Source: Parvibium lacunae (GTDB lineage: Bacteria; Pseudomonadota; Gammaproteobacteria; Burkholderiales; Burkholderiaceae_D). From it: a DNA stretch of 64,000 nt. Shown piece by piece: positions 1-64,000 of the stretch. The notes beneath the pieces were generated by a model. The model had not been told where the DNA came from. It made no database searches and was given only the letters and a program-made list of their open reading frames with translations. Location of the stretch: positions 186,001 through 250,000 of the forward strand of contig NZ_QPGB01000002.1 of NCBI RefSeq assembly GCF_003335215.1. Direction: 5' to 3'. Position numbers and translations under genes: made by a program. Positions within the stretch are counted from its first letter, which is position 1. Every line of letters begins with the position of its first letter.

Positions 1-1
1 T

Positions 2-889
2 GCCATCCCTAAAAAACTCGGCGTGATCGGCGCGGGCGTCATTGGTTTGGAGCTGGGCTCAGTTTGGCGCCGTTTGGGGGCTGACGTTGAAATCCTCGAA
101 GCCGCCCCATCCTTCTTAGCCGCCGCCGACGAAGGCGTGGCCAAAGAAATGCAAAAGATTTTCACCAAACAAGGGCTGAAGATAAGCACTGGCGTGAAAA
201 TCGGCGACGTGGCTACCACCAAAAAAGGCGTAGTCGTTAACTACACCGATGCGGCTGGCGCTGCGCAGAAGCTGGAATGTGATCGCCTGATCGTCTCCGT
301 TGGCCGCGTGCCCAATACCGACGGTCTCAACCTCGAAGCGATTGGCCTGAAAGCCAACGAACGTGGCCAAATCGACGTTAACGATCACTGCCAAACCGCC
401 GTCGCTGGTGTATGGGCGATTGGTGACGTGGTGCGTGGCCCGATGCTCGCCCACAAAGGGGAAGAAGAAGGCGTGATGGTGGCAGAACTGATCGCTGGCC
501 AAGCCGGCCATTGCAATTTCAACACTATTCCTTGGGTGATCTACACCTCCCCCGAAGTGGCTTGGGTGGGCGCCACCGAGCAACAGCTCAAAGCCGAAGG
601 CCGCACTTACAAAGTGGGCTCTTTCCCCTTTATGGCCAATGGTCGCGCTCTGGGTCAAGGTGATTCACAAGGTTTTGTGAAAATCCTCGCCGATGCCAAG
701 ACTGACGAAGTGCTGGGTGCCCACATCATCAACAGCCACGCCTCCGATCTGATTGCGGAAGTGGTGATGGCAATGGAATTCAAAGCCGCCTCTGAAGATA
801 TTGGCCGGATTTGCCATGCCCACCCCAGCTTATCCGAAGTAGTGAAAGAAGCTGCACTAGCCTGCGATAAACGTGCGCTCAACATGTAA
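2..889 (+). CDS. lpdA: Dihydrolipoamide dehydrogenase (E3), 3' part
   Basis: This is the C-terminal part (about 295 residues) of a FAD/NAD disulfide oxidoreductase that reoxidises the lipoyl groups of 2-oxoacid dehydrogenase complexes. The reading frame is open to the left edge, so the FAD-binding N-terminus and the redox-active cysteine pair lie outside the window. Visible are the NAD-binding GAGVIGLE motif close to the edge, the [11 protein letters not shown] stretch that closes the second FAD segment, and the dimerisation domain ending in HAHPSLSE, which carries the His-Glu pair of the active site. A typical Rho-independent terminator follows the stop codon, so this is the last gene of its operon, probably an odhAB or pdh operon. 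Confidence 0.95.
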
Positions 890-906
890 GCATGTAGGCT
901 AAAGAT

Positions 907-935
907 AAGGGGAGCCTAGCTCCCCTTTGTTTTTT
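907..935 (+). terminator. Rho-independent terminator after lpdA
   Basis: A 9-bp stem AAGGGGAGC / GCTCCCCTT with the three-base loop CTA is followed by a T-rich run (TGTTTTTT). It begins 18 bases after the lpdA stop codon. Confidence 0.9.
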
Positions 936-936
936 A

Positions 937-947
937 CCCCCCCCCCC
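937..947. repeat. C11 homopolymer tract
   Basis: Eleven consecutive cytosines lie between the lpdA terminator and the zapE start codon, about 23 bases before that codon. Tracts of this length can slip during replication. Here the tract would alter promoter or leader spacing, not a reading frame. Confidence 0.85.
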
Positions 948-970
948 ACTAATCTTCAAATTTAATTCAC

Positions 971-2065
971 ATGACGCTGGTTGAACAATACCATTCAGCC
1001 CTGCACGCCAAAGGGTATGTTGCCGACGATGCGCAACTCCGAGCCGTCACACGCCTGAATGAATGCGTTGACGCCTGGGCCAATTACAAGGAAATTCGTG
1101 CCAGCACCCTCAAGCGGCTGCTATTACGGCCAGATTTACCGCGTGGCGTATATATGTATGGTGGCGTCGGGCGCGGCAAGAGTTTTTTGATGGACTTGTT
1201 TTACCAACACGTCGCCGTTAAACGCAAAACCCGCATTCACTTCCATGAGTTTATGCGTGCTGTGCATCGTGAACTGGAAGAACTCCGTGGTACTGCCGAT
1301 CCGCTCGATGAAGTGGCCAAACGGATTGCCCGCAAATATCGCCTGATTTGTTTTGATGAGTTTCATGTCTCCGATATTGCCGATGCCATGATCTTGCATC
1401 GCCTACTCGACCGGCTCTATCAAAATGGCGTGGTGTTTGTGATGACCTCCAACTATCACCCGGATGGACTCTACCCCGAAGGCCTACACCGCGACCGCAT
1501 TCTGCCCGCGATTGCCCTGCTCAAAGAAAAAATCGACATTCTGAATGTGGATGCGGGCATTGATTATCGCCGCCGCTCACTAGAGCAAGTGCAGGTCTAC
1601 CTTGCACCTATCAATGAACAAACTCAGGCACAACTCAGCAGTAGCTTTGAAGCGCTGGCCGAAACGCCGGATGAAAAACCGGAGCTAATGATTGAGCAAC
1701 GTCAACTCAAAGCCATTCGCCGCGCCGGTGGCGTGGTGTGGTTTAGCTTCAGAGAACTGTGCGATGGACCCCGTTCGCAAAACGACTACCTAGAAATTGC
1801 CAGCCAATTCCACACCGTGATTGTTTCCGATGTACCGGTGATGAGTGCGGCCATGTCATCGGCTGCCCGGCGCTTTACCTGGCTAATCGATGTATTTTAC
1901 GACCACGGCATTAAGCTGATTATGTCCGCCGCCGATCAGCCCGAAGCGTTGTACATTGCGGGCCAATTGGCCAATGAGTTTCACCGCACCGTGAGCCGGA
2001 TCGTGGAAATGCAATCGAAAGAATATCTTGAAGCGCCTCGACGCGCGATCATTCACTCTTTTTAG
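971..2065 (+). CDS. zapE: Cell division ATPase ZapE (AFG1 family)
   Basis: The 364-residue protein is an AFG1/ZapE-type P-loop ATPase, which in Gammaproteobacteria associates with the Z-ring and affects constriction under stress. The Walker A motif GGVGRGKS lies near residues 64-71 and the Walker B region LICFDEFHVSDI near residues 130-141. The length matches the family. The gene starts 35 bases after the lpdA terminator, and a MazG-like gene follows after 11 bases, so the two are probably co-transcribed. Confidence 0.93.
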   Translation: MTLVEQYHSALHAKGYVADDAQLRAVTRLNECVDAWANYKEIRASTLKRLLLRPDLPRGVYMYGGVGRGKSFLMDLFYQHVAVKRKTRIHFHEFMRAVHRELEELRGTADPLDEVAKRIARKYRLICFDEFHVSDIADAMILHRLLDRLYQNGVVFVMTSNYHPDGLYPEGLHRDRILPAIALLKEKIDILNVDAGIDYRRRSLEQVQVYLAPINEQTQAQLSSSFEALAETPDEKPELMIEQRQLKAIRRAGGVVWFSFRELCDGPRSQNDYLEIASQFHTVIVSDVPVMSAAMSSAARRFTWLIDVFYDHGIKLIMSAADQPEALYIAGQLANEFHRTVSRIVEMQSKEYLEAPRRAIIHSF

Positions 2066-2076
2066 GCTTTAAGACG

Positions 2077-2421
2077 ATGACTGCCCCTTTGATTGAGCTA
2101 TCTAAACTCGAAAAGACTCTCACTGAATTCGCGCAAGCAAGAAACTGGACACAGTTTCACTCACCGAAAAATCTGGCGATGGCCTTAACGGGTGAAGTCG
2201 GTGAGTTGGTTGAAATTTTTCAATGGCTGAGTGAAGCGGAGTCCAAACTGGTTGCGCATCATCCCCACACGAGTGAAGCGGTAAGAGATGAGCTCGCCGA
2301 TGTTTTTATCTATCTCGTGCGGATGGCGCAGGTGCTTGAAGTCGATCTGAATCAAGCGATTACACAAAAACTGCAAAAGAATGCACACAAATATCCGGCG
2401 ATAATCAGCCCTGATGCATGA
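2077..2421 (+). CDS. MazG-like nucleotide pyrophosphohydrolase
   Basis: The 114-residue all-alpha protein belongs to the MazG-like/dCTPase (RS21-C6) group, which hydrolyses noncanonical or surplus nucleoside triphosphates to monophosphates. The metal-binding pattern is visible as GEVGELVE near residues 40-47 and RDELADVFIYL near residues 71-81, giving the ExxE...ExxD arrangement. The FAQARNWTQFHSPKNLA start is typical of the single-domain form. It follows zapE closely and may act as a house-cleaning enzyme. The exact substrate cannot be read from the sequence. Confidence 0.88.
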   Translation: MTAPLIELSKLEKTLTEFAQARNWTQFHSPKNLAMALTGEVGELVEIFQWLSEAESKLVAHHPHTSEAVRDELADVFIYLVRMAQVLEVDLNQAITQKLQKNAHKYPAIISPDA

Positions 2422-2438
2422 GAGACGCTAACCCTCGT

Positions 2439-2735
2439 TTAAAAACCATCTTCAAGTAAGCTCGCCCCCTGGGCCGTCACGCGATGGCGCTGCCCAGAAC
2501 CACTGATCGCCGTATAACGGCTTTCGACGTCAAGCCACCACTGCGCACCGGTTTGCTGCCACTGGTAAGAAAAATAGCCCATCCCTGGTACTCGAAATAC
2601 CGCCACCTCGCCTGCCGGAGTCGGCTTTAGCAATGGTAAAGCCAACGCATATTTGTCAATGTATTGCGCCGCCCGCAATCGAATCAGGCTATGGAAAACA
2701 TTTTCTATTTGCCTTAAGACTGTTGGATCTCTCAT
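2439..2735 (-). CDS. Hypothetical protein, 98 residues
   Basis: I do not recognise this protein. It is a compact soluble chain with no signal peptide or membrane segment. An N-terminal helix (PTVLRQIENVFHSLIRLRAAQYI) is followed by a beta-rich part with many aromatic residues (GMGYFSYQWQQTG, QWWLDVESRY). It is convergent with the MazG-like gene, 17 bases away, and lies downstream of hsdM on the same strand with an 80-base gap. No clear Shine-Dalgarno sequence precedes the ATG. Confidence 0.6.
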   Translation of the reverse strand: MRDPTVLRQIENVFHSLIRLRAAQYIDKYALALPLLKPTPAGEVAVFRVPGMGYFSYQWQQTGAQWWLDVESRYTAISGSGQRHRVTAQGASLLEDGF

Positions 2736-2815
2736 TATTCTAGCCTAGCATTGTTGTAATCGAAATCTTGTCCTATTAACACGCAATAGACTTGATAAAA
2801 AGAGAACACCATTGC

Positions 2816-4288
2816 TTATTCTACTTGCATACGGGCAGGCAAGGCAGCCGCCACATCGCGAAACGACTGTAATGCCGCCTCTAGGTGCTCAATAATCTCT
2901 TGCTGTAACACATCGGGGGGTGGCAAGTCATCTAAGTTATCAAGGCTGTCATCCTTCAGCCAAAATAGGTCTAGGCTCGCCTTATCCCGCGCCATCAATT
3001 CTTCATACGAATAGCACTTAAAGCGTTCTGTTTCGTGGCGCTCATGGCGGTTTTCAGGGTGGTAGCAATTGATAAAGTCTTGCAAGTCAGCAAATTTAAG
3101 CGGACGCGTTTTCAGCGTGAAATGCTGGTTTGTTCGCAAATCATAAAACCACACACCTTTGGTATGCACCCGCCCGTCTTTTGGCGCGTTATCAAAAAAC
3201 ACCACGTTCGCTTTCACCCCTTGTGCATAGAAGATGCCGGTGGGTAAACGCAAAATCGTATGCACATCGCAAGTCTCCAGCAACTTGCGGCGAATTTTTT
3301 CCCCCGCTCCGCCTTCAAACAGCACGTTATCGGGCAACACCACCGCTGCCTTGCCTTCTATTTTCAGCATGTTCACAATATGCTGTAAAAAATTGAGCTG
3401 CTTGTTCGACGTGGTTTCCCAAAAATCTTGCCGCTCATAGGTGAGCGCTTCGCGGTCTTCTTCGCCTTCCTCATTGGTAATTGTCATACTGCTTTTTTTA
3501 CCAAACGGTGGATTCGCCAACACATAATCCACCTTCAGCTTAGGTTCTGCAATCAAGGCATCCGAACGCTCTACCGAGGGTTCGCCATCCAGCTCGCCAA
3601 TGTTATGCAAAAACAAATTCATTAAGCACATGCGCCGCGTATTCGGCACAATTTCATTGCCGTGAAAAGTCTGGTCGCGCAAAAATTCTTTCTGCCGTTT
3701 ATCCAGCTTTGCACCTGGGCGCGTGAGCCAGCTATAGGCCCCCAAAAAGAAGCCGCCCGTACCACAGGCCGGGTCCGCAATCGTTTTCAACGGCTCGGGC
3801 TGCACACAGGCCACCATGGCCTCAATCAGTGCGCGGGGCGTAAAGTACTGGCCCGCTCCACTCTTCGTATCTTCCGCGTTCTTTTGCAGCAAGCCTTCGT
3901 ACAAATCGCCTTTGGTATCCGCATCCAAGCTAATCCAGTTTTCCGCATCAATCAGTTGCACCAAGCGCGAGAGCTTGGCCGGGTCTTGAATTTTGTTTTG
4001 TGCCTTAAAAAAAATCGCCCCCAACATGCCCGACTCTTGGCCCAGCTTGTGCAACACCGCCAAGTAATGCGCCTCCAGTGGCTCGCCCACTTTGCTGCGC
4101 AAACTCGCCCAGTCATAGCCCTGCGGGATATGCGTATCACGGTTGTATGGCGCTTGCGCGTATTCGTGCGCCAGCTTCAAAAACAGCAAGTAAGTAAGCT
4201 GCTCCAGATAATCGCCATAACTCACGCCGTCATCGCGCAAGGTGTGGCAAAAGTTCCAGACTTTTTGAACAAGAGAAGAAGTATTCAT
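2816..4288 (-). CDS. hsdM: Type I restriction-modification methyltransferase subunit
   Basis: The 490-residue protein is the modification subunit. With HsdS it forms the N6-adenine methyltransferase that protects the host's sites. The HsdM N-terminal helical domain covers about residues 1-130. The SAM-binding motif DPACGTGGFF is near residue 170 and the catalytic NPPFGKKS motif near residue 260. The length is normal. The gene is the last of the minus-strand island and is separated from the DUF3037 gene by 293 bases, so it may have its own promoter. That would let the methyltransferase be made without the nuclease. The hsdR-first, hsdM-last order is less common than hsdM-hsdS-hsdR. Confidence 0.95.
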   Translation of the reverse strand: MNTSSLVQKVWNFCHTLRDDGVSYGDYLEQLTYLLFLKLAHEYAQAPYNRDTHIPQGYDWASLRSKVGEPLEAHYLAVLHKLGQESGMLGAIFFKAQNKIQDPAKLSRLVQLIDAENWISLDADTKGDLYEGLLQKNAEDTKSGAGQYFTPRALIEAMVACVQPEPLKTIADPACGTGGFFLGAYSWLTRPGAKLDKRQKEFLRDQTFHGNEIVPNTRRMCLMNLFLHNIGELDGEPSVERSDALIAEPKLKVDYVLANPPFGKKSSMTITNEEGEEDREALTYERQDFWETTSNKQLNFLQHIVNMLKIEGKAAVVLPDNVLFEGGAGEKIRRKLLETCDVHTILRLPTGIFYAQGVKANVVFFDNAPKDGRVHTKGVWFYDLRTNQHFTLKTRPLKFADLQDFINCYHPENRHERHETERFKCYSYEELMARDKASLDLFWLKDDSLDNLDDLPPPDVLQQEIIEHLEAALQSFRDVAAALPARMQVE

Positions 4289-4581
4289 GGGTAATCGTTA
4301 TCGAGTTAAGTATCCGTCAAGTAAAAATAATCTGCTAAGCCCTTGATTTTTATGCACTATCAACAACTCAAAGAAACCGCCAGTCAAATACCCGTCAAGT
4401 AAACCAAGTATCCGCATCTCCGCTCCTTTTACGTAGACGTGACTTGGAAGTAGCGGCGCATACCATGAGCTCAGGGCGCTGACACGCTAACGCATGAAGT
4501 ATGGCTTCAAATCCAAACCTCATATCAAGCGAAGAAGTACTCTTAGATTAGGAAAGGCAGCGAAATTAGCTGCGAATTGAA
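4289..4581. other. 293-base intergenic region upstream of hsdM
   Basis: I find no plausible gene here. It is the only sizeable gap in the restriction island and should hold the hsdM control region on the minus strand. Apart from the direct repeats listed separately I see no well-formed sigma-70 promoter. TTGACG elements occur inside the repeats, but no acceptable -10 lies at the right distance. Confidence 0.5.
4311..4403. repeat. Imperfect direct repeat pair upstream of hsdM
   Basis: TATCCGTCAAGTAAA at 4311-4325 recurs as TACCCGTCAAGTAAA at 4389-4403 (14 of 15 identical), and a partial copy, AAGTATCCGC, follows at about 4406-4414. The pair flanks the hsdM upstream region and could be binding sites for a regulator. 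That role is inference. Confidence 0.6.
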
Positions 4582-5418
4582 TTAAAACCCCTGACGTGCA
4601 AAGGTCAAAATACGCTCGCTCGCATGGTGCGGCAATACGCTTGCCTCTACTTCTTGCAAAATCTCGGTAACCTCTTGCGCTACTTGCTGATGCGGCAAAT
4701 CGGCCCCAGTCTGCAAAGTAAATAGCACCTCGCCGTTCAGCAATGCACGACGACGTAGCTCACGAATGCGTCCGGCCCACTGCACCCCATGATCGACTGC
4801 CTTAGTCAGTTTTTGATGCGTTAAGTGCAAAGGCTTAATAATGCGAATGCGCTGGCCCTGTTCTGCCACAAAAGGGAACTCATATTCAAACAACGCATCG
4901 CCCACCGCACGAGAGCGATAGCGCTCTGCCAACTTATTCTGTTGGAAAAGCAGCTTCAACTCACGTTCAAGCAGGACCTCCTGGTTTTCTTTCGTCGCGA
5001 AGCGATGTTCCACATATTGCGCATACAACTGTTTGACCGCTTCATTGGCATCCGCTGTCAACAGCGCCCGCACCGGTGAAAAACGAAACATGGTTTCCCG
5101 GCGGCGAATCAGCTCATCAAACAACCCCGACCGCATTGGCTCAGGCTTACCCTGGCCACGCAGGGTTGCCAATAAGCGGCTGACACGCTCCAAATCCTCA
5201 GTGACCAGTTTCAGGCAAGCGTTAAGAGGCGCTTTAGTATCCAAATCAAAAAAATCGGTTACCCGCTTCCAGTTTTTAAGCAACTGAAAATGCAAGCTGC
5301 CTTGCTCATGGTTAAACAGCACCACCCCAATGTTGGCAAACTCTCCCGTTTCCACATAGGGTAAAAATTGCAAGATCGCGTAGCGGCAGGCAAAAGGGCT
5401 GCTCACATCAAACTCCAA
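4582..5418 (-). CDS. DUF3037 family protein, partner of HipA-like kinase
   Basis: The 278-residue protein matches the DUF3037 family through its N-terminal CRYAILQFLPYVETGEFANIGVVLF segment (residues 11-35), which is the family hallmark. The rest is mostly helical and charged. The biochemical function is unknown. DUF3037 genes are commonly found next to a HipA-like kinase gene, as here: its start overlaps the end of that gene by 16 bases, indicating translational coupling. Its place between hsdS and hsdM suggests a link to the restriction system, but nothing in the sequence shows a direct contact. Confidence 0.85.
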   Translation of the reverse strand: MEFDVSSPFACRYAILQFLPYVETGEFANIGVVLFNHEQGSLHFQLLKNWKRVTDFFDLDTKAPLNACLKLVTEDLERVSRLLATLRGQGKPEPMRSGLFDELIRRRETMFRFSPVRALLTADANEAVKQLYAQYVEHRFATKENQEVLLERELKLLFQQNKLAERYRSRAVGDALFEYEFPFVAEQGQRIRIIKPLHLTHQKLTKAVDHGVQWAGRIRELRRRALLNGEVLFTLQTGADLPHQQVAQEVTEILQEVEASVLPHHASERILTFARQGF

Positions 5419-6146
5419 AAATCATCTTGATCAACACGTGCTAAATCAGTGTAGACCCGTTGCAGGTCAAATTCATAGGGATTTGTCATTTCAGCGTCCA
5501 AATAGTGCCACAGCGGCGGCACACTTGCCACTATTTGCGGCCAAGCGGTTAAGGCCTCTTGCAGACGCTGCGCCATCTCGGCCCGCACCAAAAAATCACT
5601 CGCCAGATTTTTTAACGCCGCCGCAAACACATGCGTCTCTAAAAAATGTTGTACCTCAAAATCGTCCGCAAAGGCCAAATTATGGTCAATCACCAGCAAA
5701 CTCGCTTTGTCACTTTCCCAAAACAAATTCGGGTTGCCCCCCTGCCGGCTCAAACTACGATCCATATTGCGCACCCACCAATCAAAGACCGCCACCGCTG
5801 CTTGTAAATCAGGCGGGATTTTTTCCGCAATGCTCGCATTCAGCTCCACCACCTCAGAACGTCGCGAGCCAAATACCAACCCCGGCCCCAAGTCACTTAA
5901 ATCATGCTCTCCCACACGCCCCAAGGCCAACAGCTCATCCGGCACCGCCAGCAAACAAAACGGTGCTATCGGCAACCCAACACGCTGGGCCAACTGCCCC
6001 GCCAGCCATTCACACCACAAACTACGTTTGCCCGCTCCCGCCCCTTTCACAAAATACACCGCCCCATCTGCCGCCCGACAAATAAAGGGCCGTGTCATCC
6101 CCTGCTCACTCCGCCCGAGAATTTCAACAATGGTTTGTTCAGTCAT
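5403..6146 (-). CDS. HipA-like Ser/Thr kinase (short HipA_2 type)
   Basis: The 247-residue protein resembles the short HipA-like kinase family, related to the persistence toxin HipA, which phosphorylates glutamyl-tRNA synthetase. A likely ATP-binding lysine lies in YFVKG near residue 34. The catalytic segment VRNMDRSLSRQGGNPNLFW (near residues 127-145) supplies the NxDR aspartate and the following asparagine. IDHN (near 154-157) replaces the metal-binding DFG. It lacks the separate N-terminal HipA subdomain, and no HipB-like antitoxin is adjacent. The start overlaps the hsdS stop as ATGA, and the DUF3037 gene overlaps its end. The substrate is unknown. Confidence 0.82.
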   Translation of the reverse strand: MTEQTIVEILGRSEQGMTRPFICRAADGAVYFVKGAGAGKRSLWCEWLAGQLAQRVGLPIAPFCLLAVPDELLALGRVGEHDLSDLGPGLVFGSRRSEVVELNASIAEKIPPDLQAAVAVFDWWVRNMDRSLSRQGGNPNLFWESDKASLLVIDHNLAFADDFEVQHFLETHVFAAALKNLASDFLVRAEMAQRLQEALTAWPQIVASVPPLWHYLDAEMTNPYEFDLQRVYTDLARVDQDDFWSLM

Positions 6147-7645
6147 ACCAGCTCCTTGGGCTGACGTTTACGCGGATTAGGGGTGGCAGCACGTTGCGCC
6201 CGCCCAGCGCAAATCCGTTCTAGCAACACACTGGCCGGTTCGTCGCTGGGGTCTTGCGGCACCAGTTGGCCGGCAAACGCCGCACGCAGAATATTTTGGC
6301 GTTGGGCGGTGGATTGTTTGAGGACAAGTTCTGTTTGCTGTTCTAGCTCTTTAATAGCGCCTAACCGCTCTTCTAATAAAGAAAGTATCACCCCTTGCTC
6401 AGAGACCGAAGCAAGAGGAATTGGAGTTTTTTTCAAGTCTTCACCTGAAATTCCGGTTTGGCCCGCCGTAGTTTTTACTCGCGACACTAAATGCTTGCGC
6501 GAACAACTGACGTTGCCGCAGACTTCCATCCAAGCCCCCAAACCCACTCCTAAAATAGGTTTCATACGAATAAGTTTATCTGGGTGCAGCGTGCGCTCAG
6601 GCACATTTTTAATCATGCCAAAAACACCCAACAAATCGACACTACCGTTGTACCGCGTTGCCAAGACATCACCGACTTCAACCCAATAGTCAGCAGCCTC
6701 ATTCTCATCAATCTCAATATGTTTGATGGCTTCAAAATTTACAGACATTGGTCGTACCGCATTAATTTTGAAGATGGGAAAGCCACGCTGCTCGGTATTG
6801 GGCGTTTTCGACAATCCATTTCGTACTGACTCTGACAATTGCTCCACACTCGCCCACACCCACCCCTCTGGCAGTTCCGGTAAATCGGTGGTGTCCGGTT
6901 GCACGGGTTCGGGGTATTTTTTTTGCCAGTCTTTGGGGGGCGTTTTGCCTTGTTCGGCAAATTTGGCGAGTTGCTTGGCTTCCCAGCGGGCGCGGCGTTC
7001 TTGCAGGATTCGTGCGAGCAATTGCGCGCCGCTTTCGGTAGCGGGGTGTTGCTTGCGCCATTCTGCGGTGAGTGCGCCTTCAACCGCTGCTTTGAGCAGC
7101 GATTGGCGGTATTGCACCAGCTTCTTTTGCGCGGCCTTGAGTTCGGCCACGCCAGCATCCAGGTCGGAGAGGAGTTCTTCGAGCTTGGCAACGATGCGGG
7201 TTTGTTCGGCAGCAGGAGCTACTGGACAAGAAATATCCCGAACAAACTGCCCACTTATTGCCGCAAATGTTGAACCTGTACCTTGCTCTGATAGCCAAGG
7301 CTCAATGCTCTTAAAAAAGTAGTATAGGTATGACTGATTAACGCCAGTCTCTCCATGGACACCAGCTAAACCACGGCCAATACAACTTTTTTCAGGCGCG
7401 ATATTTGTAGGTCCAACCGGAGCACGGATCGAAAGCAAAATGTCACCACGCTCAACAATCTTTGTTGGCTCCGAGCACCACTTTCGTATTTCAGGGAAAA
7501 CAGCTTGAAATTCTGCCTTACCCTGAAAAAATGGGAGTCCTTTCCCTTCGGCATTGTACGAACGTGAGTCGGGAGACTGCCCCATTTCGATCATCGCCAA
7601 ATTGGCTAGCGCCGTCTTGGTCCAGTTATTTGGCAATCCGCTCAC
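6143..7645 (-). CDS. hsdS: Type I restriction-modification specificity subunit
   Basis: The 500-residue HsdS chain recognises the bipartite DNA target. Two target-recognition domains are visible, one from about residues 5-150 (starting LPNNWTKTALANLAMIEMGQ) and one from about 255-430 (starting LPEGWVWASVEQL). Each is followed by a conserved helical spacer: QTRIVAKLEELLSDLDAGVAELKAA after the first and EERLGAIKELEQQTELVLKQ after the second. The C-terminus (LRAAFAGQLVPQDPSDEPASVLLERI) is characteristic. The start overlaps the hsdR stop by four bases and the stop overlaps the HipA-like gene by four bases. Confidence 0.95.
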   Translation of the reverse strand: MSGLPNNWTKTALANLAMIEMGQSPDSRSYNAEGKGLPFFQGKAEFQAVFPEIRKWCSEPTKIVERGDILLSIRAPVGPTNIAPEKSCIGRGLAGVHGETGVNQSYLYYFFKSIEPWLSEQGTGSTFAAISGQFVRDISCPVAPAAEQTRIVAKLEELLSDLDAGVAELKAAQKKLVQYRQSLLKAAVEGALTAEWRKQHPATESGAQLLARILQERRARWEAKQLAKFAEQGKTPPKDWQKKYPEPVQPDTTDLPELPEGWVWASVEQLSESVRNGLSKTPNTEQRGFPIFKINAVRPMSVNFEAIKHIEIDENEAADYWVEVGDVLATRYNGSVDLLGVFGMIKNVPERTLHPDKLIRMKPILGVGLGAWMEVCGNVSCSRKHLVSRVKTTAGQTGISGEDLKKTPIPLASVSEQGVILSLLEERLGAIKELEQQTELVLKQSTAQRQNILRAAFAGQLVPQDPSDEPASVLLERICAGRAQRAATPNPRKRQPKELV

Positions 7646-10431
7646 GCCACCAACTCCACATTCAGTTCATCCATGAGTCCATCCAGTTCTTGACCAAACA
7701 CGCCCCAGGCTTTTTGTAGCCCGCCTTTGTCGGCCAGTTCGGCATAATCAAAATCGTCCCGGCTGATGCTGCAACTGCTGGCGATGTGGTCTTTCATCAA
7801 GCGTAGCCAGTCCGTTTGTTCGGGGGTGAAGGCGCTACCGCGCTGGGCATTGTGGCGGAAGATCCAGGCTTGAAAGCGTTTATCCACTTCATCGGCAAAG
7901 GGTTTGAGTTCGCCTTGTGCACCCTCTAACCCCAAGGCAAAGCGCACGAGGCTGACCAGATCGGTCAGTTGGCGTTTGCGGTCTGCACCTTTTACCTGCG
8001 CCGCTTGCACCCGCGCATAGGCGCTCCACAGCCGTTCGGTGGTGAGCATGAGCGGCGGTTTGGCAAGGTGTTCGTGCAATTCTTCGATCATGTCATAGGT
8101 GAGTTGGCGGCGCTGGTAGGGTTGTTGGTAAAAGAAACTGAGCGCGGCAATTTCGTCTTTGTGCTGTTTGAGGTATTCGGTAAAGGTTTGAATCACGCTG
8201 TGGGCCTGGGTTTCGGCTTGCTGGCTGAAACCGGCGAAGGTGACTTGGTCGAGGTTGATGTGGTCGATGAGTTGATCGCGTTCGCGGCGGGCGGTGTCGA
8301 TCACCTCGCGCAATTCTGGTTTATCAAAGGGCGCGCAGGCGGCGGCGACACGGGTGGCGCGGGCGGCTTCAATTTCTTCGGGTAGCAGCGTTTCTTCGCT
8401 GCGTGTGATGCCTTGGGCGTGCGCGGTGTTGAGCGCGGTTTGCACAATGGCATCGGGGTTGAGCGCGACAATCAGGCTTTTACCGAGCTCGGCAATCGGG
8501 ATACCGCCACTGGCTTTTTCAATGCGGGCTTGGGCTTTGTCATCGAGTTGTTTGGCGAGGCGCACGAGGCGGTTGGCGAGCGAGAGCACGGTGTCGTCAT
8601 CCCGATGCCCGAGGGCCACGCCTTGCAGCAGGTCTTTAAGGGCAACGCCGGGTTTCTTTTCGAGTGGGCGGCTTTCGGTTTTGAGGCTTTTTTCTACGCC
8701 GACGGCATCAATCAACACAAAGCGGGTTTTAGCCCCCTCGGCACTATTACTCACACGCTTGAGGCTTTCGCCATCGAGGCTACGCACGCCCCGGCCTTTC
8801 ATTTGTTCGTAGTAGCCTTTGCTGCGCACATCGCGCATGAAGAGCAGGACTTCGAGGGGTTTTACATCCGTCCCCGTGGCGATCATATCCACCGTGACGG
8901 CAATGCGTGGGTAGTAGTCGTTGCGGAAGCTGCTGAGGATGCTGTCGGCATCTTCTTCGGCGCGGTAGGTGACTTTTTTGCAGAAGGCATTCCCCTGCCC
9001 ATAGACCTCGCGCACCATGTTGATGATGTCATCGGCATGGCTATCGGTTTTGGCGAAGATGAGGGTTTTAGGCGTTTCTTTGCGGGCGGGGAAAATTTGC
9101 GTTTCCACGGCGTTTTTCATGGCCTGAATGACTTGGCGAATCTGGCTGGGATTGACCACTGAACGGTCGAGTTCTTTACCGGTATAAATGGTGTCTGCTT
9201 CGGTTTCGGCCCAGCGCTTTTTACGGGTGGCGCGGTCGCGGTGGTCTACCCATTCTTTGGCTTTGAGCTCGCTGCCTTGTTGGGTAATGGTGGTTTCGAT
9301 CTCAAACACGTCGTAGCCGACGTTAACGCCATCGGCCACGGATTGTTCGTAGGTGTACTCGGCGACGATGTTTTCGTTAAAGAAGCCAAAGGTACGGTTA
9401 TCGGGCGTGGCGGTAAGGCCAATGAGGAAGGCATCGAAATAGTCGAGCACTTGCTTCCACAGGTTGTAAATACTGCGGTGGCATTCATCAATAATAATTA
9501 AATCAAAGGTATCTACCGCCACGGCGGGGTTGTAGCGCACGTGTTTGGCTTGCTTGGTGGTTTGCTCGATTTCGTTGAGCGAAATGTCTTCGGCGGAATC
9601 GTCAATTTGTTCGCCACTGAGAATGGAGTACATGCGCTGAATGGTGCTGATGCAGACTTGCGCATGCGGATCAATATGTGGGCTGGCGAGCCGCTGAACG
9701 TTGTACAGCTCGGTAAATTTGCGGCCATCATCCGGCGGGGTGTAGGCCATGAATTCTTGATGCGCTTGCTTGCCGAGGTTGCGCGTATCCACCAAAAACA
9801 AAATGCGCTTAGCGCCGCCGAATTTGAGCAAACGATAAACCGAGGTAATGGCAGTAAAGGTTTTACCCGCGCCGGTGGCCATGTGAATAAGCGCACGGGG
9901 TTTGTTGAGCGCGAGCGATTGTTCTAAACCGGTGACGGCGCTGATCTGGCAATCACGCAGATTACGTTCGGGCAATGCGGGCATGGCTTCGGCCAAACGC
10001 CGCCGCAGGGTGTTAGGTTGAGCCAGCCACTCCGCTAAGGTTTGCGGTGGAAAGAAATGAAAAATTTCACGCGAACGGGGCGCAGGATCGGCGTTATCGG
10101 TAAAGCGAATAATTTGCCCGGTGGCTTCAAACAAGAAACGCAAAGGAGTTTGCTCGGTGCGCCATTTAAGGGTGGCGCTGGCGTAGCGTTCGGTTTGTTG
10201 CTCTACGGCGGTGATGTTTTCAGCGGCGCTATCGCGTTTGGCTTCAATCACGCCCACGGCCTGCCGGTTTACAAACATCACATAATCCGCTGGGCCGGTA
10301 TCGGTGGGGTATTCACGCACAATCACGCCAACACCGGCACCGAGATTAAGTGCGGCCATGTCTTGGATGATCCAGCCCGCTTGCTGGAGCTTTTGGTCGA
10401 TACGTTCGCGGGCTTTGATTTCTGGGGTCAT
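7642..10431 (-). CDS. hsdR: Type I restriction endonuclease subunit R
   Basis: The 929-residue motor and nuclease subunit translocates DNA and cuts unmodified DNA away from the recognition site. The nuclease motif is at the N-terminus: PADYVMF followed by GVIEAKRD near residues 47-66. Helicase motif I is MATGAGKTFTAI near residue 180 and motif II is DECHRS near residue 314. Later helicase motifs include VDMIATGTDVKPLEVLLFMR and QMKGRGVR. A C-terminal region of the EcoEI type follows. It is the first gene of the island transcript, and 156 bases separate it from the helicase gene upstream. Confidence 0.95.
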   Translation of the reverse strand: MTPEIKARERIDQKLQQAGWIIQDMAALNLGAGVGVIVREYPTDTGPADYVMFVNRQAVGVIEAKRDSAAENITAVEQQTERYASATLKWRTEQTPLRFLFEATGQIIRFTDNADPAPRSREIFHFFPPQTLAEWLAQPNTLRRRLAEAMPALPERNLRDCQISAVTGLEQSLALNKPRALIHMATGAGKTFTAITSVYRLLKFGGAKRILFLVDTRNLGKQAHQEFMAYTPPDDGRKFTELYNVQRLASPHIDPHAQVCISTIQRMYSILSGEQIDDSAEDISLNEIEQTTKQAKHVRYNPAVAVDTFDLIIIDECHRSIYNLWKQVLDYFDAFLIGLTATPDNRTFGFFNENIVAEYTYEQSVADGVNVGYDVFEIETTITQQGSELKAKEWVDHRDRATRKKRWAETEADTIYTGKELDRSVVNPSQIRQVIQAMKNAVETQIFPARKETPKTLIFAKTDSHADDIINMVREVYGQGNAFCKKVTYRAEEDADSILSSFRNDYYPRIAVTVDMIATGTDVKPLEVLLFMRDVRSKGYYEQMKGRGVRSLDGESLKRVSNSAEGAKTRFVLIDAVGVEKSLKTESRPLEKKPGVALKDLLQGVALGHRDDDTVLSLANRLVRLAKQLDDKAQARIEKASGGIPIAELGKSLIVALNPDAIVQTALNTAHAQGITRSEETLLPEEIEAARATRVAAACAPFDKPELREVIDTARRERDQLIDHINLDQVTFAGFSQQAETQAHSVIQTFTEYLKQHKDEIAALSFFYQQPYQRRQLTYDMIEELHEHLAKPPLMLTTERLWSAYARVQAAQVKGADRKRQLTDLVSLVRFALGLEGAQGELKPFADEVDKRFQAWIFRHNAQRGSAFTPEQTDWLRLMKDHIASSCSISRDDFDYAELADKGGLQKAWGVFGQELDGLMDELNVELVA

Positions 10432-10587
10432 AGTGAGTGGATATGGAATACCGTGATTGCACAGAATATCGCCATCATAAAACGGCCTGCGGGATGGTTG
10501 AAGTAGATTGGCTGGTTTTGCGGCTTTCCAAACACATAGGAGACAAATCCGGGCTAAAAGTGTTGCATTCGGCCCGTTTGGCTTAGT

Positions 10588-12537
10588 TTAAGCTGCGCCA
10601 TTGCGCCAAAACTGCGTGACGACGCTTTCTTCCCGCGTCCGCGCAAACTCGGGCAAGCTGCGCCAGATTTTTTTGCCATACCCTTTACTGATTAAACGGG
10701 GGTCGCAAATCATTAGCACGCCACGATCCGTTTCGGTACGAATCAGGCGGCCCGCGCCCTGCTTGAGCGCCATGATAGCGGCGGGTAACTGAAAATCCAT
10801 AAAGGCATTCCCGCCTTCGGCTTCAAGCTTGCGCAGGCGTGCGGCAAGCACCGGATCATCCGGCGGGGCGAAGGGCAGCTTATCAATAATCACCAGCGAG
10901 AGGGCATCGCCCGGCACATCGACGCCGTCCCAAAAGCTGTGGCTCCCCACCAAAATCGCATGCGGTGTTTGGCGAAAACGTTCGAGCAAGACATTGCGCG
11001 ATTCGCTACCTTGGACCAGCAAGGGGTAATCGAGTTTGAGCTTACTTAATTCTTCCTGTAAACGGCTGGCGAGCTGATCGACCGCACGCAAAGTCGTACA
11101 CAGCACAAAGGCATGGCCCTGACTCGCTTGCAGCGCAGGTAAGGCCGCTTGTAACACGGCTTCGAGATAATCAGGATGCTGCGGCTCCGGCATGTTTTGC
11201 GGCACGTAGAGCAAGCCTTGTTGGGCATAATCAAAGGGGCTATCCCAACGTGCGCATTCGGCTTCTTCTAACCCCAGCAGTTTTTGGTAATGTGAAAAGT
11301 CATCGCCCACGCCAAGGGTAGCGGAGGTGAAAATCCAGCTACGCGGCGTGTCTTCTCGTTGTTTCGTAAATAGGTCGGCGACAGAGAGTGGCGTGCGGTG
11401 CAGCTGCACATTGCTGTGGCTCACATCAATCCAGCGGATGGTCTCAGGGTCATCCTGTTTTTCCCAGGCCTTGAGTTCAGCAAGCAGTACTTCTGCTCGG
11501 GCCTGGCAGCGCGCCAACCCTTCGCTGCGCACGGCTTGGTCTTCCAATGTGGGCAATAAGGTTTCTAGTTCACGTCTTACTTTGGCCAGCGCATCCCACA
11601 TGCCATGGGTTTTACCGATTTGATTCCACGCCAGCTTTTGCGAGCCTTGCCCAAACGCCAACCGTAAGTCGCGAGTCGCCGTTTCAAGCGGCCGCAAGGC
11701 CGTGGGCCAGTCTATTTCACGGGCTTCACTCAGCCCTTCGGCGAGGGTATCGCGGTTCCATTCCAAGAGTTGCCGGGTGGAGATCATTTGCCCAAAGAAG
11801 AGCGTGGCGGTATCTGGGAGCTGGTGCGCTTCGTCAAAAATCACGGTATTTGAAGTGGGTAGTAATTCGGCTACGCCTTCATCGCGCAACATCACATCGG
11901 CAAAGAAGAGGTGGTGATTCACCACCACCAAGTCCGCCTCTTGGGCCTGTTTGCGGGCGTTCATGAGAAAACACTCTTTCACATGCGGACAATCTTGGCC
12001 CAGACAATTTTCACGGGTCGAGGTAACATGGGCCCAAATGCCGGACTCTTCCGGCACATCGACACAATCGGCTTTATCCCCCGTTTGCGTCACTTGGGCA
12101 AACTGTTCCACCCGCCGCAGTTGGGCGACCTGCTCACGCGACTCGAGCAACCCTTCCGTCTTTGTCTGGGCTAAGTGGTAATTGCACACGTAGTTAGCCC
12201 GCCCCTTGAGCAAAGCCACGGTAATCGGCACATTGAGCGCGGCACGCAGTTGCGGAATATCGCGCTGAAACAGCTGGCTTTGCAGGTTTTTGGTACCGGT
12301 AGAAACAATGACCTTGCCTCCACGCAGCATGGCGGGCAGCAAATACGCAAAGGTTTTGCCCGTACCCGTGCCCGCCTCTACCAACAAGCTGCTGCGCTTG
12401 AGCAGCGCGCGGCCAATCGCCTGCGCCATATCAATTTGCTGTTGCCGTACTCGGTAATGCGGAAAGGCTTGGCCGAGCGGGCCATCCGCCGCAAAGCAAG
12501 TAGCGAGTTCGTTGAGGAAGGTGTGAACGGTGGACAC
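10588..12537 (-). CDS. yoaA: ATP-dependent DNA helicase, YoaA/DinG family
   Basis: This 649-residue XPD-like superfamily 2 helicase has the length of YoaA, not the longer DinG. The Walker A motif is EAGTGTGKT near residues 54-62. Four cysteines suited to an iron-sulfur cluster lie between about residues 110 and 190 (including NCLGQDCPHVKEC), and the Walker B box is DEAHQLPD near 235. The C-terminal part has SATLG and GAGRLIRTETDRG. YoaA in E. coli works with a DNA polymerase III accessory subunit in damage repair. The gene stands alone between the secretin-like gene and hsdR. Confidence 0.9.
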   Translation of the reverse strand: MSTVHTFLNELATCFAADGPLGQAFPHYRVRQQQIDMAQAIGRALLKRSSLLVEAGTGTGKTFAYLLPAMLRGGKVIVSTGTKNLQSQLFQRDIPQLRAALNVPITVALLKGRANYVCNYHLAQTKTEGLLESREQVAQLRRVEQFAQVTQTGDKADCVDVPEESGIWAHVTSTRENCLGQDCPHVKECFLMNARKQAQEADLVVVNHHLFFADVMLRDEGVAELLPTSNTVIFDEAHQLPDTATLFFGQMISTRQLLEWNRDTLAEGLSEAREIDWPTALRPLETATRDLRLAFGQGSQKLAWNQIGKTHGMWDALAKVRRELETLLPTLEDQAVRSEGLARCQARAEVLLAELKAWEKQDDPETIRWIDVSHSNVQLHRTPLSVADLFTKQREDTPRSWIFTSATLGVGDDFSHYQKLLGLEEAECARWDSPFDYAQQGLLYVPQNMPEPQHPDYLEAVLQAALPALQASQGHAFVLCTTLRAVDQLASRLQEELSKLKLDYPLLVQGSESRNVLLERFRQTPHAILVGSHSFWDGVDVPGDALSLVIIDKLPFAPPDDPVLAARLRKLEAEGGNAFMDFQLPAAIMALKQGAGRLIRTETDRGVLMICDPRLISKGYGKKIWRSLPEFARTREESVVTQFWRNGAA

Positions 12538-12645
12538 GGTGCAGCGAAAGGAAGGAAAGTAGAGATGAATGATACCGCCCTACCCCCACGCTTTAAGACA
12601 TTCGGCCAGAAAAGTTATCAACCTTATCGACCACTCGGGCAATGT

Positions 12646-13500
12646 TCAGGGGACTAAATCGACTTTGACGAGTAAACGTTGGCCGCGCTGGCGCCGCGCC
12701 TCATTGCTCGATAAAATGCCGCGCCTACTGCTATCAGCCTGCTCGTCCATACTGCCGATTTCAACCCATTCGCCGAGGTTGACCGTGATCGTGGTGCTGA
12801 GTTGGGTAACTTGCGCTCCCGCATTCGGATAGCCTTGATTGAGGCCATAGTTCGGTGCGTTATTCACTTGGCTACGCTGTGGGGATAAAGCCAGTTGCAC
12901 CTGCTGGCTGTTACCGATTTGGCGTGGACTGACCGCTAAACCACTATTGAAACTCACATACTGGCTACCGGTGCTGCTCACCACGCCGTAGGGAGTGATC
13001 GTGGTTTGCCGGACTTGCAACGGCACCTGCTGATTGAGCGTAATCCAAGCACTGCCGCCTTCCATGACCCGCACTTGCTGGCTGAAATTATCGCGGCGAT
13101 TATTTTGGGTACTGAGTACGGTCCCACCCGCTTGCCCACCTACGGTGCGTCCATCGGAATTCAAAACCACCGCCCCATTTAAAGCATCACGATTAGCTTG
13201 TTCTTGGCCGGTAATTTGCCACTGCACCACATACTGTTTGGCGGGCTGGTCGATTTGTTCCAGAATGCGGCGGACATTGGTCACCGTGGCGGGGCTGGCC
13301 CGTAAGATAATTTGATATTGATAGGCGCTGATGCTTTCGCCCGGCCCGAGCAGGGGACGCAAGACCTCTACCAGCTCTTGCGCAGGGCGATGCCGGGCTC
13401 GCAACATTTCCATGCTTTGCGCAAATACGGTCGCCCCCCACAACAGCAGTATCCAGCCGCAGTAATACCAATGCCGCACAGACAAGCGTTTCATCCTCAT
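12646..13500 (-). CDS. Exported secretin-N-domain protein without secretin pore domain
   Basis: The 284-residue protein begins with a hydrophobic signal segment (WILLLWGATVFA, probable cleavage before QS). Residues about 30-95 fit a secretin N-terminal (N1/short) domain: RHRPAQELVEVLRPLLGPGESISAYQYQIILRASPATVTNVRRILEQID. The remainder is beta-rich and low in cysteine, with a predicted strand near the end (VTVNLGEWVEIG) like secretin-associated proteins. No beta-barrel secretin domain follows, so it cannot form a pore by itself. The start may be either of two ATGs six bases apart. Function is unknown. It lies between a DUF465 gene and yoaA on the same strand. Confidence 0.7.
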   Translation of the reverse strand: MRMKRLSVRHWYYCGWILLLWGATVFAQSMEMLRARHRPAQELVEVLRPLLGPGESISAYQYQIILRASPATVTNVRRILEQIDQPAKQYVVQWQITGQEQANRDALNGAVVLNSDGRTVGGQAGGTVLSTQNNRRDNFSQQVRVMEGGSAWITLNQQVPLQVRQTTITPYGVVSSTGSQYVSFNSGLAVSPRQIGNSQQVQLALSPQRSQVNNAPNYGLNQGYPNAGAQVTQLSTTITVNLGEWVEIGSMDEQADSSRRGILSSNEARRQRGQRLLVKVDLVP

Positions 13501-13532
13501 CTCTTTCTATCAACGTCACCCATCTGAGATGC

Positions 13533-13730
13533 TTACGCCAAAATATCGGGCTCTAACTGTATTTCCCAATAACTGATTTCATCACGCAGTTGCAAACGAT
13601 GTTTTTTAAGCCGCCGTAATTGCAATTCGTCATGCCCAGGCGTTTCTGAGAGTCGATCAATCGCCGTGTCTAAATCTTGGTGTTCGACTTTAAGCTCGAC
13701 TATCCGTTTTTTAATTAATTCAATATCCAC
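13533..13730 (-). CDS. DUF465 (YdcH-like) small protein
   Basis: A 65-residue, highly charged helical hairpin of the DUF465/YdcH family. The family features are KKRIVELKVEHQDLDTAID and LKKHRLQLRDEI. I chose the GTG start at 13730 because AAAGGGG lies five bases before it and homology begins there; the reading frame continues upstream without family similarity. The molecular function of the family is not established. Confidence 0.82.
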   Translation of the reverse strand: MDIELIKKRIVELKVEHQDLDTAIDRLSETPGHDELQLRRLKKHRLQLRDEISYWEIQLEPDILA

Positions 13731-13880
13731 ACCGACCCCTTTACCTGTCGTCCCGATGTTTCTACACAGGCGGCTTTTGCAGGCCGCGAACGGCCACTGA
13801 AATGTTGGTTTTTTGTCGCGCAGCCCGGGCGCTAACCCCGGATTCAAGTAGCCTAGGTAAGCAGTCCACTAACCGGGTTG

Positions 13881-13909
13881 TTGCCGAGCGCAGAATGCCC
13901 GCATAATAC
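13881..13909 (+). promoter_or_regulatory. Candidate sigma-70 promoter for the PP2C-GNAT pair
   Basis: TTGCCG at 13881-13886 and TAATAC at 13904-13909 are separated by 17 bases and lie 31 bases before the chosen ATG. The -35 is good and the -10 only fair. Its position supports the downstream start of the phosphatase. Confidence 0.4.
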
Positions 13910-13940
13910 GGGGGTATTGCCAACCGGACAAGCCTCTATT

Positions 13941-14687
13941 ATGAAATTTCGAGTCAATGCCTGCACTGCCCAGCACATCGGTGATCGCGCCGAACAACAG
14001 GATCGCGTTGCGATTTTCCGTAGCGAACAGGTAGCGGGTTGTATGCTGGCCATCTTGGCTGATGGCATGGGAGGAAAGACCGGCGGCGCTTTAGCGGCGC
14101 AGCAGGTGCTTGAAACGGCGAAAAATCTCTTTACAGAATACACGCCACGAGCCATGGAAGCGGAAACCTTGTTGCGCAACATCGCCTATGAGGCCCATAC
14201 GGTGATCAAACTCACGGCCATGTCGAGCGAGAAAGAACCGCATAGCACCATGGTTTTACTTCTGCTGCGGGCGGACCGGATCGACTGGGCGCATATCGGC
14301 GATAGTCGCCTTTACCATTTTCAAGGGCCGGATTTAGCTTCGCGTACCATTGATCATACTTTTGCCGAAACGATGGTGCGTGAGGGCAAGCTCAATCCAG
14401 AAGAAGCCCGGCGACACCGCCTAGCAGGCGTTCTTACCAGCGCCCTGGGTGGGCAAAAAGACCCGGAAATCAGTTTTGGGGGCTTAGATTACCCAAGTCA
14501 AAATGACCGTTTTCTGTTGTGTACTGATGGTATCTGGGCACACTTCAATGAGCGGGAACTGGGCCATACTTTACAAGCCTATGAGCCTCGCAAGGCTGCT
14601 GAAATCATCACTGAAAATGCCCGTGCGCGCGCCAAGGGCCATGGAGACAACGCCTCTATGGTCATTATCAAACTCGACCCGCGCTAG
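13941..14687 (+). CDS. PP2C-family serine/threonine phosphatase
   Basis: The 248-residue protein is a metal-dependent PP2C phosphatase that removes phosphate from Ser/Thr residues. Conserved metal and phosphate sites are GDRAEQQDR near residues 15-23, ADGMGGKTGG near 41-50, HIGDSRLY near 118-125, LCTDGIW near 195-201 and GDNASMVIIK at the C-terminus. I use the ATG at 13941 because the family's first strand starts there. A longer frame begins at 13878, upstream of a candidate promoter. It is followed after three bases by a GNAT gene. No partner kinase is adjacent; the HipA-like kinase lies about 8 kb away and any link is speculative. Confidence 0.9.
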   Translation: MKFRVNACTAQHIGDRAEQQDRVAIFRSEQVAGCMLAILADGMGGKTGGALAAQQVLETAKNLFTEYTPRAMEAETLLRNIAYEAHTVIKLTAMSSEKEPHSTMVLLLLRADRIDWAHIGDSRLYHFQGPDLASRTIDHTFAETMVREGKLNPEEARRHRLAGVLTSALGGQKDPEISFGGLDYPSQNDRFLLCTDGIWAHFNERELGHTLQAYEPRKAAEIITENARARAKGHGDNASMVIIKLDPR

Positions 14688-14690
14688 CCG

Positions 14691-15218
14691 ATGGAATGGG
14701 TTAGCTGCACCTATGAGGAACAGGGTGAAGCGATCCTGTCCATTCTGAATGAGGCGATTTTAACGAGCACGGCGCTCTACGATTATCAGCCTCGCACAAT
14801 GGCGCAGATGGCGGAATGGTTCGCCTTAAAAAAAGCCCAGGATTTTCCAGTGTTAGGGTTGATTGCGCCCAATGGTCAATTAGCAGGCTTTGCAACATAT
14901 GGGACCTTTCGGGCCTTTCCTGCATACCAATATACGGTTGAGCACTCTATTTATATTCATCACAGCTTTCGCACTCAGGGTTTAGCCAGTTTGCTCATGG
15001 AGCGCTTGATCGCCACCGCCGAAAGACAGCAATACCATACTCTGATTGGGGTTATTGATGCGGCCAACCAAGCCAGCATCGCTTTACATCTCAAACACGG
15101 GTTTGTCCACGCGGGTAGCTTGCAACAGGTAGGCTACAAATTTGGGCGCTGGTTAGATGTCGTGCTTTATCAACGACTACTAGCCACGCCAACAGACCCC
15201 TGTGAGCAACGGAAATGA
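14691..15218 (+). CDS. GNAT N-acetyltransferase (phosphinothricin acetyltransferase-like)
   Basis: The 175-residue acetyltransferase uses acetyl-CoA. Family signatures are NEAILTSTALYDYQPRT near the start, the strand YTVEHSIYIHHSFRTQGLASLLMERLI containing the acetyl-CoA-binding loop (RTQGLA), and the late IALHLKHGFVHAGSLQQVGYKFGRWLD segment typical of the Pat/Bar/MddA branch. Members acetylate amino-acid analogues such as phosphinothricin or methionine sulfone. The natural substrate here is unknown. It is almost certainly co-transcribed with the PP2C gene three bases upstream. Confidence 0.88.
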   Translation: MEWVSCTYEEQGEAILSILNEAILTSTALYDYQPRTMAQMAEWFALKKAQDFPVLGLIAPNGQLAGFATYGTFRAFPAYQYTVEHSIYIHHSFRTQGLASLLMERLIATAERQQYHTLIGVIDAANQASIALHLKHGFVHAGSLQQVGYKFGRWLDVVLYQRLLATPTDPCEQRK

Positions 15219-15361
15219 CCAGAAGTGTCGCATTCAGCAATAGGCGGTCTCAGAATCATTTTATTTTTGCGATTGATCCTCGCAAAGCAACTTGCTAATT
15301 TCTGCCCATCAGGTAATACTCATTAGACATATTTATAACGTCACCGCTTATTAAAGACGGC

Positions 15362-15426
15362 TGACAAAATCGGTGGTGATTTGGGTGCAAAGCTAGGTAT
15401 GCTTGTGCGAGCGGCTTTGCGTCACC
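15362..15426 (+). promoter_or_regulatory. Structured leader before the amine oxidase gene
   Basis: A hairpin with the stem GCAAAGC (15387-15393) and GCTTTGC (15414-15420) lies about 45 bases before the oxidase start. The outer parts TGAC (15362-15365) and GTCA (15421-15424) can also pair, and AAATC/GATTT forms an inner stem. The layout and the GCAAAGC core resemble a c-di-GMP-I (GEMM) riboswitch, but the conserved A before CGCAAAGC is a G here and the GNRA loop is missing. I therefore call it only a structured leader. Confidence 0.35.
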
Positions 15427-15464
15427 AAGGAATTGATCCCTTCCTGTCGGGAAGGTTAAGACCT

Positions 15465-17255
15465 ATGGTGATGAACATGATGAGCCCTCGTATCGAAAAA
15501 GCGCCCGGTTTAGCGATTGACCTAAGCGTAAAGCTAGATTTCAAGAATGCTGCAGCCACTGATTACGATGTTGTTATTGTTGGTGCTGGCATGTCTGGTC
15601 TGTATACCGCCTGGCGCCTCGCGCAAAGCTGGCAACAAAGCCCCAAACTGCAAAAACTGGCCGCAGCCCGCGCTGACAACCAATTACGGATTGCCATTTT
15701 GGAGTGGAGTGACCGTGTTGGTGGCCGCATAGATAGCTATATTTTGGATGGCATGACCCATGTGCCAGCAGAACTCGGCGGCATGCGGTTTACCACCAGC
15801 CACCAAGTGCTCATGCAAGTCATTAACATGATGAACATGGCAACTGAACCCTTTCCCATGACCGATAACAGCCAATTCCTGTTGCGTGGCAAACGCATGG
15901 ATGAAGCAGCGATCAGCAATGGCACCGATATTCCGCCTTATGGTCTGACCCCACCTGAGCAAAAACAAACCCCCAACCAACTGTTTAACTACGCGATTAG
16001 CCAGATTTGTGACTATCAACAAAACTGGAGTGATGCAAACTGGCAATGGGTTAAACAAAATGTCACGTTCAGCGATGCGGTCTACCAAAACTTAAATCTT
16101 TACGACATTGGCTTTTGGAATATTCTCTACCGTGTGCTGAGCAATGAAGGTTACGATTATGTCTGGGATGGTGGCGGTTATAACTCAAACACCATCAACT
16201 GGAATGCCGCTGAAGCGATGCCGTACATGCTGACCGATTTTTCACAGCCGACTAATTTTCTGCGGATTCCGACCGGCTTTCACACCCTGCCCGCCGCGAT
16301 GGCGGCTCAATTAGTCAACCAACTGAATGTGCCGATTTATGGCAAATGTCGGGTGGTCCGTTTTGATACCGATACAAGCAGCGGAACGACCACCGTCTTG
16401 GTTGAAAACACCGACGATCCTAGTCAACGCGGCACGCTCACCACGCAGGTATTGTTTTTGGCAATGCCACGGCATAGCCTCGAACTGATTGATCAAGACT
16501 GTGATTTCTTTTTGAATGAAACGGTTCAATACAACATACAAGCCGTGATTCCGCAGCCCGCCTACAAGCTATTTTTAGCCTACTCATCACGCTGGTGGAA
16601 CCCCGAATTATTCAAGGCTGGCCCCACCATTACGGATCAGCCACTGCGGATGACCTACGATTTCGGCACTGAAGCAGAGCGAGGTGGAGACCCTAACGAT
16701 CAACGGGTGTTGTTACTGGCCTCCTACGCCGACATGCAAGCCACCAGTTTCTGGGGGGTATTAGAACGGGATACGGTGTTCACGAGCCCCCCGAACTGGA
16801 ACCAGACCGGTGCAGAAGGCGGGGCTGATGCCACTGGCACCATGACGCGCATGGCGCAGGGCATGTTACAACAAGTCTTTGTCTCCCCGGATAACCCGAA
16901 TCCAACGCCGACTACGCTCCTCGCTGCGCATTATCAAGATTGGTCGCAGGACCCATACGGTGCCGGTTTTCATGCCTGGGCCGCCCACTACAAAGCGTGG
17001 GAAGTTATGCAGAATGTTCGCTGGCCAATGCGTGATCGGAATATCTTCATTTGCGGTGAAGCCTACTCCAATGCGCAAGGTTGGGTTGAAGGCGCTTACT
17101 GCACAGCAGAGTCTATTCTGGAAGAGTTCTTTGGCTTGCCACGGCTGACGGGCGTCCCTGCTGACTATCCGCTCTTGAGCCCAACCCCAGTCGAACCCGG
17201 TAACTACGAGGCCAACCCTACCTATCGTTACAAGGAAATGCAATATGTCTACTAA
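15465..17255 (+). CDS. FAD-dependent amine / L-amino-acid oxidase family protein
   Basis: The product (about 596 residues from this start) is a flavoprotein of the flavin monoamine oxidase/L-amino-acid oxidase family, which oxidises amines or amino acids to imines with production of hydrogen peroxide. The dinucleotide-binding VVIVGAGMSGLYTAWRL is near residues 36-52, GGR near 90, ELGGMRF near 108 and the flavin-closing FICGEAYSNAQGWVEGA near 530. I chose the ATG at 15465 because GGAAGG lies nine bases before it; the frame extends further upstream through the leader hairpin. The next gene overlaps its end by 11 bases. The substrate cannot be told from the sequence. Confidence 0.85.
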   Translation: MVMNMMSPRIEKAPGLAIDLSVKLDFKNAAATDYDVVIVGAGMSGLYTAWRLAQSWQQSPKLQKLAAARADNQLRIAILEWSDRVGGRIDSYILDGMTHVPAELGGMRFTTSHQVLMQVINMMNMATEPFPMTDNSQFLLRGKRMDEAAISNGTDIPPYGLTPPEQKQTPNQLFNYAISQICDYQQNWSDANWQWVKQNVTFSDAVYQNLNLYDIGFWNILYRVLSNEGYDYVWDGGGYNSNTINWNAAEAMPYMLTDFSQPTNFLRIPTGFHTLPAAMAAQLVNQLNVPIYGKCRVVRFDTDTSSGTTTVLVENTDDPSQRGTLTTQVLFLAMPRHSLELIDQDCDFFLNETVQYNIQAVIPQPAYKLFLAYSSRWWNPELFKAGPTITDQPLRMTYDFGTEAERGGDPNDQRVLLLASYADMQATSFWGVLERDTVFTSPPNWNQTGAEGGADATGTMTRMAQGMLQQVFVSPDNPNPTPTTLLAAHYQDWSQDPYGAGFHAWAAHYKAWEVMQNVRWPMRDRNIFICGEAYSNAQGWVEGAYCTAESILEEFFGLPRLTGVPADYPLLSPTPVEPGNYEANPTYRYKEMQYVY

Positions 17256-18447
17256 TCCAATTCATCCCCAACAAGCCATAGAGAGCGCCTACGAAGTCGA
17301 TATTGCCATTATTGGGGGAGGGACGACGGGAACCTCGGCTGCCTACTATGCCGCCAGTGCGGGTTATAAAACGGTGCTGTTTGAGCAATACACCATCGGC
17401 AATAACTATGCCAGTTCGGACGGTGAGTCACGTATGTTTCGGATTATGTATTCCGATGCCACCATGGCACGCCTTGCAGAAAGCGCGCTCGGTATGTGGC
17501 ATGAGATTCAAGAATACAGTGGCGTGACCTTACTCGAACGGGATGGTTTATTGTTCTACGGCTTACCTGCAGCCAGCGTCGAGGGTAATCTGGAGCAATG
17601 CGCTCAAGTCATGTCAAGTTTGGGGGTGCCCTACACGCGCTATGACACAACCGCCTTGTATCAAAACTACCCCGTCTTTCAGTCCTTGCCCGCGGACTAT
17701 TTTGGCCTATCGCAACCCAGCAGTTGCATGATTGTGGTCAAGAACTCGCTACAAACATTTTGTGATTTGGCGGCCAATGCAGGTGCAGCATTATTGACTA
17801 ACTGCCCAGCCACCATCGTTAGCGCCCCGCCCGGTGGGCCGTATGTCATAAGTTCACCGCAGGGGTTGTTTTTGGCGAAAAGCCTGATTATGGCCCCTGG
17901 GGCTTGGTCTAATCGTCTCTTTAGTGCGTTTGATATTCAGTTAAACCTGAAAATTTGGCAAATGACGGTGGTGTTTTTTGGCGTTGATACCAGCCTGCCC
18001 TGGCCCATGTGGTACGAATTTGGACCAACGGTTGATAATCAACAGCAGTTATTTTATGGTTTCCCCCCATTGGAATATCCAGACATGATTAAAGTCAGTG
18101 CTGATTTCACCAATGATATTTATGATGATCCTAGCCAATGTACGTATCAGCCAGACCCTGTAATTTTGCGTGCGATGTCAAATTTTGTTGGCCAACGCTT
18201 TACGGGGATCAGTACTGCGCCACAAAATCCGATAACCTGTTTGTATACCATGACACCCGATGCCCAGCTGGTGCTGGATACGCTCCCCAACTATTCCAAT
18301 GTTGCCGTATTGACGGGTGAGTCGGGCCGGGCGTTCAAATACACACCGCTGTTTGGGCGTATTTTGGTGGAGCTGGCAACCACTGGAAAATCTGCCTATG
18401 ACATCAGTGAATTCAGTATCAATCGACCTGGCATTATCCAGTCGTGA
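17245..18447 (+). CDS. FAD-dependent oxidoreductase, sarcosine oxidase-like (DAO family)
   Basis: The 400-residue protein matches the monomeric sarcosine oxidase/N-methyltryptophan oxidase branch of the DAO family. The FAD-binding DIAIIGGGTTGTSAAYYAA is near residues 19-37. The C-terminal pattern TCLYTMTPDAQLVLD near 330 holds the cysteine to which FAD is covalently bound in this branch, and GESGRAFKYTPLFGRILVELA near 365-385 completes the FAD site. Translation is coupled to the amine oxidase by an 11-base overlap, so the two flavoenzymes are likely made together and may act in sequence or as a complex. The substrate is unknown, with secondary amines or N-methyl amino acids the family default. 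Confidence 0.87.
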   Translation: MSTNPIHPQQAIESAYEVDIAIIGGGTTGTSAAYYAASAGYKTVLFEQYTIGNNYASSDGESRMFRIMYSDATMARLAESALGMWHEIQEYSGVTLLERDGLLFYGLPAASVEGNLEQCAQVMSSLGVPYTRYDTTALYQNYPVFQSLPADYFGLSQPSSCMIVVKNSLQTFCDLAANAGAALLTNCPATIVSAPPGGPYVISSPQGLFLAKSLIMAPGAWSNRLFSAFDIQLNLKIWQMTVVFFGVDTSLPWPMWYEFGPTVDNQQQLFYGFPPLEYPDMIKVSADFTNDIYDDPSQCTYQPDPVILRAMSNFVGQRFTGISTAPQNPITCLYTMTPDAQLVLDTLPNYSNVAVLTGESGRAFKYTPLFGRILVELATTGKSAYDISEFSINRPGIIQS

Positions 18448-18465
18448 AGGATTAAGGAAATCAGT

Positions 18466-19215
18466 ATGCGAGTCATGGTTGTTGACGATGATGTAATTTC
18501 AAGAATGGCTCTCATGGAGATTCTGCAAGGAACGCTGCCGATGGGCATTGTAGAAGCAGAAAATATCGATAATGCCTGGGAGTTACTGCAAACACCCTTT
18601 ATGCCATTGGCGATTTTTTGTGATCTGCACATGCCCGGCGGCAGCGGGGTTGAACTGGTTAAACGGATTCGGGCTAACCCGCTCTTAGCTGAAACGCTAG
18701 TTGTGCTCGTGACGGCTGCCGTCGATCATGCGACCGTGTTGACCCTAACCAAGCTGGGTGTATCAGGGGGTATTGTCAAACCGTTTGAAGGCCAGGCAGT
18801 GCGAGCGAAAGTCTTAAAACTGTTTAATGACATGCAGTCAAAATGGATGGAAAAAGCGGACAGTGTGATGGCACGGCTGCATATTGATACCAATCGCTAT
18901 CTCACTTACATCGGCAACTTGAATACCCAAACTGCCATGCTACTGGCGGAACTAGATCGATTGCTAGCAGAGAAGCCCAGCTCGTTGGCCCCTTTCGAAG
19001 AAAAGCTTGACGCCCTGCATGCAGGTTGCCTATCGCTCGGTCTACATTTGTGTACTAAGTTACTGGATAAGTTGCGGCACAGTCTGAAACATCAAGGCTT
19101 GCTACAAAGCACGAAACCTGCGCTACAGGATGTCCAAAAACTGGTTGCACTGGCAGGGGCGATTGTTAAAAAAGCCAGTGGTCAAAGCCAAGGAGGCTCT
19201 GTAGAATTATTTTGA
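18466..19215 (+). CDS. Response regulator with helical output domain
   Basis: The 249-residue protein has an N-terminal receiver domain (about residues 1-120) with the acidic pocket VVDDD, the phospho-acceptor Asp in FCDLHMPGG near residue 50, Thr in LVTAA and Lys in IVKPF. The remaining part is helical (AMLLAELDRLLAEKPSSL, LLDKLRHSLKHQG), contains no recognisable DNA-binding domain, and might be an Hpt-like or protein-binding helical bundle. A good AAGGA precedes the ATG, 18 bases after the oxidase gene, suggesting the same transcript. Its 3' end overlaps that of the facing hybrid kinase gene by nine bases. Confidence 0.85.
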   Translation: MRVMVVDDDVISRMALMEILQGTLPMGIVEAENIDNAWELLQTPFMPLAIFCDLHMPGGSGVELVKRIRANPLLAETLVVLVTAAVDHATVLTLTKLGVSGGIVKPFEGQAVRAKVLKLFNDMQSKWMEKADSVMARLHIDTNRYLTYIGNLNTQTAMLLAELDRLLAEKPSSLAPFEEKLDALHAGCLSLGLHLCTKLLDKLRHSLKHQGLLQSTKPALQDVQKLVALAGAIVKKASGQSQGGSVELF

Positions 19216-22200
19216 TGCCATGCCCTCTAGCTCTAGCAAAGCCGTAATATCTTGCAGCACCAGTTGTAAATGTGACGTATATTCAACCACGCAGGTACTG
19301 AGCGCACTTGCTACATGCTCAGTCATATCCTGTGTTGGTTTGTCATTTACGGGAATCATCTGTACCTGTAAGCAAAGGGTATTGATTTTTTCCGCTAGCG
19401 CTGAGAGCTGGAAGGCGCCGATTGTCCCTGCTGCCCCTTTGAGCGTGTGACTCAGCTGGTGCAACGCCTGCCAATCTCTGTGCTGAAGGCTGTGCTGTAG
19501 CTGCTGAGCGCTATCTGCATAAGTAGCCACGAAAACACGCAGCAGACTGAAATAACCGCTGGAGTTTGGGGCAAGCGCGAGTCGATCTAAATCGAGCGAA
19601 GACAATCGAATGCTTCTGACTTTCTGCAATGCAACCGGCTCTCCTTTAGGGGACGCTTCCTCATCACGCTGCTTTCTGGTCTGCGGAGTCAGCGTTGTTA
19701 AAGACCAGTCAGTTTGCAACTGCGGCAGGTGTTTACGCAGGACGACCGCCAACTCTTGAATCTGCATCGGCTTGGTTAAATAATCGTTCATCCCTGCACG
19801 TAAACATGCTTCTCGGTCGCTCGGTAAGGCATGGGCAGTCATGGCAATAATGGGAATCGACGCACCATGTGGCAGTGCCCGGATTTTTTCAGTCGCCTTG
19901 ATGCCATCCATGATGGGCATCTGGATATCCATCAGAATCGCATCATAGCGATGCCCATCTGAGAGTAATTTTTCTATGGCCACAATCCCATTGTTAGCTG
20001 TCTCAACCGCTATGCCATAGTCATTCAGCAAAATCATCCCAGCCTCTTGCAATAAGGGGGTATCTTCCACCAATAAGATATGTAAGCCCTGTAGCTGCCT
20101 GCTTAACTGCTCGTTTAATACGGTGTCAAGATGGCTTTCGTATGGGTCCACCTCAATCTGACCACCTTTGAATCCGGGTGATAAGTCACTGCGGCCCAGC
20201 ATGGGTAACATTTCCGGCCAGATAACAGGCTGTGGCCAGAGCGCATCCACCCCGGCAGGTAAGCCATAGTCTTGTACTAACTGCTGCACGCCTAAATTGC
20301 CGATGAGGATGACGCTATCCGCTTGCTGACAAATGCGCAGGTAGGGCGCAATAAAATCAGTGAGTGCCGTGTAGTGCGGCCACTTTTGAGCGGGTAAGTC
20401 GATCATCAGATCATATTGGCTTGAGGCGGATGGCGGGCGCCATTGCGAGAGCGCTGGATAATCCATGACCTGTAAGGTCCAAGTGAAGCCATAGCCTTGA
20501 CTTAACTGTTCAAACAATGTGTCGCAGAGATGACCCGCGTTATAACTGCTGCTGATTAATATCAACTGCCGAGGGGTGCGTGCTGCGAGCCCTTGCATGA
20601 GCTGCAAACCCAGAGATTGGCTGCGGTTTGCAGGCAGTAGCGGGACTTCAAAACGAAATTCTGAACCTAAACCGATATGGCTCCGCGCTGAGACAGTGCC
20701 GCCCATCAGGCTCACCAACTGTTTAGAAATGACCAGGCCCAAGCCCGTGCCGCCATAACGACGTGTGGTACTACTATCAGCTTGAGTAAATGGCTGGAAC
20801 AGCCCCGCCAATTGGGCTTCTGTCATCCCTATACCCGTATCACTGACTGTAAATTGCAGATACTGGCCCGCATTACCTTGGACCTTGATGGTGATTTCAC
20901 CCGACTCGGTAAACTTAATCGCATTACTCACTAAATTCAGTAATACTTGTCCAATCCGCAAAGGATCACCGCAGATACGATTGGGTAGATTGGGGTCAAG
21001 ATCGATCAAGACCAGAAGCTGTTTTTCTTGCGCAGGTTGGGCGACGATCACGAGCAGATCATGTAACACTTGGCTCAGATCAAACTCAATCGTTTCAATT
21101 CGAATTTTTCCGGCTTCCAGTTTAGAAAAATCAAGAATGTCATTGATCACATGCAATAAAGATTCGGCAGCAATCCGCGCTTTCTTTAAATAATCCGCCT
21201 GATTCCGCCAAATTTTTAACTCAGATGGCCCCCAATGATCTGTCTGGTGTTGGCGCACAAGAGACTGTAGGCGCTTATGATTAAGCTGTAGCGCAAGTTG
21301 GACATAATTCATGACTGCACTTAATGGCGTGCGAATTTCGTGGCTCATATTGGCCAAAAAATCACCTTTTGCCTGAGCCGCTTGCTCGGCCAACAATTTG
21401 GCCTGTAGTAAATTTTCGCCGACTAGTTTCTCGTTCATCAGAGCATGGCGAAATACCAGCAATGTTTCTGCCATTTTGGCAATTTCATCACTGCCCTTTA
21501 TCGAGATCGGGTAACTTAAATCGCCCGCAGCATAGTGATGCATGGTGGTGGATATTTCCGTTAATCGACTAACGATTCGACGACCGAAATAGTAGTAACC
21601 AATCATCAATAAAATGGCAAACGCTAAAATCGCCAGCAGCCAAATTGAGAGTGTGTTTTCATAAAGACGCTCATTGATTCGCTCGTTTTGTTGTTCCAGT
21701 TGCTGTTTGACCTGGTTCGTCAACGCCAAGACCAGCTGCGTGATTTGTTCACTGAGCTGCTGACTTTCCTGAAGTAGATGATTGATGCTGTGCTCAATCT
21801 CAATTTGCTGCTGGCGTAATAAAAAAAGGGAAAGACTGCCTGATTCGATTAATGATAAGCGCTTTACCAAAGCAACGAGCTGTGACAGGCCCTGATTAAA
21901 CCCTTGCTGTAACTTCAACTCAACCCCCGCAACCGGTTTATCTAGCCCCTGCATCAGGCGATTAATTTTTTCACGTTGCTGTTTGAAAAGTTGTTGCTGT
22001 TGCGCTAGCTCATCCAACTGATTCACATATGGAATCCGCCCTAATAAAGCCAGTGACTGCAGCAGTGCTGCCTGTAATTCATCCAGCATGGTTAGGCCAG
22101 CCAAATAGTCACTCACCGTAACGGTGACGGCATTGGCAGAGTCGCGGTTGGCTGCATCACTGGCACGAATCAGTTGTAAGGCATGACGGCGCATATTTGC

Positions 22201-23109
22201 TTGTAACAGGCTATCAAACTGAAAAAAAACCTGCCGTAATTTGTCTGTAGTCAACTCACCGCGGTCATGGCGAGAAAAGCTGTCATACAGCAGTTGCCAA
22301 CTACTTTCTAATTTGATAGCTTCATCCAGAGTATTACTGCTAGCGATATCGCTATTTTTGAGATAGCGCACGTAATCCCTTACCTGACGCGCCAATCCTT
22401 CCAGTCGCTGCACAGGATTCACTGACGAGAGAGGCGTCAATGAATCAGCTTGAGTACGATTCATAAAAACTTGCTGCAGCTCTGCTCGCAAACGAATCAG
22501 CCGCTGACTGGTCGCCAATTCATCATCGATCAGTTGCTGCACCGAGGCCGCGCTTTTAGCCACCACTTTGCGGGTTGCCGCGAGAAAATCTGCTTTAATG
22601 GCTAATTGCAAGGGCTCGACTGCAACCAGGAGGGCACTCTCTATTTGTGTCATCTCTTGCAATTGCTGCCGCAAGCGTTGATTTTTTTCGATCCGCTGCT
22701 GAATGTAGCGATTCGTTTGCTCGGCATTGGCTTGCAAGGCTTGAACGGTTTTGATGAATTGCTCATTCAACGCAGCATTTTTTTCACCCAAGCGCGCAAT
22801 CCGATCAGGTAAGTCTTGAAAAAGCTGTCGAATACGTTGTATCGCCTCTTCGCGCTGGGCTAGCGTATCCGCATCTGTCAATGCTTGTAAATAACGGCGC
22901 AGCGCTTCTGTATCGTTCTGTAAAAGTTGGGCTTGTAGGGTATTCGGGAAGCTCTCTTGGACCATGCTTTGATAGGCCCGTTCGACCATGTGAAACATGA
23001 ACGTTGCCACCAGGGTCGACGTCAATATCATCAGCGCTACCAGGCCCAGGCCATAGCGAAACTGCGTGGCCAGGCGGGCCTTGCTGGGGATGAGCGGTAA
23101 CCCTAGCAT
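19207..23109 (-). CDS. Large hybrid sensor histidine kinase (TorS/BarA-like)
   Basis: This 1300-residue inner-membrane kinase has a transmembrane segment at about residues 16-40, a long helical periplasmic sensor region (about 41-485) like that of TorS, and a second membrane segment at about 487-507. A HAMP linker follows, then HisKA with NMSHEIRTPLSAVM (His near 590). The HATPase domain shows NLVSNAIKFTESG and GGTGLGLVISKQ. A degenerate receiver-like stretch (about 810-960) precedes a true receiver (LMDIQMPIMDG near 1060) and a C-terminal Hpt domain (LSHTLKGAAGT near 1218). The helix after the H-box is about 20 residues longer than usual. The binding-protein gene ends six bases upstream, so it is the probable ligand-binding partner. 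Confidence 0.93.
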   Translation of the reverse strand: MLGLPLIPSKARLATQFRYGLGLVALMILTSTLVATFMFHMVERAYQSMVQESFPNTLQAQLLQNDTEALRRYLQALTDADTLAQREEAIQRIRQLFQDLPDRIARLGEKNAALNEQFIKTVQALQANAEQTNRYIQQRIEKNQRLRQQLQEMTQIESALLVAVEPLQLAIKADFLAATRKVVAKSAASVQQLIDDELATSQRLIRLRAELQQVFMNRTQADSLTPLSSVNPVQRLEGLARQVRDYVRYLKNSDIASSNTLDEAIKLESSWQLLYDSFSRHDRGELTTDKLRQVFFQFDSLLQANMRRHALQLIRASDAANRDSANAVTVTVSDYLAGLTMLDELQAALLQSLALLGRIPYVNQLDELAQQQQLFKQQREKINRLMQGLDKPVAGVELKLQQGFNQGLSQLVALVKRLSLIESGSLSLFLLRQQQIEIEHSINHLLQESQQLSEQITQLVLALTNQVKQQLEQQNERINERLYENTLSIWLLAILAFAILLMIGYYYFGRRIVSRLTEISTTMHHYAAGDLSYPISIKGSDEIAKMAETLLVFRHALMNEKLVGENLLQAKLLAEQAAQAKGDFLANMSHEIRTPLSAVMNYVQLALQLNHKRLQSLVRQHQTDHWGPSELKIWRNQADYLKKARIAAESLLHVINDILDFSKLEAGKIRIETIEFDLSQVLHDLLVIVAQPAQEKQLLVLIDLDPNLPNRICGDPLRIGQVLLNLVSNAIKFTESGEITIKVQGNAGQYLQFTVSDTGIGMTEAQLAGLFQPFTQADSSTTRRYGGTGLGLVISKQLVSLMGGTVSARSHIGLGSEFRFEVPLLPANRSQSLGLQLMQGLAARTPRQLILISSSYNAGHLCDTLFEQLSQGYGFTWTLQVMDYPALSQWRPPSASSQYDLMIDLPAQKWPHYTALTDFIAPYLRICQQADSVILIGNLGVQQLVQDYGLPAGVDALWPQPVIWPEMLPMLGRSDLSPGFKGGQIEVDPYESHLDTVLNEQLSRQLQGLHILLVEDTPLLQEAGMILLNDYGIAVETANNGIVAIEKLLSDGHRYDAILMDIQMPIMDGIKATEKIRALPHGASIPIIAMTAHALPSDREACLRAGMNDYLTKPMQIQELAVVLRKHLPQLQTDWSLTTLTPQTRKQRDEEASPKGEPVALQKVRSIRLSSLDLDRLALAPNSSGYFSLLRVFVATYADSAQQLQHSLQHRDWQALHQLSHTLKGAAGTIGAFQLSALAEKINTLCLQVQMIPVNDKPTQDMTEHVASALSTCVVEYTSHLQLVLQDITALLELEGMASK

Positions 23110-23115
23110 GGTGGC

Positions 23116-24207
23116 TTAGTTCAATACCTTGCCGACTGATTGCTCCCATGCACGGATACAGCTATCACCACAACGGGTTGCCCACCGCGGAATGACGGTC
23201 TCTTTCAACAATTTTTGTAATAGGCGGCGGTCAGCGTCTGTTGTCGGCAATAGGACCATTTTGCCCAGCTCACCTCGTACGCAGGGTTGACGGCCAATAT
23301 TGCAGTTGATACCTTCCTGTGTTTCACTGGCTGTTGCGGCCCAGATTTCTTCTGTATAACGATTAATGCCTTGTTGCATCGTCTCTTGCAGTGTCACCGG
23401 CAAACTTTGCCAATAACTTAAATTAGCGGCTTGCATTGCCATGCTCCAGCCAACAGGCAAGGGATAGAGATATTGGGTAATGCGATGCAACTTTGCCAGA
23501 TTACCCGGCAATGTGCCGGTAATGGCACAATCTATCCGGCTGTCTTCTAGTGCCTTGTAGGCATCTCCAAACGGAATATTTACCGATACTCCACCCAAAG
23601 CTTCTACAAACTCGCCAATCGGCCTTGTTCCGACGCGAATACGTTTACCTTTCAAATCACTAAGACCACTGATGCGGGTTTTACAGTAAATGACCTGCGC
23701 GGGGTAAGGCCAAAGGCTCAATACCTTGATACCGTATTTCTTTTGAAAAAATTGATCTAGTACCGGTAGGTAAGCCTGCGCGACACGTTTTGCAGTTTCA
23801 ATATCAGGGCTCAACCCCGCTAAATCCGCCCCCTCCATTTCAACATCAGCACTGGCGCCATAGGCGAGCACCGTACTACCGAAATCATACTCACCCAACC
23901 GCAATAATCGAATAATTTCTGTTCCAGTTAAGCCCAATTGATTGAAGGGGGTTAAGTCAACGGTCAGCTGTCCCGCGGTTAACGCTGGCACTTGCTTTGT
24001 CCAGAATGGCTGTTCATGCTCTTTATACTGACGCAGAAAATCCCATGAGCCCAGCACTCGAACAGGCGTGGCTTGTGCCTGCACGCAGGCTGAGGCGAGG
24101 AAGCTAGCGGCAATGACTGAGCAAAAAAATGTGCGTAGGGCATCACCGAATACCGGGAAACGACGAGTAAGTATGAAAAAACCGATACGCCAACCCATAC
24201 AAGCCAC
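23116..24207 (-). CDS. DctP-type TRAP periplasmic binding protein (orphan)
   Basis: The 363-residue protein has an N-terminal export segment (FFCSVIAASFLASACVQAQA) and the DctP fold of TRAP-transporter solute receptors. DctP features include GLTGTEIIRLLRLGEYDFGST, LKGKRIRVGTRPIGEFVEALGG with the carboxylate-binding Arg, and DAYKALEDSRIDCAITG. It therefore probably binds an organic acid. No TRAP membrane subunits (DctQ/DctM) are in the window. It is followed after six bases by the hybrid kinase gene and starts 32 bases after flgJ on the same strand. The simplest reading is a periplasmic sensor partner of the kinase, in the manner of TorT with TorS. Confidence 0.85.
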   Translation of the reverse strand: MACMGWRIGFFILTRRFPVFGDALRTFFCSVIAASFLASACVQAQATPVRVLGSWDFLRQYKEHEQPFWTKQVPALTAGQLTVDLTPFNQLGLTGTEIIRLLRLGEYDFGSTVLAYGASADVEMEGADLAGLSPDIETAKRVAQAYLPVLDQFFQKKYGIKVLSLWPYPAQVIYCKTRISGLSDLKGKRIRVGTRPIGEFVEALGGVSVNIPFGDAYKALEDSRIDCAITGTLPGNLAKLHRITQYLYPLPVGWSMAMQAANLSYWQSLPVTLQETMQQGINRYTEEIWAATASETQEGINCNIGRQPCVRGELGKMVLLPTTDADRRLLQKLLKETVIPRWATRCGDSCIRAWEQSVGKVLN

Positions 24208-24239
24208 CTAGTCGATTAATGAGAAATAGTGTGCAAAGA

Positions 24240-25247
24240 TTATGCGATAACGCGCAAGGTTGTGGCAATCGTTTTTGTCAGCTTTGTGGCATAGTAAGGG
24301 TCTGTCGCGTACCCAGCCTTTTGCAACTGTGCGGCATAACCAGCGGCGCTATCAACTTCCTGCAGGGCTTGTTTATAGCGTGGGTTCTGGCTGATTAATC
24401 TAGCGTAGTCGTTAAAGGCGGCGGCATACGAGTCATAAGCCCGGAATTTTTCGGTCACTTGCTTAGGAACACCATTGATGTACTCGGTGGTGACGGTTTC
24501 CACGACTTTGCCACGCCAACCTGGGCCAGCCTTAATCCCAAACAGATTATGACTGGGATCGCCATTGGCAAACTTAATCTCACGCTTGCCCCAGCCCGAT
24601 TCGAGTGCCGCTTGTCCCAGCATAAATTGGGCCGGAATACCCACTTGTTGTTCAGCCTGCTTGGCTTCCTGCCACAAACGCTGCACAAACTCCCGTGGTG
24701 CTGCGGTTGTGCTGTTGGTATTACTGACCCCATTCTTGGGAGAGGTTAATTCAGGACGCGAAATACCCTGTGTCGCTTGTTGCGCTTCTTGCGTTGCGCG
24801 ATTCAATTTTTCAAGGGTTGACACAGGATTCCAGGTACTTTGATCCGGCCGCAACAGAGGTTTGATCGGCAAGGTAGGGTTTGCTTGCTCAGGCTTGATT
24901 TGCCGCATCAACTGCTTTTCTAACATGTCTGCTAACCCAACTCCACGTTGACTCAGCGTTTTGGTGAGTTGCTCGTCATACATCCCTTGAAACATATCGC
25001 CACTGCTACTCTCCAGTAAGCCACTTTTCATTTCAGTGGCGCGCATACTTTTGAGTACCATCTGCAAAAAAACCGCTTCAAACTGTTTTGCTGCTGCCCT
25101 GACTGCTGCCTCAGGATTGTCACGGGCGATCCGTTTTAAATCCTCTAGATTATTACCATCCGTGGCAGATAACGGTTTCGCCGACCCACGAAAATCGCTG
25201 GCACTGAGCGTCACCGCAGTGGGATAGAGTGAAGATGATTGCGTCAT
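24240..25247 (-). CDS. flgJ: Flagellar rod-assembly protein and peptidoglycan hydrolase FlgJ
   Basis: The 335-residue dual-domain FlgJ carries the rod-cap scaffold at the N-terminus (AKQFEAVFLQMVLKSMR near residue 54 and GMYDEQLTKTLSQRGVGLADML). A glucosaminidase-type muralytic domain follows at the C-terminus, with LGQAALESGWGKREI near residue 208 containing the catalytic Glu. It opens the peptidoglycan for the growing rod. It is the last flg gene of the operon, 12 bases after flgI. flgK and flgL, which often follow, are absent. Confidence 0.95.
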   Translation of the reverse strand: MTQSSSLYPTAVTLSASDFRGSAKPLSATDGNNLEDLKRIARDNPEAAVRAAAKQFEAVFLQMVLKSMRATEMKSGLLESSSGDMFQGMYDEQLTKTLSQRGVGLADMLEKQLMRQIKPEQANPTLPIKPLLRPDQSTWNPVSTLEKLNRATQEAQQATQGISRPELTSPKNGVSNTNSTTAAPREFVQRLWQEAKQAEQQVGIPAQFMLGQAALESGWGKREIKFANGDPSHNLFGIKAGPGWRGKVVETVTTEYINGVPKQVTEKFRAYDSYAAAFNDYARLISQNPRYKQALQEVDSAAGYAAQLQKAGYATDPYYATKLTKTIATTLRVIA

Positions 25248-25259
25248 GATCTCAGCCGA

Positions 25260-26375
25260 TTAAATGATTTCCAACTCAGCCCTGAGTGACCCTGCTGACT
25301 TTAAGGCCTGCAAGATTGCCAGCAAATCTTGTGGGGTTGTCCCAATCGTATTGAGAGCCTTCACCACATCAGCTAATCGTGTCCCGCCAGCCAATTCCAG
25401 CATTTGCCCGCCATCCGCCTTGATCTGAATGTTGGTATCATTCGTCACCGTGGTCTGCCCAGGAGATAAGGCATTGGGTTGGCTTACCTGAGGCGTGTTT
25501 GAGATGGTGATCGATAAATTGCCATGAGAAATCGCACAGGGTTGGAGAATGACCGTTTGATTCATGACCACTGAACCCGTACGGGCATTCACGATGACTT
25601 TGGCTGCTTGACGAGCTACTTCCACCTCTAAATTTTCAATTTCGGCCATAAATGCCACCCGACTATTCGGGTCTGGCGGCGCAATGACTTGCACCAACCG
25701 TGCATCAAGTGCGGCTGCAATCGGTTGCCCCATCCGTTGATTAATCGTTTGGGCAATTTTGATGGCGTTAGAGAAATCGCCTTGCAAAAGTTCTAGTTGA
25801 ACTGTTTCACTCTGCGCAAAAGGCGAAGCTACTGCCCGCTCAACCAGGGCCCCATTCGGAATACGGCCCGCATTGAGGTGGTTCACTTGAGCTTTATTAC
25901 CGCCGCTCGCCGCGCCTGCGCCTGCGACCACCAAATTTCCCTGCGCCAGGGCATAGACATTGCCATCGGCCCCTTTTAAAGGGGTCATTAACAGCGTGCC
26001 TCCGCGCAAGCTGCGAGCATTCCCCATGGAGGAAACGGTGACATCCAGTGTCTGACCTGGGCGGGCGAATGCCGGAAGCTGTGCCGTAACCATGACTGAC
26101 GCAACATTGCGTAACTGTAGGCTCTGCCCTGGTGGCAACTGGATGCCCATTTGTGACAACATGGTATTAATACTTTGCACCGTAAAGGGCGTTTGTGTGG
26201 TCTGGTCACCCGATCCATCCAATCCCACTACAATCCCATAACCAATCAACTGATTTGGCCGCACACCCTGTATGCTAGCTAAATCTTTGATCCGCTCAGC
26301 CTGGGCAGCGGTCATCATGAGAAATAAGATCAGACCTAGAAAAAAAGGAGAATAGCAAGTGGTGGACTGTTTCAT
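25260..26375 (-). CDS. flgI: Flagellar P-ring protein FlgI
   Basis: The product (371 residues from this start) is the periplasmic P-ring subunit surrounding the rod in peptidoglycan. The signal peptide (FFLGLILFLMMTAAQA) is followed by the canonical mature start ERIKDLASIQGVRPNQLIGYGIVVGLDGSGD. The open frame extends 34 codons upstream into flgH, but the ATG at 26375 is preceded by AGGTG and directly yields the signal peptide. The gene starts seven bases after the flgH stop. Confidence 0.96.
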   Translation of the reverse strand: MKQSTTCYSPFFLGLILFLMMTAAQAERIKDLASIQGVRPNQLIGYGIVVGLDGSGDQTTQTPFTVQSINTMLSQMGIQLPPGQSLQLRNVASVMVTAQLPAFARPGQTLDVTVSSMGNARSLRGGTLLMTPLKGADGNVYALAQGNLVVAGAGAASGGNKAQVNHLNAGRIPNGALVERAVASPFAQSETVQLELLQGDFSNAIKIAQTINQRMGQPIAAALDARLVQVIAPPDPNSRVAFMAEIENLEVEVARQAAKVIVNARTGSVVMNQTVILQPCAISHGNLSITISNTPQVSQPNALSPGQTTVTNDTNIQIKADGGQMLELAGGTRLADVVKALNTIGTTPQDLLAILQALKSAGSLRAELEII

Positions 26376-26382
26376 AGCACAC

Positions 26383-27072
26383 CTAGAAAGGTAAAAAGGT
26401 ATTGAAAAAACGCTGTAACCATCCCATCCGTTGGGTATCATCCAACGCGCCGCGGCCATAGTATTCCAAGCGAGCATCGGCGATCAACGTTGAGCTAACG
26501 ATATTCCCTGCCAGCACGTTCAAGGGATTAACCACACCGGAAAAACGGAGAGTTTCAACTTCACCGTTAATCCCAATTTGCTTCTCACCGCTCACAATCA
26601 AATTACCGTTACCCAACACCTCAATCACAGTCGTCGTAATCGTACCGTTGAATAAATTATTGTTGCCGGTCTGACCTGTTCCTTCAAATTTATTTGAGCC
26701 ATCAGCGGTAATCCCTAACCCTTGAAAACTTTTTCCCCAAAATTTACTAATCAGTGGGATTGAGGTATCCATACTGCTGGTCTTGGAGGTTTTGGTATTG
26801 GTGGATTGACTGGAGGTGATGCGCTCACTCAAATTAACGGTAATGGTGTCACCCACAAACCTTGCGCGCCGATCTTCAAAAAGTGGGCGGCTATTGCTAT
26901 CGGCATAGATGCTCCCCGTTGCCAACGCTGGCGTTGCTGGGGTTATTGGGCGCGCTGTTTTTTGAGGAAGAACGTCAACCTTAGAATCCAGGTGATAGCA
27001 TCCTGCTAACCAACAAGGGGTAATGAGTAAGAGTACTTTTATCCATGTAGGTGAGTGAATTGTCATCATCAT
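26383..27072 (-). CDS. flgH: Flagellar L-ring lipoprotein FlgH
   Basis: The 229-residue protein forms the outer-membrane L-ring. The lipoprotein signal ends in the lipobox LAGC (Cys near residue 25). Conserved FlgH segments are GSIYADSNSRPLFEDRRARFVGDTITVNL and the C-terminal LRFSGVVNPLNVLAGNIVSSTLIADARLEYYGRG. The ATG is preceded by GGAG at five bases. Confidence 0.96.
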   Translation of the reverse strand: MMMTIHSPTWIKVLLLITPCWLAGCYHLDSKVDVLPQKTARPITPATPALATGSIYADSNSRPLFEDRRARFVGDTITVNLSERITSSQSTNTKTSKTSSMDTSIPLISKFWGKSFQGLGITADGSNKFEGTGQTGNNNLFNGTITTTVIEVLGNGNLIVSGEKQIGINGEVETLRFSGVVNPLNVLAGNIVSSTLIADARLEYYGRGALDDTQRMGWLQRFFNTFLPF

Positions 27073-27120
27073 TCATTCTCCGCACTAATCACTGGTATCG
27101 ATCACTGAGACAGGCGTTGT

Positions 27121-27897
27121 TTATAGCTGGGTCAGGCGCTGCAGCATCTGATCGGATGTTTGAATCGCTCGGGAATTAATTTCATAAGCACGCTGTGCTT
27201 GAATCAAGCTCACCAGCTCTTCTGTCACGTTCACATTAGAGGTTTCTACGTAACCCTGGCTCAATTGTCCGGCGCCATTTGAACCCGGTGCATTGGTGGT
27301 CGCTGTACCAGAGGCCGCTGTTTCGGTAAACAAGTTTTGACCTAACGGCTGCAAGCCAGCCGGGTTCACGAATACCGCCAATTGGATACTACCGATCTGG
27401 GTTGAGACTCCCGCTACCGTTGCGCTTACTGTGCCATCTTGCGCAATCGAGACTGCCGTGGCTGCAGCAGGAATAGTGATCGACGGCGATAAGGGATACC
27501 CATTCGAGGTCACAATTTGACCATTGGCATCTTTCTGGAAACTGCCATCGCGAGTATAGGCAGTCGTACCATCAGGCAGGGCCACGGGGAAAAACCCATT
27601 GCCATTAATCGCGACATCAAGACCATTGGTCGTTTGCTGCAGATTACCCTGGGTATAGTTACGGACAGTAGCAACCGGTCGAGCTCCGCTGCCGATATTC
27701 AACCCTGAAGGCACCAGATTTTGCTGGGTTGACTGTGATCCGGTCTGCCGTAAATTTTGGTACAGCAAATCTTCAAACACTGCCCGTGAACGCTTGTAGC
27801 CATTGGTTGAGACATTGGCTAAGTTATTCGTAATCACATCTAACTGGGTCTGTTGAGAATCCAGTCCCGTTTTAGCAATCCAGAGAGAACGCATCAT
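27121..27897 (-). CDS. flgG: Flagellar distal rod protein FlgG
   Basis: The 258-residue distal rod subunit shows the flagellar rod/hook N-terminal helix ([44 protein letters not shown]) with the FlgG-type SRAVFEDL insertion, and the matching C-terminus [33 protein letters not shown]. The length is typical. It lies in the flgBCDEFGHIJ order. Confidence 0.97.
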
Positions 27898-27939
27898 GAT
27901 GGGCCACCTGCTTTAGGTTGAGTTATTCGGGTCAATTTC

Positions 27940-28683
27940 TTAGCCAGTCTGGGCCAGAAGTTGATCGCCTTTTTGCGAATTTTGCTGCGCCAATTGAATC
28001 AGTTTCAGATTCGTTTCAAACTGTCTGGCAGCACTGATCATTTGCACCAGTTGATCGACTGCGTTGACATTACTGCTTTCAAGATAACCACTCGCAATCC
28101 GGACTGCTCGGTCGGCATCTGCGGCCTGCCCGCTGCGTAGTTGGAACAGGCCATCAGGCATGCGCTGTAGTTGCTGATCATCCGGATTAACCAGTTTCAA
28201 TCGCCCTAGTACCACCGCATTATTTTTTGCCCCGGTGAGTGGGGTTGCTGTCACTGTGCCTTCATCAGCAATCGAAATTTGTTGATCGGCGGGAATCGCA
28301 ATTGGGCCGGCCTCTCCTAATAAAACCTGACCGTTTGCCGTCGCCAAAACACCTTCATTGTTCACCACCAAATGACCGTTGCGGGTATAACGCTCTTGCC
28401 CATTAGCCGCCTGAACAGCAAGCCAGCCTCGCCCTTGTACGGCAATATCCAGCTCACGCCCTGTTTGCTGTAACGCTCCTACGCTTAAATCAGCACCGGG
28501 GGTACTTTCCACCGCATAGGCACGAGTGGGTAAGCCTGGCCCCACTAGTGGCGCGGTACGAAAAGCCGCCATCTCAGCCCGAAATCCGTTGGTGGATAAA
28601 TTCGCTAAATTATTCGCGACGATGTCTTGCCGCAACGCGGTATGCTTGGCACCCGTCATGGCGGTGTAGATTAATTTATCCAT
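27940..28683 (-). CDS. flgF: Flagellar proximal rod protein FlgF
   Basis: The 247-residue rod protein begins MDKLIYTAMTGAKHTALRQDIVANNLANLSTNGFRAEMAAF and ends with the conserved NVNAVDQLVQMISAARQFETNLKLIQ. Both terminal helices and the DIAVQGRGWLAVQ motif place it as FlgF. It sits between flgE and flgG. Confidence 0.96.
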   Translation of the reverse strand: MDKLIYTAMTGAKHTALRQDIVANNLANLSTNGFRAEMAAFRTAPLVGPGLPTRAYAVESTPGADLSVGALQQTGRELDIAVQGRGWLAVQAANGQERYTRNGHLVVNNEGVLATANGQVLLGEAGPIAIPADQQISIADEGTVTATPLTGAKNNAVVLGRLKLVNPDDQQLQRMPDGLFQLRSGQAADADRAVRIASGYLESSNVNAVDQLVQMISAARQFETNLKLIQLAQQNSQKGDQLLAQTG

Positions 28684-28708
28684 GTGCTATCCCAACTATC
28701 CAGTCTCA

Positions 28709-29992
28709 CTAACGAAGATTGACCAGCGTTTGCAGCACCTGATCTTGTGTTTTGATCGTTTGCGCATTCGCTTGGTAAACCCGCTGAGCGGTAATCATGT
28801 CGACCAGCTGTGCAGTGAGATCGATATTGGCTTCTTCAATCGCGCCCGATTGCAAACTTCCTAAACTACCTGAACCAGGCGCTCCAACCAATGCAGGCCC
28901 AGAATCAGAGGATTCTGACCACTGGTTATTCCCCAGTTGGCGCAATCCATTCGGGTTGGTGAAATTAGCCAATACGACCTGCCCCTGAGGGCGGGACTGA
29001 CCATTCGAGTAGCGGCCCAAAATCGTTCCATCGGTACTGACACTAAACCCAGAAAGGCGACCTGCGGTATAACCGGTCTGGCTAAGCGCATTCACACTGT
29101 AGGGTGTACCGTATTGTGTCGATTCGGCAAAGACCAAGCCATTTCCCAGGCCCTGGCCGGTTGGGTCGGTGGTCAGCGCAATGGGCCCGGTCAGTACGGG
29201 GTTACCTAAGGCCGCGCCAGTATCTGGGTTGGTAATAGGAATCGTGAAAGGCCCCGCGCCGCCAGCGGTTAGCTGACCCGAGGCATTGAATGTTAACTGC
29301 CGAATAGCGGCATTTTGTATTTGTGCCCCATCCAGCGCACCGTAAACATCCCAAGTTGTTGAACTCCGGCGCGCAAAATAAAGCGACAGGGTGTGTTGGT
29401 TACCAACCGCGTCATAAACAGAGAGTGAAGTCGAGTTGGTATAAGTCGAACCATTGTTGATATCAAATGGTGTCGTAACCGGATTAATCACCGCCGCCTG
29501 CGAACTCAAATTCACATTCACATTAATCCCATCAGTGACTTTAGGGGCAATATCTGACGAGGAAATGCGAAGTGGCGAGGGCGTAGATTGCACAATTTGA
29601 TTATTGCTATTGACCCCAAAGCCGGTTAATTTTTGACCTGAGCCATTCACAATATAGCCATCTTTATCAAGAGAAAACTGCCCCCCACGGCCATAGGTCA
29701 CCACGCCGTTGTTATCCATACGGAAAAAGCCATTGCCGTTAATCGCTAAATCAAGCGGGTTATTGGTGACTGAAATATTTCCTTGGGAAAAATTCTGTAA
29801 TACCGCGGCGACACTGGTTCCAATCCCGACTGCGGTACTGGCACTGCCACCACCCGCTTGGGAAAACACGTCAGCAAAAATCGCATTCGCAGCTTTAAAG
29901 CCGGCGGTGTTGGCATTTGCCACGTTATTGCCAATCACTTCCAGTTGTTTGGAAGCCGCACTTAACCCACTCAGACCTTGTTGAAAACTCAT
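28709..29992 (-). CDS. flgE: Flagellar hook protein FlgE
   Basis: The 427-residue hook subunit has the conserved N-terminus SFQQGLSGLSAASKQLEVIGNNVANANTAGFK, the [12 protein letters not shown] segment near residue 82, a variable surface domain (about 145-290) and the C-terminus EANIDLTAQLVDMITAQRVYQANAQTIKTQDQVLQTLVNLR. The length is usual. Confidence 0.97.
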   Translation of the reverse strand: MSFQQGLSGLSAASKQLEVIGNNVANANTAGFKAANAIFADVFSQAGGGSASTAVGIGTSVAAVLQNFSQGNISVTNNPLDLAINGNGFFRMDNNGVVTYGRGGQFSLDKDGYIVNGSGQKLTGFGVNSNNQIVQSTPSPLRISSSDIAPKVTDGINVNVNLSSQAAVINPVTTPFDINNGSTYTNSTSLSVYDAVGNQHTLSLYFARRSSTTWDVYGALDGAQIQNAAIRQLTFNASGQLTAGGAGPFTIPITNPDTGAALGNPVLTGPIALTTDPTGQGLGNGLVFAESTQYGTPYSVNALSQTGYTAGRLSGFSVSTDGTILGRYSNGQSRPQGQVVLANFTNPNGLRQLGNNQWSESSDSGPALVGAPGSGSLGSLQSGAIEEANIDLTAQLVDMITAQRVYQANAQTIKTQDQVLQTLVNLR

Positions 29993-30031
29993 GGCTTACT
30001 CCTTACACTCAATTGTGATTGGTATAACAAC

Positions 30032-30706
30032 TTACAAAATCCGGCGAATCTGACTCAAGGTATAGGGACTGGCCTGCCCTGATACGGTCAGACTTGTGCT
30101 GTTACCGCTCTGGTTCACGCCCATCACCTGACCATAGGTCAGCCCGGTTACTTCAATATTGTTACCGCCTTGGCTAGCACTCCAGGTCACGCTGTATTTA
30201 CCGTCAGTGAGTTTTTGCCCATTGTTATCATAGCCATCCCAAGTGTAGGCATTTACGCCGGATTGCTGAGCGCCTAAATCTTTTTCAAAGACCACATTGC
30301 CGCGCGCATCTTTCACCGTCATTTTCAAGTTATCGACTGGCTGTTTCAGCTCATAGCCTGTGGTGGTTTGCCCATTCGTTAGCTGGGCAGTGTTGCCGGG
30401 TACCAGCACCCCTTTCCCCATCAGTAGAGCCGATTGCAGGGTTTGCAACCCATTCAATCCACTTGCCAGGGATTCAATGGCGCTGTTTACTTGGTTAATC
30501 CCCGTGACGGTGTTGATTTGCGCTAACTGCGAGGTGAGTTCGGAGTTTTCAAGAGGATTGAGTGGGTCCTGATTTTTCATCTGCGTTGTCAGCAAACTCA
30601 AGAATCTATCTTGCAGGGCTTCGCTCGTGGTTTTTTCGGTATTAGGCCGAGATGCGCCGGGTAAACCAGCATAAGGATTGGTTGTATTGCTCGCGATGCT
30701 TAGCAT
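30032..30706 (-). CDS. flgD: Flagellar hook-capping protein FlgD
   Basis: The 224-residue hook-cap scaffold has the N-terminal conserved LQDRFLSLLTTQMKNQDPLNPLENSELTSQLAQINTVTGI and a C-terminal FlgD immunoglobulin-like region (AYTWDGYDNNGQKLTDGKY). It is required for hook polymerisation and leaves the structure afterwards. Confidence 0.96.
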   Translation of the reverse strand: MLSIASNTTNPYAGLPGASRPNTEKTTSEALQDRFLSLLTTQMKNQDPLNPLENSELTSQLAQINTVTGINQVNSAIESLASGLNGLQTLQSALLMGKGVLVPGNTAQLTNGQTTTGYELKQPVDNLKMTVKDARGNVVFEKDLGAQQSGVNAYTWDGYDNNGQKLTDGKYSVTWSASQGGNNIEVTGLTYGQVMGVNQSGNSTSLTVSGQASPYTLSQIRRIL

Positions 30707-30739
30707 AAAGTCCTCTCAATCTGTTTCACATCTCACTAC

Positions 30740-31165
30740 TTATTGCCCAAGTGATAAGGTTTTCAAGAGCATCGTTCTTGCGGTTGCCGCCACATCGACG
30801 TTCGCCTGATAAGCCCGCGATGCCGATAACATATTGACCATTTCTTCAACCGCATTTACATTAGGCAAGGTGACATAACCTTCTTTATCCGCAAACGGAT
30901 GCTTGGGGTCATATTGCCGACGCAAAGGGGTCGTGTTATCAACGGTCACCTCCTTGACCTGGACCGCTTGCGCACGCTGCTCTGCCAGCCCCTGCTGACC
31001 TGCGACAGGCACAGCCTGAAAAACCACTTGACGGGCACGATAGGGTTGTCCATCGGGACCAGCGACGCTATCGGCATTCGCCAAATTACTGGCAACGGTA
31101 TTAAGCCGTTGACTTTGGGCGGTCATTCCGCTACTGGCAATTTGAAAGGTCTGGAGTAGCGACAT
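30740..31165 (-). CDS. flgC: Flagellar proximal rod protein FlgC
   Basis: The 141-residue proximal rod protein starts [38 protein letters not shown], includes [25 protein letters not shown], and ends with the family LLKTLSLGQ tail. It lies five bases after flgB. Confidence 0.97.
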
Positions 31166-31170
31166 AATCC

Positions 31171-31584
31171 TTATCCATTGGTTTGCAGGGCACTACGAAT
31201 ACTATTTATCGTGCCGTTTACGCCACGCAAGGCGGCCTCATAGCGCAGGCTGTTATCGGCAAACTGCGCACGTTCGGTATCCATATCCACGGTATTACCA
31301 TCCAAACTAGGTTGGCTTGAGGCCCGAAATTGCAGGCGTACCCCCAGGCTGTTCAAGGCGCCCTGATTACCTGCAAGATGTTGTGTATGTGTTTGCTGTA
31401 ATGGTGCGGCAAGGGGTTTACCCGCGGTTGCTTGTTTAAGCGCCGCAGCGAAATCAAAATCTTGGGCCTTGTAGTTAGGGGTATCTGCATTGGCAATGTT
31501 GGCCGCTAAGACACCCTGCCGTTGCCCCCGTAACTTCAGGGCTTCGGCATTACGCTGCATGGCCTCTTGCACTTTACCGATCAT
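31171..31584 (-). CDS. flgB: Flagellar proximal rod protein FlgB
   Basis: The 137-residue rod protein carries the motif [32 protein letters not shown] and the C-terminal helix [30 protein letters not shown]. It is the first gene of the minus-strand flg operon and diverges from flgA. Confidence 0.96.
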
Positions 31585-31776
31585 GCGATCCTCACACTCA
31601 GGGGTTCTTTATTAATAAGCCCCAATCTGTGGGGGCTCTGTTGCTTGAACACATTATTCGTGAACTTGAGGAAAGTAATGCGGCAATTAAACCGACTTTC
31701 TACCGTCTTTTCTGAACTTATTGTTGTGCCAATCTGGCTACATTAGCGATAGGCCCACGTTTTGAATTGCTCAAGC
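31585..31776. promoter_or_regulatory. Divergent flgB-flgA control region
   Basis: About 190 bases separate the divergent flgB and flgA starts and must contain both promoters. A short stem AGCCCC (31618-31623) / GGGGCT (31632-31637) lies near flgB. I found no sequence fitting sigma-54 (GG-N10-GC in good context) or sigma-28 on either strand, so the promoter class remains open. Confidence 0.45.
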
Positions 31777-32631
31777 ATGTCATTTTTGATTGCCAATCAC
31801 CGCTATCGTCAACCCCTGTCTTATCTGGCAGCCTGTGGGCAACCGATAATCGCTGTATTTTTACTGATATTTTGTCCAGCATTACTGGCGTCAGCTAGCC
31901 CACCTGCACGAGATCATGCGATGGTAGGGCTTAATCGAGACCAAATTAGCGCATTGGTCACACAAGAAATTGAGGTTGCCAGCCGTCATTGGCAGCAGTA
32001 TGGTTTTGAGGTCAAGGCAGCGCTGCTACCCGGTATCAGCACCGCAGCGCCATGTCAGGGACTGGACATCAAACCCGCTCACCCACAGCCTTGGTGGGGC
32101 CGACTGATGCTAAAACTGACTTGTGTCAGCCCAATTAATGCCGCGCAAAAAGGCTGGTTCGGCTTTGCTCCAGTTGAGGTACAAGTCTGGGGCCCTGTTT
32201 TTATTACTAAACGGCCCCTGCCGCGCGGAAAGCCTGTCAATCTCGATGATTTTGAGGCCGTGATGCAAAATTTGGTTCCTATTTTTCCTTTCCCACCCAG
32301 TTTGCGTCAGCTTGAGAACAATGTGTCACTCCCGCCTGGTTATGTGAGCCTGTCCCGATTGCAATCAAGTACCCGCCCGCCCCAAGTGTTGTCACTTGCC
32401 TTGATGGCAGGACAAGTCCTACGCAGTGAGGCGATTAAATCTGCCCCCACGGTAAGCCAGGGCGACATGGTCGCGTTGCGAGTTCGACATGCGCAGTTTG
32501 AAATGAACACCTCCGCGACCGCACTCATGGATGGTGGGATTGGTGATGTCATTCGCGTCAAAACGGAACAAGGTAAAGTATTGAATGCAACGCTAATTGA
32601 TCAAAAACTCGCGGAAGTGCTTAACAATTAG
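31777..32631 (+). CDS. flgA: Flagellar P-ring chaperone FlgA
   Basis: The product (284 residues from this ATG) is exported through an N-terminal hydrophobic segment (IIAVFLLIFCPALLASA) and helps FlgI form the P-ring. The C-terminal SAF-like domain is clear: VFITKRPLPRGKPVNLDDFEAVMQN, LMAGQVLRSEAI and QGDMVALRVRHAQFEMNTSATALMDGGIGDVIRV. It is divergent from flgB and lies upstream of flgM, with a 214-base gap containing a separate promoter for flgM. Confidence 0.94.
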   Translation: MSFLIANHRYRQPLSYLAACGQPIIAVFLLIFCPALLASASPPARDHAMVGLNRDQISALVTQEIEVASRHWQQYGFEVKAALLPGISTAAPCQGLDIKPAHPQPWWGRLMLKLTCVSPINAAQKGWFGFAPVEVQVWGPVFITKRPLPRGKPVNLDDFEAVMQNLVPIFPFPPSLRQLENNVSLPPGYVSLSRLQSSTRPPQVLSLALMAGQVLRSEAIKSAPTVSQGDMVALRVRHAQFEMNTSATALMDGGIGDVIRVKTEQGKVLNATLIDQKLAEVLNN

Positions 32632-32714
32632 ATAGACAGAATCCTTGAACATATATTTATCTAACGATTTAACAATTTAGGTGCATATTTCTTCATTTAT
32701 TTAACAAAATTGCC

Positions 32715-32740
32715 TCAAGTTTTCAGCTGGGTGTCCGAAA
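32715..32740 (+). promoter_or_regulatory. Sigma-28 (FliA) promoter of flgM
   Basis: TCAAGTT at 32715-32721 and GTCCGAAA at 32733-32740 are separated by 11 bases. This matches the element found before fliC in this window (TCAAGTT-N11-CTCCGATAA) in both sequence and spacing. It would put flgMN under FliA in addition to any read-through from flgA. Confidence 0.75.
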
Positions 32741-32845
32741 TACTTTCCAAGTAAGGGCAAAGCGCGTCTCATGCAGCATGTAGGAAATTTACCTACAAGA
32801 TGATAAGCTCTGTTCAAAGTCGCTTTTAAACACTTGGAGATGATG

Positions 32846-33154
32846 ATGAAAATTGGCAATGGCAACGGTTTAGGGCAGGTTGACCGCACTGACCGGGGAA
32901 CGACCACGAGTAGCGCCGGACGAGCGAGTCAATCTGATAGCGGTACGAGTGTGAGCAGCACGGAAAGCGTCCAGCTGAGTGGTTTTTCCTCTCGCTTGCA
33001 GGATCTTGAAAAAACACTGTCGGCCTCACCGGCGTTTGATGCCCAGAAAGTCGAAAGTATTACCCAAGCAATCCGTGACGGTAAATTTACGGTTAATAGT
33101 GATGTTGTAGCAGATAAATTATTAGCAAGCGTGCGGGAACTTGTTGGCAACTGA
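32846..33154 (+). CDS. flgM: Anti-sigma-28 factor FlgM
   Basis: The 102-residue protein binds and inhibits FliA until it is exported through the finished hook. The N-terminus MKIGNGNGLGQVD is unstructured, and the C-terminal binding helices include VESITQAIRDGKFTVNSDVVADKLLASVREL. Three consecutive ATGs occur; the third, six bases after GGAG, is the best start. A FliA-type promoter lies about 105 bases upstream, giving the usual feedback loop. Confidence 0.93.
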   Translation: MKIGNGNGLGQVDRTDRGTTTSSAGRASQSDSGTSVSSTESVQLSGFSSRLQDLEKTLSASPAFDAQKVESITQAIRDGKFTVNSDVVADKLLASVRELVGN

Positions 33155-33191
33155 CCCCCTTCCCGCACCCTAAATCAAGGTGTGCGGAACG

Positions 33192-33785
33192 ATGGATACC
33201 CAACAATTACAGCAGCAGCAAAAAAAATCACAGCAAGCGTCGCTCAAAACAGAGAGTGATGCTTCTTTGTTATTGGTCTGCCGTCAGTTATTTGAGCTGA
33301 TTCAAGCCGCAAACCAACTACTTCCTGGTATTCAAACTTTGCTTTTAGACGAGCAAACGGCCTTGACACAGCAAATTCCGGCGCCCCTAGAATTTGAGGC
33401 GCTTCTGAATAAAAAAGAAAAGGCGCTCTTGGCGCTGCAGCAGCACTGGGAAAAAATAATACACTTCATTCAGGAAAATCAGACTGATAAAGCAATCCAA
33501 CCCGATCTGCGGCAATGGATTCAAACCACGAGCAACATCCTCGCCCGACCTGCGCTGGGGCGTCAATTGACTCAAGCCTTGGACAAGCTACAACTCGGTA
33601 TGCAAGAGATTGTTGAATTAAATCAGCTCAATGGCCAGCTGATTGTGCGTCAGCGTCACCAAGTCGAGCAAAGCTTACATATTTTGCGCGGGACAGATAA
33701 CCCGCAATTGCCAAGCACACCGCTTTACACTCCCACGGGTGGCGCCCACACGACCTTGAATAAAAATCGTCGCGGCATAGCGTAG
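33192..33785 (+). CDS. flgN: Flagellar export chaperone FlgN
   Basis: The product (about 197 residues) fits FlgN, the chaperone for the hook-filament junction proteins FlgK and FlgL. It is all helical, with the typical EFEALLNKKEKALLALQQHWEKII segment near residues 75-95 and LNGQLIVRQRHQVEQSLHILRG towards the end. It directly follows flgM, as in many proteobacteria. The start is uncertain by a few codons. Confidence 0.9.
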   Translation: MDTQQLQQQQKKSQQASLKTESDASLLLVCRQLFELIQAANQLLPGIQTLLLDEQTALTQQIPAPLEFEALLNKKEKALLALQQHWEKIIHFIQENQTDKAIQPDLRQWIQTTSNILARPALGRQLTQALDKLQLGMQEIVELNQLNGQLIVRQRHQVEQSLHILRGTDNPQLPSTPLYTPTGGAHTTLNKNRRGIA

Positions 33786-33827
33786 GCTCAAGGTCTGTTT
33801 CGTCGGTGCGTCGCTTTAAGTGTTGAC

Positions 33828-34289
33828 TTAAATACCAGATGAGGCCAGATAGCTGTCTAAATGAAGGGGTCGCACATTAAAGTGTAACCAATACTGAACG
33901 ATACGCCCTAGTATCGTATTGAGATCATCAAAATTAACGGGCTTCACCGTGTAGCTATTTGCCCCCAGTTGGTAGGCGAGAACCAGATCGCGCTCTTCCT
34001 GGGAGGAGGTAAAAATAATCACAGGAACATAAGCCAAATCAGGATTCGCCTTGATCAAGCGCAGTAGCTCCAGACCATCTAACTTTGGCAACTTCAGATC
34101 TAACAACATCAGCTTAGGCAGCGCCTGCATTTCTCCTTGGCGAAGTTTGATGATGGCGTGCTCTAAGTAGGTTTTGGCAGCGACCCCATCTTCTACATGC
34201 ACAATCGATAAGTCTTGCGCTGCGCGCCGCAGCGCCAGTAACGTCAACTCTGCATCACTAGGATTATCTTCAACCAGTAATATATCCAT
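33828..34289 (-). CDS. Single-domain response regulator, Rcp1-like
   Basis: The 153-residue receiver-only protein has LVEDNPSDAELTLLALRRA at the start, the phospho-acceptor Asp in LMLLDLKLPKLDGLELL near residue 70, IIFTSSQEERD and the Lys in YTVKPVNFDDL. This is the pattern of the Rcp1 subfamily that pairs with phytochrome-like or SVAHDLRAPL-type kinases. It is nine bases downstream of such a kinase gene, so the two are an obvious pair. There is no output domain. Confidence 0.92.
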   Translation of the reverse strand: MDILLVEDNPSDAELTLLALRRAAQDLSIVHVEDGVAAKTYLEHAIIKLRQGEMQALPKLMLLDLKLPKLDGLELLRLIKANPDLAYVPVIIFTSSQEERDLVLAYQLGANSYTVKPVNFDDLNTILGRIVQYWLHFNVRPLHLDSYLASSGI

Positions 34290-34298
34290 CGCTCCCCC

Positions 34299-37200
34299 TT
34301 ATACCGTTGCTAGTGGTAAGGAAAAATAGAAGGTTGCCCCTTCACCCGGAATCCCCTTACCCCATGCCTGACCACCGTGACGCATGACAACCCGCTGCAC
34401 AATCGCCAAACCAACACCGGTTCCTTCATATTCATTGACACTGTGCAGGCGCTGAAAAACACCGAATAGTTTATGGGCATATTGCTGATCAAAACCAACA
34501 CCATTATCACGGACATAAAATGCACCGCTCTCAACACCAGCGCTGTAGCCAATTTCTACACGCGGTTCGCTGGATTTTTGCGAAAACTTGCAAGCATTGC
34601 CAATCAGATTCGCCAGCAATTGTTGCAGCAACGTCGGGTCGCCTAATACAGGGGGCATGGCATAAACAGCAAGCTGGTGTTGGGGCCACTGCTCTTGCAC
34701 TTCATGGCAAAGACGCTGGGCTAAGGCTTGCATATCAACCCATTCCGATTTCATTTCGGTCCGGCTGATGCGCGCATAACTTAATAAATCTTCAATCAAT
34801 TTCGCCATTTTTTCTGCATTCCGACCGATCCGCTGCAAATAAAGGCCCCCTTGTTCATCCAGCTTGTCCTGATACTCCTGCTGGACAATCGCACTAAAGC
34901 CAGAGATTGCGCGTAGCGGCGCACGCAAGTCATGGGCGACGGAATAAGAAAAGGCCTCCAACTCGCGATTCGCCTGTTCTAGCGCCGCAGTCCGGGCAAT
35001 GACTCGTTCTTCCAACTCGGTATTCATACGTTTCATTTCGCGCTCGGACCATTTTTGCGCAGAGATATCTCGAACCTCAATTTGCTGATAAGGCAAGCCA
35101 TCAATGTAAACCGTGGAGCTCGCAATTTCGACTTCTAACTCACTCCCATCCAAACAGCGTAATGCACTCTCTCGATAGGTAAACTGCTTGATATCGGTAC
35201 TGGTCTGATGAATTAGCTCCATCATCGCGGGACGAAATATCGGGGCAGTCATTTCCAGCAGGTTACGCCCGATGAGTTCTTCGCTCGACATGGCGTGCAT
35301 CATTTTGACAAAAGCATGATTGGTGTAAAGTAAATCACCTTCACGATGAATACAAATCCCATCGACCGAAGCCTCAACCATGCGCCGATAGCGGGCTTCA
35401 CTCTCACGTAGCGCACGCTCAGCACGCGTGCGATCAGTAATATCAATAGCCATCGCCAGAAAACCCAAGACTTTACCTTCGCGGCTGCGCAGCGCAGCGT
35501 TATACCACTCACAGACCAACTCTTGGCCGCCAGCAGTTACATTGACGTTCACACCCCGCACCATACTTTCGCCCTGACGTAAACGCTCCGTGCGTTGCTC
35601 GACCAACTCAATATCTGTTTTCGCAACGATGGTTTCTTCGGCACGCTTACCAATGACATCTCGTAAACGATAACCAAAGAGACTTTCGGCAGCGGGGTTC
35701 CAGTATGTAAAGCGTTGCTGACTGTCTTTGATCACACAAGGAATGGGCATTAACATCATCTGTAATTGCTGCATCTCCAGTAATTGAGATTTTTCCTCAA
35801 GCAGCGCAATTCGATCGAGTTCCATTTGCATTCGTTCACTGATATCCATCAGACTGGCACGAATAATTGTTTTACTCCGATGGGGCATCGCTACTAGGCG
35901 CAGTTCGCAGTGGATGACCCGACCATTGGCATGTCGCAGTGTCCATTGAGTCGTGACGATATGTCCAGATGCAACTTGTGCAGTAATCTCACGTGCTTTC
36001 GAAAAGGTATCTTCCCCGGCCTGGGTATCGGTACAAAAATGACGTGGGCTCGTTCCGATAAATTCTTCGCGAACATAACCCAGCATCTTTTCTGCCGCCG
36101 GATTAACGTCGATAATTCTCAATGGCTCTAGCGTAAATAAAATAATCGCTTCAGGCGCATTCTCTACCATCGTTCGATAACGCGCCTCGCGCAATCGTAG
36201 ACTTTGCAACAAACGTTCTTTACCAAGACTGAGTAGGCCAATTGCATTCGCGATAAAAACGCTAATCAGTAAAAAAATTTGGAGTAGTAAATTTCCTTGA
36301 ATACTTAATACCGGGCCGAATAAAAAAGTAAATTGACTGACATCACCCACCTGCTCAATAAGCCCCTGAAAAATCCGCATGGTCTGCAGGTTAGCGGTGA
36401 TCAAGAACCAAAGAATCACGATCATCAGCACGCGAATCTGACTTTGTAGCGCAGCATAAAATAAAATCCCGGAACTCAACACTAACCATAAGGTATGGAT
36501 CAGTGTTTTACCAATCCCTCCAGGTAAAGAGGATGCACCGAGCCAGCTCATAACACCAGAATCGGGTAACCAAGTTGCCAGCACAATCAATAACAGGAGC
36601 CCCTTCTCTCGCAAGTTAATATATAAAAAATAGCGCGGTTTGAACCATAAAAGCAGCCCTGGCATCAATGCCAGCAGCAAATAGAAATGTGTTGCCCCAT
36701 ACGCAAATAAACGTGGCCAGTGTTCATGGATCGACCAACCCAATAGCGTGGCAATCAGCGCGGGCAGTAAAATACTTAATGGCATTAATACAAACAATAA
36801 TCCCAGTCCATAACGGGTATAGAGTGATAAAGATCGGAAATGAAGCTGCACCCCAAGCACCCGTCGCGTCAACCCTGCCGCACACATAGCCAGTAGTATG
36901 GTGGCAATCACAAATAGCTCGCCCCAGGTAATTACTTGAGTGAGTCCTGACTGAGTGTTGGGTAAACCTCCAGATGGATAGACAAGATTCATCACGTATA
37001 GCATCAGCCCTGCACTCAACAAATAGCGATAGCCATAAATCGCTGCCAGTGCAGCCATGGGCGCAACCAATATCGCCAGTGGCAAGAAACAGGCACCGGC
37101 ATTGATATTGCCCAAGTCTGCGAGCTGGGCACAGAAAGTCCGCTGCAACAGTGTGTTTGTCAGGAAGTATAAAAGTGCCGTAATGGGTACGATCAAACCA

Positions 37201-37508
37201 TGAAACAAGACTTGCGCGGCAATACCCCAGCGTTGACGTTGTGCCAAATAACGGGAAAACAGGGCAATTCCTGCTTTGCTAAAACGAGCGATTGGCTGCA
37301 GCAATGAGGTGATAGGTGCGCTGAGTTTCTTGAGGTAGCTGACGACACTCTCTAGCCAACGATAGCGTGGTCTTGGCCGCAGTGTTGGATTGATAGAATA
37401 AGTGATCGTGTCAGAGGGCCAGTCGCTCTCATCGTCCCAGCTAGGGCTGGCTTCCCGCGCGCGGGGGGTAGGTTCTTCTGAGATCGAAAAATCAGGTGCG
37501 GGCGTCAT
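34299..37508 (-). CDS. Membrane PAS-sensor histidine kinase (MASE1-like)
   Basis: The 1069-residue kinase has a cytoplasmic proline-rich start, a multi-span membrane sensor (about residues 90-420, at least eight hydrophobic segments, MASE1-like), and three PAS domains beginning near 443 (RYRTMVENAPEAIILF), 580 (PIPCVIKDSQQRFTYWNPAAESLFGY) and 706 (RYRRMVEASVDGICIH). The HisKA domain FSYSVAHDLRAPLRAISGFS lies near 851, and the HATPase shows NLIGNACKFSQ, DNGVGFD and GTGVGLAIVQRVV. The signal is unknown. It begins 21 bases after fliA, so it is probably co-transcribed with flagellar regulators and may tie motility to the sensed cue. Confidence 0.9.
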   Translation of the reverse strand: MTPAPDFSISEEPTPRAREASPSWDDESDWPSDTITYSINPTLRPRPRYRWLESVVSYLKKLSAPITSLLQPIARFSKAGIALFSRYLAQRQRWGIAAQVLFHGLIVPITALLYFLTNTLLQRTFCAQLADLGNINAGACFLPLAILVAPMAALAAIYGYRYLLSAGLMLYVMNLVYPSGGLPNTQSGLTQVITWGELFVIATILLAMCAAGLTRRVLGVQLHFRSLSLYTRYGLGLLFVLMPLSILLPALIATLLGWSIHEHWPRLFAYGATHFYLLLALMPGLLLWFKPRYFLYINLREKGLLLLIVLATWLPDSGVMSWLGASSLPGGIGKTLIHTLWLVLSSGILFYAALQSQIRVLMIVILWFLITANLQTMRIFQGLIEQVGDVSQFTFLFGPVLSIQGNLLLQIFLLISVFIANAIGLLSLGKERLLQSLRLREARYRTMVENAPEAIILFTLEPLRIIDVNPAAEKMLGYVREEFIGTSPRHFCTDTQAGEDTFSKAREITAQVASGHIVTTQWTLRHANGRVIHCELRLVAMPHRSKTIIRASLMDISERMQMELDRIALLEEKSQLLEMQQLQMMLMPIPCVIKDSQQRFTYWNPAAESLFGYRLRDVIGKRAEETIVAKTDIELVEQRTERLRQGESMVRGVNVNVTAGGQELVCEWYNAALRSREGKVLGFLAMAIDITDRTRAERALRESEARYRRMVEASVDGICIHREGDLLYTNHAFVKMMHAMSSEELIGRNLLEMTAPIFRPAMMELIHQTSTDIKQFTYRESALRCLDGSELEVEIASSTVYIDGLPYQQIEVRDISAQKWSEREMKRMNTELEERVIARTAALEQANRELEAFSYSVAHDLRAPLRAISGFSAIVQQEYQDKLDEQGGLYLQRIGRNAEKMAKLIEDLLSYARISRTEMKSEWVDMQALAQRLCHEVQEQWPQHQLAVYAMPPVLGDPTLLQQLLANLIGNACKFSQKSSEPRVEIGYSAGVESGAFYVRDNGVGFDQQYAHKLFGVFQRLHSVNEYEGTGVGLAIVQRVVMRHGGQAWGKGIPGEGATFYFSLPLATV

Positions 37509-37529
37509 GGTTAGTCCGCAAACGCAAGG

Positions 37530-38267
37530 TTATCCCTGCCAATCGCGGAGCCGAACACGCATTCTGGCAATCGCTTGACTGTGAAGTTGGCAAACACGAG
37601 ATTCTGTGACCCCCAGAATGGCGGCAATTTCACGGAAGTTTAATTCTTGTTCGTAATACAGGCCCATTAACATCTGCTCACGCTCGGGTAAGTTTTCTAT
37701 TGCCTGGATCACCGCCCCACGAAAACGCTCGTCACCGAGAATATCAATCGGATTCGAATCTTCGTCGGCGATATTGCGATCCAAGAAAGGATCGCTGCCA
37801 TCGTCATCGTCATTCTGATCAAAATAGATTAATTGATAGCCGCGCGCACTCTGCAGCATCTCTTGATATTCTTCCAGCTTAACGCCGAGTTCCTTCGCCA
37901 TCTCGCCTTCATTTGGAATACGCCCTAAACGATGCTCAAGCCGTTGCATGGCATTTTCTATCGTCCGCTGGGTTTTTCGCAAACCTCGGGGCAGCCAGTC
38001 TCCTGAGCGTAGCTCATCTAGCATGGCGCCGCGAATCCGCTGCGTAGCGTAGGTCTCGAATTGAGCACCCTGCCCTTCTTCAAAACGCGAAACGGCATCC
38101 ATCAGACCAATCAAACCAGCTTGAATCAAATCATCGAGTTGCACACTCGCAGGTAGTTTTGCCAACATGTGATGCGCCATGCGTTTTACCAAAGGCGCAT
38201 ATTGCTCGACATATTGATCACGGTCTAATTTGCCCGTTGCATTGTAAAGATTCGCGGTTTTAACCAT
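37530..38267 (-). CDS. fliA: Flagellar sigma factor FliA (sigma-28)
   Basis: The 245-residue sigma factor drives late flagellar genes. Region 2 shows YAPLVKRMAHHMLAKLPASVQLDDLIQAGLIGLMDAVSRFE and QFETYATQRIRGAMLDELRSGDWLPR. Region 4 shows LPEREQMLMGLYYEQELNFREIAAILGVTESRVCQLHSQAI. Two matching target promoters are visible in this window, before flgM and fliC. Confidence 0.97.
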   Translation of the reverse strand: MVKTANLYNATGKLDRDQYVEQYAPLVKRMAHHMLAKLPASVQLDDLIQAGLIGLMDAVSRFEEGQGAQFETYATQRIRGAMLDELRSGDWLPRGLRKTQRTIENAMQRLEHRLGRIPNEGEMAKELGVKLEEYQEMLQSARGYQLIYFDQNDDDDGSDPFLDRNIADEDSNPIDILGDERFRGAVIQAIENLPEREQMLMGLYYEQELNFREIAAILGVTESRVCQLHSQAIARMRVRLRDWQG

Positions 38268-38385
38268 GCCTGTTACTTATCGTTGCGCGATAGCGCTCAA
38301 AGGCCTATCAGCAATATTTATTCAAAGGTACAAGGGCACTGCCCGATCAGACCGCAAAAAGCATTGCCACAAATACGTTGGTACC

Positions 38386-39309
38386 TTACCTCGACACAGG
38401 CACAAACACACTGCGCAACCAAGCGCAAATTTGCTGCTGCGACTGACCAAAAAATGCACTAAAACTGGCTGGAAAAGTCAAACTGCCGGGACTGACCTGC
38501 CAATCAAGCCAATATGGATGATAAGGGATTATGCGCGGAGATTCGAGGCCTGCCGGCGGCTTTTTCAGGAAAAACGCTGATTTTTCCTGGCTGGCGTGCC
38601 TATTTTCCTGGGTTTTGCTGGCCTTTTGCGACAAACGCTGCGGTTCTAATACCCAATAATCAACACTCACCCCTGACTGGCTTAATTTTTCATAAAAAGG
38701 CAGCCCTTGCCTATCACCTTGCGAAACATGCGTATCGGCGGCACTAATCAAGCGCAATCGCTTTGGCCCTAGGGTCTGTAATAACCCCTGACAGAGCTGT
38801 AATAGCGCACGTGAATGCCACACCGCGGGAAGATGGGGGATATGCAGCAGAATCTGATCAGGGCAATCTGGCAAGACGGTGAAAGCCTGCAGCCAATCAC
38901 GGATCCCATTCGGCGTTTGCAGCAGCGCGGGTAAGCCGCGTGCCGCCATCATCAGGGTAACTCCAGACGTCAGTGGCGTGCTAACTTGATGGTAGGGTTT
39001 ATCTCCCTCCAGCAAATGCAACAGGTCATAGCGCGTTGTAATACCCGCCGCTGAGGCTAGGTTAACCAAGCTACTTGGGCACGCCTCGACCATCAACACC
39101 CGTTGCTGTTGCTGACGTAGCATCTGTGCCGCAGCCAAGATCAGATGAGGCAGCGTTGGTGAAGCTGAACAACTGTGCACGATAGTCACGTGGGGCAATG
39201 TCGCCGTTTGAATCACGCTCTGGGGCGCAGCAGACTGGGCCATCGCAGAAAACATATGGCGCAAACCAGCAGCCTGATCGGCTTGAATCATGGGCTTTGC
39301 AGAACGCAT
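38386..39309 (-). CDS. flhG: FlhG-like MinD/ParA protein lacking a P-loop
   Basis: This 307-residue protein occupies the flhG position between flhF and fliA. Residues 9-17 (QADQAAGLR) are the FlhG activation motif that stimulates the FlhF GTPase. The next part keeps the MinD fold pattern (VTIVHS strand, LAAAQMLRQQQQRVLMVEA, TRYDLLHLLEGDK, GVTLMMAARGLPALL). The usual GKGGVGKT loop is replaced by a stretch containing SCSASPTLPH, with no Gly-Lys pair, and the switch aspartate of LLLDAD is VEA. It is therefore probably unable to bind or hydrolyse ATP in the normal way. The C-terminal third is divergent. Confidence 0.75.
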   Translation of the reverse strand: MRSAKPMIQADQAAGLRHMFSAMAQSAAPQSVIQTATLPHVTIVHSCSASPTLPHLILAAAQMLRQQQQRVLMVEACPSSLVNLASAAGITTRYDLLHLLEGDKPYHQVSTPLTSGVTLMMAARGLPALLQTPNGIRDWLQAFTVLPDCPDQILLHIPHLPAVWHSRALLQLCQGLLQTLGPKRLRLISAADTHVSQGDRQGLPFYEKLSQSGVSVDYWVLEPQRLSQKASKTQENRHASQEKSAFFLKKPPAGLESPRIIPYHPYWLDWQVSPGSLTFPASFSAFFGQSQQQICAWLRSVFVPVSR

Positions 39310-39326
39310 CTGGTTTTCTCCTTAGC

Positions 39327-40943
39327 TTAGACTGCTGGCATCGTGACGTTGGTCAACAGACGGCGATCACGTTCCTCATCACGCATACTAAACAAAGGAT
39401 GATTCGGCGCTTTAAGGGCGCGATGCAATAACAATTGTGGGTTCGGGGCGTGAAAATCTTCAGGAACACGCTGACCATTGCAAACAAATTGCAGTTTTAG
39501 TTTGTGACGCATTAAGACGTCCAGCACGCCACCCGTTTTCATGGCCTCATCCAGCTTACTGATTAAAGCCCCACTCAAACCCTGGCCATGCTGCGGCGCA
39601 TTATAGGTGCGCACCACATCTTCCAGGACTTCGGTTTGTGCGGCAGCATTTAATACGAGCATGCGCTTTATGGTCGGGTCAGACAGCATCGCCAACTGTT
39701 CAGGGACGCGACTATCACGCTGGCCCATTCCAACGGTATCAATCAAGACCATTTTCTTTTGCGCCAATAAGCCCAACATAGATTGCAACTCTGCCGTGGT
39801 GTGCGCGGTATACACTGGTACATTCAAAATTTTTCCATAAACCCGGAGCTGGTCCTGGGCGCCAATCCGATAAGAATCGGTGGTGATCAACCCCAATGAT
39901 TGAACGCCCCAGCGCATGACACAGTGGGCCGCCAATTTTGCCGTGGTGGTGGTTTTACCCACCCCGGTCGGCCCCACCAGCGCATAGACCCCCCCCACAC
40001 TGATCATGTCATCCGCGACCAGATTTGAGACAGTTTGAGAAGCCACTTTCGCGACCTGCAGGTTATGTTGTAAGACTTTATACAGCCAGTCATGGGCCGC
40101 TTTTTCACTGTAATCATCGGGGAGCTTCTCCACAATCGCCCGCGCATAGGCTGTCGAAAAACCGGCTTCAACCAATGCCCCCCATAAGCTGGCGCGCAAG
40201 GGGTTGCGCTGAGCGCTATCACGCCAATGCAAGGCCGCTTGCTGTTCTTGCAAAAGCGCCCGCATGGTTTTGAGTTCTGCTAGCACGGCAGCCTCAGAGA
40301 CCTCATCAGTGCGGCTGACTTCCTTGCTTGGAACATTTGCCGATGCTGCAGGTAGGGCGCCCGCTGGGGGCGGCTCAGCCCGCTCCCGCGCGCCACGTGC
40401 TTGCGCCGCTAGTAAGGCTTCGACACCCGCCGGCACTGGGTTGGCTGGGGTCTGAGTCCGCTCGGCAAAACTGGGGCGACGGCTAGCTTGAGGCGCGGCC
40501 TTATTGCCCTTGAATGGCGCATGCGCCGAAGGCCGAATGGCTGCAAAGGGATTTGGCTCTTGTGCCGCTAATTGATCCGCCAAGGCATCCCAATTGGGTT
40601 GCGCAGCACCTGATTTAGCGGTGCTAGGCGATTTTTGCCGCCCACTCCGTGCCAATGGCGTCTGCTGCGCCATTTGTCGCCAGCCACCCAGATCAGCATC
40701 CTCCTCTTCGGGCAACAAGCCGCGCTGCAATTTCCCTGCGGTAAAGTGCAACGGCGGCGGCGACTGACGATGAGCCGGCTGATCACCGACCAATTCATCG
40801 ACCTCGTCGGCTGGCATCGCAACCATTTCAATGCCCTCTGCCACCTGCCTGGAGGAAAGGATCATGGCGTCATCCCCCAATTCTGCACGCATCATCCGGA
40901 AGCACTCACGGGTCGTTTTGGCTACAAATTTTTTGACATTCAT
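39327..40943 (-). CDS. flhF: Flagellar SRP-like GTPase FlhF
   Basis: The 538-residue protein sets flagellar position and number, usually at the pole. The N-terminal MNVKKFVAKTTRECFRMMRAELGDDAMILSSRQV is the FlhF signature. It is followed by a long low-complexity B region and the NG GTPase domain, with P-loop VGPTGVGKTTTTAKLA near residue 322 and G3 IDTVGMGQRD near 405. It overlaps flhA by four bases (ATGA type) and is followed by the FlhG-like gene. Confidence 0.95.
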   Translation of the reverse strand: MNVKKFVAKTTRECFRMMRAELGDDAMILSSRQVAEGIEMVAMPADEVDELVGDQPAHRQSPPPLHFTAGKLQRGLLPEEEDADLGGWRQMAQQTPLARSGRQKSPSTAKSGAAQPNWDALADQLAAQEPNPFAAIRPSAHAPFKGNKAAPQASRRPSFAERTQTPANPVPAGVEALLAAQARGARERAEPPPAGALPAASANVPSKEVSRTDEVSEAAVLAELKTMRALLQEQQAALHWRDSAQRNPLRASLWGALVEAGFSTAYARAIVEKLPDDYSEKAAHDWLYKVLQHNLQVAKVASQTVSNLVADDMISVGGVYALVGPTGVGKTTTTAKLAAHCVMRWGVQSLGLITTDSYRIGAQDQLRVYGKILNVPVYTAHTTAELQSMLGLLAQKKMVLIDTVGMGQRDSRVPEQLAMLSDPTIKRMLVLNAAAQTEVLEDVVRTYNAPQHGQGLSGALISKLDEAMKTGGVLDVLMRHKLKLQFVCNGQRVPEDFHAPNPQLLLHRALKAPNHPLFSMRDEERDRRLLTNVTMPAV

Positions 40944-43036
40944 GCGCGCGCTCCTATCACACTACTAACTTTGATACTACGAGACTCGGGAATTTCAGCA
41001 TGCGCCAACACCCGCAAGCGCGGCACCGCTCGCTTAAACATACGGGCCAATGGCAAACGAATTTTGTCTGGCACGAGCAGAACCGGGGCTTGCCCAAGCG
41101 CTTCTTGGCGCTGCGCGTTGGTGTTCATATCGCTGACCATCGTATCTGCCAAGCCAGGCTCCAAGCCCATTCCCTCATGGCTATTGCTGACGGTTTGTTG
41201 AATAATCCGTTCCAGATTCGGGTCTAACACCAACACATTCAGCTCACCCTGATGACCCGCCAAGCTCTGGACGATACTGCGCGCTAGCGCGATCCGAACG
41301 GCTGCGGTTAGCTCATCTACCGCCGTTGTCCGTGTTGCCTGCTCACACAAGGTCTCAATAATCGTCCGCAAGTCGCGTAAATGCACGCCCTCATCGAGTA
41401 AGTTTTGCAACACGCGCTGTACGGTCGCCAGGGGCACTAGCTTCGGCGTCAAATCTTCCACCAACTTCGGTACGCTCTTGGTAAAGTGCTCTAGCAGCGC
41501 CTGGGTTTCACTGCGTCCTAGCAGTTCTGCCGCATGGGTATGCAGTAAATGAGAGATATGTGTCGCTACCACGGTGCTAGCATCTACCACGGTATAACCC
41601 GACATCTGAGCCTGATCGCGTGAGCCCTTATCGATCCAGATCGCGGGTAAGCCAAATGCCGGGTCTTTGGTTGCTGTGCCACTGAGCGTTTGTGAAACAC
41701 TCCCCGGATTAATCGCCATTAATTGATCAGTGAAAACCTCACCAACCCCAATCTCGACGCCTTTCAGTAAGACTCGATAAGCACTGGGCCGCAGCTCCAG
41801 ATTGTCACGAATATGGACGGCAGGCGGCAAAAACCCGATTTCTTGTGCAAACTTTTTCCGAATTCCTTTAATTCTTTTGAGCAAATCACCATCTTGGCCG
41901 CGATCCACCAGCGGAATCAAACGATAACCGACTTCCAACCCCACCATATCCACCGGTTGAATATCGTCCCAACTTGCCTCAATTTGTTCACTGGGTTGGC
42001 TCGCCTGCGCCTGTGTTTGTACTGACGCAGCTTCTTGCGATGCTTGCCGTCGAGTTTTCTCGCCTTGCCACCATCCTAATGCCACCAGCCCTGCTGCAAA
42101 AATGAGAAAAACCAGATGTGGCATATTGGGAATCAAGCCTAGGGCACCGATTACCCCACCCGAGATCATCAAGACCTGGGGCTTAGCCAATAGCTGCTGG
42201 GCGACTTGTGAACCAATATCTTTACCATCACCGACCCGTGACACAACCAGACCTGCGGCAACCGAAATAACCAGTGCGGGAATTTGCGCGACCAAGCCAT
42301 CGCCAATGGCTAGTAGCACATAGTTATTGGCTGCATCACCCGCACTCATATCATGCTGGACGATCCCCACAATCAAGCCGCCAATAATATTGATGAAAAG
42401 AATCAGAATCCCCGCAATCGCGTCACCACGAACAAACTTTGAGGCACCATCCATTGAGCCGTAAAACTCAGCCTCTTGGGTGATTTCTGTCCGGCGGCGT
42501 TTGGCTTCATCTTCTTTAATCAAGCCTGCGTTTAGATCCGCATCAATCGCCATCTGTTTGCCAGGCATGGCATCTAACGTGAATCGCGCAGAGACTTCCG
42601 CAATACGGCCGGCACCTTTGGTAATCACGATAAAGTTAATCACCATCAAGATGACGAAGACGATGATACCTACCGCAAAATTACCGCCCACCAAGAAATG
42701 GCCAAAGGCTTCAATCACCTTCCCAGCCGCATCAGGGCCAGTATGCCCATGCAATAGAACAACCCGGGTTGAGGCCACATTTAATGACAAGCGTAATAGG
42801 GTGGTTAAGAGCAGAATCGTGGGGAAAGCCAAGAAATCGAGTGGTTTGGTGGTGTACATGCTGGCAAGAAGCACCAGCAAGCCCAAGCCAATATTGAAGG
42901 TAAACAGTAAATCCAGAATAAAGGGCGGTAATGGCAAGACCATCATCGCCAATACCAGCATAATAAATATCGGGGCACCCAGGTTACGCGCCTGACTCAG
43001 ATCTACGCGAATAGGACCAATCGCAATGTCACTCAT
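40940..43036 (-). CDS. flhA: Flagellar type III export gate protein FlhA
   Basis: The 698-residue inner-membrane gate has about eight membrane segments in residues 20-310, including the FHIPEP-type region LDAMPGKQMAIDADLNAGLI. The large cytoplasmic domain (about 330-698) forms the nonameric ring that binds chaperone-substrate complexes. Length and order are normal. Confidence 0.97.
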   Translation of the reverse strand: MSDIAIGPIRVDLSQARNLGAPIFIMLVLAMMVLPLPPFILDLLFTFNIGLGLLVLLASMYTTKPLDFLAFPTILLLTTLLRLSLNVASTRVVLLHGHTGPDAAGKVIEAFGHFLVGGNFAVGIIVFVILMVINFIVITKGAGRIAEVSARFTLDAMPGKQMAIDADLNAGLIKEDEAKRRRTEITQEAEFYGSMDGASKFVRGDAIAGILILFINIIGGLIVGIVQHDMSAGDAANNYVLLAIGDGLVAQIPALVISVAAGLVVSRVGDGKDIGSQVAQQLLAKPQVLMISGGVIGALGLIPNMPHLVFLIFAAGLVALGWWQGEKTRRQASQEAASVQTQAQASQPSEQIEASWDDIQPVDMVGLEVGYRLIPLVDRGQDGDLLKRIKGIRKKFAQEIGFLPPAVHIRDNLELRPSAYRVLLKGVEIGVGEVFTDQLMAINPGSVSQTLSGTATKDPAFGLPAIWIDKGSRDQAQMSGYTVVDASTVVATHISHLLHTHAAELLGRSETQALLEHFTKSVPKLVEDLTPKLVPLATVQRVLQNLLDEGVHLRDLRTIIETLCEQATRTTAVDELTAAVRIALARSIVQSLAGHQGELNVLVLDPNLERIIQQTVSNSHEGMGLEPGLADTMVSDMNTNAQRQEALGQAPVLLVPDKIRLPLARMFKRAVPRLRVLAHAEIPESRSIKVSSVIGARA

Positions 43037-43251
43037 GCTCTGCCTCGTTCAAGTATTAAGCGTGGACCCAACCATTCAGATCCATGAACAATCTCATTAT
43101 TGAAGAAACTTGAGGAGCCTGATGCGTCAATTAAACCTATAAAGCGGCTTCAATTGCACGCTTGGCTGTCGCTTCTATGACTCGCGCTTGTTTTATTCAG
43201 CGCGCAGGCATTGCGTTGCACCAATCCGAGGATCGCAATCAATGACCTCAA

Positions 43252-44412
43252 TTAGGCGACAGCCCCGGTTGCGGCTGGGTCTAGTTCTTTGGGAACAGGC
43301 AAATCGGCGGGTAGCGGCAGGTGGTGACGATCAGTCGGCAAGCCAGCGGCGCGGTGAGCCCGTAATTGATACACATACGCTAACACTTGGGCGACCGCGG
43401 TATAGAGCGACAGGGGAATTTCCTGACCTAATTCGGTATGGGCATAAAGCGCCCGCGCCAGTGGCGGGGCTTCTAAGAGAGGAATGTTGCTTTCCTGTGC
43501 AATTTCGCGGATGCGCTGCGCGACATGATCGGTCCCTTTCGCAACCACCAAAGGCGCCCGCTGCCCTGATTCCTGGTATTTAATCGCAACAGCATAATGC
43601 GTTGGGTTTGTCACAATGACATCCGCTTTAGGGACTTCGGACATCATCCGTTTACGCGCCATATCTCGCTGTTGCTGCTTGATGCGACTTTTAACGTGCG
43701 GATCCCCTTCGGTCTCTTTCGCTTCGCGCTTATATTCTTCCATCGTCATGCGTAGCTGGCTAAAATAGCGCCACGCTTGAAACGGTACATCCAGCGCGGC
43801 GATCAGCACCAACATGCCGCACAAGATAAAGAAATCTTTCAGTGCCAAGCCCATCAGATGGCTTAACGCTTGCTCAGTGGAATCCATCAACATACCCACA
43901 AACGCATCACGTTGTAACCACACCAGCCACACCCCCATGCCCCCGATCAAGAGTGACTTTAAGACGGCCTTGACCAATTCCCCCAAGCCTTGCCAGGAGA
44001 ATATTTTTCCTAAGCCGCTGATAGGATCTAATTTTGTAAAGTCTGGCATGAGGGCTTTCGTGCTGTAGTTCCACCCTCCCAGCATGATTGACCCCAACAA
44101 AGCTAACACAGACGTCGCCACAATAAACGGCAAAACCAACTTTAGGCCCAATAACCCAAGGTCTTGCATGTGCGTTAACATCCCCGCTGGATCATGGCTA
44201 TTGGCATGGTTAAAGCGTAACCCAACCAGCATAATCTCGCGCCCCCCGCTATAAAGCCAACTCGCGCCAAACCAACACACCGCCAATCCGCTGAGTGTTA
44301 CCAAGGCCGTCACCAATTCACGCGAGCGCAGGACGTTGCCTTCTTCGCGCGCCTGATCAATGCGTCGTTGCGACGCCGGGAGGGATTTTTCTTGATCGCT
44401 TTCTTCTGCCAT
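43252..44412 (-). CDS. flhB: Flagellar export switch protein FlhB
   Basis: The product (386 residues from this ATG) is the substrate-specificity switch of the export apparatus. The N-terminus EKSLPASQRRIDQAREEGNVLRSRELVTALV and four membrane segments precede the cytoplasmic domain with the self-cleavage site NPTH (VTNPTHYAVAIKY). A GTG 13 codons upstream is possible, but the ATG at 44412 matches the family start. A 215-base gap separates it from flhA; I see no gene in it. Confidence 0.96.
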   Translation of the reverse strand: MAEESDQEKSLPASQRRIDQAREEGNVLRSRELVTALVTLSGLAVCWFGASWLYSGGREIMLVGLRFNHANSHDPAGMLTHMQDLGLLGLKLVLPFIVATSVLALLGSIMLGGWNYSTKALMPDFTKLDPISGLGKIFSWQGLGELVKAVLKSLLIGGMGVWLVWLQRDAFVGMLMDSTEQALSHLMGLALKDFFILCGMLVLIAALDVPFQAWRYFSQLRMTMEEYKREAKETEGDPHVKSRIKQQQRDMARKRMMSEVPKADVIVTNPTHYAVAIKYQESGQRAPLVVAKGTDHVAQRIREIAQESNIPLLEAPPLARALYAHTELGQEIPLSLYTAVAQVLAYVYQLRAHRAAGLPTDRHHLPLPADLPVPKELDPAATGAVA

Positions 44413-44480
44413 AACAGATAAGTTACCGTGAAGACGAATGGACTGTTGCACTGATTATGGCGTGAACATGAACGGGGCAA

Positions 44481-44544
44481 TCACTGGATAAACCCAGTGA
44501 ATTGCGCCTATTTTGGCGCATCAGGCGCCTCAGAAAACTGAGGC
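44481..44544 (+). promoter_or_regulatory. Three consecutive stem-loops upstream of the glycosylation operon
   Basis: Three perfect hairpins stand almost end to end between the divergent flhB and ogt genes. They are TCACTGG/CCAGTGA (44481-44487 with 44494-44500), TGCGCC/GGCGCA (44503-44508 with 44515-44520) and GCCTCAG/CTGAGGC (44527-44533 with 44538-44544). An 8-bp element TTTGATGG (44561-44568) can also pair with CCATCAAA (44610-44617). No U-run follows, so a standard terminator is unlikely. They may be a leader or DNA-level elements. Confidence 0.5.
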
Positions 44545-44669
44545 AACGTCAAAGAATGGATTTGATGGTGAAAATGACCGCTAATTGATTGAGTATCGCG
44601 CCAGTGAATCCATCAAACTAATGACAATATGATGGAAAGATTGATTCATGACCACAGACTGATAGCACT

Positions 44670-47204
44670 ATGCAAAGCCCAGGGCGAAATGATCCATGTC
44701 CTTGCCGGAGTGGAAAAAAATACAAACATTGCTGCTTGTTAAAAATAGCGCAGCCTGGCCCGTTACGCGTAGAAAGCGCAGCCAATCAGCTCATTTCACT
44801 CCTACAACAAGCCATTCAGTTACATCAACAGGGTGACTACCCGGCGGCTGAAGCCGCCTACAAAGCCGTTTTAGAGCGAGATAGTCAGCAGCCGGACGCA
44901 CTCCATCTCTTGGGTTTACTGGCCCACCAACACGGCCATCACGCGGTGGCAATAAGCTTGATCAATCAGGCGTTGGCACAACAAAACCTCCCTCCAACGA
45001 GCCAAGCCGCCATGCACTGCAATCGCGGTCTGGCGCAACAAGCCAATGGTGATTGGGGTGCAGCAAAACGGGATTTTATGCGGGCGATTGAATTACGACC
45101 TGATTTTCCGGAAGCCCACAATAATCTGGGATTACTGTTTTACCAAGAGACGGATTATGCTGCGGCCTGCCAAGCCTTCGAACAAGGCCTTGCCATTCAG
45201 GCGCAGGCATCGCAATTGCATAACAATTTAGGCTTGGCGAGACAAGCGCAGCATGATTGGGCGGGTGCTAGGCAGGCCTACCTAGCAGCACTCAGGTATA
45301 GTCCTCACTACCCTCAGGCATGGAGTAACCTGGGTAGCCTGTACTACTTGCAAGGTGAATACGGCGAGGCCGAGAAGGCCTTGGAACAGGCGAGGCAATT
45401 GAGCCAAACACAAGCGCTGAGTCACCTTGAATTGGCCCAACTGTGGAATCGAATTGGCTTAAACCAGGCAGCCCAAGGGCAGCCGGCGATGGCCCAGCAA
45501 GCTTACCAACAAGCGCTGAGTGTCAACCCCAATTGCGTCGATGCCCATATCAATATCGGTCTGCTTCAATACGATGCCGGGCAAGATTCATTAGCTGAAA
45601 GCGCCTACCGCCAGGCGTTACAGCGACAGCCAGACTCAGCGTTAGCATTGAATAATTTAGGCAACACCCTGGCCCGGCAAGGCCGGTTTGATGAAGCGGT
45701 TACCTGTTATCAACAAGCACTCCAACAGCAGCCGCACTATGCGGAGGCTTATGCCAATTTAGGGTTAGCATTGCGCGGCTTAGGTAAGGTAGATGCTGCC
45801 ATTCAGGCTTATCAACAAGCGATTTCCTTAAAACCAGATTACGCCGAGGCCTACAGTAACTTGGGGAATGCCTTACGTGATCAAGGGCAATTTGATGCAG
45901 CAATCACGGCTTATCAGCAAGCGGTTAACGCCAAACCCGATTTCCCTCTCGCCCACAGTAACTTACTCTTTTTTCTGAATTACCACCCGACTTGGTCCGC
46001 CGAGAAAATTTTTGCGGCGTATCAAGACTGGGAACAAAAGCATGCTCACCGTTTTTATAGCAGTTGGCCTGATTGGCAAAGCCGGCGTGCCGAGTTTCTT
46101 AGCCAGCCCTCTCGCCGGCTGCGGGTGGGCTACGTTTCCCCTGATTTTCGCCGCCATGCTGCGCATCATTTTCTTGAGCCGCTCATCGAGCAGCATGATC
46201 AAACCGCTTTCGACCTATTTTTATATGCTGACGTGGCCCAAGAAGATGCGGTCAGTGAACGTTTCAAACAGACTGGCAGCCACTGGCGTAACACCTGCCA
46301 CCTCAGCGATGCGGCTCTAGCGAGCCAGATACAAGCCGATCAGATCGATATTCTGGTTGATCTAGCAGGCCATACTGCTGGTAATCGACTCTTGGTATTT
46401 GCCCGTAAACCCGCGCCAGTGCAAGTGTCATCCTGGGTGGGCTATGGCTACACAACGGGTCTAACAGCGATAGATTATTTTATGCTGAGTGAGCAAGCAG
46501 CACGGTCTGAAGACCAGGCGGTATTCGCAGAGAAACTCTGGCCCTTGGCCTTTTCTACAGCGTTCCGGCCTTCTGACAACATGGGGGACGTGACGCCACT
46601 GCCCGCCCTAGAGCACGGCTACTTGCGCTTTGGCGTGCTCTCGCGCGCAATTCGTATCAATGCCCCCCTGATAACTGTTTGGGCAAAACTCCTGACGGCA
46701 ATTCCGAATGCCAAGTTGGTGGTCGACAGCGTTGATTTCAAAGACCCAGCTCAACAAGATTGGCTGATACAACAGTTCAAGGCACACCATATTGATGCAA
46801 CGCGCTTAGAAATCGGCTTCCACAGTCCTCCTTGGCCGATTCTGCAAAGCATTGATATTACGCTGGACTGCTTTCCGCATAACTCTGGCACAACCCTGCA
46901 GGAAAGCTTGTATATGGGCGTCCCCTTTATTACTTACGCCAATCGTCCCGGTGTCGGTCGCATTGGAGCAGGCGTCTTAGCTGATAATGGCTTGCAAGAA
47001 TGGATCGCGTATTCCGCAGAAGAGTACATTGCCATCGCGCAATATTGGGCGGTTCACTTACCAGAACTGGCGAGATTACGACAAGGGTTGCGCGGGCGAA
47101 TGCGCAGTGTTGGCGTTAGCAATGAACGCCGTTATAGTGCACAAATCGAACAGGCGTATCAAACGATGTGGCAACACTATCTGGACGGAGGGCTCAGCAG
47201 ATGA
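44670..47204 (+). CDS. SEC-C / TPR / O-GlcNAc transferase-like protein glycosyltransferase
   Basis: The 844-residue protein starts with a SEC-C zinc-binding motif (RNDPCPCRSGKKYKHCC, residues 5-21). About ten tetratricopeptide repeats follow (about residues 35-440, for example NNLGNTLARQGRFDEAVTCYQQAL), and then a SPINDLY/OGT-type glycosyltransferase domain (RLRVGYVSPDFRRHAAHHFL near 487, ILVDLAGHTAGNRL near 560, LDCFPHNSGTTLQESLYMGVPFIT near 730). Such enzymes attach sugars to Ser/Thr of cytoplasmic proteins; Listeria GmaR is a flagellin example. It heads an eight-gene nucleotide-sugar operon immediately upstream of fliC, so flagellin is the inferred acceptor. No clear Shine-Dalgarno precedes the ATG. 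The next gene overlaps as ATGA. Confidence 0.88.
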   Translation: MQSPGRNDPCPCRSGKKYKHCCLLKIAQPGPLRVESAANQLISLLQQAIQLHQQGDYPAAEAAYKAVLERDSQQPDALHLLGLLAHQHGHHAVAISLINQALAQQNLPPTSQAAMHCNRGLAQQANGDWGAAKRDFMRAIELRPDFPEAHNNLGLLFYQETDYAAACQAFEQGLAIQAQASQLHNNLGLARQAQHDWAGARQAYLAALRYSPHYPQAWSNLGSLYYLQGEYGEAEKALEQARQLSQTQALSHLELAQLWNRIGLNQAAQGQPAMAQQAYQQALSVNPNCVDAHINIGLLQYDAGQDSLAESAYRQALQRQPDSALALNNLGNTLARQGRFDEAVTCYQQALQQQPHYAEAYANLGLALRGLGKVDAAIQAYQQAISLKPDYAEAYSNLGNALRDQGQFDAAITAYQQAVNAKPDFPLAHSNLLFFLNYHPTWSAEKIFAAYQDWEQKHAHRFYSSWPDWQSRRAEFLSQPSRRLRVGYVSPDFRRHAAHHFLEPLIEQHDQTAFDLFLYADVAQEDAVSERFKQTGSHWRNTCHLSDAALASQIQADQIDILVDLAGHTAGNRLLVFARKPAPVQVSSWVGYGYTTGLTAIDYFMLSEQAARSEDQAVFAEKLWPLAFSTAFRPSDNMGDVTPLPALEHGYLRFGVLSRAIRINAPLITVWAKLLTAIPNAKLVVDSVDFKDPAQQDWLIQQFKAHHIDATRLEIGFHSPPWPILQSIDITLDCFPHNSGTTLQESLYMGVPFITYANRPGVGRIGAGVLADNGLQEWIAYSAEEYIAIAQYWAVHLPELARLRQGLRGRMRSVGVSNERRYSAQIEQAYQTMWQHYLDGGLSR

Positions 47205-47977
47205 AGGCTGTTATTCTTGCCGGAGGCTTAGGCACCCGAATTTCCGAAGAAACCCATTTGCGTCCTAAGCCGATGATTGAGGTCGGCGGTAAACCCATTC
47301 TGTGGCATATCCTAAAAATGTACTCCGCCCACGGCATCAATGATTTCGTCATTTGTTGTGGCTACAAGGGTTATGTCATCAAGGAATATTTTGCAAACTA
47401 TTTCCTTCATATGTCAGATGTTACCTTTGACATGACCCAAAACCAGATCGAAGTTCACCACCACCATGCAGAACCCTGGCGAGTCACGGTAGTCGACACC
47501 GGAGAAAACACCTTGACCGGCGGACGCCTCAAGCGAGTCGCTGAATATGTGGAAAACGAGCCCTACTTTTGCTTTACCTATGGCGATGGCGTTGCTGACC
47601 TAAACATCGCTGACAGCATCCGCTTCCATCAGCAACACGGCAAACTGGCGACAATCACCGCCGTTCAGCCACCGGGGCGTTATGGTGCCTTGGAAATGGA
47701 TGCCAACGGCGGCGTTACCGCATTTGCTGAAAAACCAAGAGGAGATGGTGGCCGCATTAATGGCGGCTTTTTTGTTCTCTCCCCCGCCTGTCTTGACCTG
47801 ATCGCCGATGATCAGACCAGTTGGGAGCTAGAGCCCCTTTCCACGCTCGCGAGCACCGGAGAGCTCATGGCCTACAACCACCTGGGGTTCTGGCAACCGA
47901 TGGATACCTTGCGGGAGAAAAATCTGCTGGAGGAGCTGTGGGCCAGCGGTCAGGCCCCATGGAAGATGTGGGATTAA
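47201..47977 (+). CDS. rfbF: Glucose-1-phosphate cytidylyltransferase
   Basis: The 258-residue enzyme joins glucose-1-phosphate and CTP to CDP-glucose. The nucleotidyltransferase motif KAVILAGGLGTRISEETHLRPKPMIEVGGKPILWHI opens the protein and CFTYGDGVADLN near residue 128 is the metal site. The stretch FDMTQNQIEVHHHHAEPWRVTVVDTG is typical of RfbF. The ATG overlaps the ogt stop, with GGAG ten bases upstream. It supplies the first step of the island's sugar pathway. Confidence 0.95.
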   Translation: MKAVILAGGLGTRISEETHLRPKPMIEVGGKPILWHILKMYSAHGINDFVICCGYKGYVIKEYFANYFLHMSDVTFDMTQNQIEVHHHHAEPWRVTVVDTGENTLTGGRLKRVAEYVENEPYFCFTYGDGVADLNIADSIRFHQQHGKLATITAVQPPGRYGALEMDANGGVTAFAEKPRGDGGRINGGFFVLSPACLDLIADDQTSWELEPLSTLASTGELMAYNHLGFWQPMDTLREKNLLEELWASGQAPWKMWD

Positions 47978-47980
47978 GCG

Positions 47981-49171
47981 ATGACAGGTCTCCTCGCCCC
48001 CCCCAATCCAAGCTTTTGGCGGCAGAAAAAAGTGCTTGTAACCGGCCACACGGGCTTTAAAGGCGCTTGGCTCAGTCATTGGCTACATCGCCTTGGCGCC
48101 GAAGTCATCGGGGTTGCGTTGCCCCCCCCGACAACCTCACCCAGCTTATTTTCTGCACTTAATTTAGACAAATATTGTCATCATCATATTCAAGACATTC
48201 GGGATCATGAGGGTCTAAACCACCTCATGCAGCAGTATCAGCCGGAGATTATTTTTCACCTCGCCGCGCAATCCTTGGTGAGAACTAGCTATCGCGATCC
48301 ACTGACCACCTTCAGTAGCAACGTGATGGGGACAGTCCACGTGTTGGAAGCGTGCCGGCATCTTCCTACGCTACGGATGGCCTTAATGATTACTACCGAT
48401 AAGGTCTATGCCCAACCCCAGCAAGGCGTGGTCTCAGACCTTGAGCATGATGAGTCATCGCGAGTCTCCCGTGGTTTTGCCGAAACCGATCGATTGGGCG
48501 GTCATGACCCCTACAGCGCCAGCAAAGCAGCCGCTGAACTCGCGATTCAAAGCTACATTGATAGTTTTCTGGGCCCCGCAGGCAAGCCGATTGCCGTGGC
48601 ACGGGCGGGTAATGTGATCGGTGGTGGCGACTGGTCTGCTGAGCGACTGATTCCAGATGCCATTCATGCCTGGTCAACCGGCACCCCGCTGGAAATTCGG
48701 CATCCTGGCGCGATTCGCCCTTGGCAACATGTTCTGGAACCTTTGTACAGTTATTTACAACTGGCAGAGAAAATTTGGCATAGGCCGAATCTTGCAGGCG
48801 CCTATAACCTGGGGCCAGATCTAAACGCCACCGCTGAAGTTCAATCAGTCGTGCGGCTTGCTGCGCAGTGCTATCACCAACAGACAAGTCAACCCGCTAC
48901 GGTTGATTGGCCCGCATCGTCCGAACCAACGGCTGCCAGTGCTACACAATGGCACGAAGCAGCATGTCTACGCTTGAATACACAAAAAGCGCTTGAGGTC
49001 TTTGGTCTACGGCCCGTGTGGCCGTTATCAGAAGCCATCGAACGGACGATTGCCTGGTATGCCCGCTTTCAGCAAGGCGATGCCGCGATGGCACTGTGCA
49101 ATCAAGATATCCAGCACTTTGAAGCGTGTCTCAAAGGTCACACTGATACAACAGAAGACTGTGATGCCTAA
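47981..49171 (+). CDS. rfbG: CDP-glucose 4,6-dehydratase
   Basis: The 396-residue short-chain-dehydrogenase-type enzyme converts CDP-glucose to CDP-4-keto-6-deoxyglucose. The NAD-binding VLVTGHTGFKGAWLSHWL is near residues 19-36, TTDKVYAQP near 137, and the catalytic YSASKAAAELA near 174 contains the Tyr-Lys pair. Two runs of eight cytosines lie inside the coding region at 47997-48004 and 48122-48129; loss or gain of one base in either would truncate the enzyme. It starts three bases after rfbF and overlaps the next gene by eight bases. Confidence 0.95.
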   Translation: MTGLLAPPNPSFWRQKKVLVTGHTGFKGAWLSHWLHRLGAEVIGVALPPPTTSPSLFSALNLDKYCHHHIQDIRDHEGLNHLMQQYQPEIIFHLAAQSLVRTSYRDPLTTFSSNVMGTVHVLEACRHLPTLRMALMITTDKVYAQPQQGVVSDLEHDESSRVSRGFAETDRLGGHDPYSASKAAAELAIQSYIDSFLGPAGKPIAVARAGNVIGGGDWSAERLIPDAIHAWSTGTPLEIRHPGAIRPWQHVLEPLYSYLQLAEKIWHRPNLAGAYNLGPDLNATAEVQSVVRLAAQCYHQQTSQPATVDWPASSEPTAASATQWHEAACLRLNTQKALEVFGLRPVWPLSEAIERTIAWYARFQQGDAAMALCNQDIQHFEACLKGHTDTTEDCDA

Positions 49172-49730
49172 CCGGATAGACTCGCCCCAATTCAACGCCG
49201 AACCCCTACCGTTAACAGGTGCGTGGAAAATTCAGCGCAAGCGCCGTCATGATGAACGCGGGAGCTTGACACGCTTGTATTCAGATTCATTTTTTGCCAG
49301 TTTGGGTTGGGTTGGCTCGATTGTTCAAATCAACCACAGCGTCAATACTCAGGCGGGTACCCTACGCGGCCTACACTTCCAACTGGCACCATACAGTGAG
49401 TTTAAGTACGTGCTGTGCCTGCGAGGAAACGTATTTGATGTCGTGGTTGATTTACGCAGTAAGTCGCCGACCTTTTTACAGCATTGCGCCATAGACCTTG
49501 AGGATGATCAAGGGGTGTTGATTCCACCTGGCTGTGCTCATGGGTTTCAGACTCGAGTGGATGGATCTGAACTGATTTATCTGCATAACCAACCTTATCA
49601 GCCCGATGCTGAGCGCGGTCTCCATTATGCCGATCCACAGTTGCAAATCGCATGGCCACTGCCAATCAGTCAAATTTCTGAGCGTGACCAACAGCACCCC
49701 CCGCTCGCCTCGGATTTCAAAGGATTATGA
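49164..49730 (+). CDS. dTDP-4-dehydrorhamnose 3,5-epimerase-like sugar epimerase
   Basis: The 188-residue cupin is of the RmlC family, which epimerises C3 and/or C5 of 4-keto-6-deoxy sugars. Conserved parts are RGSLTRLYSDSFF, TLRGLHFQLAPYSEFKYVLCLRGNVFDVVVDLR with the catalytic His in LHFQ, and IPPGCAHGFQT. The start ATGCCTAAC lies within the end of rfbG; a longer frame upstream has no homology. In this context the substrate is probably the CDP-linked 4-keto sugar, or its methylated form, and not a dTDP sugar. Confidence 0.88.
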   Translation: MPNRIDSPQFNAEPLPLTGAWKIQRKRRHDERGSLTRLYSDSFFASLGWVGSIVQINHSVNTQAGTLRGLHFQLAPYSEFKYVLCLRGNVFDVVVDLRSKSPTFLQHCAIDLEDDQGVLIPPGCAHGFQTRVDGSELIYLHNQPYQPDAERGLHYADPQLQIAWPLPISQISERDQQHPPLASDFKGL

Positions 49731-49732
49731 CA

Positions 49733-50959
49733 ATGAAATGTCGCCACTGTCAGAGTGATCAGTGTTTTGAAGTCATTGATTTAGGGCACGCGCCACCTTC
49801 CAATGCTTATCTCAGCCCTGCGCAATTAGCCCGCCCCGAGATTTGGTACCCGCTCCGAGTGATGGTCTGCAGCGAGTGCTGGTTGATGCAAACCGTTGAC
49901 GTCACCGATTACAGTCAACTCTTTGATGCTGACTATGCTTATTTCAGTTCCTATTCCGCTTCTTGGTTAGCGCATGCAAAAAACTTGGTGACGCATTTGA
50001 TAACCCGCTTTCATCTCACCCCCGAGCAGCTCGTGGTTGAAGTCGCAGCGAATGATGGTTACCTATTGCAATACGTTAAAGACGCAGGCATTCGTTGTCT
50101 GGGGATCGAACCCACCCTCAGCACGGCCATTGCCGCCAGAGAAAAAGGGCTGGAAATTGAAACATGCTTTTTTGGCACGCAAACCGCCGATCAATTGAGT
50201 CAAAAGGGCTGCCAAGCGGATTGCATGATTGCCAATAATGTGCTGGCCCATGTTCCAGACATTAATGATTTCGTCGGTGGCTTTACGCGCCTGCTCAAAC
50301 CCACCGGGGTTATTACCTTTGAATTCCCTCACGTACTGGCTTTGCTGCAGCACCATCAGTTTGACACCATTTATCATGAGCATTTCTCTTACCTGTCACT
50401 ACTGAGCGTGACACGCATCCTGCAACAACAAGGGTTGATGGTGTTCGATGTTGAACAGCTCACGACCCACGGCGGCAGCCTGAGGCTCTATGTGCAACAT
50501 CAGCAGACTGGACCTCACGCGACTAACCCGCAGGTGAATGCCCTGCTTGATCTAGAACGAGAAGCGGGATTAGCTTACCCAGCCACCTATCAAGCCCTCA
50601 ACCAGCAGGCGATAGAAGCCAAACATGCCCTGCTCGCATTTTTATTGACCCAAAAGCAAGCTGGCAACACCGTCGTTGCCTACGGTGCCGCTGCGAAGGG
50701 AAATACCTTTCTGAACTATGCCGGGATCCGGCCAGACTTGCTCGAAGCGGTTGTCGATCGGAATCCGCACAAGCAAGGCAAATATCTTCCTGGGAGCCGA
50801 ATTCCAATTGTGGATGAAACTTACCTACGGGAAAGACAACCTCGCTATATTTTGATTTTGCCCTGGAATTTGACAACTGAAATCATTGAGCAACTCAGTT
50901 ATGCCAGACAATGGGGCGCGCAATTTGTCCGCGCTATCCCTGCCCTGGAGATTTTATGA
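49733..50959 (+). CDS. Nucleotide-sugar C-methyltransferase (TylC3/NovU-like)
   Basis: The protein (about 408 residues) has the three-part layout of sugar C-methyltransferases. An N-terminal zinc-binding region has CRHCQSDQC and CSECWLMQ. The SAM-binding central domain has VVEVAANDGYLLQYVKDAG near 105 and FEFPHVLALLQHHQFDTIYHEHFSYL. A C-terminal domain (VVAYGAAAKGNTFLNYAGIRPDLLEAVVDRNPHKQGKYLPGSRIPI) follows. Known relatives methylate carbon 3 or 5 of 4-keto-6-deoxy sugars, giving branched sugars. An in-frame ATG six bases upstream overlaps the epimerase stop and could be the start; AAGGA fits the chosen one better. Confidence 0.87.
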   Translation: MKCRHCQSDQCFEVIDLGHAPPSNAYLSPAQLARPEIWYPLRVMVCSECWLMQTVDVTDYSQLFDADYAYFSSYSASWLAHAKNLVTHLITRFHLTPEQLVVEVAANDGYLLQYVKDAGIRCLGIEPTLSTAIAAREKGLEIETCFFGTQTADQLSQKGCQADCMIANNVLAHVPDINDFVGGFTRLLKPTGVITFEFPHVLALLQHHQFDTIYHEHFSYLSLLSVTRILQQQGLMVFDVEQLTTHGGSLRLYVQHQQTGPHATNPQVNALLDLEREAGLAYPATYQALNQQAIEAKHALLAFLLTQKQAGNTVVAYGAAAKGNTFLNYAGIRPDLLEAVVDRNPHKQGKYLPGSRIPIVDETYLRERQPRYILILPWNLTTEIIEQLSYARQWGAQFVRAIPALEIL

Positions 50960-52056
50960 GCCGGATTTTATATACCAAACCCTCTATTACCGCGCTAGAG
51001 ATTGAGTTTGTCACGGATGCCATCACTCATGGTTGGGGTGATGATTGTTATGGCTATATCCAGCGTTTCGAAAAAGAATTCGCGCAGTATGTTGGAACAA
51101 GTAAAGCGATTGCGACGGCCAGTTGCACCGGGGCACTCCATCTTGGTCTTGCCGCCTTGGGGATCGGACCAGGCGATGAAGTCATTCTGGCAGATACCAA
51201 CTGGGTCGCCTCCTTAGCGCCTATTTTGTACCTTGGGGCAACCCCTATTTTCGTCGATGTATTGCCTGACACCTGGTGTTTAGACCCGGCACAGGTTGAG
51301 CAAGCGATCACCGCCAAAACCAAAGCGATCATAGCGGTACATCTGTATGGCAATTTATGTGACATGGATAGATTGCTGGCACTCAGCCAATCAACCGGGA
51401 TTCCGCTGATAGAAGATGCGGCAGAGGCCGTTGGCTCTGTCTGGCATGGACACCATGCAGGCAGCATGGGACGCTTTGGCGTGTTCTCATTTCATGGCAC
51501 GAAAACCCTAAGTACTGGCGAAGGCGGCATATTCGTTACTCATGATGATGCGCTCTACGACCGCGTGCTGACCTTATCGAATCACGGTCGTGCTGCCAAC
51601 CAGCCCAAGCAATTTTGGCCAGATTTGCTGGGCTATAAATACAAGATGTCGAATTTACAAGCCGCGCTGGGCTGTGCCCAGCTGCAAAGGGTAGATGAGT
51701 TGGTCGCCCGTAAGCGCGAAATCTTGCACTACTACCGGCAGGCTTTTGCTCATATCCCTGCAATCAGCATGAACCCCGAACCAGTCGGTACACAGAATGG
51801 TGCTTGGATGCCCACTCTGGTTGTCAGTCAAGAAGCGGGCATCACCACAGACCAGATGCGTGCCGCTTTTCAGGCTCAAGCAGTGGATGCGCGGGTGTTC
51901 TTTCACCCCCTCAGTACCTTGCCATTTATTCAACAAACACCGCAACCGACCAGCCTGAGTTTAGCGGAACGCGGATTGAACCTGCCCAGTTACCACGATA
52001 TGACAACGGCGGATCTCAACAAAATTGTGCAAATTGTCTATGGCTTATTCAGCTGA
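50956..52056 (+). CDS. DegT-family PLP sugar aminotransferase
   Basis: The 366-residue enzyme resembles perosamine-synthase-type 4-aminotransferases, which transfer an amino group to a 4-keto-6-deoxy nucleotide sugar. PLP-site features are TASCTGALHLGLAALGIGPGDEVI near residue 55, PLIEDAAEAVGS near 150, and the Schiff-base lysine in FSFHGTKTLSTGEGG near 180. The lysine argues against the RfbH dehydratase, which has histidine there and would otherwise be expected after rfbFG. The ATG overlaps the methyltransferase stop. Confidence 0.92.
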   Translation: MSRILYTKPSITALEIEFVTDAITHGWGDDCYGYIQRFEKEFAQYVGTSKAIATASCTGALHLGLAALGIGPGDEVILADTNWVASLAPILYLGATPIFVDVLPDTWCLDPAQVEQAITAKTKAIIAVHLYGNLCDMDRLLALSQSTGIPLIEDAAEAVGSVWHGHHAGSMGRFGVFSFHGTKTLSTGEGGIFVTHDDALYDRVLTLSNHGRAANQPKQFWPDLLGYKYKMSNLQAALGCAQLQRVDELVARKREILHYYRQAFAHIPAISMNPEPVGTQNGAWMPTLVVSQEAGITTDQMRAAFQAQAVDARVFFHPLSTLPFIQQTPQPTSLSLAERGLNLPSYHDMTTADLNKIVQIVYGLFS

Positions 52057-52870
52057 TCACACAATCCATCCATCCTCTCATACCGAGATGTCCGGCCCCG
52101 GCGACATTGTTGTCTTTTGTGATGGCGAAGTCGGTTACCAGTTAGCAACCTGGCTGTGCGAACACTATCCAAGGGATATCTTTTGTTTTGTTACAACCGG
52201 CGAAAATCACTTACATCAATGGTTAACCGAGCATCAACAACGCTGCATTGTCTGGTCCAACGCGACGACACTGGTTGAAATCTTTGAACAAGCCAAGTTG
52301 GCTGATCATCAAGTAAAACAACCCATACGGCTTGGCTTGCTGCTATGGTGGCCCTTTATTTTACCTAGCAGCTTGGTTAGCTACCCTCAGCTTGGCTTTA
52401 TCAATACCCACCCAAGCCTGTTACCACACTGTCGCGGCAAGCACTATAACTTCTGGACATTAGTCGAACAACGGCCTTTTGGAGTAACCTTGCACCAGAT
52501 TGATACAGGTGTTGATACCGGAGCCATACTAGCGCAACAGCCAATTGCTTACGATTGGACCGATACCGGCGCCACGCTCTATGCACGCGCGCAAACCGCC
52601 ATGATTCGGCTATTCCAAGAAACCTATCCGCAAGTCCGGCATGCCACCGCCCTCACGCTAACACCGCAAGACAACACCCAAGCAAGTTACCACCAAGCCA
52701 GTGAACTGGATGCTGCAAGCGAGATTAAGTTAGACCACCCTTATCCCGCCCGGGAGTTACTCAATCGCATACGAGCAAGAACGTTTCCAGGCCATCCAGG
52801 GTGCTGGTTTACCGACGACGGTCAAACTTATGAAATTCAGCTTACGATCCGCAAAAAGGAGCTTCCATGA
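52040..52870 (+). CDS. Formyltransferase family protein (sugar N-formyltransferase)
   Basis: The protein (up to 276 residues) carries the folate-dependent formyltransferase signature: FINTHPSLLPHCRGKHYNFWTL near residue 120 with the catalytic Asn and His, and HQIDTGVDTGAILAQQ near 155 with the catalytic Asp. Next to an aminotransferase it is best read as formylating the new 4-amino group, as in formamido-sugar pathways. Homology begins near MSGPGDIVVFCDGEVG, so the ATG at 52088 is an alternative start. The next gene overlaps by four bases. Confidence 0.85.
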   Translation: MAYSADHTIHPSSHTEMSGPGDIVVFCDGEVGYQLATWLCEHYPRDIFCFVTTGENHLHQWLTEHQQRCIVWSNATTLVEIFEQAKLADHQVKQPIRLGLLLWWPFILPSSLVSYPQLGFINTHPSLLPHCRGKHYNFWTLVEQRPFGVTLHQIDTGVDTGAILAQQPIAYDWTDTGATLYARAQTAMIRLFQETYPQVRHATALTLTPQDNTQASYHQASELDAASEIKLDHPYPARELLNRIRARTFPGHPGCWFTDDGQTYEIQLTIRKKELP

Positions 52871-53619
52871 CCCATCCCTACGAGCAATTTAAAACCGAAT
52901 GTGCAGCTGAAATCCAAGCTATGGGGCAAGACCTTGAGCTAAAAACAGCAACACAGTCTTGGATCGCGCAAGCCAATGCAAAAAAGTACTCCTATCATTT
53001 TGAATGGCTAGGTCGGCCCATTATTCAATATCCGCAAGACATTATTGCAATGCAAGAAATCATCTGGCAAACCAAACCAGACCTGATCATTGAGACTGGC
53101 ATTGCGCATGGCGGCTCACTGATTTTTTCTGCCAGTATGTTGGAACTAAATGCCCTCTGTGGGGGGCCGGCTGAAGCCACTGTCATCGGTATTGACATTG
53201 ATATTCGCCCCCATAATCGGGAGGCAATTGAAGCGCATCCTATGGCCAAACGCATCCGTTTGCTACAGGGCTCCAGCGTTGCACCAGAGATCGTCCAGCA
53301 AGTACAGGCCGCCGCGCAGGGTAAGCAATCGATTTTAGTTTGCCTCGACAGCAATCACACGCATGAGCATGTCCTAGCCGAGCTAAATGCCTACGCCCCC
53401 TTCGTCACCGTGGGAAATTATTGTGTGGTATTTGATACCATTATTGAAGACCTCCCGGCCGGCATGTTCCCTGACCGCCCCTGGGATATAGGCAACAATC
53501 CTAAAACCGCTGTTGCCACTTATCTCGCCCAAAACCGGCACTTCCAACTCGATGCATCGATAGAACAAAAGCTGCTGATTACCGTTGCCCCAGGCGGCTA
53601 CCTGAAAAGAGTTGCATAA
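52867..53619 (+). CDS. CmcI-family (cephalosporin hydroxylase-type) methyltransferase
   Basis: The 250-residue Rossmann protein belongs to the CmcI family, which includes SAM-dependent O-methyltransferases acting on sugars such as rhamnosyl residues. Features are DLIIETGIAHGGSLIFSASML near residue 77, VIGIDIDIRPHNREAIEAHP, and LVCLDSNHTHEHVLAELNAYAPFV near 155. I infer a late O-methylation of the glycan. It is the last gene of the island, 240 bases before fliC, and has its own stop before the sigma-28 promoter of flagellin. Confidence 0.85.
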   Translation: MTHPYEQFKTECAAEIQAMGQDLELKTATQSWIAQANAKKYSYHFEWLGRPIIQYPQDIIAMQEIIWQTKPDLIIETGIAHGGSLIFSASMLELNALCGGPAEATVIGIDIDIRPHNREAIEAHPMAKRIRLLQGSSVAPEIVQQVQAAAQGKQSILVCLDSNHTHEHVLAELNAYAPFVTVGNYCVVFDTIIEDLPAGMFPDRPWDIGNNPKTAVATYLAQNRHFQLDASIEQKLLITVAPGGYLKRVA

Positions 53620-53742
53620 ATAACAAATAGGCAAGAGAGGGCTACTCATGATTGCGATCAGAGAGAGCCCTGCTATGTTTTTCTACGGTCAATGATCGTC
53701 CAAATCCTGCAAAAAAATACGATTTTTTTAGATAAATCCCCC

Positions 53743-53769
53743 TCAAGTTCCCTGATCTCTCTCCGATAA
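53743..53769 (+). promoter_or_regulatory. Sigma-28 (FliA) promoter of fliC
   Basis: TCAAGTT at 53743-53749, an 11-base spacer and CTCCGATAA at 53761-53769 match the FliA consensus closely. The flagellin ATG is 90 bases downstream, leaving a leader of about 80 bases. Confidence 0.9.
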
Positions 53770-53780
53770 ATAGCTCATAC

Positions 53781-53839
53781 ACGGTTTGCCTAACTAACAT
53801 CAAACCGTGACGTGAGTAGTACCTTGGGTGGTTTACCCA
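53781..53839 (+). promoter_or_regulatory. Two hairpins in the fliC 5' leader
   Basis: ACGGTTTG (53781-53788) pairs with CAAACCGT (53801-53808), and TGGGT (53825-53829) with ACCCA (53835-53839). Both lie in the transcribed leader, the first near the expected transcript start, and the second eight bases before the AAGGAG ribosome site. They may stabilise the abundant flagellin mRNA or serve post-transcriptional control. Confidence 0.55.
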
Positions 53840-53859
53840 GATTATTAAGGAGATTTATC

Positions 53860-55293
53860 ATGTCACTCGGTATCAATACCAATGCTTCCGCATTGAGCGC
53901 ACAGCGCAACCTGAATAGTTCTTCCAGCACCTTACAAACCTCGATCCAACGGTTATCTTCTGGTTTAAGGATCAACAGCGCCAAAGATGATGCTGCTGGC
54001 TTGGCGATTAGTAATCGCTTCAGTTCACAAATCCGTGGTCTAAATCAAGCATCCCGCAATGCCAATGATGCAATCTCTCTCTCGCAAACCGCTGAAGGTG
54101 CGCTGGGCTCGATCAGTGAAAACTTACAGCGTATTCGTGAATTGGCTGTGCAAGCTGCGAACGCGACCAACAGCGCTTCAGATCGCGCTGCACTGAACGC
54201 TGAAGCCTCACAATTAGTATCTGAAATCGACCGTGTTGCAACAACAACTCAGTTTAATGGTGTGAATCTGCTTGATGGGACATTCTCTGGTCAAAACTTC
54301 CAAGTGGGTGCAAACAGTGGCCAAACCATCACTTTGTCTACCATCGCCAGCGCTCGTACGACGTCACTCGGCGTAGGCTCTGCGACAACCTACTCCAGTA
54401 GCGTGTCAGTTGCAGCAACACCTGGTTCTGCCGCTGCTTTAACCGCAGGCGGGATTAGTATCAACGGTTTTGATGTTGGCGCCACCAGTTCTGATGGGGT
54501 ATCTACGGCCGGTAGTAGCTACAGTGCGATTGCAAAGGCTAATGCAATCAATGCAGTCAGTGCCAATACCGGGGTAACTGCTTCAGTTAGTGCGACAACA
54601 CTGACCAATACCGCAACGAGCACCACTGGTGCTTGGGCTTTCAGCGTTAATGGGGTTGCGATTTCTGGTACTGGTGTAGCAACGGCTGCCCTCAACGCCA
54701 GTGATATCGCCGCCAAAGTTAATGCGGTCAGCTCTCAAACTGGCGTGACTGCGACAATCAACGGTGCTGCTTACACGCTAACTGCTGCTGATGGCAGAAA
54801 CATTGATATTTCTGCTGTTACTGCAGGTGGCTCGGGCGCAAGTGCAGCGACTACGATTGCTGCGCTGACACTAAACTCAACATCTTCTTCAGGGATTGTT
54901 TTAGCTGGCGCTCAAGCCACTGCTGCAATATTTGGTGCAGCGGCTGGGGTGACTGCAGCGACCACCTCTTTGACTGGCGGTGTTTCTTCACTCAACCTCT
55001 CTACCGCGAGTGGCGCCTCTAGCGCAATTGCAACGATTGATTCAGCGCTGAACCAGATCAACAGTTCTCGTGCTTCGTTGGGTGCCTTGCAAAATCGCTT
55101 CAGCTCAACCATTTCTAACCTGGCTACGACTTCACAGAACTTGACTGAGTCTCGCGGTCGGATCCTGGATGCAGATTTCGCCACAGAAACGGCTAATTTG
55201 AGCAAAGCCCAGATTCTGCAACAGGCTGGCACCGCAATGCTGGCCCAAGCGAACCAGTTGCCACAAGGTGTATTGGCACTGTTACGCGGCTAG
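53860..55293 (+). CDS. fliC: Flagellin
   Basis: The 477-residue filament protein starts at the ATG following AAGGAG. The conserved D0/D1 N-terminus SLGINTNASALSAQRNLNSSSSTLQTSIQRLSSGLRINSAKDDAAGLAIS and C-terminus SRGRILDADFATETANLSKAQILQQAGTAMLAQANQLPQGVLALLRG enclose a surface region (about residues 170-400). That region is very rich in Ser, Thr, Ala and Gly and has repeated flagellin-IN-type INGxxx motifs. It offers many possible O-glycosylation sites for the adjacent OGT-like enzyme. FliA-dependent transcription is indicated by the promoter. Confidence 0.98.
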   Translation: MSLGINTNASALSAQRNLNSSSSTLQTSIQRLSSGLRINSAKDDAAGLAISNRFSSQIRGLNQASRNANDAISLSQTAEGALGSISENLQRIRELAVQAANATNSASDRAALNAEASQLVSEIDRVATTTQFNGVNLLDGTFSGQNFQVGANSGQTITLSTIASARTTSLGVGSATTYSSSVSVAATPGSAAALTAGGISINGFDVGATSSDGVSTAGSSYSAIAKANAINAVSANTGVTASVSATTLTNTATSTTGAWAFSVNGVAISGTGVATAALNASDIAAKVNAVSSQTGVTATINGAAYTLTAADGRNIDISAVTAGGSGASAATTIAALTLNSTSSSGIVLAGAQATAAIFGAAAGVTAATTSLTGGVSSLNLSTASGASSAIATIDSALNQINSSRASLGALQNRFSSTISNLATTSQNLTESRGRILDADFATETANLSKAQILQQAGTAMLAQANQLPQGVLALLRG

Positions 55294-55342
55294 TCATCGC
55301 CAGCGAGGCAAACACCATAAGTTTGCCCGTCTGATTGGGATC

Positions 55343-55373
55343 GCAAGGGGGCTGGCAGTATCAGCCCCCTTGC
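55343..55373 (+). terminator. Strong hairpin after fliC
   Basis: A perfect 12-bp stem GCAAGGGGGCTG / CAGCCCCCTTGC with a seven-base loop lies 49 bases after the flagellin stop. There is no T-run after it, so it may be a weak terminator or an mRNA 3'-end stabiliser that lowers read-through to flaG and fliD. Confidence 0.6.
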
Positions 55374-55412
55374 GCATAGAAATACGCTGTATGTTGATAT
55401 AAGGAGCAGATC

Positions 55413-55784
55413 ATGAGCCTAAGCCCGGTTAACCCACGGCCGCTTGGTTCATCTGCGATTAGCCGCAGTGAGCCAGTGGCTAAAACTGCCAAACTTGAAA
55501 CGAACAATGTCATTGCTGACGCCATGGAGCAGTTACAAACCACGGCTTCCCCGCAGGTTGATAGTGAAAAGCTACGCGCTGCTGTCGCAACTGCCAATGA
55601 GTTTCTCAAGCCAGTTGCCAGTAATCTCCAGTTTGCCATTGACTCAGACTCTGGACGGACGATTGTCAAAGTCATCGACACAACCACCAATGAAACACTA
55701 CGGCAGATTCCATCGCCCGAAATGTTGGCAATCAGTAAAGCACTGGGGCGTTTTCAGGGCTTATTCGTCGAACAAAAAGCCTGA
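55413..55784 (+). CDS. flaG: FlaG family flagellar protein
   Basis: The 123-residue protein has a low-complexity N-terminus and the FlaG core LRAAVATANEFLKPVASNLQFAIDSDSGRTIVKVIDTTTNETLRQIPSPEMLAISKAL. FlaG proteins influence filament length. A good AAGGAG precedes the ATG, and fliD follows. Confidence 0.95.
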   Translation: MSLSPVNPRPLGSSAISRSEPVAKTAKLETNNVIADAMEQLQTTASPQVDSEKLRAAVATANEFLKPVASNLQFAIDSDSGRTIVKVIDTTTNETLRQIPSPEMLAISKALGRFQGLFVEQKA

Positions 55785-55824
55785 TTTTTGCCATACTGCA
55801 TAGCGTGAGTAGCAGGAGTAAACA

Positions 55825-57807
55825 ATGGCGACGATTTCAGGTACATCAGGCAGCAGTATTGATGTCAATAGCTTGGTTTCTCAGCTTATGCAAGCTGAAA
55901 CCCAGCCGCTCGTTCGTCTGCAACGCAATCAAGCCAGTATTCAGTCTAAAATCAGTGCATACGGCAATTTGCGCGGTGCTTTGTCGAGTTTTCAGGATGC
56001 CGCACGCGCCGTCTCTAATTTAAACAATCTACAACCAACAAAAACCAGTGTCAGTGACAGTAGTATTGCAAGCTTGACCGCCAACGCCAATGCCTCAATC
56101 GGCAATTACAGTCTTGAAGTTAGTAAACTTGCTCAACAGCAAAAACTGAATAGCAGTAGTTTTGCCAGCACCACGACCACCGTAGGTACTGGCACGCTCA
56201 CTATTCAATTAGGCACGTATAACAGCGGTAGCAACACCTTCACCAATAACCCGGATAAAACTGCGGTTAGTGTGAATATCACTAACGGTAGCTTGAGCAG
56301 CATCCGCGATGCTATCAATAGTGCCAATGCGGGTGTTAACGCAACCCTGGTTAACGATGGTACAGGGACCCGTTTGGTCTTAACCAGTAAAGACACGGGT
56401 GCTGCAAACAGCATCAAACTATCGGTAACGGATGATGACGGCACCCCAACTAACACCAGTGGCTTATCGGCGCTCGCTTATGACCCTACGGCAAGCGCGG
56501 GGGCGGGGAAAAACCTGACCCAAACCCAAGCCGCCCAGAATGCTGAATTTAAGTTGGATGGGATCGACATCAGCAAGTCCAGCAATACCATCACTGATGC
56601 GATTGAAAATGCAACATTACAATTGAGTAAAGTCACCACCAGTGCTATCTCACTTAATATCAACCGCGATAGCAGTGGTATTACCAGCCAATTACAGAGC
56701 TTTGTGCAAGCCTTTAACAGCATGCAAACCACGCTCAAACAATTATCTGGCTTTAACCCAACAACCAAAGAGGCTGGCCCCTTGGCTGGAGACAGTGCTT
56801 TACGAGGGGCCCTCAATCAAATTAGAGGGTTATTAACACGGCAACTGGGCAGTGAAAGTGGGACATACAGTAGCTTGAGTCAGATCGGGATAGCCTTTCA
56901 GAAAGATGGTACGCTGGCGCTCAATAGTTCGAAACTGAATGCGGCGATCACCGCCGATGCCAGCAGTGTCACCAAACTGTTAGCCAACGTCTCTACGAGC
57001 AGCGACCCTCGGGTCGCCGTGGTTAGTACAGCCAGCACAGTGAGCGCAGGGAGTTACCCAGTCGCAGTGACGAGTGCCGCCACGCAAGGAAAGGTCGTTG
57101 GTAACGCTGCGGCAAACTTAACGATCACGGCTGGGGTTAACGATACCCTGACGGTTAGTGTCAACGGTACCAGTGCCACTATCACGATTGCGCCGGGAAC
57201 CTATGCCAGTGCGGCCAGTCTTGCTACTGAAATTGGTAGCAAATTAAATGCTGCGAGCGCTTTACAAGCCGTTGGCGCTTCAGTCACTGCGACGGCAGGC
57301 AGCGGGATATTAAGTTTAACCTCGACCAGCTATGGCACCACCTCAACGGTTTCTGTAACCGGTGGCAATGGTGCAACAGATGCCTTTGGCGCCACCCCAA
57401 CCAGCACTGCGGGGCAGAATGTCAATGGCACGATCAGTGGCTCAGCCGCCAACGGAAGTGGCCAGATATTAACGAGCACCGCTGGACTCATTTTAAGAAC
57501 CACATCAAACGCTACTGGCAGCCTTGGCACAGTGACCGTCTCGCGCGGATTAGGCGCACAAATTGAAAGCACGCTCGCAAATATTCTAGGAACAACAGGC
57601 TCAATCAGCAGCCGGGTTGAGGGCTTGAATAAGAGCGTAGAAGCCAACAATAAACAGCAGCAAGCGATGAGTACCCGGCTTGCACAGATCGAGCAACGTT
57701 ACCGCACCCAATATAGTGCCTTAGATGCCGCCTTAACACGGCTAACTCAAACGAGCACCTATCTGTCGCAACAATTCGCTGCCTTACAAAATAGTAACAA
57801 TGGATAA
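55825..57807 (+). CDS. fliD: Flagellar filament-capping protein FliD
   Basis: The 660-residue cap protein shows the conserved N-terminal GSSIDVNSLVSQLMQAETQPLVRLQRNQASIQSKISAYGNLRGALSSFQDAA. Flagellin-IN-like repeats fill the middle, and the C-terminal coiled-coil region is EGLNKSVEANNKQQQAMSTRLAQIEQRYRTQYSALDAALTRLTQTSTYLSQQFAAL. It is longer than the common 450-480 residues because of an extra Ser/Thr/Ala-rich segment at about residues 390-570. AGGAG precedes the ATG. Confidence 0.96.
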   Translation: MATISGTSGSSIDVNSLVSQLMQAETQPLVRLQRNQASIQSKISAYGNLRGALSSFQDAARAVSNLNNLQPTKTSVSDSSIASLTANANASIGNYSLEVSKLAQQQKLNSSSFASTTTTVGTGTLTIQLGTYNSGSNTFTNNPDKTAVSVNITNGSLSSIRDAINSANAGVNATLVNDGTGTRLVLTSKDTGAANSIKLSVTDDDGTPTNTSGLSALAYDPTASAGAGKNLTQTQAAQNAEFKLDGIDISKSSNTITDAIENATLQLSKVTTSAISLNINRDSSGITSQLQSFVQAFNSMQTTLKQLSGFNPTTKEAGPLAGDSALRGALNQIRGLLTRQLGSESGTYSSLSQIGIAFQKDGTLALNSSKLNAAITADASSVTKLLANVSTSSDPRVAVVSTASTVSAGSYPVAVTSAATQGKVVGNAAANLTITAGVNDTLTVSVNGTSATITIAPGTYASAASLATEIGSKLNAASALQAVGASVTATAGSGILSLTSTSYGTTSTVSVTGGNGATDAFGATPTSTAGQNVNGTISGSAANGSGQILTSTAGLILRTTSNATGSLGTVTVSRGLGAQIESTLANILGTTGSISSRVEGLNKSVEANNKQQQAMSTRLAQIEQRYRTQYSALDAALTRLTQTSTYLSQQFAALQNSNNG

Positions 57808-57877
57808 AATTAATTCAATACCCGATGATTTAGGTCGTTAATCAAAACAGAGATCAATTATGTTTTTGGAGAGCAGA

Positions 57878-58318
57878 ATGGCTGGATTTGGTTATGGCGC
57901 TGCAGCATATGCCCAAGTAGACGTTGACACGGCAATTCTCACTGCTAGCCCGCATAAGTTAATCAGTATGCTTCTGGACGGCGCCCTACAAACCATGAAT
58001 GAAGCGATTGGAGCAATGGAAAAAAAGGATATTCCGCTCAAAGGTAAACTGCTGACGAAAGCGATCCGAATCCTGGAAGAGGGCCTCAAAAGCGCACTAA
58101 ATGATGAAGGTGGCGGGGCTTTATCGGCTCATTTACGGGATCTTTACGACTACATGGTCATGCGTTTACTACAGGCGAACTTACAAAATGATCCGAAGAA
58201 AATCCGTGAAGTGATTCAACTTTTAGGGCAAATTCGCGAAGCTTGGCAAGCCTTGGATGAAAAATTAGCAAACACGCCCCCTACAAGTACAGAAACTGTG
58301 GCCGTGGCAAAGATTTAG
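57878..58318 (+). CDS. fliS: Flagellin export chaperone FliS
   Basis: The 146-residue helical chaperone binds the flagellin C-terminus before export. Typical parts are AAAYAQVDVDTAILTASPHKLISMLLDGALQTMNEAIGAME and HLRDLYDYMVMRLLQANLQNDPKKIREVIQLLGQIREAW. GGAG six bases upstream selects this ATG over one six codons earlier. Confidence 0.96.
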   Translation: MAGFGYGAAAYAQVDVDTAILTASPHKLISMLLDGALQTMNEAIGAMEKKDIPLKGKLLTKAIRILEEGLKSALNDEGGGALSAHLRDLYDYMVMRLLQANLQNDPKKIREVIQLLGQIREAWQALDEKLANTPPTSTETVAVAKI

Positions 58319-58360
58319 TTGGATTATCGGTTAACCCCCGCTTATGTCAGGATACGCCAA

Positions 58361-58690
58361 ATGACACATTCAACCCACCCCAATGTCATTGACTACTATG
58401 AGCAAATCGCCAGCAAAAGCGGGGAGATGTTACTCGCTGCCAAAGCCGGGGATTGGGATATGCTCTGCCAAAAAGAAAATGAATCTGCAAACTTAATTGA
58501 GCAATTACGTGCGCTCGGGGAACAGCCTGTTCTTAATGACACAGATCGCAAACGCCGCTTACAGTTGCTTAAAAAAATCCTCGCGGATGATGCCCAGATT
58601 CGCGAATTAACGGAGCCTTGGGTCAAGCAATTACAAAGCATGCTGCACAGCAGCCAGAACTCACGCCGCCTTGGCGCTGCCTACAGCTAA
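58361..58690 (+). CDS. fliT: FliT-like flagellar protein
   Basis: The 109-residue helical protein, directly after fliS, fits the FliT family of FliD chaperones/regulators by position, size and the pattern YYEQIASKSGEMLLAAKAGDWDMLCQKENESANLIEQLR followed by a helix with LLKKILADDAQIREL. Sequence conservation in this family is low, so the name rests partly on context. The start is the ATG preceded by AGGA at about ten bases. Confidence 0.8.
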   Translation: MTHSTHPNVIDYYEQIASKSGEMLLAAKAGDWDMLCQKENESANLIEQLRALGEQPVLNDTDRKRRLQLLKKILADDAQIRELTEPWVKQLQSMLHSSQNSRRLGAAYS

Positions 58691-58719
58691 GCAGGTACGC
58701 GAAATGCGGCCTGTTCGAT

Positions 58720-60063
58720 ATGGTTAACCCAATTACCGCAACATCAGGCGCGACGACCACCCTTGAAGCCCTTCAAGGGCCTCGAGCAAGTCGATTAGGG
58801 GTTGTGCTAGCCGTACTTGCAGCGAAAGGGACCAGTGACTTAACCAAACAGTTTATTAATCAAAGTTTACCTGCCCGCGTGTTAGAAAACCTCACTGATG
58901 GAACCACGAAGGTTGCCTTCACGCTGCCGGATCAACGCACCCTCACAACCCAAGTACGCTTGCCCCAATTGCCCCTTGTCGGCAGCGATCTCTTACTCCA
59001 GTTAACTGAAGAAAATAGCCCCATCAATCCGTCAGGACAGACTGCTGTATCTAGCCAAATTAACAATGCAGCAGGAAATAAAAGCATTGTGAGTGGCGCA
59101 GTAAACGCCCCCACTAATGTAGCAAGCAATCTCAGTCCAGAGTCGACATTAACAACCGGCTCTGCCATTCCAAAGCTCAGTCAAATTGCTCTTTTGGTCG
59201 GGCAGATACTCGGTGCTGAGCAATCGCGTAGCGGTCTGGCGCTCGGTGGCGCGCTGCCTGCAGGGCAAATGGCAATCAGGTCAAATTTGATCGCCAATTC
59301 GTCACTCTCAACCGTGCCGTTACCTAACTCCCCAAATAATAGCGGTCCACTCGCAAGCCTGGGGATTGATTTAGCGATAGAACAATTGGGTATGGGTGCA
59401 GGAAAACACATTGCGCCACAGTTACAACAGATGATTCAGCAAAGTGGGCTTTTCTATGAATCTCATTTACAGGAATGGGCTAACGGACAACGACCGCTGC
59501 AAGCATTACTGACTGAACCGCAGACACTATTAACGCAGAGAGTGGCATCAAATGTCACTACTGAAACAACGCCAACAGCAGCCCCGAATACGATCAGTAC
59601 TTCCAATACGACAGTTGCTACGACTTTGGAGAAAAGCACAGCGGAAACATTTTCAGCTTTACCTGATCAACGCTTACCGATGCCTAACCCAGCGCTCCTA
59701 CCGCTCGTCCGTGAACAACTCCAGGTTTTAGATACCCGAGGCTTATTGCTACAGCTGCAAGCGTGGCCACAACAAGCGGCGACTTTGATCATTGAGGAAC
59801 ACCCCTCAGGGTCAACGACGACTGAAACTCCTAATAAAGCCTGGCAGATGCGACTGAATATGCATCTCCCGCAATTAGGCCAAGTAGAAGCGAATATGAC
59901 ACTGGTCGGTGATTCATTGCAATTTCGCTGGCAAATCCAAGATCCCGACACACAAGCGCTTTTACAATCGGAGCAACCTAGCCTCAACGATGCCTTGGCG
60001 GCCGCTGGCTTACACATTCAGCAATGGCAAGTGGCCCCCACCAACCTAGGGGAATCGACATGA
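58720..60063 (+). CDS. FliK-like hook-length control family protein
   Basis: The product (447 residues) has a variable, Ser/Thr/Asn-rich N-terminal part and a C-terminal Flg_hook domain (WQMRLNMHLPQLGQVEANMTLVGDSLQFRWQIQDPDTQALLQSEQPSLNDALAAAGLHIQQWQV), as in FliK. It may be a second FliK-type protein, since the principal fliK normally lies with the fliE-J genes outside this window. It is followed, with overlapping ATGA, by a FlhB C-terminal-domain paralogue, a recurrent gene pair. Confidence 0.85.
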   Translation: MVNPITATSGATTTLEALQGPRASRLGVVLAVLAAKGTSDLTKQFINQSLPARVLENLTDGTTKVAFTLPDQRTLTTQVRLPQLPLVGSDLLLQLTEENSPINPSGQTAVSSQINNAAGNKSIVSGAVNAPTNVASNLSPESTLTTGSAIPKLSQIALLVGQILGAEQSRSGLALGGALPAGQMAIRSNLIANSSLSTVPLPNSPNNSGPLASLGIDLAIEQLGMGAGKHIAPQLQQMIQQSGLFYESHLQEWANGQRPLQALLTEPQTLLTQRVASNVTTETTPTAAPNTISTSNTTVATTLEKSTAETFSALPDQRLPMPNPALLPLVREQLQVLDTRGLLLQLQAWPQQAATLIIEEHPSGSTTTETPNKAWQMRLNMHLPQLGQVEANMTLVGDSLQFRWQIQDPDTQALLQSEQPSLNDALAAAGLHIQQWQVAPTNLGEST

Positions 60064-60386
60064 CCGCCTCCTCTGCGTCGCCGCCGAGCAACCAAGAGGC
60101 AGTTGCGCTCGCCTACCGTACCGGCAGCAGTGCGCCGACTGTTGTCGCTAAAGGCAAAGGCTATGTTGCCGAAGAAATTATTCGACGGGCGAAAGAAGCT
60201 GGGGTCTATGTGCATGAGTCAAAGGAGCTCGTCGGGCTACTCATGCAAGTTGAACTTGATCGGCATATTCCCCCCCAATTGTACTTAGCAGTTGCAGAAT
60301 TACTCGCTTGGATTTATCGTTTGGAAAATCGTGCCGTTAATGCAGATGGTAGTGCTACAAATCGGATCACACCACCCCCTCCTTGA
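60060..60386 (+). CDS. FlhB C-terminal-domain paralogue (FlhX/YlqH-like)
   Basis: The 108-residue protein equals only the cytoplasmic post-cleavage part of FlhB: AVALAYRTGSSAPTVVAKGKGYVAEEIIRRAKEAGVYVHESKELVGLL and IPPQLYLAVAELLAWIYRLE. The NPTH cleavage motif and the membrane segments are absent. In some bacteria such stand-alone proteins can substitute for the cleaved FlhB fragment. Its coupling with the FliK-like gene suggests they interact in export-substrate switching. Confidence 0.88.
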   Translation: MTASSASPPSNQEAVALAYRTGSSAPTVVAKGKGYVAEEIIRRAKEAGVYVHESKELVGLLMQVELDRHIPPQLYLAVAELLAWIYRLENRAVNADGSATNRITPPPP

Positions 60387-60414
60387 CAACAAAACATGCT
60401 ACGGGAAACGCATC

Positions 60415-61173
60415 ATGAAAGATCAAAGTCGTCCACTTCCTGCGCCAGAAAGCGAATCGGCAGATACTGAAAAATATCAAATTTATTCGCGCATTGAGAT
60501 TCTTTCTCTGTTGCGCGAAATGATCGCTACGCGAACCCCGGTAACAATTTACTTTAACCAAGGCGATGATTTTATTGTTTCTCAAGTGCTGTCTGTCAAT
60601 CCTGATTTTGAAGAAGTGATTCTTGATTTTGGCCCTGACCAAGATACCAATCAACGCCTGCTAAAATCCAACAGATTGCTTTTTGTCACGTTTCTCGACC
60701 ACATCAAAATCCAATTCTCGGTAACGCGCGCTGAATCCACCAGTTTTGAGGGAGGGCCTGCCTTCCGTATTCGCCTTCCAGACTCGGTCATCCGTCTACA
60801 ACGCCGTAATTTTTATCGGATTGAAACACCCAAAATCGATCCCCTGGTCTGCTACGTGCCCTTGCCAGACCATCCCGATGGCGGGGTCAGTATCAAGATT
60901 CATGACTTGAGTGTGGGTGGCGTTTGTATGGTCACCGCCCCCTCAGATGTATGGTTGATTAAAGGCATGACCTTCCATAACTGCAAACTGCAGATTCCGG
61001 ATCATGGCGAAGTTGTGACGGGTCTCGAAATCCGCCATGTGGAAGACCTCAAAGACTCCCCCACACCGTTGCAGAAAATTGGGTGCCAATTCGTTGGCTT
61101 ACCTGCCCCAATGGTCACCGTACTGCAGCGCTACATTATTAAAACCGAGCGTGACCGACGTGCTTTAACATAA
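60415..61173 (+). CDS. ycgR: Flagellar brake protein YcgR (PilZ, c-di-GMP binding)
   Basis: The 252-residue protein has an N-terminal YcgR domain (residues about 15-115, ILSLLREMIATRTPVTIYFNQGDDFIVSQVL). The C-terminal PilZ domain has the c-di-GMP-binding arginines in RLQRRNFYRIETP near residue 125 and the DLSVGGVCMV motif near 165. Bound to c-di-GMP, YcgR slows the motor. It is 28 bases after the FlhB-like gene and probably belongs to the same transcript. Confidence 0.94.
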   Translation: MKDQSRPLPAPESESADTEKYQIYSRIEILSLLREMIATRTPVTIYFNQGDDFIVSQVLSVNPDFEEVILDFGPDQDTNQRLLKSNRLLFVTFLDHIKIQFSVTRAESTSFEGGPAFRIRLPDSVIRLQRRNFYRIETPKIDPLVCYVPLPDHPDGGVSIKIHDLSVGGVCMVTAPSDVWLIKGMTFHNCKLQIPDHGEVVTGLEIRHVEDLKDSPTPLQKIGCQFVGLPAPMVTVLQRYIIKTERDRRALT

Positions 61174-61257
61174 TTGCAAGACTGCCTAGCTGCACTCGGT
61201 TAGCCCCTATCAAAACACGCTACAATTTGCTGGTTCAACGATGTTTTTGGGGCAAAA

Positions 61258-62052
61258 ATGCAGCAATATCACGATTTAATGCGGCATGTGCTGGCACTGG
61301 GTGTTCGTAAAGAAGATCGAACCGGCACCGGCACAATCTCGGTGTTCGGCTATCAGATGCGCTTTGATTTGGCGGCAGGTTTTCCGCTGGTAACAACAAA
61401 AAAACTGCATTTGCGATCAATCATTCATGAATTGCTCTGGTTCTTGCAAGGGGCCACCAACATCGCCTACTTGAAAGAAAATGGCGTCAGCATTTGGGAT
61501 GAATGGGCGGATGAGCAAGGTGAGCTCGGCCCCATCTATGGGTATCAATGGCGTTCCTGGCCCACACCGGACGGGAAACACATTGACCAGATTTCACAGT
61601 TGATTGAGCAAATCAAACACAACCCGGATTCTCGGCGCTTGATTGTGTCGGCCTGGAATGTAGGCGACATTCCACGCATGAAACTCCCCCCTTGCCATGC
61701 TTTTTTTCAGTTTTATGTCGCGCAGGGCAAGCTCTCTTGTCAGCTTTATCAGCGCAGCGCGGATATATTTCTGGGTGTGCCGTTTAACATTGCATCCTAC
61801 GCTCTATTAACCCATATGGTTGCACAGCAGTGCAATCTGGCTGTGGGCGATTTTGTCTGGACAGGGGGCGATTGCCATCTGTATACCAATCACCTGGAGC
61901 AAGTAGCGCTGCAACTCAGCCGAGAGCCGTATCCCTTACCCCGCTTGGTCATTCAACGACAACCTGCGTCAATCCTGGAATATGAGTTTAATGATTTTGC
62001 GATTGAGGGCTACACCAGCCACCCTCACATCAAAGCGCCTGTGGCGGTGTGA
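61258..62052 (+). CDS. thyA: Thymidylate synthase
   Basis: The 264-residue folate-dependent enzyme methylates dUMP to dTMP. The N-terminal [35 protein letters not shown], the catalytic cysteine (near residue 146) in [12 protein letters not shown], and the [23 protein letters not shown] segment are all present. GGGGC precedes the ATG. It ends exactly where the convergent glutaredoxin-like gene ends. Confidence 0.98.
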
Positions 62053-62313
62053 TCAGGTGGCTGACGTCGCTTCGGCAAAAAACTGGTGCCACTTTTCTGC
62101 CGAAAAATGGTAGTGAAAGAGCTCATTTTCTTGATGGCAAAGTACCGGCACCAACTCGTCATAGCGGTCGAGAAAAGCGGGAGTTTGGTCAATATCGACT
62201 TCATGTAAAACGCAGTTGGCAAACTCCGGCTGCGCACGGATCTGATCCCGCATTTTCTGACAGAGGCTGCAGTACGAGCGCGAATAGAGTGTTAGGGTAA
62301 GCGGCTGAGACAT
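62053..62313 (-). CDS. Glutaredoxin-like protein (DUF836)
   Basis: The 86-residue thioredoxin-fold protein starts LTLTLYSRSYCSLCQKMRDQI with the redox pair CSLC near residues 15-18, and has the cis-proline region LVPVLCHQENELFHY. It is the short DUF836 form. It starts immediately after the stop of the protease gene, so both are likely on one transcript, and abuts thyA tail to tail. Confidence 0.88.
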   Translation of the reverse strand: MSQPLTLTLYSRSYCSLCQKMRDQIRAQPEFANCVLHEVDIDQTPAFLDRYDELVPVLCHQENELFHYHFSAEKWHQFFAEATSAT

Positions 62314-63897
62314 TTATTTTACCAAGGGGCGGATACGGACAAATTGCACCAAATCTCCCCGCATCACCAATAGCCCAACCGCACGCTTCCCATCCAAACG
62401 ATTGAGCTGCTGCTCGAAATCGGCCAGATTATTAATGTCGTTGTTGTCGATGCGCAGTAACACATCCCCTTTACGTAAACCGACTTGCGTCGCGGGGTCT
62501 TCAACAGCATCAATCAACACGCCACCTTCGCGCAAGCGTAAGTCACGTCGTTGTTCTGCTGTCAGCTCCGTCGCGCGAATACCGAGTGGATTGCTCGCAC
62601 TCACCGCTTTTTCTGGCTTACTCGCTTGAGCGACCTTCGCTGGTTCACTGTCACCAATTTGAATGGTCAACTCCTTGGCTTTTCCTTTACGCCAAACTTC
62701 CAACTTTGCTTTACTACCAGGAGGCAGAGCGCCCACCAAACGTGGTAAATCACTCGATTTTTCAATCGATTTATCTGCAAATTTCAGAATCACGTCACCA
62801 TTCTGAATCCCGGCTTTTTCTGCTGGACTATTCGGCTCTACCCGTGCCACAAAAGCGCCCTGACTCTTGCTTAGGCCAAGACCTTCAGCCATTTCTTTCG
62901 TGACGGGCTCAATTTGGACACCAATACGACCACGCGTGACTTTACCTGTTGTGCGAATTTGATCCGCAATACGCATGGCCTCATCAATCGGGATTGAGAG
63001 AGAAATCCCCATGAACCCCCCACTGCGGCTGATGATTTGGGAGTTGATGCCAATCACCTCTCCACGCATATTAATCAATGGCCCACCAGAGTTACCTGGA
63101 TTAACGGCAACATCGGTTTGAATGAAGGGCAAGTATCCCCCTGTATCCCGAGATTTAGCACTGATAATCCCTGCCGTCACGGTATTTTCTAGACCAAACG
63201 GGGAGCCAATCGCAACAACCCATTCACCCACTCGATTTTTAGCGGGATCACCAATCGACAAAGTTGGCAGACTCTTCGTCTCTACTTTGAGTACGGCCAC
63301 ATCTGTTCGCTCATCTGAGCCGATTAACTTAGCCTTAAATTCACGTTTATCTGTCAATGTGACCGTAATTTCATCCGCTCCCTCAACCACATGGTGATTG
63401 GTGAGAATGACTCCATCACTCGCGATAATAAATCCGGTTCCATTGCCCCGTGGAATAACTTGCTCACCATCACGAGGAGCTTGCCGAGGATTGCTTCGGG
63501 GACGGGGATTGGGCTGTTGCGGTAAATTAAAGCCAGGGCCAAAGAAACGGCGAAAGAGTTCTTCTACCGGATCATTTGCCCCCTCTTCATCATTAGAAAC
63601 AGTCTTTTGTTTAACGGAGGTTCTAATATTTACAACGGCTGGGCTCGTCTTTTCGACTAAATCTGCAAAATCAGGCAAGCCGCGCGGGGTACTCACTGCG
63701 CCGTTCTGCACTGCTGGATTGCCCGTAGGGCCCGCTTGGCCGTGAGCGAGGCGAGTACTGGCCAGTACAGCCGCAAAAAGGAGTCCGCTACACAATAAAA
63801 CCAGCTGCCAGAGCCGAACAGGGGTTACCTGATTCAATCTGGTGAAGTAAGTCGCTAGACCATCACTCTTTAAACTCGCAAAAACGGCTGGCAGCAT
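62314..63897 (-). CDS. mucD: Periplasmic Do-type serine protease (DegP/MucD family)
   Basis: The 527-residue envelope protease has an N-terminal export segment (LWQLVLLCSGLLFAAVLASTRLAHG). The trypsin-like domain has the triad His (TNHHVVEGAD, near 166), Asp (DERTDVAVLK, near 197) and Ser (NPGNSGGPLI, near 271), followed by two PDZ domains (about 310-400 and 430-525). GAGGAA precedes the ATG. The position after an RseB-like gene suggests control by the sigma-E envelope-stress system. Confidence 0.95.
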   Translation of the reverse strand: MLPAVFASLKSDGLATYFTRLNQVTPVRLWQLVLLCSGLLFAAVLASTRLAHGQAGPTGNPAVQNGAVSTPRGLPDFADLVEKTSPAVVNIRTSVKQKTVSNDEEGANDPVEELFRRFFGPGFNLPQQPNPRPRSNPRQAPRDGEQVIPRGNGTGFIIASDGVILTNHHVVEGADEITVTLTDKREFKAKLIGSDERTDVAVLKVETKSLPTLSIGDPAKNRVGEWVVAIGSPFGLENTVTAGIISAKSRDTGGYLPFIQTDVAVNPGNSGGPLINMRGEVIGINSQIISRSGGFMGISLSIPIDEAMRIADQIRTTGKVTRGRIGVQIEPVTKEMAEGLGLSKSQGAFVARVEPNSPAEKAGIQNGDVILKFADKSIEKSSDLPRLVGALPPGSKAKLEVWRKGKAKELTIQIGDSEPAKVAQASKPEKAVSASNPLGIRATELTAEQRRDLRLREGGVLIDAVEDPATQVGLRKGDVLLRIDNNDINNLADFEQQLNRLDGKRAVGLLVMRGDLVQFVRIRPLVK

Positions 63898-63937
63898 GGG
63901 TTCCTCACAGGTAGAGATGACTATCGCAAAAGCAAAA

Positions 63938-64000
63938 TTATCTTACGCTTTTGAATTCTATCCCTGCGGCCAATTTACGAATTGTTTCAGCTGGCGCATC
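63938..64000 (-). CDS. C-terminal end of a probable RseB/MucB-like protein
   Basis: An open minus-strand frame enters from the right edge and ends at 63938 with APAETIRKLAAGIEFKSVR. This fits the C-terminus of RseB/MucB sigma-E regulators, whose gene commonly precedes mucD, and it ends 40 bases before mucD. Only 20 residues are visible, so the call rests mainly on context. Confidence 0.45.
   Translation of the reverse strand, partial: DAPAETIRKLAAGIEFKSVR

Follow-up and report, generated by a model that had tools for sequence, protein, structure and literature searches.

We identified, in a type I restriction-modification operon of Parvibium lacunae, a HipA-type kinase gene and a DUF3037 gene lodged between hsdS and hsdM. 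Related operons carry other defence modules at the same position, which therefore appears to be a plug-in site and not a one-off oddity. Our preferred reading, to which we assign a probability of about 60%, is a type I R-S-[slot]-M operon whose slot holds an interchangeable, self-contained backup module (HipAD/PDC-M66) that is co-expressed with restriction. According to this reading, the slot would contain a kinase toxin and its DUF3037 antitoxin, and restriction would be the first layer against infection. DUF3037 would restrain the kinase, and an infection that escapes restriction would free or activate it; the freed kinase would phosphorylate a host target, which, as for HipA and HipT, probably belongs to translation, and growth would halt, resulting in abortive infection. 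We infer the trigger, the target, and an action that runs alongside the restriction enzyme and not via it.

Organization of the restriction operon

Coordinates are positions in the window, the whole stretch of 64,000 nt that was analysed (Parvibium lacunae NZ_QPGB01000002.1, positions 186,001 to 250,000). On the ORF map, the gene order 5' to 3' in transcription is hsdR, hsdS, HipA_2 kinase, DUF3037, and hsdM, all on the minus strand:

7642 to 10431, minus strand: hsdR, type I restriction subunit, 929 aa (Pfam EcoEI_R_C, ResIII, and HSDR_N)
6143 to 7645, minus strand: hsdS, specificity subunit, 500 aa, GTG start (Pfam Methylase_S, E 5e-15)
5403 to 6146, minus strand: HipA_2 (PF20613) kinase, 247 aa, ATG start (Pfam E 9e-90)
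4582 to 5418 (TTG at 5418), minus strand: DUF3037 protein (PF11236; PADLOC PDC-M66B), probable antitoxin (Pfam E 8e-24)
4382 to 4403, no strand: 22-nt direct repeat copy 2, putative operator upstream of hsdM
4304 to 4325, no strand: 22-nt direct repeat copy 1, putative operator upstream of hsdM
2816 to 4288, minus strand: hsdM, N6-adenine methyltransferase subunit, 490 aa (Pfam N6_Mtase, E 8e-69, and HsdM_N)

All five genes lie where the original prediction had placed them, with the kinase and DUF3037 genes between hsdS and hsdM, and have Pfam support. The type I gene set is complete (HsdR, HsdS, and HsdM with the expected domains), the NCBIfam matches of the Hsd proteins falling under the curated cut-offs. 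Four-base overlaps join the hsdR stop to the hsdS start (GTGA) and, as predicted, the hsdS stop to the kinase start (ATGA). With its start on the stop codon of hsdS, the cargo is probably translated together with hsdR and hsdS. The DUF3037 gene lies directly downstream of the kinase gene, and its start overlaps the kinase end. This overlap had also been predicted, with a length of 16 bases, which requires that translation begin with TTG at 5418. Judging from the sequence, GTG at 5406 is the more likely start: the overlap is then 4 bases (GTGA), a GGAG lies six bases before this codon, and the start agrees with the N-termini of the relatives in an alignment, where M is followed by three residues in the consensus (four here) and then A-C.

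The hsdM gene follows 293 bases past the DUF3037 gene. The four upstream genes had been proposed to form one coupled unit with hsdM apart; the overlaps agree with this, but the separation of hsdM is a trait of the whole R-S-M family, seen in 22 of 22 tabulated complete loci (window included), 16 of which have other cargo. We rejected the idea that insertion of this pair split off hsdM, as loci with other cargo also have hsdM apart and the locus L322 gives the uncut order. Among 35 loci scanned, two copies of the repeat upstream of hsdM are present only in the window and in L244, with one weak copy in L317. The repeat pattern was found in five genomes, three of them without a restriction gene in the short flanks examined, and its viral match is a simple repeat. 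Sigma-70 scans round hsdM and hsdR yielded no promoter.

The kinase and its DUF3037 partner

By sequence, the pair is PADLOC PDC-M66, in print as DS-6/HipAD, the kinase matching model PDC-M66A at 41 bits and the DUF3037 protein matching PDC-M66B at 86 bits. The original prediction knew of no characterised system of this architecture; the pair itself, however, had already been published as a defence system. Relatives of the pair provide phage defence, with dependence on the kinase and toxicity upon deletion of DUF3037 (PMC12548924, PMC13092281); in the tested relative, DUF3037 is the antitoxin and defence persists without the retron partner. DS-6/HipAD/PDC-M66 and the window share the HipA-like kinase and the DUF3037 protein, whereas the DS-6B partner has DUF1829 and the window protein has DUF3037 as its sole Pfam domain, with no DUF1829 match at E <= 0.01. 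DUF1829, reported for DS-6B, may therefore not define the HipAD/PDC-M66 family. The published settings found are a retron operon (DS-6) and a paper on E. coli prophages (HipAD), and the available text of these sources mentions no hsd operon.

The kinase is predicted to have a kinase fold (VIA Z about 10-12 versus HipA and HipT). Residues K33, D128, N137, N139, D153, and N155 are invariant in an alignment of 49 sequences (window included), and we take them to be the ATP-binding and catalytic positions, with roles as in HipA-type kinases.

Residues 142-277 of the DUF3037 model have a restriction-endonuclease-like predicted fold, from which the acidic residues are apparently missing, an absence that depends on our own placement of the catalytic residues. 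The closest VIA matches were Cdn1, BstEII, and PspGI (Z 9.4-9.8), mostly over residues 142-277, and the comparison hardly reached the N-terminal half. Because the next matches, at Z 7-8, are unrelated alpha/beta folds, we hold only with moderate confidence that the C-terminal half is restriction-endonuclease-like and probably inactive. A Foldseek search with the model gave nothing below E 0.001, and PDB sequence searches gave no useful match. We disfavour the C-terminal half being a restriction-specific adaptor: it is conserved in an alignment of 47 sequences in which linked and unlinked pairs are mixed and pooled.

Cargo exchange in the slot and linkage of the pair

The relatives of the window HsdR constitute the R-S-[slot]-M family. 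Same-strand ORFs lie between hsdS and hsdM in 23 of 24 complete loci, all recruited through HsdR alone: (i) 20 of 31 HsdR matches were used in a first batch, 16 being complete and L254, L256, L258, and L263 incomplete; and (ii) 8 of 13 new matches were used in a second batch, all 8 complete. The hsdM of L261 is two overlapping ORFs. Cargo here means same-strand ORFs as predicted, that is, putative genes with mechanically set starts; 26 of 35 slot ORFs in the first batch (at least 70 aa) and 10 of 20 in the second (at least 60 aa) were scanned with Pfam. The cargo families include Fic, DarTG, AbiE, CBASS, Septu-like, Schlafen, TIR, HEPN, and DUF3800, as well as patatin plus cyclase, GmrSD, and DUF4917, and the DarT-macro and AbiEi/AbiEii cargos are toxin-antitoxin modules. 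About eighteen cargo kinds other than HipA_2-DUF3037 were found; HipA_2 itself was in none of the 24 HsdR-recruited loci, which makes the pair a minor tenant of the slot. The slot is empty in L322, where hsdS is joined to hsdM by ATGA. Kinase-free cargo is present at L244, L245, and L317, whose HsdR proteins are 74-80% identical, and the window HsdM is 82% identical to that of L244 and 78% identical to that of L245, yet the cargo differs in both.

This exchange bears on the suggestion, made in the original prediction, that the pair regulates the restriction enzyme by phosphorylation, which would mean direct control of restriction or modification with HsdR, HsdS, or HsdM as a substrate of the kinase. 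The overlap with hsdS in the window would suit such a role, as would the gene labelled restriction-modification that immediately precedes the pair in 25 of the 75 relatives and is hsdS in 17. Against it stand the kinase-free cargos beside closely similar HsdR proteins, similar HipA_2 pairs beside unrelated HsdM proteins (L053 and L059: HipA_2 70%, HsdM 28% identical), and the type III-like and Mrr genes that also precede the pair. With about eighteen other cargos in the slot, and with the pair in 38 viral contigs whose analysed stretches lack same-strand hsdS or hsdM, we consider direct regulation highly improbable and reject it as the main role.

The pair has a same-strand hsdS or hsdM at 27 of 75 genome loci from a profile search and at 4 of the 15 loci that passed the cut-off in unselected genome surveys, against 1 of 20 in each of two control families; both control cases come from the genome of the window itself, in a single island. 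The 27/75 contrast is indicative only because the collections, strand counting, and locus lengths differ: for each control family, 20 loci out of 30 listed were taken from a class survey, picked for sequence length and counted on either strand, and the 75 loci are a different collection, many short, with three (L056, L068, and L073) also serving as query seeds. The unselected comparison is weaker (4/15 versus 2/40, p 0.04). Linkage is nonetheless recurrent, and the enrichment at hsd loci on which the original prediction hung was thus found. The hsd labels come from profiles made from window relatives, with score thresholds of 80 bits (linkage) and 100 bits (slot). Seven of the 25 upstream genes carry an HsdR label only, and the HsdR profile also picks up other helicases, as in the HipA_C controls L292 and L297 (HsdR-only match above 80 bits). 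One linked locus, L107, has its kinase and hsdM genes each split into several ORFs. Same-strand hsdS or hsdM was found in 0 of 38 viral stretches with the pair, and an opposite-strand hsdM-profile match in 9 of 38. The plasmid matches comprised 20 records, at least two of them of chromosome size, and a single-protein viral scan found no relatives.

In a kinase tree, with same-strand hsdS or hsdM counted as linked, linkage changed at least 13 times, five changes being forced by well-supported branches; these counts hold for the hand-picked sample of 45 of the 75 genome loci and 3 of the 38 viral loci, those dropped being mostly unlinked, short, or distant. Pairwise distances at 24 loci (HsdM above 300 bits; L064 and L079 with opposite-strand hsd genes) correlated at r 0.85 between HipA_2 and DUF3037 and at r 0.27 between HipA_2 and HsdM, the latter being a slight residual correlation matched in 2 of 2000 permutations. 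The nearest HipA_2 to that of the window is in L041 (56% identical), where HsdM is 82% identical, so that there is some co-inheritance.

An equally good explanation of the 23/24 occupancy and of the hsdS overlap would be that the cargo depends functionally on the restriction enzyme. The kinase module might be kept silent by the restriction complex, or by the activity of the complex, as PrrC is in EcoprrI, until a phage anti-restriction protein, or failure of the enzyme, sets it free; the slot would then be a general site that couples sensor to effector. We regard this guard arrangement, also raised in the original prediction, as possible though unlikely. It is favoured by the precedent of PrrC (PMC3874165) and by DarTG2, which an E. 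coli type I operon carries between its hsdS and hsdR genes (PMC12255303). Also in its favour, toxin, abortive-infection, or nuclease families account for many of the named cargos, and in 6 of 16 complete first-batch loci the first cargo ORF shares exactly 4 bases with hsdS (longest-ORF starts). On the other hand, the tested relative has its own antitoxin and defends without its retron partner, the pair exists in 38 viral contigs with no same-strand hsdS or hsdM in the stretch analysed and also behind type III-like and Mrr genes, and one interface could hardly silence about eighteen further kinds of cargo. Quite unlikely, in our view, is the broader version in which the restriction enzyme is a sensor and the slot a plug-in effector site, so that inhibition or overloading of the type I complex would arm any cargo on the hsdS stop; if true, what holds for PrrC would hold for nearly twenty effector families.

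Decidedly unlikely is that the pair contributes little or nothing to phage defence and is kept because it punishes operon loss. The DarT-macro and AbiEi/AbiEii cargos would fit such stabilisation, but we know of no addictive action for the TIR, patatin plus cyclase, Septu-like, and GmrSD cargos. A relative of the pair does behave as a toxin-antitoxin system, but relatives also give phage protection (PMC12548924, PMC13092281). A self-contained backup module remains our preferred reading.

Comparison with known embedded systems

HipBA and HipBST resemble the window kinase in kinase fold and probable toxin role but have a HipB-type antitoxin and HipA_C, and their HipA chains are about 400-440 aa, versus 247 aa here. 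The window kinase has no HipA_C (PF07804) match in Pfam at E <= 0.01, and its neighbours are hsdS and DUF3037, with no HipB-type antitoxin gene beside it. In Campylobacter jejuni, the rlo and mlo genes are extra genes between the hsd genes of type I loci. EcoprrI (PMC3874165) also has a latent toxin gene in a type I operon, but there the restriction complex sequesters an anticodon nuclease, PrrC, whereas the window has a kinase with its own putative antitoxin; Pfam yields only HipA_2 and DUF3037 in the window cargo, and no PrrC-family anticodon nuclease. The EPEC RRDM island (PMC12255303) likewise has a toxin-antitoxin module, DarTG2, inside a type I operon. There, DarTG2 lies between hsdS and hsdR and the RptR repressor gene comes first, whereas the window has the order R-S-cargo-M and a different toxin. 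The next same-strand gene before hsdR is a 649-aa DinG-like ORF 156 bases away, a gap too short for an RptR-like regulator gene, and the small regulator gene directly upstream that is a trait of the RptR-controlled island is absent.

PMC12988326 attributes the PDC names to a 2024 "guilt-by-embedding" preprint (10.1101/2024.01.29.577857) on defence genes within other defence operons, and PMC13092281 cites it (among references 10 and 33-35) as one of the sources for the validation of a PIN domain and a HipA kinase. A restriction operon with a HipA system may already be among the examples in that preprint. Embedded defence genes have so far been known singly (PrrC, DarTG2) or as candidate lists (PDC). 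Here, one restriction family has a fixed insertion point, 23/24 occupancy, an empty site, and cargo exchange at 74-80% HsdR identity. These features make an old question directly testable, namely, whether the enzyme senses its own failure or merely shares a transcript with its cargo, and the slot, in which DUF3800 and DUF4917 were found, is a practical hunting ground for defence genes.

The kinase-DUF3037 pair and its operon

As originally predicted, a HipA_2 (PF20613) kinase gene and a DUF3037 (PF11236) gene, here called the pair, lie between hsdS and hsdM of a type I restriction operon transcribed in the order hsdR-hsdS-kinase-DUF3037-hsdM.

Genes of the operon in order of transcription (window positions)
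7642-10431, minus strand: hsdR, first
6143-7645, minus strand: hsdS, second
5403-6146, minus strand: HipA_2 kinase gene (247 aa), third
4582-5418, minus strand: DUF3037 gene, fourth
2816-4288, minus strand: hsdM, last, 293 bases past the DUF3037 gene

The names of all five genes agree with Pfam and PADLOC matches; NCBIfam names the three hsd genes alike, with matches below its cut-offs, and gave no match for the HipA_2 kinase or the DUF3037 protein. The hsdR stop overlaps the hsdS start (GTGA), and the ATGA overlap proposed to join hsdS to the kinase gene was confirmed, with AAGGAG upstream. The predicted 16-base overlap between the kinase and DUF3037 genes is possible with a TTG start at 5418, but a GTG start at 5406, which gives a GTGA overlap and has GGAG six bases upstream, fits the relatives better. 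One HipA_2 gene was found in the 2.63 Mb assembly.

Residues K33, D128, N137, N139, D153, and N155 of the kinase are invariant in a 49-sequence alignment; we take their roles to match those in kinases of the HipA type. Structure prediction (mean pLDDT, 95) gave the kinase a protein-kinase fold whose nearest matches were CtkA (VIA Z, 13.7), PI4KII, and HipA/HipT (Z, about 10 to 12). The predicted DUF3037 structure (pLDDT, 93) has in its C-terminal half a restriction-endonuclease-like arrangement (VIA Z, 9.4 to 9.8 to Cdn1, BstEII, and PspGI), in which no conserved acidic residues were found at the usual catalytic places by our own placement. We propose, as a claim of moderate strength, that this half is a possible relic binding DNA or protein; in the antitoxin, it might contact DNA or the partner.

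The PADLOC models for the two proteins are PDC-M66A and PDC-M66B, and the pair is an already known kind of system (PDC-M66, DS-6/HipAD). According to PMC12548924, a HipA/DUF3037 pair adjoining a retron protects against phage Bas51, the retron parts being dispensable; deletion of the kinase abolishes defence, and deletion of DUF3037 is toxic. PMC13092281 gives the pair as DS-6, newly named HipAD, whose catalytic mutant provides no defence.

Linkage of the pair to hsd genes

A profile built from six kinases recovered 75 loci among reference genomes, and hsd genes in flanks of up to 10 kb were labelled with profiles built in this analysis. The linkage of such pairs to hsd genes was borne out: hsdS or hsdM occurred on the same strand in 27/75 loci within these flanks, and in 4 of 15 over-cut-off loci from genome surveys unselected for neighbours (own genome left out). 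Among controls, counted on either strand, hsdS or hsdM accompanied 1/20 classical HipA_C genes and 1/20 AbiEii genes, both in one island of the same genome as the window. Fisher p values against the 2/40 controls (2e-4 for 27/75 and 0.04 for 4/15) are indicative because the compared sets were sampled differently. The region holding these control loci (L302 and L274; contig C1, 37.7 to 71.7 kb) is a defence island on another contig, with a second type I system near the HipA_C and AbiEii genes.

An RM-labelled gene lay directly upstream (within 350 bases) at 25/75 loci: hsdS in 17, HsdR-profile genes in 7, and hsdM in 1 (L053, with HsdM fused to HsdS domains). At two of the seven (L057 and L075), an N6_N4_Mtase gene precedes, and the operons look like type III mod-res, with type III-like mod and helicase genes ahead of the pair. 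The gene orders were R-M-S-pair, M-S-R-pair, and R-S-pair-M, the last in the window and at L041, L044, L062, L067, and L070. Elsewhere, the pair is preceded by an Mrr-type nuclease gene beside a topoisomerase gene (L080) or by a TIR protein gene (L110).

The kinase is also present in twenty plasmid records. Same-strand hsdS or hsdM was found in 0/38 viral contigs with the pair (stretches examined), and 9/38 had an hsdM-profile match on the opposite strand. In many of these contigs (L116-L153), a same-strand ORF of about 220 to 250 aa, repressor size, precedes the pair.

A cargo slot at the hsdS/hsdM junction

With the HsdR of the window as query, matches were obtained in 32/369 genomes of the class and 16/398 genomes of the phylum, each count including the genome of the window. 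Among 28 matched loci taken for examination, 24 had complete R, S, and M genes, all in the order R-S-M, and 23 of the 24 had the S-M junction filled by same-strand ORFs (cargo); at L322 it is empty, and ATGA joins hsdS to hsdM. The first batch contained 16 complete loci: the R-S gap was within 40 bases in 13 and was open as well in the other three (608 to 2042 bases), and the first cargo ORF, often on the hsdS stop, overlapped it by exactly 4 bases in 6. The mostly tight R-S junction, the filled S-M junction, and the overlap at L322 thus identify the hsdS/hsdM junction as the slot. That hsdM stands apart, as predicted, is correct for the window but is therefore a trait of the R-S-M family. No HipA_2 gene was found in the 24 complete loci.

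Cargos named from a scan of part of the slot ORFs
DUF3800: L244, L318
Fic: L246, L248
Schlafen AlbA_2: L250, L257, L317
Septu-like PtuA and partner: L245
Bro-N: L247
GmrSD: L249
DarT-macro: L251
PDC-M28: L252
Abi_2: L253
NucS/DUF5655: L255
Patatin and CBASS cyclase: L259
GmrSD with AbiEi/AbiEii: L260
AbiEii-like: L261
Dazbog-like: L262
DUF4917: L319
TIR: L320
HEPN: L321
Mrr-like (weak): L323
Reverse transcriptase with SLATT: L324

The main slot ORFs of L318 (DUF3800) and L319 (DUF4917) encode function-unassigned proteins and are candidate defence genes.

Sequence comparison indicates that the hsd operon (the chassis) stays while cargo moves between R-S-M operons. Identity between the HsdM of the window and those of L244, L245, and L041, which carry DUF3800, Septu-like, and HipA_2-DUF3037 cargos, amounts to 82%, 78%, and 82%, respectively, and L317, with a Schlafen AlbA_2 cargo, has an HsdR 80% identical to that of the window. 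Over 24 loci, HipA_2 distances followed those of DUF3037 (r = 0.85; 0/2000 permutations as high) and, weakly, those of HsdM (r = 0.27; 2/2000). L053 and L059 share 70% identity in HipA_2 and 28% in HsdM, whereas L059 and L099 share 35% and 62%. The 49-kinase tree requires at least 13 changes of hsd linkage (bootstraps, 11 to 14; 5 forced by well-supported branches); shuffled linkage gave a mean of 16.6, with 25/500 shuffles as low as observed, so linkage is only weakly clustered on the tree. Two R-M-S-pair units, L049 and L058, from bins named Sedimenticola and Saprospiraceae, are 92% identical in HsdM and 74% in HipA_2, which reflects either cross-phylum transfer or a binning error.

A repeat lies upstream of hsdM.

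Repeat copies
Window 4304-4325 and 4382-4403: two direct copies of a 22-nt repeat, at a distance of 78 bases, just upstream of hsdM
L244 9363-9378 and 9462-9477: 16-base core, twice upstream of hsdM; cargo differs from that of the window
L325 7768-7783 and 7915-7930: 16-base core with one base relaxed, two copies upstream of a type III-like mod gene that follows Schlafen genes

The repeat was absent from most other R-S-M loci scanned and could be an operator giving the methyltransferase separate control.

Mode of action and known systems

The best-supported reading is that the pair is a self-sufficient abortive module in the slot, a second layer beside restriction: it would be co-translated with the restriction genes and would act on phages escaping cutting, with an abortive response. 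The original prediction had the pair either guarding the restriction enzyme or regulating it by phosphorylation. Control of the pair by the restriction complex is possible by analogy with PrrC (PMC3874165), and the near-constant occupation of the slot (23/24) and the overlap of the kinase gene with hsdS favour it; it is disfavoured in that DUF3037 is probably the pair's own antitoxin, copies of the pair occur away from hsd genes, and cargo kinds and RM partners are varied. Direct control of restriction by kinase phosphorylation ranks as the least likely of the readings.

Toxins inside type I operons are already known: PMC3874165 places the toxin PrrC in such an operon, and PMC12255303 places DarTG2 between hsdS and hsdR. 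The original prediction knew of no characterised system of this architecture; the pair alone has been published (PMC12548924 and PMC13092281), but in the literature searched, in part as excerpts, we found no description of HipA_2-DUF3037 in an hsd operon or of an hsdS/hsdM cargo slot. PMC12988326 ascribes the PDC names to a preprint of 2024 whose subject is defences nested within other defence systems, and PMC13092281 cites that preprint, together with other papers, for a PIN domain and a HipA kinase that have been validated; a similar case may therefore already be listed there. The DarTG2 island holds its cargo between hsdS and hsdR, whereas the cargo of the window lies between hsdS and hsdM, and the HipA/DUF3037 pair of PMC12548924 adjoins a retron, whereas that of the window lies inside a type I hsd operon.
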